Source: a virus. From it: DNA of 26,449 nt. The notes under the pieces are model-generated. The model saw only the letters and a program-made list of their open reading frames with translations. It did not search any database and was not told where the DNA came from. The position numbers and the translations under genes were made by a program. Numbering within the stretch: the first letter of the stretch is position 1; each line of letters begins with the position of its first letter. This document shows, in pieces, positions 1 through 26,449 of the stretch. Where the stretch lies: positions 1 to 26,449 of IMG/VR virus record IMGVR_UViG_3300009537_000148. The stretch is one strand, 5' to 3'.

Positions 1-1062
1 GGCGCGGTAGTGCATTACGGCGAATACGAAGTAGACATAACGAACGAAATGGTTGAAGGCGCGGTAATGTTTCGCGACATAGTTAAGCGCGACGCCAAGA
101 CGTTTAAAAAGCCTATCGCCGTTGAGTCGTTATGCGAAGCGAAAGTCCAGGCATCGAGCATCGACAAGCAGTTGTGGGGGAGCGTGGACTTTCTCCTCTT
201 CCAACGTGGGAGTACGCTTATAGTTTATGATTATAAGTATGGGAAGGGCCACGCCGTTGAAGTTGCGGAAAATTCGCAGCTTATGACGTATGCAGTTGGG
301 GCTATGGATACAGTCGCGGGGCAAGCGTTCGATAAGATCGAATTGGTTATCGTTCAACCGAGAGCGTTTCACCCCGACGGGCCGGAGCGAAGATGGGTTA
401 TGCCGAAAGCGCGCATAGTTTCCTTTAAAAAGGAAATGAAGGAAGCGGCGAAGCGTACCCGCGATCCTCAAGAAAAGCCAAGGGCCGGGGCATGGTGCAA
501 ATGGTGTCCAGCTAATAGCTTCGACGCGCAGGGCGTTGCGCTTTGTAACGCTATAGGGGAAGAGGCGCAACGGCAAGCCCAAATGGACTTCGCTATCGCG
601 CCAACCGCGAAGGGCGGAAAACTCCCCGACGTTGAGACGTTGCCGGTCGAAAAGCTGGCGGCGATCCTCAAGTGGCGAGAGCCGATTGAGAATTGGCTTG
701 AGCAAGCGGGCATTAGGGCCAAAGCCATGCTCGAAGCGGGGCAAGAAGTACCAGGATACAAATTGGTATTGGGTCGGCCGGGGAATCGAAAGTGGAAGCC
801 CGGGGCCGAGGACGCGCTGAAGGAAAAATTCGGCGCAGCGTTAGGGGATGAAGTGCTGTATGAAACGAAGCTCAAATCCCCCGCCGCGATGGACAAGGTA
901 GTAGGGAAAAAGGCGTTGGCTGCGTTGAACCTAACTCAATGCGCCGACCCAAAGAAAACGATGGTGCCTTCTTCGGATAAGAGGACGGAAGCAAAATCAT
1001 CGGTAGAGCTAGACTTCGGCGCGCCGCAACTGAGTGCCGAAGAAATGTTGTTCGCAAAATGA
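1..1062 (+). CDS. DUF2800 family Cas4/RecB-like nuclease (5' end outside the window)
   Basis: The frame is open from the first base, so this is the 3' part of a gene; the GTG at position 10 is probably not its start, because DUF2800 proteins usually begin with an extra N-terminal segment. Numbering from that GTG, a PD-(D/E)XK core is visible: Asp60 in GSVDFLLF, then YDYKYGKG with Asp74 and Lys76, then Gln90. Three C-terminal cysteines (163, 166, 179, in AWCKWCP and ALCNA) match the Fe-S cluster side of Cas4-like nucleases. Known of the family: phage DUF2800 genes usually sit beside a DUF2815 ssDNA-binding gene and a family A polymerase, exactly as here. A role in recombination or DNA-end processing is inferred. 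The stop TGA lies 37 bp before the next start, which has its own ribosome binding site. Confidence 0.85.
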   Translation, partial: GAVVHYGEYEVDITNEMVEGAVMFRDIVKRDAKTFKKPIAVESLCEAKVQASSIDKQLWGSVDFLLFQRGSTLIVYDYKYGKGHAVEVAENSQLMTYAVGAMDTVAGQAFDKIELVIVQPRAFHPDGPERRWVMPKARIVSFKKEMKEAAKRTRDPQEKPRAGAWCKWCPANSFDAQGVALCNAIGEEAQRQAQMDFAIAPTAKGGKLPDVETLPVEKLAAILKWREPIENWLEQAGIRAKAMLEAGQEVPGYKLVLGRPGNRKWKPGAEDALKEKFGAALGDEVLYETKLKSPAAMDKVVGKKALAALNLTQCADPKKTMVPSSDKRTEAKSSVELDFGAPQLSAEEMLFAK

Positions 1063-1099
1063 AGTTAAACCAACTAAAAAGCTAAAAGGAGCTACAAAG

Positions 1100-1714
1100 A
1101 TGACAAAAACGAATCAGGTCTACACGCCGGAATTTCGGGTGTCTTTCCCCGAAGTGTTCCAACCCAAGGCCGTAAACGCAGGGGACAAAGAAAAGTATTC
1201 GATACAGATGATTTTCCGTATCGACGCTTCAACCGCAAACCCCGGCGAGAAGGTCGCGGATTTAGGCGAAATGGGTGCCTTGTTGGCCCAAACCGCTGCC
1301 GCGAAGTGGGGGGCCGATAAGACTCAATGGCCCGCCAACCTAAAGTTCCCTTTCCGGAAAGGGGAAGAGAAGAAGTCCGATGGATACGGCGCGGGAACGG
1401 TGTTTTGTTCCGCCAGCACCATCGAGCGCCCCGGCATTGTGAACGAGCAGAATAAGCCGATTCTCATGCCGTCGGACTTCTACGCGGGCTGCTATGCGAT
1501 TGCGACGCTCAACGCCTATGCTTGGACGTATATGGGAAAAAGCGGCGTATCGTTTGGACTTCGCAACATTCAGAAGGTGAGGGACGGAGATCCGTTCTCC
1601 GGGAAAAATAGGCCGGAAAACGACTTCAAGCCCATCCCCGGTGCCGCCGCCGCCCCCGCCGCTCCCGTCGATGCCCCTGTTGCGGGCGTCGATCCGTTAG
1701 CGGGACTCCGATAG
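1100..1714 (+). CDS. DUF2815 family ssDNA-binding protein
   Basis: A 204-aa protein of the DUF2815 family, regarded as phage single-stranded DNA-binding proteins acting with the replication polymerase. Recognisable features are the N-terminal TPEFRVSFPEVFQP segment, the central SDFYAGCYAIATLNAYAW stretch and the GVSFGLRNIQKVRDGDPF motif near residues 150-165, followed by a flexible Ala/Pro-rich acidic tail as in many SSBs. The ATG at 1100 was chosen because AAAAGGAG lies just upstream (about 1084-1091). An earlier in-frame ATG at 1034 sits inside the nuclease gene and would add a Lys-rich segment with no family similarity. It lies between the nuclease and polymerase genes, matching the usual DUF2800-DUF2815-polA order. 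Confidence 0.88.
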   Translation: MTKTNQVYTPEFRVSFPEVFQPKAVNAGDKEKYSIQMIFRIDASTANPGEKVADLGEMGALLAQTAAAKWGADKTQWPANLKFPFRKGEEKKSDGYGAGTVFCSASTIERPGIVNEQNKPILMPSDFYAGCYAIATLNAYAWTYMGKSGVSFGLRNIQKVRDGDPFSGKNRPENDFKPIPGAAAAPAAPVDAPVAGVDPLAGLR

Positions 1715-1733
1715 GATAAAGGTATTCCAACGC

Positions 1734-1764
1734 CCCCCGCCCGACTAGGATGATCGGGCGGGGG
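1734..1764 (+). other. Strong GC hairpin in the leader of the DNA polymerase gene
   Basis: A perfect 11-bp inverted repeat (CCCCCGCCCGA / TCGGGCGGGGG) with a 9-nt loop lies between the SSB stop and the polymerase ATG at 1787. No U-run follows, so it is not a standard intrinsic terminator. A G-rich stretch at about 1767-1772 follows and could serve as the polymerase ribosome binding site. It could protect the upstream mRNA from 3' decay, attenuate transcription, or limit polymerase translation; the sequence does not say which. Confidence 0.55.
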
Positions 1765-1786
1765 TGCGGGGGATGACCAACTAAAC

Positions 1787-3835
1787 ATGAAGAAACTACA
1801 CTTAGATTTTGAGTGCCGGTCGGAAGCTGATTTAAAGCAAGTCGGATATTGGGCCTATGCCGCCCACCCTTCGACCGAAATACTTTGCTCCGCTTGGGGC
1901 GTGGAAGGAAAAGAGCCTTTCGTATCCCTGCATGGGGATTGGCATAACCGCCTCGTCCCCTTCGATTTAAACGAATCCATTATCGTAGCACATAACGCGC
2001 CTTTTGAATATGCAATCTACAATTTAATCCTCCATAAAAAATTCGGCTGGCCCGCGAAGCTCGACCCCACCCATTGGGATTGTACTATGGCCCGAGCCGC
2101 CGCTTGTCGGCTTCCTCACTCTTTGGAAATGGCAGCGGCGGCGTTGCGTATATCGGCGCAGAAAGATATGGGGGGCTCGGCGGTTATGCGAAAGCTATGT
2201 AGTCCCGGAAAGGACGGGAAGTTTAACAACGACCCCGCGCTTCTCCAAAGGCTTTATCGCTATTGCGCTCAAGACGTTAAGGTTGAAATGGAATTGGATA
2301 AGGTGCTGCCCCCGCTTTCGCGAGAAGAGAAAAAAGTTTGGAATCTTGATTTGGTTATAAACAGGCGCGGGATTTGTATTGATACGGCGCTATGCGAGAA
2401 AGCCGCCGAACTTACGGCCCCGCTGACGGATTCACTAAATGCGCGTATCAAGAAATTAACGCGCGGCGAAGTACCGAAAGGGACGCAACTTGCCAAGATG
2501 AAGAAGTTTATACATAAAAATTGGCGCGTATCGCCGCCCGTCAAGGGGTCGCTCGAAGATGAATTGGGGCTTGAAGAGGGGGGTGTCTATCTCGATTCAA
2601 TCGACAAAACCAAAATTGCCGAACTTCTCGATTCGCCCCAAACTCCCTATCTTATCAAAGATATAGTCGAAATTCGGGGGCAAGTTAATAAGTCCTCTAC
2701 CTCTAAATACAAAAGGGCGTTGGGGATTGTGGCGGGCATCCCCGACAATAGGGCGCGGGGGTTAATGCGCTATCATGGCGCGGGGACGGGGCGTTGGACG
2801 GCGCAGTTGTTACAACCGCAGAATTTCCCTTCGGGGCGGAGTCGGCGTTTCCCCAAAGGCTTAAAGCCCAAGCAATTAAGCAGCGCGATCACTAGCATAA
2901 AAGGGGGAGACATAAATTTATTTAAAGCCATATACGCCGAAAACTCGATGGAAATTCTAAGCGCGGCGCTTAGGGGAATGTTTATCGCGGGGCCGGGGAA
3001 GCAATTAGTTTGCGCCGACTTTAACGCGATTGAGGCGCGGGTATTATTCTGGCTGGCCGGTGACGAGGCGGCGTTGAATACATACCGAAAAGGCGAGAGC
3101 CCCTATGTAGAAATGGCCCAATACATTTTCAAAAATAACGCGATAACCAAAGAGACTCACCTAAAAGAGTACGATATTGGTAAGCGAACAATTTTGGGCT
3201 GCGGCTATCAAATGGGCGCGAAGCGTTTTAAAGAGACTTGTTGGGAGCAGGGGAATGTGGTAATCTCGGAAGAATTGGCGGAGACGGCGGTTTCCGCATA
3301 TCGCGAAAAGTATGGTCTAGTTAAGCAATTATGGTACTCGGCGCAAGGGGCGGCGATAGCCGCGATTAAATTGCCGGGGACGCGCCAGTATGCGGCGGGC
3401 GGGAAGATTCAATTCGCTATTAGCGCAGACGGGAGATTTTTGGAGTGTACCCTCCCCTCGACTCGAATACTGCGCTATTACGCTCCTTCTATCGCCATAG
3501 AAGAAACGAAATGGGGCCAACGCGAAGAAATCCGCTTTTGGGGCGTTCACCCCCAAACCCATAAATGGGCGCGCTTAAAAGCGTATGGCGGGATGCTCGT
3601 CGAAAATGTAACCCAAGCGACGGCCCGCGATCTCATGGTAAATGCCATGTTCAAGTGCGAGGCGGCGGGGTACGAGACGGTGCTGACCGTTCACGATGAA
3701 TTGTTAGCGGAAGTCAGCGCGGAGCGCGGGGATTGCGTCAAGGATTTTATCCTCCACATGACAAACACCCCGCTTTGGGCCAGTGGGTGCCCGATTAAGG
3801 CCGAAGGATGGGTCGGGGAAAGGTATAGGAAATGA
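1787..3835 (+). CDS. Family A DNA polymerase with 3'-5' exonuclease domain
   Basis: A 682-aa phage replicative polymerase. The N-terminal proofreading domain shows Exo I (LHLDFE, Asp7/Glu9), Exo II (VAHNAPFE, Asn70 with Glu74 in the usual Asp place, as is common in this phage subgroup) and Exo III (YCAQDV, Tyr159/Asp163). The polymerase domain has motif A (CADFNAIEAR, Asp411), motif B (GKRTILGCGYQMG, about 465-476) and motif C (TVHDEL, Asp637/Glu638). GTGRWTAQLLQPQN (about 334-346) is the conserved template/thumb-side motif of these enzymes. There is no 5'-3' exonuclease domain. All catalytic residues look intact. Its stop overlaps the next start as ATGA, so the two are probably translationally coupled. 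Confidence 0.97.
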   Translation: MKKLHLDFECRSEADLKQVGYWAYAAHPSTEILCSAWGVEGKEPFVSLHGDWHNRLVPFDLNESIIVAHNAPFEYAIYNLILHKKFGWPAKLDPTHWDCTMARAAACRLPHSLEMAAAALRISAQKDMGGSAVMRKLCSPGKDGKFNNDPALLQRLYRYCAQDVKVEMELDKVLPPLSREEKKVWNLDLVINRRGICIDTALCEKAAELTAPLTDSLNARIKKLTRGEVPKGTQLAKMKKFIHKNWRVSPPVKGSLEDELGLEEGGVYLDSIDKTKIAELLDSPQTPYLIKDIVEIRGQVNKSSTSKYKRALGIVAGIPDNRARGLMRYHGAGTGRWTAQLLQPQNFPSGRSRRFPKGLKPKQLSSAITSIKGGDINLFKAIYAENSMEILSAALRGMFIAGPGKQLVCADFNAIEARVLFWLAGDEAALNTYRKGESPYVEMAQYIFKNNAITKETHLKEYDIGKRTILGCGYQMGAKRFKETCWEQGNVVISEELAETAVSAYREKYGLVKQLWYSAQGAAIAAIKLPGTRQYAAGGKIQFAISADGRFLECTLPSTRILRYYAPSIAIEETKWGQREEIRFWGVHPQTHKWARLKAYGGMLVENVTQATARDLMVNAMFKCEAAGYETVLTVHDELLAEVSAERGDCVKDFILHMTNTPLWASGCPIKAEGWVGERYRK

Positions 3836-4014
3836 ACGACACTAATACCGAGATAAGACAAGTACCAAAAATGCCGCCCGCCGACTCAAGCACTAATGGG
3901 CTGTTTGACACTGAAGGCAACGCTATTTGCCCTAAATGCGGAGAACACTTAGTGTTTGTCGGAGACATTCTTAGAAAATTAGCGTGGGACTTGCTTAAAG
4001 TCCGGTTAAAATGA
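3832..4014 (+). CDS. Small hypothetical protein with one CxxC motif
   Basis: A 60-aa protein not recognised as a family member. It overlaps the polymerase stop (ATGA) and its own stop overlaps the resolvase start (ATGA), which is the best evidence that it is real. The N-terminal 25 residues are polar and probably disordered. The middle has AICPKCGEHLVFVG, half of a zinc-ribbon-like knuckle with no second cysteine pair, so metal binding would need a dimer or partner. The C-terminus (residues 45-60) is a short basic amphipathic helix. Function is unknown; a small accessory role in replication or recombination is only a guess from position. Confidence 0.7.
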   Translation: MNDTNTEIRQVPKMPPADSSTNGLFDTEGNAICPKCGEHLVFVGDILRKLAWDLLKVRLK

Positions 4015-4478
4015 CCGCCGTTATGGGCTACGATCCTGGGGTAACGGGCGGGCTCGCCGTGGTTTTTAGCGATCCGTACTGGAATAAGGCGCTCCCCTTT
4101 AACCGCTCGATGACGGAGACGGACATTCTCGAAATCGTTAAGTCTCAGATCAACCTCTTACCGTTCCAAAACAGTCGAATCTGTTACGTCGAGAAAGTGG
4201 GCTTCATAAAGGGCGATGGGGGGAAGGGGGCTTTTACTTTCGGCGGAATCTATAAGCTCGTTAGGGGGATGCTGCTTATGGCGAATGTTAAATTAATTAG
4301 CGTCCCGCCTATGGTTTGGCAATCCGCGATGGGCTGTTTAACGGGCGGAAACAAAAACGTCTCGAAGAGGAAAGCGATCGAACTTTTTCCACGCTTAAAA
4401 ATTACTCACGCGACGGCGGACGCCCTTTTAATCGCGGAGTACGGAAGGCGGCGCGAAGAACGTCAACCATCCGTGTAA
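4011..4478 (+). CDS. RuvC-like Holliday junction resolvase
   Basis: A 155-aa protein with an RNase H-like resolvase fold. The N-terminal strand is GYDPGVTGGLAVV with catalytic Asp8. The second acidic residue is Glu61 in CYVEKV, followed by the Gly-rich GDGGKGAFTFGG segment typical of RuvC. The third is Asp137 in THATADALLIAEYG. PPMVWQ (about 99-104) is the usual RuvC-like motif of phage members. It would cut branched recombination or replication intermediates before packaging. It is the last gene of the + strand module, begins with an ATGA overlap, and ends just before the strands converge. Confidence 0.92.
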   Translation: MTAVMGYDPGVTGGLAVVFSDPYWNKALPFNRSMTETDILEIVKSQINLLPFQNSRICYVEKVGFIKGDGGKGAFTFGGIYKLVRGMLLMANVKLISVPPMVWQSAMGCLTGGNKNVSKRKAIELFPRLKITHATADALLIAEYGRRREERQPSV

Positions 4479-4497
4479 GGGACTTTTTCCCCCACAC
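4473..4497. terminator. Weak imperfect hairpin at the convergence of the two transcription units
   Basis: GTGT/ACAC and GGGA/TCCC arms pair around CTTTT and overlap the resolvase stop. The opposing - strand unit ends at 4511. There is no proper U-run on either side, so termination here is inferred mainly from the convergent layout. Nothing else is visible in 4479-4510. Confidence 0.3.
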
Positions 4498-4510
4498 GAA
4501 CGGTCGATCG

Positions 4511-4717
4511 TCAATTAGGCGCGGGGGTTTGGGGCGGAACGGCTCCCGCTTTTTTCTCGTCTATCGCTCCTTGCTTTAGTATCTTTATACCAAAAACCGT
4601 AGCGATGCTAAGCACCGTAGAAGGGTCGCAACCTAGTTTATCCGCCAGGATAAAGAAGGCCGACGCTACGACGGAATTAATAAACTTCGAGTCCCACCAA
4701 TTTTTTCCGCCAATCAT
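4511..4717 (-). CDS. Small hydrophobic protein, last gene of the late operon
   Basis: A 68-aa protein. The ATG at 4717 lies 5 bp after the stop of the upstream gene, with GAGGGTGGA just before it as ribosome binding site; a longer reading up to 4879 would overlap the upstream gene in another frame and is not supported. It starts MIGGKNWWDSKFINS, followed by two moderately hydrophobic segments (about 13-28 and 35-47), then a polar tail ending in PPQTPAPN. It could be a membrane-associated protein, possibly holin-like, but no family was recognised. Being last in the lysis end of the operon fits such a role without proving it. Confidence 0.65.
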   Translation of the reverse strand: MIGGKNWWDSKFINSVVASAFFILADKLGCDPSTVLSIATVFGIKILKQGAIDEKKAGAVPPQTPAPN

Positions 4718-4722
4718 AATTT

Positions 4723-5187
4723 TTATCCACCCTCGCCAAAGGAAAGGAGTTCGACCGAAGCCTGAACGCCCGTTTCGGACCCCACGACCCACGTTCCCCC
4801 CTGGTACGAATTGACCCAAGTGGAAAGGTAAACGGAAGGGAGATCCGGCCCCTCGATGTATTCGCCCAAGTTGAGCCACTTCTTAATCGTGGCGCGATAG
4901 AGGGCCTTAACGTCGGCTCCGGCGTATAGGAAGGGCTTATCGTTTCCGCCTTCCTGTAGATGATAACCGGCACCCATTTCTAATACTCGCGGCCCCTTCG
5001 TCCAACGAAGCGGCAAGTACAGCGATCCGCCGCTCGTTCCGTCAAAGGACATGGTGTACCCGCCCCGAGTCTCGCTTATCCGCGCCTTGACATATTCAAC
5101 GCTCTTTGCGGAGAAAATACCCAAGACTCCGGCGCTGGCGGACGTTGCCAAAAACCCTAACATTCCTGCAATTAACAGCTTCTTCAT
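4723..5187 (-). CDS. Exported beta-rich protein (signal peptide)
   Basis: A 154-aa protein with a clear Sec signal peptide: MKKLLIAGMLGFLATSASA, with likely cleavage after residue 19. The mature part alternates hydrophobic and polar residues in beta-strand fashion (GGSLYLPLRW, PFLYAGADVKALY, SVYLSTWVNS, ETGVQASVEL), which would suit a small periplasmic or outer-membrane beta protein. The start is well supported: GGGGGAG lies 5 nt upstream, and the stop of the preceding gene directly abuts the ATG. No family was recognised. In a late phage operon it could act in envelope disruption or change the infected cell surface; both are inference. Confidence 0.78.
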   Translation of the reverse strand: MKKLLIAGMLGFLATSASAGVLGIFSAKSVEYVKARISETRGGYTMSFDGTSGGSLYLPLRWTKGPRVLEMGAGYHLQEGGNDKPFLYAGADVKALYRATIKKWLNLGEYIEGPDLPSVYLSTWVNSYQGGTWVVGSETGVQASVELLSFGEGG

Positions 5188-5445
5188 TTACTCCCCCTCG
5201 ATGTTTGCACTTACCGACCAATCTATATCTTTTTCATGGTACTTTAAATTTTCGCACCAATAAAGGCGTGGATGGGCGCTTTTCCCCAATCTTCTAACGT
5301 GGCGAAAAGCATCTTGGCGTTGCGTATGAACTTTGATCTGCGGACGCGCTTCGCCCAAAATCGGGTGCAAATGGTCGGGGATGAACTTACCAAAAAGCCC
5401 CCCTGGCAAAGTATACTCAACCCAAGTCACGATAAAGTATGTCAC
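5188..5445 (-). CDS. Hypothetical 85-aa protein
   Basis: Not recognised. The start overlaps the stop of the DUF5675 gene (ATGA) and its stop abuts the next ATG, so it reads as part of a coupled string. The sequence begins MTYFIVTWVEYTLPGGLFGKF and is rich in aromatic residues, His and Arg, with repeated short beta-like patterns (QIKVHTQRQDAF, PRLYWCENLKY). There is no signal peptide and no convincing membrane segment. It is probably cytoplasmic. Confidence 0.68.
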   Translation of the reverse strand: MTYFIVTWVEYTLPGGLFGKFIPDHLHPILGEARPQIKVHTQRQDAFRHVRRLGKSAHPRLYWCENLKYHEKDIDWSVSANIEGE

Positions 5446-5888
5446 TCATCCTCCGTTTCGTCTCTAATCTCTAATTCAAACGTCTCGCCGTTAAGCGTCT
5501 CTTCAAATTCTCGGATCGCCATACGAGAGGCGATAATCGCCTTCTGCGCGGGGCCGCCTTTATATGCTAACCGCCCCCGGCTCCTCCCCAACGCTATGCA
5601 GCCCAAAAGCTGCGATTGCCAGCCCTTCTCGTCGTCCCCGGCCCAATTAGCGGAGTGGATTCTTATGCCTTCGCGGCCGTGATCTCCCATCACAATATAC
5701 ATATTTTTGTCGTATTTGGGGCTATAAGTCCAAACCCCGGTATATTCTCCGCGCGGGATACATGAAACATAAGGCTTATTGTCGCGCCAGGGGCGTTCCA
5801 GCGTATAATATTTTATATTGTCGAGAAGGAGGATTCCGAAAGTCCCTTCGTCGCTCGTCTCGCGGCGGACTAGGGTTAATTTTCTCAC
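5442..5888 (-). CDS. DUF5675 family protein, candidate lytic enzyme
   Basis: A 148-aa member of the DUF5675 family found in phages and bacteria. Family-like segments are TFGILLLDNIKYYTLERPWRDN, CIPRGEYTG, RIHSANWAGD and QLLGCIALG. His78 (in IHSAN) followed by Cys97 (in LLGCI) is the same order as the His and Cys of L,D-transpeptidase-type catalytic domains; that comparison is inference, as no enzyme activity is established for the family to my knowledge. It has no signal peptide. It starts with GTG at 5888, inside a GTGA overlap with the upstream gene's stop. Sitting next to membrane-associated genes at the operon end, it may act in lysis or wall remodelling. Confidence 0.85.
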   Translation of the reverse strand: MRKLTLVRRETSDEGTFGILLLDNIKYYTLERPWRDNKPYVSCIPRGEYTGVWTYSPKYDKNMYIVMGDHGREGIRIHSANWAGDDEKGWQSQLLGCIALGRSRGRLAYKGGPAQKAIIASRMAIREFEETLNGETFELEIRDETEDE

Positions 5889-6145
5889 GGGTCAACCTCA
5901 CCGCCTCTATCAGATCGCCGCGAAGATCGACGGTTATGGCGCAATAGTTCATCGACGCCTTTGGCGATGTGTTCCAAATCTTTTTTAACTTCGGCAAATC
6001 TTACGTCGTGAGTATTAACGCGCGATTCGACCTTTTCGATTTTGTTCTCTAACTTAGTCATGCGCGTCGAAGGGGAGCCGAAGCCAATCGCCGCCGCAAC
6101 CGCGCCCGCCGCCATGAGAGCAGGGACGACGAATTTCTTGTCCAT
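5885..6145 (-). CDS. Membrane-anchored coiled-coil protein (spanin- or holin-like candidate)
   Basis: An 86-aa protein with one N-terminal transmembrane segment (about residues 5-23, FVVPALMAAGAVAAAIGFG), then a predicted coiled coil (about 28-68, with heptads such as LENKIEKVESRV and VKKDLEHIAKGVDELL), and a charged tail rich in Arg and Ser. The ATG at 6145 was chosen because it shares its A with the preceding TAA (TAATG). A longer reading to 6226 lies inside the upstream gene. The architecture resembles inner-membrane spanin subunits (N-in, periplasmic coiled coil) but is also compatible with small phage membrane proteins of other function. The family is not identified. Confidence 0.75.
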   Translation of the reverse strand: MDKKFVVPALMAAGAVAAAIGFGSPSTRMTKLENKIEKVESRVNTHDVRFAEVKKDLEHIAKGVDELLRHNRRSSRRSDRGGEVDP

Positions 6146-6624
6146 TAATGATACTCCAAATCCCAAATTTCTTCGGACTTGTTCACTTCGTCCTGGGTCA
6201 AAAGGCGGCGTTGTTGGGGCTCCCATATTCGGTAAACTCCTACGTCGTTAAAGAAAAAATTCGCGGCGTGATTTCCAGCGGGCAATTCCCCGACCGGGAT
6301 TTTGCCGCTCACTACCCCTTGGTCAAGCAACATTCTTTCCTCTGTCACTCCGCGTTGCATGAGCCGACCCCATAGTTCCGAAACGTGGCTCGCGTACCAA
6401 CGAGCAAAATTTTCACAATCAAATGTGCCAGGGATATAAGAACAAAGAGGGGCTTGGATTTGCATATAGAGTTCGACCATCGCTTCGTCGGGGAGTCCGG
6501 CTACGGGAATGGAGGGACCGTCTTTAATATTAATCCAACTGTCCGGCCCCCAACCGGGGGCGCTTGACGCGGCTTGCCGAGGAAGCCAATCTACTCCTCT
6601 TTTGCCAAGCCGCCGATATTTCAC
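6145..6624 (-). CDS. MOA-related papain-like cysteine peptidase domain protein
   Basis: A 159-aa protein resembling phage 'lectin MOA-related' proteins, which share the papain-like protease fold of the Marasmius oreades agglutinin C-terminal domain. The pattern is TFDCENFARW (Cys70), AGNHAANFF (His119) and YRIWEPQ (Glu135), spaced as a Cys/His/acid triad. There is no signal peptide or lectin domain. The start is GTG at 6624, overlapping the upstream small lipoprotein stop (GTGA) with AGGA 5-8 nt upstream. Role unknown: it could cut a peptide or the peptidoglycan stem during lysis, or process a host or virion protein. The family call is from motif recall, so moderately sure. Confidence 0.72.
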   Translation of the reverse strand: MKYRRLGKRGVDWLPRQAASSAPGWGPDSWINIKDGPSIPVAGLPDEAMVELYMQIQAPLCSYIPGTFDCENFARWYASHVSELWGRLMQRGVTEERMLLDQGVVSGKIPVGELPAGNHAANFFFNDVGVYRIWEPQQRRLLTQDEVNKSEEIWDLEYH

Positions 6625-6752
6625 TTATCTAATCCTAAATCCCAGGCTTTTAGCACCGCCTCCTCTTGCTTCGCGGCGTCGTGCTGCCTACAAATCGAGG
6701 CGCAACCCCCCGAGACGAGGAGAATGAGCCCCGCTAGGGCCAGGGGCCTCAA
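6621..6752 (-). CDS. 43-aa lipoprotein (o-spanin-like candidate)
   Basis: A gene of only 44 codons. Reading from a TTG at 6752 gives MRPLALAGLILLVSGGCAS, then a short mature part rich in Gln, Glu, Ala and Lys ending in WDLGLDK. The N-terminus is a lipoprotein signal: Arg, a hydrophobic core, then VSGGC with the lipidated Cys at residue 17. The TTG overlaps the stop of the upstream virion gene (TTGA) and the stop overlaps the peptidase start (GTGA). It fills the gap between those two genes exactly, which is strong support. Size and lipidation resemble Rz1-type outer-membrane spanins, although it lacks their proline-rich stretch. Alternatively it is a surface-exclusion lipoprotein. Confidence 0.7.
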   Translation of the reverse strand: MRPLALAGLILLVSGGCASICRQHDAAKQEEAVLKAWDLGLDK

Positions 6753-8185
6753 CGAAAACTCCGCCGGATAACGTCGGGTACTCCGTGGACCCCCGGAGGG
6801 GCCGGAGCGATGCCCGTTATGCTCTTTGCGGTTTTCTCGTCGAGGATAATATCTTCCTCGGTCCCTACGGGCTGGTCGGTTCGTGTGCCTCGCCCCTCAA
6901 TGATGAGGTTAGGATGCCCATCTAGCTTAAACTCCGAGGGCCAATGTCCTTGGGCATCGGGTTTTGCGCCCGCCGCAAAGGCCGCGCGCCAATCGTAAAA
7001 ATGCCTCGGGTCGTCAGGATCGGGGTTCAAGCCTAGTTTTTTAGCTTGGCCCTTGAACCAATCTTGAAACTCTTTTTCGGCGGGGAGGGGTTGACCCGTT
7101 TTGCCGCTTCTAAAACTCTGAGCGGCCTGTAGCGCCCCCGAAAGACCCGCTCCGGCTGCGGGGGTAACCCCCGAAAGCGCTTTCGCTCCGACCCCCGTAG
7201 AAGCGGCAACGAGTCCTTGCAGCGCAGGGCTTAGAAGTAGCCCCACTCCTGGCACACCTAACCCCGCGCCGCCTAGCCCTGCTAACCCCATTCTAAAAAA
7301 TGCTGGCTCCCCCGTTTTCCCTACGGGGAGAAGAGTCCGTAGCGCTTCGGATCGAATCGCACGTTGAAACCCCGTATCAGCGGCCTCGGTAATCTTTTTT
7401 GCGAGGGTGTCGAAATTTTTTCGCCATAAGCGGAAGGTCCGTTTCGGGAATTGGTCTTTGATCGCGTCTAATTCTTTGCGCGCGGCAAATGCCGTTTGGG
7501 GGTTTAGCTTCCCTTTTCGAAATAGTTTATGCGCCATTTCTACGAACTTCTTTTTGCTTGTGACCTTAGCAAACGCTTTTGGGACGCCTTTCCCCGTCTC
7601 TTCTAGCCCCTTAAACGCTGTTCTCGCCGTTTCTTTCCCGGCCCCGACAAGTAAAGATGGGTCTTTGGCAACTTCGGTTAATACACCAGAAGAAAGATGT
7701 TTAAGCCCCGATATACTTTCCGCGCCTTTAGCTATGGTCTTTCCAACCGCTTTCGCTATAGGAGCAGCGGCTTGCCCGCCCCGAATTAACCCCCCTGCGA
7801 GAAGCGATCCGCGAGAGACGAAGCTCGGAGCCACTTCCGCCAGGGTTTCGGCGGCGATCCTCGGAGCGCCTCGGAGGCTTTCTTCAACGGGGCCTTTTGA
7901 CGGTACGCCCCCGCCGACTCGCTTAGGGATAGCTTCGGCTATTTGGGTGAGCCCTTCGCGGGACAATTCTTCCGGCACCGTAAGAGCGTCCCAGGCTTTC
8001 CGCAAAACGCTCCTATCGTCGTCCTTGCTAGTTGTTTCGGCGGCAAGCTGGATCATTTCTTGCGCGCCTTCGGGGGTAGCGGCTTTTTGTTGGGCGAAGG
8101 TGCGCGCTTGCTCTGCATCGGACGCTTCAAGCTCGATTGTAAAAGGCTTCCCCCCAATTTCGAGGTCAACTTGAAATACACTCAT
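6749..8185 (-). CDS. Large Ala/Gly-rich internal virion (ejection) protein
   Basis: A 478-aa protein. The N-terminus (residues 1-45) is a small domain seen at the start of many phage proteins (FQVDLEIGGKPFTIELEA). The middle is Ala/Gly-rich with a strongly hydrophobic stretch at about 298-340 (GLAGLGGAGLGVPGVGLLLS) that could enter a membrane. The C-terminus carries a motif common in podophage internal proteins: HFYDWRAAFAAGAKPD then HWPSEFKLDGHPN (about 395-425). I infer a minor virion protein, probably ejected with DNA. The start shares its A with the upstream TAA (TAATG). Following two similar Ala/Gln-rich genes, it forms a set of three, like the internal protein sets of P22 and T7. Confidence 0.78.
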   Translation of the reverse strand: MSVFQVDLEIGGKPFTIELEASDAEQARTFAQQKAATPEGAQEMIQLAAETTSKDDDRSVLRKAWDALTVPEELSREGLTQIAEAIPKRVGGGVPSKGPVEESLRGAPRIAAETLAEVAPSFVSRGSLLAGGLIRGGQAAAPIAKAVGKTIAKGAESISGLKHLSSGVLTEVAKDPSLLVGAGKETARTAFKGLEETGKGVPKAFAKVTSKKKFVEMAHKLFRKGKLNPQTAFAARKELDAIKDQFPKRTFRLWRKNFDTLAKKITEAADTGFQRAIRSEALRTLLPVGKTGEPAFFRMGLAGLGGAGLGVPGVGLLLSPALQGLVAASTGVGAKALSGVTPAAGAGLSGALQAAQSFRSGKTGQPLPAEKEFQDWFKGQAKKLGLNPDPDDPRHFYDWRAAFAAGAKPDAQGHWPSEFKLDGHPNLIIEGRGTRTDQPVGTEEDIILDEKTAKSITGIAPAPPGVHGVPDVIRRSFR

Positions 8186-9336
8186 TATTTGGGCCTCACA
8201 TCGAGGATTTTAACTCCGTTATCGGTTGCAGCCGCCGCCGCTCGTCTCGCCGCTTCTTCGGGGGAAACCGCCTCTTGCTCTAGCGTAATCAAATCATCCA
8301 CCCGAGGGAAAGCGGCTGCAATCCCCGGCTTATAAAAACTTCCAAGCGCCAATTTCGCTTTTCGTTCTTGCGCGGCCACCAATTTTCGCGCTTGGTCTTT
8401 GGCGCGGAAACTGATCTTATCCGCTAAGTTTATTAAGTCTTTTTTCATCTGCGGACTTAAATCACCAAAAACGAATTTAGTCGCTTTGTTCAAGATTCGG
8501 TCTATGAATCTTATCGGCTCTTGGAAAACTTCACGCTCGGCGTCTGATAACTGACTGTTAGACCCCGCCATTCGCGCAAAATAGAACCCGAGAGAATTGA
8601 GCCCCACCTGACTTGGAGTTTTGGCTTTCAGAATCCTTTGAACGTGAGCCGCAGCACTCGCCCCCTCGACACTTTGCCGAATGATGGGGTTGCCGTCGGG
8701 GTAACTCGCGTCCCAAATTGCATCGAATCGGTCGGCTAATTTGGGCGCAGTTTGGCGCAATTTAATTACGGCATCACTCGCAGCGTCCCCGATCACATCA
8801 ATCGGCGCGATAGGCTTGGTGCCTTCGGGGGTTACTTTGACTTTCTGCCCGAGGGGGTCGGTTATAATTTGGGGGAACGCTTTTTCACGGAATAGTTGCA
8901 TCCCTTCTTCGCGTGACATTTCTCCGTTTTCGATAGCCCGAACTATGAGGGCTTGGAATGATTGAGGGTCGCGCGATATAGATGAATCGGATTTGAAGGT
9001 CGGTTTAAGGAACCCGCGCGCATCGGGAGAGATACTCGCAAGGCGCAGCTTCGAGGATGGCTCGGCGGAAACTGCGGGGTTCGCGGCTATATCATTTAAC
9101 CCCGTTTTAGCCTTTTTGTCCTGGGCTTGTCCGAGCATCCCCTTTAGCATCTTATCCGTCTCGGCGCGGCGGCGCGTATCTTCTTCCGCTTGGCGCAGGG
9201 CCGCGATTTTCGCGAATCGATCGGGGGCAGTTTGCAATCCCGTTCCGATCCCCCCGGCGAAGCCCTCAAGGAGCGAAAGGACGGGGCTTTTCTTCGCTTG
9301 CAGAACTGCCAATAATTCTTGGACTGACGCGGCCAT
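8185..9336 (-). CDS. Internal virion protein (second of three)
   Basis: A 383-aa protein, no named family recognised. It opens with MAASVQELLAVLQAKKSPVLSLLEGFAGGIGTGLQTAPDRF, a pattern often seen at the start of podophage internal or ejection proteins, then a long charged helical region (about 45-75), a disordered Ser/Pro-rich linker, and a helical second half (FDAIWDASYPDG, SLGFYFARMAG, DRILNKATKFVFG). No signal peptide. Start and stop are both TAATG overlaps with neighbours. The size, position between tail genes and lysis genes, and company of two other Ala-rich proteins suggest an ejected core protein; this is inference. Confidence 0.7.
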   Translation of the reverse strand: MAASVQELLAVLQAKKSPVLSLLEGFAGGIGTGLQTAPDRFAKIAALRQAEEDTRRRAETDKMLKGMLGQAQDKKAKTGLNDIAANPAVSAEPSSKLRLASISPDARGFLKPTFKSDSSISRDPQSFQALIVRAIENGEMSREEGMQLFREKAFPQIITDPLGQKVKVTPEGTKPIAPIDVIGDAASDAVIKLRQTAPKLADRFDAIWDASYPDGNPIIRQSVEGASAAAHVQRILKAKTPSQVGLNSLGFYFARMAGSNSQLSDAEREVFQEPIRFIDRILNKATKFVFGDLSPQMKKDLINLADKISFRAKDQARKLVAAQERKAKLALGSFYKPGIAAAFPRVDDLITLEQEAVSPEEAARRAAAAATDNGVKILDVRPK

Positions 9337-10370
9337 TAGACGTTCCTCGTATCAATTAGTCTCCGAATAAGGTCGGCTTGATTAGGTATCCCTACCGACG
9401 GTTTTCGCGGCTTCTCGTTAGGGAATTGTCGCTTAAAGATCGCGTCGCTTACGGCTTGCCCGCTGACTTTCCCAACCAAGCCCAAAAGGTCTTGGAAGGG
9501 GCTTTGGGAAACGGATTCAACGCCGAATTGGGCTGGCGTCCCCGCGACGGTCGATGCCGCTGTAATGGGCAATTTCAATTCTTCGCGCCGCCGTAGGAGT
9601 TCCGCGTCGCGCGCCTTGATTGCGGCGTCATTTAGTTGGCGGGTTAAGCCCCCAAACTGCTGCGAAGCGGCGATCTGCTGCAACCCTGCGCCTTGTTGCG
9701 CCTCTCCGGCCTGGAACGCGAGGGGAACTGCCGCGAGGCGGCGATTTAAGTCCTCGCTCGTTAAGCGGCCCAATTCAGCCGTTAGCGCCTCGTTGCCCCT
9801 TGCCCCAATATCTCCAAGCTGCTGAATGGTGTCGGTAGAGAAAAGATTTTGGCCAAACGCGGCTCGGCGCTTTAACGCTTCGTCACTTTCCTTTATCTGC
9901 CGCTCGACTTGCGCCTTGAATGGGCTAAACTGCGCTTCGACTTGCTCTGGCGAAGTTGCCAAAATATCTTGGAGCGCGTCAGTCCCCAACCTAAATTGCT
10001 CGGGGATGCCCTCCGATAAAAGTTTCCCCAAAGAGGAAAGTCCTTGTTGTTCCAGCCCCGTCGCGGCGAAATCCCCAAACTGTAACGGGACTTCAGCCCC
10101 GGCCTGGAAATCACCGAATTTGCCGGTCTGAGCAAAATCTAAAAGCTGCTGACGCGCAGCCAACTGTTCGGGCGTTTGAAGCGGGCCTTGTTGCGCGGTC
10201 TGTTTGCCCCCGAGGAGCGGCGCGAGAAGTCCTAAAACTGCGGGGGCGGCTTTTAATGCCCCGAGTGCTAATGGGGCGATCGCGAGTTGAACCCCATCGG
10301 CGGCGGGGAGCGAGGATATCGCGTAAATTACCGCCGTATGAATTAACGCCACGCAAAAAATAGAAAACAT
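9336..10370 (-). CDS. Internal virion protein with hydrophobic N-terminus (first of three)
   Basis: A 344-aa protein. Residues 1-20 (MFSIFCVALIHTAVIYAISS) form a hydrophobic helix, followed by another Ala/Leu-rich segment (about 29-54, LAIAPLALGALKAAPAVLGLLA). The rest is Gln/Ala-rich helix (PEQLAARQQLLDFAQTGKFG, FQAGEAQQGAGLQQIAASQQ), typical of phage proteins thought to form or line a DNA-ejection conduit. ATG at 10370 lies one base after the upstream TAA, with a run of six G just before it as ribosome binding site. If the first helix is not a cleaved signal, it may be a membrane-insertion segment used at infection. Family not identified. Confidence 0.7.
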   Translation of the reverse strand: MFSIFCVALIHTAVIYAISSLPAADGVQLAIAPLALGALKAAPAVLGLLAPLLGGKQTAQQGPLQTPEQLAARQQLLDFAQTGKFGDFQAGAEVPLQFGDFAATGLEQQGLSSLGKLLSEGIPEQFRLGTDALQDILATSPEQVEAQFSPFKAQVERQIKESDEALKRRAAFGQNLFSTDTIQQLGDIGARGNEALTAELGRLTSEDLNRRLAAVPLAFQAGEAQQGAGLQQIAASQQFGGLTRQLNDAAIKARDAELLRRREELKLPITAASTVAGTPAQFGVESVSQSPFQDLLGLVGKVSGQAVSDAIFKRQFPNEKPRKPSVGIPNQADLIRRLIDTRNV

Positions 10371-10371
10371 T

Positions 10372-10740
10372 TTAGCCCCCCTCGTCTTTTTTGATTACTT
10401 TTGGTGCATGAGTAATAAGTCTTTCTTGTGCTTCTCGCGGTAATGCCCCGACAAAAGAAGCGTGTTGGTGCCGAACTTCCGTTGCGACTTTATCGGTCGA
10501 AGCTGCAACGCTTCGCGTCATTTGATTCCCTTCGAGCGTAATTATCGGCATAAACGCTATGGCGCATCCTGGGTCGTTAATCGTCTCGCCGCTTTGCGGG
10601 TCTTTCCCCATAAGGTTAGTGAAAAAAGCGCAAACCGTCCGCTCCCCCGTTGCGGCATCTTCGGGCATTACCCCCTTAACATAACCGTTTAAGCACGTTC
10701 CTTTAACCAGGGGGCAAAATGCTTTAAAGATTTTGCTCAT
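10372..10740 (-). CDS. Conserved-type phage protein with four cysteines
   Basis: A 122-aa protein with a CPLVKGTC start (Cys9 and Cys16), then Cys37 and Cys59 (DPGCAIAFMPIITLEGNQMTRS). This Cys-x6-Cys ... Cys ... GCAIAFxP pattern recalls a small protein seen in many podophages next to tail and internal protein genes, of no known function. The four cysteines could hold a metal or an Fe-S cluster (inference). There is no signal peptide. The start is coupled to the preceding gene by TAATG, and it ends two bases before the next start. Confidence 0.72.
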   Translation of the reverse strand: MSKIFKAFCPLVKGTCLNGYVKGVMPEDAATGERTVCAFFTNLMGKDPQSGETINDPGCAIAFMPIITLEGNQMTRSVAASTDKVATEVRHQHASFVGALPREAQERLITHAPKVIKKDEGG

Positions 10741-11528
10741 TAGTCTTTTGTCCCTACGCTAACATCAGCATATTGAAAAGCCGTGTTCGATAACTGCGAA
10801 TTGGTGCCGGGGGCGGTGCCGCCTGTAACGCCCGTTCCAGCCGCGCCGGTCGTCCCCGAGCCGCTCGTCGTTGTACTCGCCAAAAGGGTCGAGTGGGTAG
10901 ACCCCGCGCCGCCGCCTTGCGAAATCGCTCCGCCGCCCGCGTTAGCCGCGTTAATATTCGCCGTCCCTGCGGCCAAATCCCCCGCCAAGTCCGTAAGAAA
11001 TGGATGGGAGTGATTCGGAGTTGAGTGAGTATGGCTCGGGCCGGTATGCGTATGCGAGTTCACCGTATGAGTATGCGCGAGTGTAATTGTGCCCGAGGGG
11101 ACCAACCCGCTGCCGCCCGTAGTTCCGCCCGTCCCACCGGAGGTAACAACGCGAAGAAATTTATCATTAACGGCTACGGCGGTCCAGCCGGTCGGCGGAG
11201 ACGCTTGGTAAAAAAGCATTTTCGTTCCGCTAGGGAGAAGCGTCGCAACGGCGTCCCACGTTGACCCATTGTACCGCTCGATTACGTTAAGCGTGGTGTT
11301 AGCGTAAAACCGCGCCGTAACCAGGGAATCCCCGGTAGGGCGGTTAGCTGTCGTATCCCGCTGCATACCAGGAATAAAGATGGGCGTAGACAAAGGGGTT
11401 GCGCCGGGGAAAGTCGAGCCCTCATGGCTCAACGCTTCCGCCAAAGCGGTCTTTAGCTCTCTAATCCGATCATCACCCTCGCTAATCGGGTCCGAACCGG
11501 CTGGCGTCGCAGCATCCCAAACTCCCAT
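10740..11528 (-). CDS. His-rich tail fibre / tip protein
   Basis: A 262-aa protein. The N-terminus (MGVWDAATPAGSDPISEGDDRIRELKTAL in outline) is a recurrent virion-attachment start of phage fibre proteins. Residues 85-130 have the collar-like pattern LPSGTKMLFYQASPPTGWT. Residues 152-175 hold a dense set of His-x-His repeats (HTHTVNSHTHTGPSHTHS and on), which in phage tips bind iron in trimers. The rest is Gly/Ser/Thr-rich and ends FQYADVSVGTKD. It is likely a trimeric receptor-contact or tail tip protein. The start is well marked by AAGGAGGAGA 5 nt upstream, and 20 bp separate it from the previous gene, so it may be translated independently. Confidence 0.82.
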   Translation of the reverse strand: MGVWDAATPAGSDPISEGDDRIRELKTALAEALSHEGSTFPGATPLSTPIFIPGMQRDTTANRPTGDSLVTARFYANTTLNVIERYNGSTWDAVATLLPSGTKMLFYQASPPTGWTAVAVNDKFLRVVTSGGTGGTTGGSGLVPSGTITLAHTHTVNSHTHTGPSHTHSTPNHSHPFLTDLAGDLAAGTANINAANAGGGAISQGGGAGSTHSTLLASTTTSGSGTTGAAGTGVTGGTAPGTNSQLSNTAFQYADVSVGTKD

Positions 11529-11548
11529 AATCTCCTCCTTACCCTAGA

Positions 11549-11914
11549 TCAAATCAATATAACTTTAACGGCAGCACTCGCAACCGAAGTCTTTAAATAT
11601 ACGTTTGTTTTGGTGAACGCCGTTCCGCTTCGGTAGACGACGCCCCCTTTGTCAATGTCTCCGACGATAAAATACGTTGGGATTTTCCCCAAAGTGTGAG
11701 CCACGGTATCTTCGGTATCGGGCGAGGCGTTCGACGTAAACGACGCAACAACGGCGTCAATATTATCATCTAGCGAAATCCCCCGATCCAAGATGAATTT
11801 AAGCGTCTGACTCCACCCGCCCAAAACCGTAATTAAATCTTTGTCGAATTGTCGAAGCCCTTTTTGGTTATCGACAAATACCGATGGAAAATTTGGGTCC
11901 TCGTATCTCGTCAT
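11549..11914 (-). CDS. Small virion-associated protein
   Basis: A 121-aa protein whose C-terminal half (HTLGKIPTYFIVGDIDKG, VYLKTSVASAAVKVILI) is a beta-rich domain common in small podophage structural proteins near the tail hub. The N-terminus includes a helical segment (KGLRQFDKDLITVLGGW). The start shares its A with the stop of the large hub gene (TAATG). A structural role is inferred from the position between hub and fibre genes; no specific family name is known to me. Confidence 0.7.
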   Translation of the reverse strand: MTRYEDPNFPSVFVDNQKGLRQFDKDLITVLGGWSQTLKFILDRGISLDDNIDAVVASFTSNASPDTEDTVAHTLGKIPTYFIVGDIDKGGVVYRSGTAFTKTNVYLKTSVASAAVKVILI

Positions 11915-13455
11915 TATTTACGCGACTCCCGAACCGATGCCTCTATCTGATATTTTTTAAGCGTAAAACTTTCTTCCGTCACGGTGTTCTCAAAACGAAA
12001 CCGTATCTTGGAGCTAAATACATCGAAATAGACGTTAAGCGGCGAGTCGTCCCCTGGATAGTCCGCCGCGAGGGTTAAATTTGTAATAAGCGTGAAGGTC
12101 GAACCGCTGTCGGTCGAATAGTAGACTTTCGCGGTACTCCCTTTGGCCCAAATCTCCAACCCCTTCCACCGCATAATTCTATCAATGTCGGTTATCCCTA
12201 AATCCGTAGCGGTAAAATCTTTGGTGTCTATGCGATTTGTAAGCGCGACTCCGGCATCGTCAAAGCTGTTAGCGGTGCGTTCTGCCGTCACCCCCGCCGA
12301 ATCCCCGACGATCACAACGGGGTTAAGACTCAAATTTGTTTGGGAACTCCACCGCGTCGTGTCCGCGTCCCATGTTCCAGTCCTATCATCCCAAGTATCT
12401 TCTTGCGTATTCTCGAATATGCCCAACGCAGTTAAATTGGTGCGTGAGTCTTTGTAGATTTGCTTCGTGCGCCAGTTGTATTTATAAACCGTTTGGGGCT
12501 CGGTATCGGACCCCGTAGGAACGCAAACCCAATACTCATCTAATTCTTCGACGAAAATACCCTGCGCCTTAAAAAGATTGGCCGGGTTCATTTCTTCGCG
12601 CAGTTCATCTTGAACGGGCGAGTCGATTAGCGGGGCCGTGATTCCATTGAATAAATGTATCCCGTCACTCGCTAAGAAGATTTGTTCGCCCGTCGGAATG
12701 TTTTGAATAGTGGCGTTTGCCGCAGCGCCGACGCCTGTTGCTTTTCGGTCGAAGCGGAAAACGGCGGAAGTCGATAGAACTTGCCCGACATAAATCGAGT
12801 TAGCCTTATGGACCGTCAAGAAATTGCCAAATACGCCGAAGCCCGTTATGTCCTCGGGGTCCTCAAGGAGATCAACGCTCCCCGAGTTCCCGCCCGTCCA
12901 AGTCTCGGGATCGCCGGTATCGCTCCATTGGACGCGGGCATAAAAGGTATTGCCCGACCCGTCATCGGTTACATAGGCCGCGACGAGATAGGTGTTAAAC
13001 GCTTTTAAGAATTTGACTTTGGGGGGCGTTCCGCCCAACGCCGCGTCATTCCCCGTAATGGAACACTTCTTTATTACGTCGATTCCATTGGTATAGACGG
13101 CGATTTTTTCGCCGCTTAAAAGCGGGAACGCAAAATCAACGGGGTCGGCGGCAGTGCCGGTCAGGGCCGAAGTGGCAACACTCGCCCAGGTTTCCGTCGA
13201 TTTGTTCAATACTTCTACCTTTGTAGTCCCCACGCGAAAAAGGCGCGTAGAGTTCCCGACTTGTAGCTCAAAAAAGCGTTGGACCCTCTCGCCCAAAGAA
13301 GCGCCGAGCGTGGTTGTACCAAAACGCGAGCGTATGATATTACGATTTATCTCCATGTTACTGAGCGCCGACGCGGAACGCGCGTCGATATACTCAGCGG
13401 GCCTATCGACAACTAGGCCCTTGGAGGGGAGCGGAATATTAAATTTCAATGCCAT
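11914..13455 (-). CDS. Tail hub / stabilisation protein, beta-propeller-like
   Basis: A 513-aa protein. N-terminus MALKFNIPLPSKGLVVDRP followed by SASALSNMEINRNIIRSRFG is the usual opening of podophage proteins that sit at the portal-tail joint and are believed to fold as beta-propellers, such as P22 gp10-type. Repeated blades are suggested by TRLFRVGTTKVEVLN, EKIAVYTNGIDVIKKC, NTYLVAAYVTDDGSGNTFYA, GNFLTVHKANSIYVG, EQIFLASDGIHLFNG and VYKYNWRTKQIYKDSRT. No enzymatic residues seen. Start and stop abut neighbours (TAA directly followed by ATG upstream; TAATG downstream). Exact identity (gp10-like or another hub protein) is uncertain. Confidence 0.72.
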   Translation of the reverse strand: MALKFNIPLPSKGLVVDRPAEYIDARSASALSNMEINRNIIRSRFGTTTLGASLGERVQRFFELQVGNSTRLFRVGTTKVEVLNKSTETWASVATSALTGTAADPVDFAFPLLSGEKIAVYTNGIDVIKKCSITGNDAALGGTPPKVKFLKAFNTYLVAAYVTDDGSGNTFYARVQWSDTGDPETWTGGNSGSVDLLEDPEDITGFGVFGNFLTVHKANSIYVGQVLSTSAVFRFDRKATGVGAAANATIQNIPTGEQIFLASDGIHLFNGITAPLIDSPVQDELREEMNPANLFKAQGIFVEELDEYWVCVPTGSDTEPQTVYKYNWRTKQIYKDSRTNLTALGIFENTQEDTWDDRTGTWDADTTRWSSQTNLSLNPVVIVGDSAGVTAERTANSFDDAGVALTNRIDTKDFTATDLGITDIDRIMRWKGLEIWAKGSTAKVYYSTDSGSTFTLITNLTLAADYPGDDSPLNVYFDVFSSKIRFRFENTVTEESFTLKKYQIEASVRESRK

Positions 13456-14421
13456 TTAGCAATCGTTATACGCTACGTTAAAATGCCCCGCCCCCGCGTT
13501 CTGCCTCTCACGCCGGAGCGCGACTTCCTTCTTTTGCTCAAAACGCGCCAAATAGTATTGGGCGCGGTCAAATTCTTCAAGTTGCTCGAACAATTCCGCC
13601 AAAACGCCGAGACGCAACATATCGCGATAAGCGGCGGTGAAAGGAACGCCGGTCGTGGAGCTAGTAATCGTTCCACCCAATTTCGAATAGCTAATCCGAT
13701 AAGAATAAGACGTTTGATCGGGAATGGGGCCAATGTAGATGCTCCCGGCGTAAATCGTGAAATGGCGGGGGTATCCTTTATCTGTATCGACGTTAATGCT
13801 CGGATAGATTTGGTCGAATTGGGCCTTAGTTTTTTGGACAAGCGGCGTCCCCGTATCGTCATCCTCTAGCACGATCCCCAAAATTAACCCCAAGTCGCTC
13901 TCGACGTTTATCTTAAAATCTCCGAGTACGCTTATCGTGTCGGTCGTGGTAGCCTCGGCCTTCGCCTCGTCGAACATGAAATCACGGCGCAAATCCTTGA
14001 TTACGTCCGTAGTAGCCTCGTATAGCTCCGTGTCCTTATCGGTGCGCTTGAAGCCGCCGCGCAAAACGTAATCGCGCCAATCGGAGCCCGTCATGGAGCC
14101 CGCAACGGAGGTTACGGCTACGGTGCCGGTCCAATCGACCGCGCCGTGGGAAATGGTTGTATCGGCCTCGGCGGGGGAGCCGCCCGCTTGGCGCTTGGCG
14201 AAATAGCGATAGGTTCCGCCCGCCGTTATCGCGGAGGGGAAATCGGCAACGTAAACGGCGGAATCGCCTTCTTCCGTCATCGCAACGTCGTAGCTCGTAT
14301 AGTTGGAAGCGTTGTACGCCTCGAAGGCGGAAGTGGCCGTATTGTACCAGAGGCCAGCGGAATTAATGATTATGGCGTAAACGGTCCCGCTTGCCGAAAC
14401 GGCTTGAAGTTCACTCGCCAT
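13456..14421 (-). CDS. Head-tail adaptor (P22 gp4-like) fused to an N-terminal beta domain
   Basis: A 321-aa protein of two parts. Residues 1-95 form a beta-sandwich-like module (VYAIIINSAGLWYNTATSAF, VYVADFPSAITAGGTYRYFA) found on its own or fused in assorted phage virion proteins. Residues 125-321 match head-tail adaptors that bind the portal ring: KRTDKDTELYEATTDVI, GYPRHFTIYAGSIYIGPIPD, VPFTAAYRDMLRLGVLAELF, then a helix FDRAQYYLARFEQKKEVALR. The extra domain may decorate the neck. A run of G 8-13 nt upstream of the ATG lies within the preceding micropeptide gene and serves as its ribosome binding site. Confidence 0.82.
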   Translation of the reverse strand: MASELQAVSASGTVYAIIINSAGLWYNTATSAFEAYNASNYTSYDVAMTEEGDSAVYVADFPSAITAGGTYRYFAKRQAGGSPAEADTTISHGAVDWTGTVAVTSVAGSMTGSDWRDYVLRGGFKRTDKDTELYEATTDVIKDLRRDFMFDEAKAEATTTDTISVLGDFKINVESDLGLILGIVLEDDDTGTPLVQKTKAQFDQIYPSINVDTDKGYPRHFTIYAGSIYIGPIPDQTSYSYRISYSKLGGTITSSTTGVPFTAAYRDMLRLGVLAELFEQLEEFDRAQYYLARFEQKKEVALRRERQNAGAGHFNVAYNDC

Positions 14422-14424
14422 AAT

Positions 14425-14502
14425 TTATCCCCCCATTGAGCTTAAAAACCCAACCAAAAACGCGATGAGCGTCAACCAAACCAAAACACTGAGCCGCATC
14501 AT
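14425..14502 (-). CDS. 25-aa single-span membrane micropeptide
   Basis: A 26-codon gene. It reads MMRLSVLVWLTLIAFLVGFL plus SSMGG: one hydrophobic helix of about 17 residues with a single positive charge at the N-terminal side. Its ATG overlaps the stop of the preceding gene (ATGA), and it ends 3 bp before the adaptor ATG, so it is packed like the other genes here. Its last codons contain the adaptor's ribosome binding site, so an alternative is that it exists to couple translation. As a product it would sit in the inner membrane and could be a small holin-like or regulatory peptide. Function unknown. Confidence 0.55.
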   Translation of the reverse strand: MMRLSVLVWLTLIAFLVGFLSSMGG

Positions 14503-14720
14503 TTATCCTTTACACCTAGTACGATCATCGCGTGTCTCTCGCATGGCAAAAACTCGCGGGCCGCGCGATCGGCTACTTCTTTAGTATGCCCGGCGTCCAT
14601 AAAACCGTGGAACACCGCCAACGTAAAGTCCGTATGCTGTTCGGGTTTCGTCTTACCCGCGTAAGATAATCCCGTACCTAGCAAAACCCCTAGCGCGACG
14701 GCTAAGAGTAGGTTGCGCAT
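14499..14720 (-). CDS. Small exported protein (signal peptide)
   Basis: A 73-aa protein starting at an ATG that shares its A with the stop of the fibre gene (TAATG). Residues 1-21 (MRNLLLAVALGVLLGTGLSYA) are a Sec signal peptide with likely cleavage after SYA. The mature 52 residues are helical and polar, with HTDFTLAVFHGFMDAGHTKE, a single Cys and a C-terminal VLGVKDK. A longer reading to 14774 runs inside the fibre gene and has no support. Not recognised as a family. It follows two other Sec-targeted products, so the three may act together outside the cytoplasm. Confidence 0.72.
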   Translation of the reverse strand: MRNLLLAVALGVLLGTGLSYAGKTKPEQHTDFTLAVFHGFMDAGHTKEVADRAAREFLPCERHAMIVLGVKDK

Positions 14721-17700
14721 TACTGTAATGCCAACGCCGCGAACCCTCCGGCCGCCGTAGAAGTGCTTACCCATATCGGCGTGGTCGCGTCATTTTCAGT
14801 ACAGAGTTCACCCACCGCGCCAGGGGTTAAAGCATCGCAATCGGCTACATTGGCGAATCTAACAATCGCGTTACCGAATAACGTCATAAGAGTCGTATTA
14901 TTATTTCTAACTTCCATTACGGTTTCGGCATCTGCCAAAGTCGTAACATTAGTCCCCGCATTATATTTAGACCCGGACAATATAATAGCCGGAGTTGAAT
15001 CTGTCGGGTTATTATCGCCAATAGAAGCATCCAATCTGAGGGCATTAGCGTCGGTATCAGACAACCCCCGAATCCTCAATCCCCCGCTTGTAGCTGCCGA
15101 TTTAACCATTATCCCGTATGTATCTGCTTCCGCGATAGAGGTCATGCTATGACTTACATCGGTCCCGCTCTTGAGGTCCAAGATAGAATCATCATTCGTC
15201 GATTGGTTCACCGTAAGCCCGACCGTCATCCCGGTATTAGCTGTATCCCCGATGAAAACAGCGCCGCCAGTTTCGACAACCAAACGCGGATTAGTGTTAA
15301 GGTCCGCATTAGAGTTCGCCAAAGTGTACGCATTGGAATTGCTGGCGTCCATTCCGAAGGTCCAAGTACAGGTGCTAGTTCCATCGGTCCCCAAACATAC
15401 TCTTACGTCGTTGGCCCCGTCATTATCGGTATCCGAGAATATTTTGAAGTCCGCGCTACTTGTATTTTGAATATCAAGCTGCGCCGTTCCGACAATATTC
15501 CCCGCGACATTTAAGGTACTGTCTAGCGTCGCGGCCCCCGTAACATCAAGCATCCCGCCGAGGTCCAAATTACCCGCCGCCGTAGCGGTTGATCGAGTTC
15601 CGGCCGCGCCCCATGTGATGTCACCCAAAATATCTACATCGCCGTCCGCCGCAGCCACGGAGAATAAACTCGTAGACGCATCGGCGCTTGAAACCAACAA
15701 CGTAAAGGCGTTCGCCGCCTTCCCCGCGATTTCTAATTGCGCATCGGGTGAAGTTTCGTTAATGCCTATTGCCCCGCCACTTTCGACTTCCAGCGCATTT
15801 ACCCCAGTTGAGATAAGCGATAGCGCACCCGCCCCGCTCCGCCCGATTCCCGTTTCGGTATCGCTTACAAATGAATAGACCGGGTTAATGCTACTAGGAA
15901 CCTCATAGTTTAGATTCCAGCTATTGCCCGCCCCTTGAGCCGAAATACCAGATGCGCGAAACAGAAATTTAAGCGCCCCCGCTATACTGAGATATATTTG
16001 GTCGTCGGAAGTCTCGTAGAACCCTGAATCCCCATCGCCAAAAGCCAAACCGGGGCTCGCTGCATCATTAGCCTTTAATGGAATAATAATCTGCCCGTCA
16101 ACGTGCGGAGTATAGCCGCCCGTAGTTGTCATAGTAGATTTTGTAGCCGCTGCGCCAAATACTGCCGCGCCTCCAACGTCTAAGAGACTTATGGGCGCGG
16201 CTACGCCGATACCCACTTTCCCATCGGGCAAAACGGCAAACAAATCACCGGTCGTATCGCTCGCGCTCGTTACTGCGAGGACAAAAGTATCGGCGGCTTT
16301 TTGTCTGACTTCGAGCCCGGCGTCGGGAGAAGTATCATTGACTCCGACATCGCCGGAGTGCGTGATTACAAGCTTATATACTCCTGAATCCTGGGTATCA
16401 AATTGAATATCAGAGCCCGCCCCGCCGTTATGGTTTGTTATTATTAGGTCCTTAAACGTGGAATCGTATTGGAATGAAGCTTTTCGGGAACCGACTTCCT
16501 CTATGTTATATCCTATTTTTGATCCCGACGCTGGACCGTTAATGCCGACAGAAGGGGCTCCTGTCCCGTCCCCAACCAACAAAGTCCTATCCGGTACCGA
16601 TGTGCCGATACCGACGTTGCCGCCAGGCAAAACGGCAAACAAATCACCGGTCGTATCGCTCGCGCTCGTTACTGCGAGGACGAAAGTATCAGCGGCTTTT
16701 TGTTTAACTTCAAGCCCCGCGTCGGGGGAAGCGTCGTTAATGCCGACGTTACCATCCGCATCGACTTGAAACATTGAAGTCGAAGCATCGGCGCTCGAAA
16801 CCAATAAAGTTATCGAATCAACTGCTTGCCCCGCAATCTCCATTGAGGCATCGGGGGTCTGGTTTAAAACTCCGACCCGCCCTCCACCTTCGACGACTAG
16901 AAGCGGAGTTGAAGCATTAGCGCTAGAAATCTGTAATACCTGGGCAATATCCGACTGAGCCGCGACCTCAAAGGTTGCATTTGGGGTTTCTTCGTTTACC
17001 CCTACTCTCCCGGTATTCGTAACCGCAAACAAATCGCCGGTCGTATCGCTCGCGCTCGTTACTGCGAGGACGAAAGTATCGGCGGCTTTTTGTTTAACTT
17101 CGAGCCCCGCGTCGGGGGAAGCGTCGTTAATGCCGACGTCCCCTCCACTTTCGACTACCACAAGCGGGGCCGCGCCGAGCCCCGTCCCATTATCAATCGC
17201 CAAATAATCGGCGCTCCCATCATACCCCAACGCAAAGCGATCCGTAGTTCCTTCCTCAAACTGGATAAATGCGTCCGTGGCGGCATCGTTGGTAATGTCA
17301 CCCGAAATCCGCAATTCGGCCCCCGTCTCTCCTTGTAAGAACATCTGAGCGGTGCCGGTAGAGTCCTCTACGTCAAAATCGGTATCGGGTGTAATCGTTC
17401 CGATTCCGAAGTTTTGGCCGGTGCGGAAATAAGTGGAGAGAGTAGAAGCAGACAACCGAATATCGACATTCCCGCCAGAATCCCGCAACTGATTCAAGGC
17501 ACCCCCACCACTGTCATCGGTAACAGTCCAAAGGATAGTCGCGCCAGTATCGTCAAATAGCTCAATAACGCCGCCGACGGAGCTATCCTTAAAAAGAATA
17601 TTCTTGTTCCCCGAACTATCTTTCAGCGTCAACATATTTGCCGAAGTATAGGTCGATTGAAACACAACCGCGCCGGAGGAAGTTAAGACGGAAGCGCTAT

Positions 17701-17869
17701 CAAGGCTCTTAGGGTCCGTACCCACTACGAGCGTGTCGGTGTCAACGGATGCGGGCGTGGCCGCAGCCCCGTCGATGCTCGAATCCCCGAAAGAAACAAG
17801 CTGCGCTTGAATCGGTGAAGCGAGGCAAAGAGATAGAAAGACCGAAAGAATGGATTTAAACATTTTCAT
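14720..17869 (-). CDS. 1049-aa repetitive fibre-like protein with an N-terminal signal peptide
   Basis: A long beta-repeat protein. Residues 1-22 (MKMFKSILSVFLSLCLASPI then QA) form a Sec signal peptide with likely cleavage after Ala22. The body repeats the 'GxVGINxxSPDAxLEV' unit typical of phage and secreted fibres, with close copies at about 242-291, 373-420 and 505-552 (SPDAGLEVKQKAADTFVLAV, ASDTTGDLFAV) and relatives at 285-370 and 690-740. The part at 600-690 (GDGDSGFYETSDDQIYLSIA, SDTETGIGRSG) and the C-terminal region look like phage fibre shaft and tip. There is no obvious C-terminal chaperone or enzymatic domain. Start: ATG at 17869 with AAGGGAG at about 17878-17884. A signal peptide is not expected on a virion fibre assembled in the cytoplasm. 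Confidence 0.82.
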   Translation of the reverse strand: MKMFKSILSVFLSLCLASPIQAQLVSFGDSSIDGAAATPASVDTDTLVVGTDPKSLDSASVLTSSGAVVFQSTYTSANMLTLKDSSGNKNILFKDSSVGGVIELFDDTGATILWTVTDDSGGGALNQLRDSGGNVDIRLSASTLSTYFRTGQNFGIGTITPDTDFDVEDSTGTAQMFLQGETGAELRISGDITNDAATDAFIQFEEGTTDRFALGYDGSADYLAIDNGTGLGAAPLVVVESGGDVGINDASPDAGLEVKQKAADTFVLAVTSASDTTGDLFAVTNTGRVGVNEETPNATFEVAAQSDIAQVLQISSANASTPLLVVEGGGRVGVLNQTPDASMEIAGQAVDSITLLVSSADASTSMFQVDADGNVGINDASPDAGLEVKQKAADTFVLAVTSASDTTGDLFAVLPGGNVGIGTSVPDRTLLVGDGTGAPSVGINGPASGSKIGYNIEEVGSRKASFQYDSTFKDLIITNHNGGAGSDIQFDTQDSGVYKLVITHSGDVGVNDTSPDAGLEVRQKAADTFVLAVTSASDTTGDLFAVLPDGKVGIGVAAPISLLDVGGAAVFGAAATKSTMTTTGGYTPHVDGQIIIPLKANDAASPGLAFGDGDSGFYETSDDQIYLSIAGALKFLFRASGISAQGAGNSWNLNYEVPSSINPVYSFVSDTETGIGRSGAGALSLISTGVNALEVESGGAIGINETSPDAQLEIAGKAANAFTLLVSSADASTSLFSVAAADGDVDILGDITWGAAGTRSTATAAGNLDLGGMLDVTGAATLDSTLNVAGNIVGTAQLDIQNTSSADFKIFSDTDNDGANDVRVCLGTDGTSTCTWTFGMDASNSNAYTLANSNADLNTNPRLVVETGGAVFIGDTANTGMTVGLTVNQSTNDDSILDLKSGTDVSHSMTSIAEADTYGIMVKSAATSGGLRIRGLSDTDANALRLDASIGDNNPTDSTPAIILSGSKYNAGTNVTTLADAETVMEVRNNNTTLMTLFGNAIVRFANVADCDALTPGAVGELCTENDATTPIWVSTSTAAGGFAALALQ
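16215..16353 (-). repeat. Intragenic repeat copy 1 of 3 in the fibre gene
   Basis: About 140 bp nearly identical at DNA level to copies at 16618-16757 and 17011-17147. The shared core runs from GGCAAACAAATC to the GTCGGG-rich segment and encodes the AADTFVLAVTSASDTTGDLFAV unit in outline. This copy is the most diverged of the three. Confidence 0.8.
16618..16757 (-). repeat. Intragenic repeat copy 2 of 3 in the fibre gene
   Basis: Close copy of 17011-17147, with only scattered differences over the GGTCGTATCGCTCGCGCTCG core and the GTCGGGGGAAGCGTCGTTAA end. High DNA identity, not only protein similarity, suggests recent duplication or gene conversion. Confidence 0.82.
17011..17147 (-). repeat. 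Intragenic repeat copy 3 of 3 in the fibre gene
   Basis: Third copy of the same unit, closest to the N-terminal end of the protein. Together the copies could allow slippage or recombination that alters shaft length. Confidence 0.82.
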
Positions 17870-17882
17870 AGTGGCCGCTCCC

Positions 17883-18296
17883 TTAGTTACTGCGTGGATT
17901 CTGCTTTACGCCCTGCACCGTTACGTTTTCCGCTGACGTATGAAGCGATATAAGCCAAAGACAAACATCTTCCGCCAGTCGAATAAACCCGCCGTTTGAC
18001 CCAGGGGCGATTTCGACCGGCCCCAAAACACTCGTCGCTACGCTAGTGCTGGTACAATCGCCCAAATGCCCGTACATTTTGGCGCTATTAGAAGAAGGGT
18101 TATCAATCAATATCGCGCTCAAAAACCGCATCCGGGTCGTTGTCGATGTGACGTTAGTAAATGCAGAAGTCGATACCGAAACGCTCTCAGGCGCTTGGTA
18201 ATAAACAATCGGCTCCTCAATCGTCTGAATTGCACCCCAAGCCGACGACAACCCTGCCGTCATTAGCAGCCCCAACATTATGAAAATATTTTTCAT
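17883..18296 (-). CDS. Exported protein upstream of the fibre (signal peptide)
   Basis: A 137-aa protein. ATG at 18296 is preceded by AAGGAGAG 5 nt upstream, so the longer reading to 18383, which crosses a hairpin, is not used. Residues 1-22 (MKNIFIMLGLLMTAGLSSAW) plus GA form a signal peptide with likely cleavage near residue 22. The mature part is beta-rich with many Ser/Thr/Val (VYYQAPESVSVSTSAFTNVT, SSNSAKMYGHLGDCTSTSVA) and two Cys (DCTST, DVCLW) that could form a disulphide in the periplasm. It ends 13 bp before the fibre start. No family recognised. A partner or anchor of the fibre-like protein is an inference from adjacency and shared export signals. Confidence 0.75.
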   Translation of the reverse strand: MKNIFIMLGLLMTAGLSSAWGAIQTIEEPIVYYQAPESVSVSTSAFTNVTSTTTRMRFLSAILIDNPSSNSAKMYGHLGDCTSTSVATSVLGPVEIAPGSNGGFIRLAEDVCLWLISLHTSAENVTVQGVKQNPRSN

Positions 18297-18339
18297 CGCT
18301 CTCTCCTTAGTGCGGCATGACGGCATTGTATTAATCTCA

Positions 18340-18364
18340 AAATTTGCGGGGCGTCGCACCCCGC
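18340..18364 (-). terminator. Probable weak intrinsic terminator after the capsid genes
   Basis: On the - strand GCGGGG pairs with CCCCGC around a 7-nt loop (18346-18364) and is followed by AAATTTTGAG. It has a short U-run of four, so it is weak and may only reduce read-through. It lies in the 112-bp gap between the 105-aa head gene and the exported-protein gene, one of the few gaps in this operon, and would set a high head / lower tail expression step. Confidence 0.45.
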
Positions 18365-18372
18365 CGACGGTT

Positions 18373-18402
18373 AGCCTAAACACCGCTAGGTTGAGCCTAA
18401 AC
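18373..18402. repeat. 9-bp direct repeat spaced by 21 bp
   Basis: AGCCTAAAC occurs at 18373-18381 and 18394-18402, start to start 21 bp, about two helical turns, in the gap after the head gene. This could be a protein binding site near an internal promoter, or chance. No clear promoter hexamers were found with it. Confidence 0.4.
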
Positions 18403-18408
18403 GAGTCG

Positions 18409-18726
18409 TTAGGCGGTCGTCTTAATCAGCAACGCGATTTCAACGGTCGTGCCGGTGAAATCCGTCGCTGCGGTCCCGTCCTGCTCGAACGACGCGACGG
18501 TGATAACCAAGCCGGAGTAAGAAACCTGGATCATGCTGAAAGCAGCATCCAAGCCCCCGGTGATGGTTGCACCGACGATTCCAACGATGGAAACTGCTCC
18601 ACCGTGAGAAGCCGCCGTAAGCGTGATGGTATCCGAAGATGCCGCCACGGGCGCGGTAACGGTAATGAGTTTTACCTCACCGCTAAACTCCGTATTCCCT
18701 GCGAGCGTTCCTGTAATAGCTCCCAT
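18409..18726 (-). CDS. 105-aa putative head decoration protein
   Basis: A small beta-rich protein, almost without charged residues, rich in Thr, Ala, Gly and Val (MGAITGTLAGNTEFSGEVKL, ASSDTITLTAASHGG). It directly follows the major capsid gene, 23 bp downstream, with its own GGAGA ribosome binding site. Position and composition fit a capsid decoration or cement protein, but no named family was recognised. No signal peptide. Confidence 0.65.
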   Translation of the reverse strand: MGAITGTLAGNTEFSGEVKLITVTAPVAASSDTITLTAASHGGAVSIVGIVGATITGGLDAAFSMIQVSYSGLVITVASFEQDGTAATDFTGTTVEIALLIKTTA

Positions 18727-18749
18727 TAGTTATATTCTCCTCGCCCCTA

Positions 18750-19868
18750 TTAGGACGCAGCCGCCGTGTCCAAAGCGATAACTCCGAACTCCTTGGAGTT
18801 GAACATCGCCTTTTGCAAGCCACCGATGAAGGAGCCCGCAACACCGTCCTTGTTCTTGTAGTCGAACTGCTCGACGACAAGAGCCTCGGGGTTTGACGCT
18901 TCGGCGTAAAGAACCGCTTGGCGTCCGCAGAGAAGCGCGCGGGCCATATCGACCGCCGCATCCGTTCCCGTTGCCGCGCCACGGAAGCTGTTGCCAGCCT
19001 CAGAAACGTCGAGCCACGGAACGAACTCGTTCTCCAAGAGAAGGACGTTCGACCAAAAACCGAGAGCGCCCCGGAATACAGGGTTCTTCTCGCCACGCCG
19101 CTGAGCGTCTTGCTGCGCGGTTTTCCAGTCGGACGACTTCCGAATGTCCCGAGCCTGATACGGATGAAGGAACATGACGTAGAAGCTGTCTCCGTCACGC
19201 TCGATCGGCTGGATTTGCGGCTGCGCCAATTTGGCGAGAGTCGCAACATTCGTAACTTCGTCGAGGGTCATGGTATCACCCGCAACGAGGTTGTCGGTGC
19301 CATCGCCAGCGCCGGAACGAGCCGCGCGGAGGTAGCGGTTCCCCAAACCATCAGCCGTGTCGGCGTCAGGAATGAAGTCAGGGGTGTTAGACCAAGCTGC
19401 GCGAACGCCGATGGTGTTGCCAGCGGTGTCAACGAGCGTGGTGTTGGTCACTCCGCCGAGTTTGAAGAACATCTGGCGGACGATGTACTCTTTCATCCAA
19501 ACGCGGAGGTTGGAACGAGCCTGAGCGATCTGGTCGTAGATAACCTTCTGCGCGTCTAGTTTTCCCTTTAAGCGAACGGCGTTGCGAATCTGGTCGATGC
19601 TAACTTGCTCGGAGAAAGAAGTCATCGCCTCTTCGTTACCTTCGAGTTCGTCATCGCCGGTCACGCCGTCGCCCGACAAGCGCGCTACCAAACCAAAGGT
19701 CTGAGTATCGCCCTTTTCCTTCATGAGTTCCCGCTTGATTTGGATGACGTTATTCTCGTCCTCACCCGCGAAACCCATCACGTTCGTTACGTCACGCATC
19801 ACATCGTCGAGAAGCTCCTTGGACCAAAGCTCCTTACGAAGCGCGTCAATCGTTATTGTGTTAGCCAT
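18750..19868 (-). CDS. Major capsid protein, N4-gp56 type
   Basis: A 372-aa HK97-fold capsid protein of the N4-gp56 / DUF4043 family. Hallmarks are KELWSKELLDDVMRD at the N-terminus, GDTQTFGLVARLSGDGVTGD, then ELEGNEEAMTSFSEQVSIDQ with NAVRLKGKLDAQKV (about 75-110), WMKEYIVRQMFF, a YVMFLHPYQARDIR motif around 230-243 and GAGDGT-type loops. Length matches the family. It follows the scaffold gene with a strong ribosome binding site (AAAGGAGGTTAG) 8-15 nt before the ATG, as expected for the most highly made product. No protease or processing site is obvious. Confidence 0.93.
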   Translation of the reverse strand: MANTITIDALRKELWSKELLDDVMRDVTNVMGFAGEDENNVIQIKRELMKEKGDTQTFGLVARLSGDGVTGDDELEGNEEAMTSFSEQVSIDQIRNAVRLKGKLDAQKVIYDQIAQARSNLRVWMKEYIVRQMFFKLGGVTNTTLVDTAGNTIGVRAAWSNTPDFIPDADTADGLGNRYLRAARSGAGDGTDNLVAGDTMTLDEVTNVATLAKLAQPQIQPIERDGDSFYVMFLHPYQARDIRKSSDWKTAQQDAQRRGEKNPVFRGALGFWSNVLLLENEFVPWLDVSEAGNSFRGAATGTDAAVDMARALLCGRQAVLYAEASNPEALVVEQFDYKNKDGVAGSFIGGLQKAMFNSKEFGVIALDTAAAS

Positions 19869-19892
19869 TTCGTGTGACTAACCTCCTTTAAT

Positions 19893-21035
19893 TTAACCCC
19901 GAACGAGTTTTTTGTACTGCTCCGGGTGCTTCTGGCGGAAAGCCAACCGCTCTCTCGCGCTCATTCTAACGAGGTCTTGCTCGGTTACATCATCAACTGC
20001 AACCTCGCGCGATCCCCCGCCAGCCGGAAGTGCTGCACTCGAACCCGCTCGTTGGGTATTTTTTACTATGCGCTTCAATCGCTCGGGCGTTTGGCCCCCG
20101 TTTGCTTTCGGGTCTGTCTTAGCCCCCGTAGGTTTTGCTTCTCGCGTATTTCCATACTCAGGATGAAATTGCCCAATCTCATAAGCAATCAGAGCCGTGG
20201 TATAGCCGTCAAGATCAATCGTATCCGCTTTAACCGCAGAGACTTGCATATCCCGAATAAGCCCCGCGATCTTGTCCCGCTTCCATTTTTCGGGGACCAT
20301 CGAATCAAGATTGGTGATAACCTCTTTTGCCCTTACGAGCGTGTCGTCGAAATCAGCATGAATAGAGCGCGCGTATTCTTCTTGGTCTTGGTGCGCGGCT
20401 TTCAACCGATCTGCGACTTCTTGTCGCTTCTGCTCCTCGATTTGTCGAGCCTCGGCTTCGCGCGCTTCTTTCTCTTTAAGCGCCTTGAGCGTAACGGGCT
20501 GCGATTCGGGGTCTACGGGATTCCCCTCTTCATCCGTTGCGGGCAAGAAAGCGGCGGGATTCTCTTTAACCGCTTTTACCTCAGACCGTAATTGTTCGAT
20601 GATCCGATCCTTCTCGCGCGCTTGGGCCTCAATCGCTTGACGGCGGCTGCGCTCGTTCTTCATTCGGAAATAAATTCCGCGGACCGGCGTTCCGGGGCCA
20701 AACGTATCTGAAAACTTAGCCTCTTGCTCCGGCGTAAGCGAAAAATCGGGAAGCGATGAACCTTTCGACGCGGGTTTCGCCTCTTCCTTCGCCTCGCTCT
20801 TCTCTTCCTTCTCCTCGCCCTTCTCTTCCTTCTCTTCCTTCTCTTCCTTCTCTTCCTTCTCCTCGCCTTCGGGCTTCTTCAAAAACCCCCGCTTCTCAGC
20901 GGCGTCAATCTCTTCTTTCTTCCAATTCGCTTTGACTAAATCATCGCGCGTAGGGACCTCAACCACGGGGGCTTTCGCCTCTTCCGCAGGAGGTACGATT
21001 ACAGTTGTTGGTTCTTTAGTTTCGTTCTCAGCCAT
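19893..21035 (-). CDS. Capsid scaffolding protein
   Basis: A 380-aa highly charged, mostly helical protein just before the major capsid gene, the standard place for a scaffold. Residues 57-85 are a Glu/Lys repeat (EEKEEKEEKEEK and on) encoded by a DNA microsatellite. Residues 90-125 hold SLTPEQEAKFSDTFGPGTPV and a Phe/Met-rich turn, then a coiled coil of about 130-215 (Glu/Arg/Lys heptads). The C-terminus has a basic helix (VRMSARERLAFRQKHPEQYK) typical of capsid-binding scaffold ends. No protease motif is seen. AGGAAAA 6-12 nt before the ATG is the ribosome binding site. Confidence 0.82.
   Translation of the reverse strand: MAENETKEPTTVIVPPAEEAKAPVVEVPTRDDLVKANWKKEEIDAAEKRGFLKKPEGEEKEEKEEKEEKEEKGEEKEEKSEAKEEAKPASKGSSLPDFSLTPEQEAKFSDTFGPGTPVRGIYFRMKNERSRRQAIEAQAREKDRIIEQLRSEVKAVKENPAAFLPATDEEGNPVDPESQPVTLKALKEKEAREAEARQIEEQKRQEVADRLKAAHQDQEEYARSIHADFDDTLVRAKEVITNLDSMVPEKWKRDKIAGLIRDMQVSAVKADTIDLDGYTTALIAYEIGQFHPEYGNTREAKPTGAKTDPKANGGQTPERLKRIVKNTQRAGSSAALPAGGGSREVAVDDVTEQDLVRMSARERLAFRQKHPEQYKKLVRG
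20779..20865 (-). repeat. 9-bp microsatellite in the scaffold gene
   Basis: Four perfect copies of TTCTCTTCC (20821-20856) with degenerate copies on both sides. It stays in frame (unit of 9) and encodes the Glu/Glu/Lys run, so length changes by one unit would keep the frame. Confidence 0.85.
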
Positions 21036-21047
21036 TTTAATTTTCCT

Positions 21048-21443
21048 CTATCGGGTTTCCCCGTCGTAAAACTTCTGCATGGCCTTCACGATCCCAACGA
21101 ACAAAAAGTCTTTCGCCCGTTGGGTTGACGGTAACTCGCTGTATGCAACCATGCAAGGATGCTCTTTCTTTTCGATATCCTTAACCGGGCCATGCTTCCA
21201 CCCGTCGGCACGTTTCGCTTCACACCAAGCCTCATGTTGATCGGCTGGCGTTGCGTCCTCGTTATCGAGTTTAAACCGCACACCACCAATCGCGGATTGC
21301 TTTTGCCAATCGTAGGCTTTACCCCATTCATCCTGGGAATTATCGCCCGTATCTTCACAATAAGCCCGATTCGCCTCATGAGCGATTCGTGCAATCCGTT
21401 CGATGATCGTATCGCTATACGTTTTTGTTTTTATCATATCCAT
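21048..21443 (-). CDS. RyR domain protein
   Basis: A 131-aa protein that is almost wholly one RyR domain (Pfam RyR), the helical module first named in ryanodine receptors and frequent in phages and bacteria. Visible signatures: IARIAHEANRAYCEDTGDNS, QKQSAIGGVRFKLDN, HEAWCEAKRADGWKHGPVKD and EKKEHPCMVAYSELP, followed by a final helix (KDFLFVGIVKAM). Residues about 12-125. In phages it is often next to structural genes but its ligand is unknown. ATG at 21443 shares its A with the upstream stop (TAATG). It lies between the 132-aa protein and the scaffold genes, so it is probably expressed with head proteins. Confidence 0.9.
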   Translation of the reverse strand: MDMIKTKTYSDTIIERIARIAHEANRAYCEDTGDNSQDEWGKAYDWQKQSAIGGVRFKLDNEDATPADQHEAWCEAKRADGWKHGPVKDIEKKEHPCMVAYSELPSTQRAKDFLFVGIVKAMQKFYDGETR

Positions 21444-21841
21444 TATCGCTTCGGGTTAATCCGAGCGCCTTTTACCCCAGAATCCCGGCACCAAACATGA
21501 TCTTCGTCCGCCGAAGCGATCATGATAAAACCTTCGGGCGATTCAAAAAACTTTTGCCCCGGAGGAAGCGGAGCGTCGAGCGCCTTTCGAGACTCGGCAA
21601 CTCTATCCGCTAAAGACTGTCCGCCCCCGGCGTTCTTAACGGCAAGCTGCGCTTTCATAGAAGTTGGTTCGGGCTCGGGCTCAACGGGCTCGGGCTTTAT
21701 CTCCAATTCAGCGTCGGGCTCAATCACCGTTGCCGTCGCTGTCGCTGTAGAGGCTAAAATATCTTCCATCGAAGCCTCAGTAACCGGGGTTGAGGCGTCA
21801 GCTAAAGAACCTAAAATATCTTCGGTTTTGTTCTTGCTCAT
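21443..21841 (-). CDS. Hypothetical head-region protein
   Basis: A 132-aa protein in two parts: a disordered acidic N-terminal half with Pro/Glu repeats (KPEPVEPEPEPTS), then a compact C-terminal part (about 90-132) with FFESPEGFIMIASADEDHVW and CRDSGVKGARINPKR. That C-terminal pattern resembles a short domain seen in other phage genomes beside portal genes; I do not know its function. A ribosome binding site AAAGGAGA lies 6-13 nt before the ATG. Confidence 0.7.
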   Translation of the reverse strand: MSKNKTEDILGSLADASTPVTEASMEDILASTATATATVIEPDAELEIKPEPVEPEPEPTSMKAQLAVKNAGGGQSLADRVAESRKALDAPLPPGQKFFESPEGFIMIASADEDHVWCRDSGVKGARINPKR

Positions 21842-21853
21842 AGTTGTTCTCCT

Positions 21854-23863
21854 TTAAATCGCAGCCTCGGTCGGGGATTTACCTTGCGGCGGTGCGGCCC
21901 CTTGCGCGGCTTGCGCTTGTGCGGCTTGCGCCTGTTGTAAGGCGTTAAGAATTTCCGTCTTTGTTGCTTCCGGCAACTGCGAATTACGAATCAGAACGTC
22001 GGGCGGAATAGCGCCGGGGAACATCTGCGCGACTTCCCGTACTTCGGCGGCATTGGCAAGTTTCTGACTCTCGCTTGCAACCGCTTCGCCTACCGCTACA
22101 TCGTAGCGTTCCAAATCTCCGGCGAGTACGTCCTCCAATACCGTGACGGCCATTTCTTTGTCAAACGGCATGGGTTGTCCCGTTGCAGGGTCTTGCATCG
22201 GCTCCGGCTGGCCGGTTTGTTCATTGAGAATTTGCAGCGGCGGGAAATTCTTTTGCAAAAATTGTTCGCCCAAGACGCGAAACGCCGTCTCGGTATCGTA
22301 AATCTCTCCGAGTTGCGTAAGTAAGAACCGCCCCGCGATGACGCGGCTGCGCGTTAGATTATCGAATAGCTCTTGCACCATGAGCAAGCCCTGACGCTGG
22401 CGCAAGGCAATCGCTCGGCCCGAAGCCCTGCCCGAATCTTGGGTTGCTAATAAATCGGCATTTATCCCGAGCTGCGCTTTAATGGATTCAGCACTTTCGG
22501 CTGAAATAATGCGATGAGCATCGGAAAGCGGCATAGGAAAAATGCGTTCGGGCTTCTTCATCCCGCGTTTATACGTTAAGTTCACGCCGGGAGCGGCCCC
22601 AAATTGTTGAACCTTCGATTCGTCTATCCACGCGCCCTCTTCGGCAATCCATCCCGAGTTCGTGGCGCTGTTTAAATGCCGAATCATTAGCATTTCGGCC
22701 TTGTTGTGCTTCTCTTGCGCGCCCTTTACCCCATGAACCAAACCCTGAATGAGAAGGTGACGCTCATCGCCCTTTAGCGGGGCCGTGGAGAAACGCGCGA
22801 AGTAAGGAACGAAGGGATAGGTTTTCCACTTCGGATAAAACCAAGCGCGCTTATCCGAAAGAGGCTTGGGAACGCCGGGGGTGTGCGCGAAGCACCACAT
22901 TTCGGGAACTTGGCGTTCGATAATTCTAAATCGCTCGGGGTCCTGGTCCGGGGAAGGGATCGGCGTATTTGGGTCTTGCGTAATCGCCTCTTGATACGCC
23001 GCTTGGTCCGAAACGATGCCCGCTTGGTACTCGGAGATAAAAGCCTCCGCATCTTCTCGGGACTTAACTTCGTTAAGCTCTCCCGTTTTCATATCCCCAA
23101 CAAAAATGTGCTTAACCCACTTTTTGTAATACCGCTCGATAAGATCGAATCCTTCGCGCGTATTCTCCTCGTCCGTCGATGACGAAGGATTTTGTTCGGT
23201 CGGGTAGTCCTTCGGCTGACGATGGGTGCCGCTGAGTTCGAGCGCCGCGTCTAAATCGAAACGCCCATGCCCCGCTTCGCGAATAACTTTTTCCGAATCG
23301 GGATAAAGATTAACCAAATCTTCTAGCTCTACGTTTTTGGTGAACTTGTAAACGTAGCGGGCATCGGAGAAATCGTATTCGCGCGATGTAGGGTCGGGGA
23401 AAAGACAATCGCCGTCGCATTTGGCCCATTGGGGCTTCCCGTTGATTAGGCTTTCGGTAAAATCGAGGAAAAGTTCAAGATGGGATTCTCCCGCCGTAAT
23501 GCCGTCTTTAAACTGCTCGGAAGATTTGTAAGTGAAGCCCGACTTTTTAATTGCGTCTTTGAGAAGGACGGAAGCGACTTCGGCTTTGAGTCCGTCCTCT
23601 TCGCCTTCGGGGAAAGCCTTGAAGTCGGTTCTATTTTGTCTTTCTAACCCGGTGAGGAGAAAGAGATTGGGCGCAATCCGATTGTCGGTCATCGGGCGCA
23701 CTCCGGCTAAATCTAATTTCTGTACGTCCTCGGAACGCCATTGGTCCCCGAGGGCGAATAGAAAATCCTCTTTCTCGCGCTTAACGAGTTTGCTCTTGGC
23801 TCGATAGGCGCTTCTGAAGTCTGCGAGACTCCGATCTATGGTTAGCTTATCTTTCTTCGCCAC
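21854..23863 (-). CDS. Portal protein, P22 gp1 type
   Basis: A 669-aa portal of the P22-like family, the dodecameric ring at the packaging vertex. Recognisable stretches: FLFALGDQWRSEDVQKLD, RPMTDNRIAPNLFLLTGLER (start of the clip and stem part), DCLFPDPTSREYDFSDARYV, ERHLLIQGLVHGVKGAQEKH, ATNSGWIAEEGAWIDE, GINADLLATQDSGRASGRAI and ALRQRQGLLMVQELFDNLTR. The C-terminus is a Gln/Ala-rich helix (barrel-like tail) ending in GAAPPQGKSPTEAAI. Start is GTG at 23863 with GAGG 5-8 nt upstream. Placed after the terminase genes as usual. Confidence 0.93.
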   Translation of the reverse strand: MAKKDKLTIDRSLADFRSAYRAKSKLVKREKEDFLFALGDQWRSEDVQKLDLAGVRPMTDNRIAPNLFLLTGLERQNRTDFKAFPEGEEDGLKAEVASVLLKDAIKKSGFTYKSSEQFKDGITAGESHLELFLDFTESLINGKPQWAKCDGDCLFPDPTSREYDFSDARYVYKFTKNVELEDLVNLYPDSEKVIREAGHGRFDLDAALELSGTHRQPKDYPTEQNPSSSTDEENTREGFDLIERYYKKWVKHIFVGDMKTGELNEVKSREDAEAFISEYQAGIVSDQAAYQEAITQDPNTPIPSPDQDPERFRIIERQVPEMWCFAHTPGVPKPLSDKRAWFYPKWKTYPFVPYFARFSTAPLKGDERHLLIQGLVHGVKGAQEKHNKAEMLMIRHLNSATNSGWIAEEGAWIDESKVQQFGAAPGVNLTYKRGMKKPERIFPMPLSDAHRIISAESAESIKAQLGINADLLATQDSGRASGRAIALRQRQGLLMVQELFDNLTRSRVIAGRFLLTQLGEIYDTETAFRVLGEQFLQKNFPPLQILNEQTGQPEPMQDPATGQPMPFDKEMAVTVLEDVLAGDLERYDVAVGEAVASESQKLANAAEVREVAQMFPGAIPPDVLIRNSQLPEATKTEILNALQQAQAAQAQAAQGAAPPQGKSPTEAAI

Positions 23864-23876
23864 TCAACCTCGCGTT

Positions 23877-24143
23877 TTAAACTCTCAGGATTTTACTCTT
23901 TGCCTCCACCTTCTTTGACGCTTCCGCGAGTTCTTTCTCGCGCTTTGCAAGTAGCTCTTTCTGCGTTCGGTCCACTACGAAATAAAAAGTAGCGGGGCGA
24001 AATAGCCGAATGAACCAACCTACATTTTTCGTTACGGCTTCGACCGCCTCTAGGCGTGTTTGTACGAACTCTAACTGTCTCAAGACGAGCATTACCCGTC
24101 TCGCGTCTGCCGCGCGATTCGCGCGAATTTCGGCTTCCCTCAT
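23877..24143 (-). CDS. 88-aa helical protein between terminase and portal
   Basis: Not recognised. It is predicted to be two helices around an aromatic middle: an Arg/Ala-rich start (MREAEIRANRAADARRVMLV), a central VGWFIRLFRPATFYFVVDRT that may be membrane-interactive or a buried helix, and a Lys/Glu coiled-coil end. GGAGGG 8-13 nt before the ATG is a good ribosome binding site. Possible roles are a packaging accessory or portal partner; only position supports that. Confidence 0.65.
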   Translation of the reverse strand: MREAEIRANRAADARRVMLVLRQLEFVQTRLEAVEAVTKNVGWFIRLFRPATFYFVVDRTQKELLAKREKELAEASKKVEAKSKILRV

Positions 24144-24167
24144 TGTAATCCCTCCGGCGCTTTGGAT

Positions 24168-25511
24168 TTAACCAAATACGCTGGCTGGATTGCTAGTACT
24201 TTTTTTGTTTTGTTTCCGGTAATAACGGTCACCGTGGCCGGTAGGTTCGCCCGATGTGCCTTGTTCCGAAGCGACGCCGAACGTGCGAAATGCGTCTGCT
24301 CCGTTGGAGGCCCAATCGTGGTAGGGTTTATTCAGATACGTCTTTCGTACATCGTCGTACGTTTTGCGGTAGTTCTTCAAAGCGTTTAATCCTTCGCGGC
24401 ATTTATCCTTGTCAAACCAAACCTTCGGGAGTAAACCGCGCACCGCGTCTATGCCGTCGGAAACGTGGAGAAACGGTGCCGCCTCAAAATTTATTCCGAG
24501 TTCCGCCGCCGTATCAATCCGCGATTTGCCCGACGTAAGTTCGCGTTGGTTTATGTCGTGGGGAGCCGTGTGCCGCCCATAAATATACTCTTTGCTTTGC
24601 AATTTTTGAATGTAGTGCGGCAATCCTTTATCGGAATTTTCGTAATAATCAATAACCCGATATTCGCGCCCGATTCGCTGCGTAAACCAAATCGCCATGC
24701 GGTCGTTTATCCCCAAATCCCACCATGTATCGACGGTAACGTGGGGGTCGTGGGGAACGCGCCCAATACGCCCTTCGGCATAAGCGCGCGACAAATGCTC
24801 GGCGTAATACGCGCCGGAGATAGGAACGGAGAAAGAACAAAAGTATTCTTGCCAAAAGATCGCGTCGTTACCGTTAAGACGGATAATCTCGCGCCTTTCT
24901 TGGTCGAGGACGCTTTGAGGGATGGCGTTGGTGTCCTTGACGGTGAGAAGTTGACAGAACCAATTTTTAGGGTCGTTTTTGGCAAGTTCGTAAAGATCGA
25001 AAGCGTGATTCTCGCCGCGAGGCGTGAAGTTAAATATCGCCCACCCGCCGTTTTCAGCGAGGATAGGACGGAAAAAGCTCCAACAAATCGGGTCTTGCAG
25101 AGAATACTCGGAGAAGATAATCCCGACGGGGTTAGTACCAACCACCGTGTCAAAATGATCTGAGCCCACGATCTGAAAAATCGAGCCGTTTGTAGCCTTG
25201 ATCTTCATTTCGGTTTGATTCGGCGGCCCGTCGCGCAGCGCTTTGGGGAAGTGATCCAAGAATTTAAATCCGTTCTTGTCCACGCCGTCCCAAAGAATCT
25301 TTCGCCCTTGGGTCAACTTGGGGAAAATGTAGTAGTAAGCCCCGACGCGCTCGAACATCTTTTTTACCAGGAGATTGAGGTCCGTCTTTTCTTTCCCCGC
25401 CCGACGGTGCCAAACTTGAACGCCGCGCTTATAGCCTTTGTCGAAGGCTTCGAGGATGGGGAGTTGGTAAGGGCGAGGAGAAAAATTGTGGGGGAGGATT
25501 ATATTCCCCAT
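24168..25511 (-). CDS. terL: Terminase large subunit
   Basis: A 447-aa packaging motor. The ATPase half has WHRRAGKEKTDLN (Walker A-like, Lys40, with Glu rather than Thr/Ser directly after GK, as in many phage terminases with RRAGKD/E), and GIIFSEYSLQDP (Walker B, catalytic Glu135). FNFTPRGENHA (about 160-170) is the coupling motif. The nuclease half has TWWDLGINDRMAIWF (Asp265), HTAPHDINQRE (Asp319) and YHDWASNGADAFRT (Asp399/Asp406). ATG at 25511 lies one base after the upstream stop; an upstream reading to 25715 is just the reverse-frame image of the preceding gene and its repeat. C-terminal 35 residues are polar and disordered. Confidence 0.94.
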   Translation of the reverse strand: MGNIILPHNFSPRPYQLPILEAFDKGYKRGVQVWHRRAGKEKTDLNLLVKKMFERVGAYYYIFPKLTQGRKILWDGVDKNGFKFLDHFPKALRDGPPNQTEMKIKATNGSIFQIVGSDHFDTVVGTNPVGIIFSEYSLQDPICWSFFRPILAENGGWAIFNFTPRGENHAFDLYELAKNDPKNWFCQLLTVKDTNAIPQSVLDQERREIIRLNGNDAIFWQEYFCSFSVPISGAYYAEHLSRAYAEGRIGRVPHDPHVTVDTWWDLGINDRMAIWFTQRIGREYRVIDYYENSDKGLPHYIQKLQSKEYIYGRHTAPHDINQRELTSGKSRIDTAAELGINFEAAPFLHVSDGIDAVRGLLPKVWFDKDKCREGLNALKNYRKTYDDVRKTYLNKPYHDWASNGADAFRTFGVASEQGTSGEPTGHGDRYYRKQNKKSTSNPASVFG

Positions 25512-25512
25512 G

Positions 25513-25902
25513 CTATACGAGTTCTCCGAGGATGGGGTCGTGGTCGTGGTCGTGGTCGGGCGTAACATCAATAGGCTTAACGGCGGAAGCCCCGGCGAAA
25601 GAAAGAATTGAAACGGAGATAGGCCCGCCGTCGGTGCCGCCGACTTCAACGCCTTGAAGGGGCATCCCCTCTTTGCGATTGGAAAGCCATTTGGCCCATT
25701 CCAGGTTTCCACCAATGGCCCGCTCCCACGCGACTAGGGCCAGCTGCTCGTCATAGGTTTGGCCGGTGAGTGGGTCGAATTGTCTCGCACCGATTCGATT
25801 GAGCGCACGTTTTATCGACGAGCGCGGGGTGATGACGGCGGGCGGAACAGGAACGCCCGACGGAGACAGGGCCGCCTCAGCCTGAAAAGTTTCTTGGGCC
25901 AT
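25513..25902 (-). CDS. Putative terminase small subunit
   Basis: A 129-aa protein immediately before the large terminase, the usual place of the small subunit, which recognises DNA and stimulates the motor. Sequence support is modest: a helical part at about 26-83 (SSIKRALNRIGARQFDPLTG, LALVAWERAIGGNLEWAKWL) resembling phage small-terminase or replication-origin binders, and a C-terminal tail with three Asp-His repeats (DHDHDHDP) encoded by a 6-bp microsatellite at 25536-25559. No ribosome binding site is visible before the ATG at 25902; a promoter ends at about the ATG instead (see 25909-25937). First gene of the - strand operon. Confidence 0.62.
   Translation of the reverse strand: MAQETFQAEAALSPSGVPVPPAVITPRSSIKRALNRIGARQFDPLTGQTYDEQLALVAWERAIGGNLEWAKWLSNRKEGMPLQGVEVGGTDGGPISVSILSFAGASAVKPIDVTPDHDHDHDPILGELV
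25536..25559 (-). repeat. 6-bp microsatellite in the putative small-terminase gene
   Basis: Three copies of GGTCGT plus a variant GGTCGG. It encodes the Asp-His run of the C-terminus and keeps frame when units are gained or lost. Confidence 0.8.
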
Positions 25903-25908
25903 GGGGAT

Positions 25909-25937
25909 AGTGTAACAGATGAACGCAAAAATCGCAA
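25909..25937 (-). promoter_or_regulatory. Candidate sigma70-like promoter of the late operon
   Basis: On the - strand TTGCGA (25937-25932) and TACACT (25914-25909) are 17 bp apart, each with 4 of 6 matches to TTGACA and TATAAT. Transcription would start about 7 nt beyond the -10, at or within a base or two of the ATG at 25902, giving a leaderless mRNA. The absence of a ribosome binding site before that ATG agrees. Hexamer matches are moderate, so chance is possible. Confidence 0.45.
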
Positions 25938-25992
25938 GAGGGGGGTAAAAATTATTTTTTAAAAAATTTTGGGGGAAGGGGAAAGGAGAAAA

Positions 25993-26028
25993 GACGGCTC
26001 GGACGGCTTGGACGGCTTAGACGGCTTA
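25993..26028. repeat. Tandem 9-bp repeat, four copies
   Basis: GACGGCTCG, GACGGCTTG, GACGGCTTA, GACGGCTTA in direct succession, then a degenerate GGCGGTGAG. Confidence 0.85.
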
Positions 26029-26040
26029 GGCGGTGAGGAG

Positions 26041-26096
26041 AAAAGGGGGGTATTTTTAAAATTTTTCGAAAAGGGGGGTATTTTTAAAATTTTTCG
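26041..26096. repeat. Tandem 28-bp repeat, two perfect copies
   Basis: Unit starts AAAAGGGGGGTATTTTTAAA and ends ATTTTTCG; copies at 26041-26068 and 26069-26096 are identical. A third partial copy begins AAAAGGCGGG at 26097. Each unit alternates a G-run with an AT tract. Confidence 0.9.
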
Positions 26097-26176
26097 AAAA
26101 GGCGGGTGTACTGACCGGGGAGGGAATATCCCGCCGCCGCCGATCGCCGGGTTGGCTGACCGCCGATCGACGCCAG

Positions 26177-26250
26177 CCGCTCCGCCGATAAGCGGCGCGC
26201 CCGCTCCGCCGACAAGCGGCGCGCATCCGCTTCGCCGATAAGCGGCGCGC
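26177..26250. repeat. Tandem 24-bp hairpin repeat, three copies
   Basis: Unit starts CCGCTCCGCCGATAAGCGGC and ends GCGC. Copies at 26177-26200, 26201-26224 and 26227-26250 differ at one or two bases (one has GACAAG for GATAAG, one has CTTCG for CTCCG), with AT inserted before the third. In each copy CCGCT can pair with AGCGG around a 9-nt loop, giving three successive hairpins. Confidence 0.88.
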
Positions 26251-26361
26251 GGCCGCATGCCATAGCCCTACGGGATACCCTCTATTTGATCTGTGCATGG
26301 GCCTAGAATCGTTTTTTATACCGAAAAGGTACTAGGACACCATAACGGAGTTTTTGAGGCG

Positions 26362-26449
26362 CGGAGCGGCGGAGCGGCGGAGCGGCGGAGCGGCGGAGCG
26401 GCGGAGCGGCGGAGCGGCGGAGCGGCGGAGCGGCGGAGCGGCGGAGCGG
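26362..26449. repeat. Tandem 8-bp repeat, 11 perfect copies to the window end
   Basis: CGGAGCGG is repeated 11 times without error over 88 bp and runs into the last base. The true array length is therefore unknown. A sequence that stops inside a simple repeat often marks a contig break. Confidence 0.95.

Follow-up and report, generated by a model that had tools for sequence, protein, structure and literature searches.

Candidate Sec-exported fibre proteins at the head-tail junction of a P22-portal podovirus and its relatives

Between the genes for the major capsid protein and the head-tail adaptor, a P22-portal podovirus and the phage clade around it encode a mosaic series of proteins, on which predicted Sec signal peptides are a conserved trait of the clade. 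In the reading that we prefer, and to which we give a probability of about 0.4, this block is a mosaic cassette of receptor-binding pre-proteins of the fibre or tailspike type, which would be exported through Sec and attach to virions at lysis. The window, by which we mean the whole stretch of DNA analysed, is an entire IMG/VR record of 26,449 bases devoid of end repeats. A preliminary description of this DNA had presented the block as Sec-targeted, fibre-like and part of a structural gene cluster, and this view is now backed by signal counts across the clade and by fibre matches.

The block and its predicted signal peptides

On the minus strand of the window, a terminase-type gene, a P22-type portal, a probable scaffold, the major capsid protein and a 105-aa protein, probably a capsid decoration protein given its position, come before the block (Table 1). 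It is followed by an SU10-type adaptor, a nozzle-type protein whose order matches that of annotated stabilisation or nozzle genes in phages Pan3 and KLEP18-1, a 262-aa short fibre which is the ordinary receptor-binding candidate of this phage, and three large proteins occupying the ejection-protein position. The plus strand carries replication-type genes, including one for a 682-aa protein resembling phage DNA polymerases. The block had first been placed inside a tail region; it lies instead at the head-tail junction, from the capsid gene (and the 105-aa gene) to the adaptor. Promoter and terminator candidates scored no higher in the window than in shuffles.

Table 1. Features of the window in and around the block.
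Feature	Position	Strand	Remarks
Terminase-type gene	24168-25715	-	
Major capsid protein, 372 aa (left flank)	18750-19868	-	Pfam PF13252 Phage_capsid_3, 4.5e-56; phrog_334, 1e-75
105-aa protein	18409-18726	-	signal peptide absent; 1 or 2 copies after the capsid gene in all clade members
137-aa protein, predicted exported	17883-18296	-	signal over roughly residues 1-22; the domain behind it contains a Cys pair (C81, C112)
1049-aa fibre, predicted exported	14720-17869	-	signal over roughly residues 1-22; the fibre behind it has eight loops
Three 144-nt direct repeats inside the fibre gene	16205-17137	-	copies at 16205-16348, 16604-16747 and 16994-17137
73-aa protein with predicted signal peptide	14499-14720	-	cut after about residue 21
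25-aa hydrophobic ORF, doubtful	14425-14502	-	
Head-tail adaptor, 321 aa (right flank)	13456-14421	-	Pfam PF24175 SU10_adaptor, 4.5e-13
Tail nozzle or stabilisation-type protein, 513 aa	11914-13455	-	phrog_3287 virion structural protein, 5.4e-34
Short tail fibre, 262 aa	10740-11528	-	no signal peptide; conserved N-terminal region, C-terminal half exchanged in most clade members

Three genes of the block, that of the 1049-aa fibre included, begin with cleavable-looking Sec signal peptides, as was initially proposed. The 137-aa gene has a strong Shine-Dalgarno sequence upstream (AAGGAGAGAGCG-ATG), the 73-aa gene is coupled to the stop of the preceding gene (TAATG) and the ATG of the 25-aa ORF overlaps a TGA. 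The predicted N-termini are MKNIFIMLGLLMTAGLSSAWGA, MKMFKSILSVFLSLCLASPIQA and MRNLLLAVALGVLLGTGLSYA, with cuts drawn before IQT, QLV and GKT, respectively. These sites had been called Ala-x-Ala-like, a lenient description: position -1 is an alanine at each drawn cut, but position -3 is W in the 137-aa protein and I and S in the 1049- and 73-aa proteins. Alternative cuts are possible in the 137-aa protein. Signals were scored with a heuristic of our own, which looks for a positive n-region, a hydrophobic core and small residues at -1 and -3, and whose counts are useful mainly as comparisons; as a control, residues 2-45 of each protein were shuffled and the share of shuffles scoring as high was determined. 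Native scores were reached by 0.2% of the shuffles for the 137-aa protein, 1.1% for the 1049-aa fibre and 0.16% for the 73-aa protein. The fourth ORF, which had been counted with these three, does exist and is hydrophobic, but its signal score is indistinguishable from chance because 7.9% of its shuffles score as high, which is not significant. No lipobox was found in the 137-, 1049- and 73-aa proteins.

The 1049-aa fibre contains eight VG[IV]xxxxPxxxLxV loops, against 0.015 expected (shuffle mean), matches phrog_9942 tail fiber protein (4e-6) with no match to a Pfam profile, and resembles cyanophage tail fibres in its C-terminal part; the 144-nt repeats of its gene share 81-87% identity with the reference copy. 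A search for its close relatives yielded no more than one match in IMG/VR, a partial one, and two weak ones in cyanophages, and it is private to the window, where neither of the two protein families described below is present. The 137-aa protein has a homologue in clade contig L003, 47.8% identical, with its own signal peptide and a Cys pair at the same place; this homologue notwithstanding, a peptide-pattern search with the protein gave no match, and its structure model is poor (pLDDT 41). As a sign of periplasmic folding, cysteine pairs are suggestive only for this pair and mixed elsewhere. No homologue of the 73-aa protein was found within the clade. Among the three proteins, the mature N-termini show no relationship to one another or to those of family 2 (see below), so that a shared virion-docking domain is not visible.

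Signals across the clade and in other phages

We consider the comparative evidence to be the strong part of the case for these predicted signals. A search with the capsid protein returned 29 relatives, of which the closest 14 share 66-79% identity over nearly the full protein, and a second search added two. In 16 clade contigs, the capsid-adaptor interval holds 37 genes of 100 aa or more (the 105-aa type left out), of which 31 are signal-positive versus 10 of 193 elsewhere, an enrichment whose Fisher p of 8e-24 overstates the certainty because related contigs are not independent events. Outside the interval, genes of at least 250 aa of the same contigs are positive in 2 of 102 cases, and unrelated viral loci serve as background, with 13 of 475 genes of that size positive. 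The six negatives are mostly wrong start or frame calls (L003 6549, L016, L007), for which the real N-termini resemble signals, or a miss of the predictor (L008 2923, MKKLLGILALMTALMPIANTVKA); two small genes (L003 5660, L012 9894) apparently lack a signal. The positive genes span several unrelated families, and wherever mature starts could be aligned, which was in two families, every member has a small residue (A, G, S or C) just before the mature start. Divergent signals that invariably end in such a residue fit cleavage by signal peptidase I.

The interval proteins are otherwise mosaic across the clade. Family 1 (about 430-450 aa), found in ten contigs with 36-60% identity to its first member, is cut at a constant place despite divergent signals; its structure model (pLDDT 81.5) matched no fold in the PDB at E <= 0.001 (best 1.6e-3), the best viral match is an unnamed RcTitan protein, and a profile search gave hints of tail-sheath domains (E 0.02-0.04). 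Family 2, with total lengths from about 390 to 1692 aa, consists of a signal, a conserved module of about 45-50 aa (EITGI..FPGGSNGEVQFN...) and then unrelated, swapped bodies. This module was considered as a virion-docking domain and set aside: similar short stretches turn up weakly in tail proteins of other phages, which suggests that it may be generic. Known modules are found in the clade as well: a pectate-lyase-like tailspike domain is present in the 722-aa protein of G001 (PF12708, 53.2 bits for a cutoff of 27), an S74 chaperone in the 847-aa protein of L005 (PF13884, 39.5 for a cutoff of 22) and a weak C1q match below threshold in a protein of L011. G001 is a complete genome of 37.4 kb with a 127-bp terminal repeat, in which no other recognisable long fibre or tailspike was found.

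Every clade genome examined also has, after the nozzle gene, a short fibre of 240 to 413 aa with a conserved N-terminal region and a C-terminal half that is swapped in most pairs. These short fibres are signal-less except that of L008, which has, behind a strong Shine-Dalgarno sequence, a 22-residue hydrophobic extension (MGLKKFFLSALIIFSFSVLLFSFS before DDW) with no clear Ala-x-Ala site. Since each examined genome has such a short fibre, the exported fibres would be additions to the normal receptor-binding candidate and may be dispensable on the particle.

Cultured phages whose capsid proteins are about 30% identical have fibre-type or depolymerase genes in the corresponding interval: between capsid and nozzle or closure gene, JC1 (gp56, gp57, gp59) and POI1126 (gp18) encode tail fibres, and PEp14 a cellulase and an EPS depolymerase; in Pan3 and KLEP18-1, the space between capsid and nozzle is almost empty. 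The interval proteins of JC1, POI1126 and PEp14 have no convincing signal peptide. Two low heuristic scores were obtained in JC1 (MALKLANNAVSRLAAAV...), for sequences that are not signal-like by eye. Mass spectrometry of JC1 virions revealed gp56 (PMC9144972). Given these tail-fibre and depolymerase genes of the relatives, the initial view that Sec signals have no place on virion fibres may go too far. A host assignment based on capsid relatives (Burkholderiales and Planctomycetota genomes) was rejected, the identity being only about 30%.

Signals on similar proteins extend beyond the clade. In L031, a distant relative with 26% capsid identity, the interval holds just one signal-bearing protein, of 713 aa, and two others follow further on; in G004, which has another gene order and a siphovirus-like look, a signal-bearing family-1 protein directly follows the probable capsid gene. 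The tail genes of G004 include a signal-bearing fibre (signal peptide, then TTTTRWGMTKPDVG...), whose C-terminal domain led to more signal-bearing fibres in IMG/VR contigs (L150-L156) and to three isolates: Burkholderia phage BcepC6B (gp19, annotated as tail fibre), Xanthomonas phage PBR31 (orf35, putative structural protein) and Shewanella phage vB_Sb_QDWS (an unannotated ORF). As in the clade, a Sec signal stands directly before the fibre protein; unlike in the clade, the N-terminal module is a different one, and gp19 and orf35 lie before a holin gene and not after a capsid gene. Both have a PHROG tail-fibre match and adjoin an ordinary tailspike or fibre, and the ORF of vB_Sb_QDWS has a tailspike-like stretch (EWGAKGDGSTDNTTAMN). 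The annotations of these isolate fibres do not mention the signal, and the PBR31 paper treats a signal on gp40 and is silent on that of orf35. In Burkholderiales, BcepC6B gp19 was found in 1 of 399 genomes, in a signal-bearing copy.

Possible fates of the exported proteins

Judged from sequence, export of the block proteins is very probable, and their binding to receptors is suggested by the modules of the relatives and by gene position. In the scenario that we prefer, they would be translated late, alongside the structural genes among which they lie; the pre-proteins would cross the inner membrane via SecYEG, signal peptidase I would remove the signal peptide, and the mature fibres would fold and trimerise in the periplasm. 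At lysis, the fibres would meet finished particles and attach to them, supplementing the signal-less short tail fibre. P22 tailspikes are able to bind finished heads outside the cell, which makes such an attachment physically plausible. Once exported, the proteins would have nearly an even chance of ending on the virion, which would be the single most likely end point, a considerable chance of acting as free receptor-masking or receptor-cutting proteins, and a rather small one of being displayed on the host surface. Virion attachment appears favoured by the corresponding interval of the relatives, by the tailspike and S74 modules and by the constant N-terminal module of family 2.

The proteins might also be exported and never bind the virion, a fate that we hold to be quite possible: free or periplasmic fibres would mask or cut the receptor on debris, on the dying cell and on its neighbours at lysis, by which progeny loss would be avoided and superinfection reduced. 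They would then be a receptor-binding-domain counterpart of Llp, the small lipoprotein of T5 that sets a precedent for receptor blocking by an exported phage protein (PMC9586334). Such a role accounts directly for the need of an export signal, is favoured by the separate short receptor-binding fibre in each examined genome, and draws support from BcepC6B gp19 and PBR31 orf35, which combine a signal peptide with a C-terminal domain common to real tail fibres of Klebsiella and Pectobacterium phages and sit between an ordinary tailspike or fibre and the holin gene; this holin-side position suggests that a free role at lysis would suit them equally well. It is harder to reconcile with the location of the block in what is the tail-fibre and depolymerase position of cultured relatives, with the module that family 2 keeps after the cut and for which a free protein has no obvious need, and with the size of the proteins, far larger than known exclusion proteins. 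Display on the infected host before lysis, as a surface adhesin altering adhesion or aggregation, has a model in the mosaic adhesive trimer (MAT) fibres of Bdellovibrio, which are signal-bearing, mosaic, tipped with S74 or other domains and similar in layout (PMC10769870); we regard it as improbable, since the genes lie among structural genes, so that expression would probably be late and display short-lived, and an unsystematic look brought up no outer-membrane anchor, barrel or sorting signal.

We give as little credit to the idea that the proteins are plain tail fibres, with an N-terminal helix that either stays uncleaved and interacts with a membrane or is hydrophobic by coincidence. The extension of the L008 short tail fibre could be such an anchor, but signals recur in unrelated interval families with small residues at the mature boundary and are seen in only 2 of 102 other long genes (at least 250 aa) of the same contigs. 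The membrane anchor in the particle that the preliminary description had considered is not borne out, as signals that diverge yet always end at a small boundary residue fit cleavage, and anchor or chance were rejected as a general explanation, boundary residues being small and the enrichment confined to one interval. The cytoplasm is the accepted assembly site of tailed phages, and Sec signals on fibre-type proteins would therefore mean either a late assembly step outside the cytoplasm or exported decoy or receptor-cutting fibres. We tentatively propose that receptor-binding fibres matured in the periplasm might be fitted to particles during or after lysis, as a last assembly step outside the cytoplasm; if this is true, fibres could be shared among progeny of different genomes. 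Both outcomes would alter the reading of fibre and tailspike genes in genomes and the prediction of host range, and the trait is also present in the sequenced isolates BcepC6B and PBR31.

Comparison with known systems

The preliminary description had no described system with this layout to point to, and our searches of the open-licence literature turned up no account of tail fibres with Sec signals. By our own heuristic, the block has the features of Sec and signal peptidase I substrates: a positive n-region, a hydrophobic core and, at -1, a small residue followed by a mature start that is constant. Like podovirus virion fibres, its proteins lie in a structural cluster and contain known fibre or tailspike modules (PF12708 and PF13884 in the clade; phrog_9942 and the loops in the window). 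They also occupy the fibre position of relatives, a match that is only approximate because adaptor-type genes precede the fibres in JC1, PEp14 and POI1126 and follow the block in the clade. These three phages (Bcep22-like or PEp14-like) share with the clade a related capsid, several fibres per genome and the use of the interval between capsid and nozzle or closure gene, and differ from it by the lack of a convincing Sec signal. P22-type tailspikes have the pectate-lyase-like fold of the 722-aa clade member, and the window carries a P22-type portal; in P22 itself, the tailspike lacks a signal peptide, and both its synthesis and its attachment are cytoplasmic. Virion fibres of podoviruses are cytoplasmic proteins with no export signal, and the signals on 31 of 37 interval genes set the block apart from an ordinary tail-fibre cassette.

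Two further systems resemble the block in its predicted export. Llp of T5 and Cor are phage proteins exported to the envelope, where they stop receptor binding (PMC9586334); they are small lipoproteins, whereas the block consists mostly of large soluble fibres with signal peptidase I-type signals, and the 137-, 1049- and 73-aa proteins are not small lipoproteins with a lipobox. The MAT fibres of Bdellovibrio bacteriovorus are exported and have a conserved domain after the signal peptide (PMC10769870). They are like the block in being exported (predicted here), mosaic, phage-like and tipped with S74 or other domains, and unlike it in that a bacterium encodes them and displays them on its own surface, the block belonging to a phage structural cluster. 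The domain after the MAT signal is beta-rich and has about 130 aa, compared with the module of about 45-50 aa in family 2, which is absent from the 1049-aa protein of the window; according to its authors, the MAT N-terminal domain has no structural homologue in the PDB (PMC10769870). No MAT chain was among the PDB sequence matches of the tested fibres, a comparison limited to the solved tips; as it did not reach the domain that defines MAT, we do not class the block there. The V-G-G/N-pi-X-X-P-X-X-X-L loops of the MAT trimeric beta-helix and the VG[IV]xxxxPxxxLxV loops of the window are similar, the latter with a spacing one residue longer. Together, these comparisons suggest that the block may work as a phage fibre cassette does, with export signals added to its proteins.

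A short tail fibre with an N-terminal extension

In one contig of the clade defined by a related capsid protein (L008), the short tail fibre carries a hydrophobic N-terminal extension of 22 residues, and its gene is preceded by a strong Shine-Dalgarno sequence. L008 differs in this from the remaining clade members compared, in which the short tail fibre has no signal; what was once a virion fibre may have become an exported one here.

Surroundings of the block and of the presumed lysis genes

The 105-aa gene of the window is separated from the block of signal-bearing fibre-type genes by a GC-rich hairpin (GCGGGGTGCGACGCCCCGC) followed by AAATTTT, which was spotted by eye, is absent from the terminator-scan output and may reduce transcription into the block. 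In the presumed lysis region of the window, the 154-aa protein presents a clear signal peptide (MKKLLIAGMLGFLATSASA|G) and matched no family. The cyclase domain in the complete clade genome G001 reached 27.8 bits, above the cutoff of 21.9, a value obtained for this copy only; a gene of the siphovirus-like contig G004 looks similar, and in these two phages, which differ in gene order, the genes in question lie near presumed lysis genes.

Signal-bearing proteins in other loci

Further signal-bearing proteins are encoded in a distant capsid relative (L031), an unrelated viral locus (L098) and the cultured Shewanella phage vB_Sb_QDWS (L161), whose record annotates, at the ORF site, an opposite-strand hypothetical protein and a shorter downstream gene instead.

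Positions of the features discussed
Feature	Location	Strand	Remark
Short tail fibre	L008 8719-9588		
Hairpin	window about 18346-18364		
154-aa protein	window 4723-5187	(-)	
Class III nucleotide cyclase domain protein	L132 1951-2589 (G001)	(-)	PF00211
Similar gene	G004 21323-22000		
Unannotated ORF	L161 about 7990-8810	(+)	signal peptide, tailspike-like stretch
713-aa protein	L031 9621-11762		signal-bearing; interval matching window block
Two more proteins	L031 15557-15865, 15862-16734		signal-bearing; downstream of 713-aa gene
1161-aa fibre-like protein	L098 975-4460		signal peptide; close to start of locus
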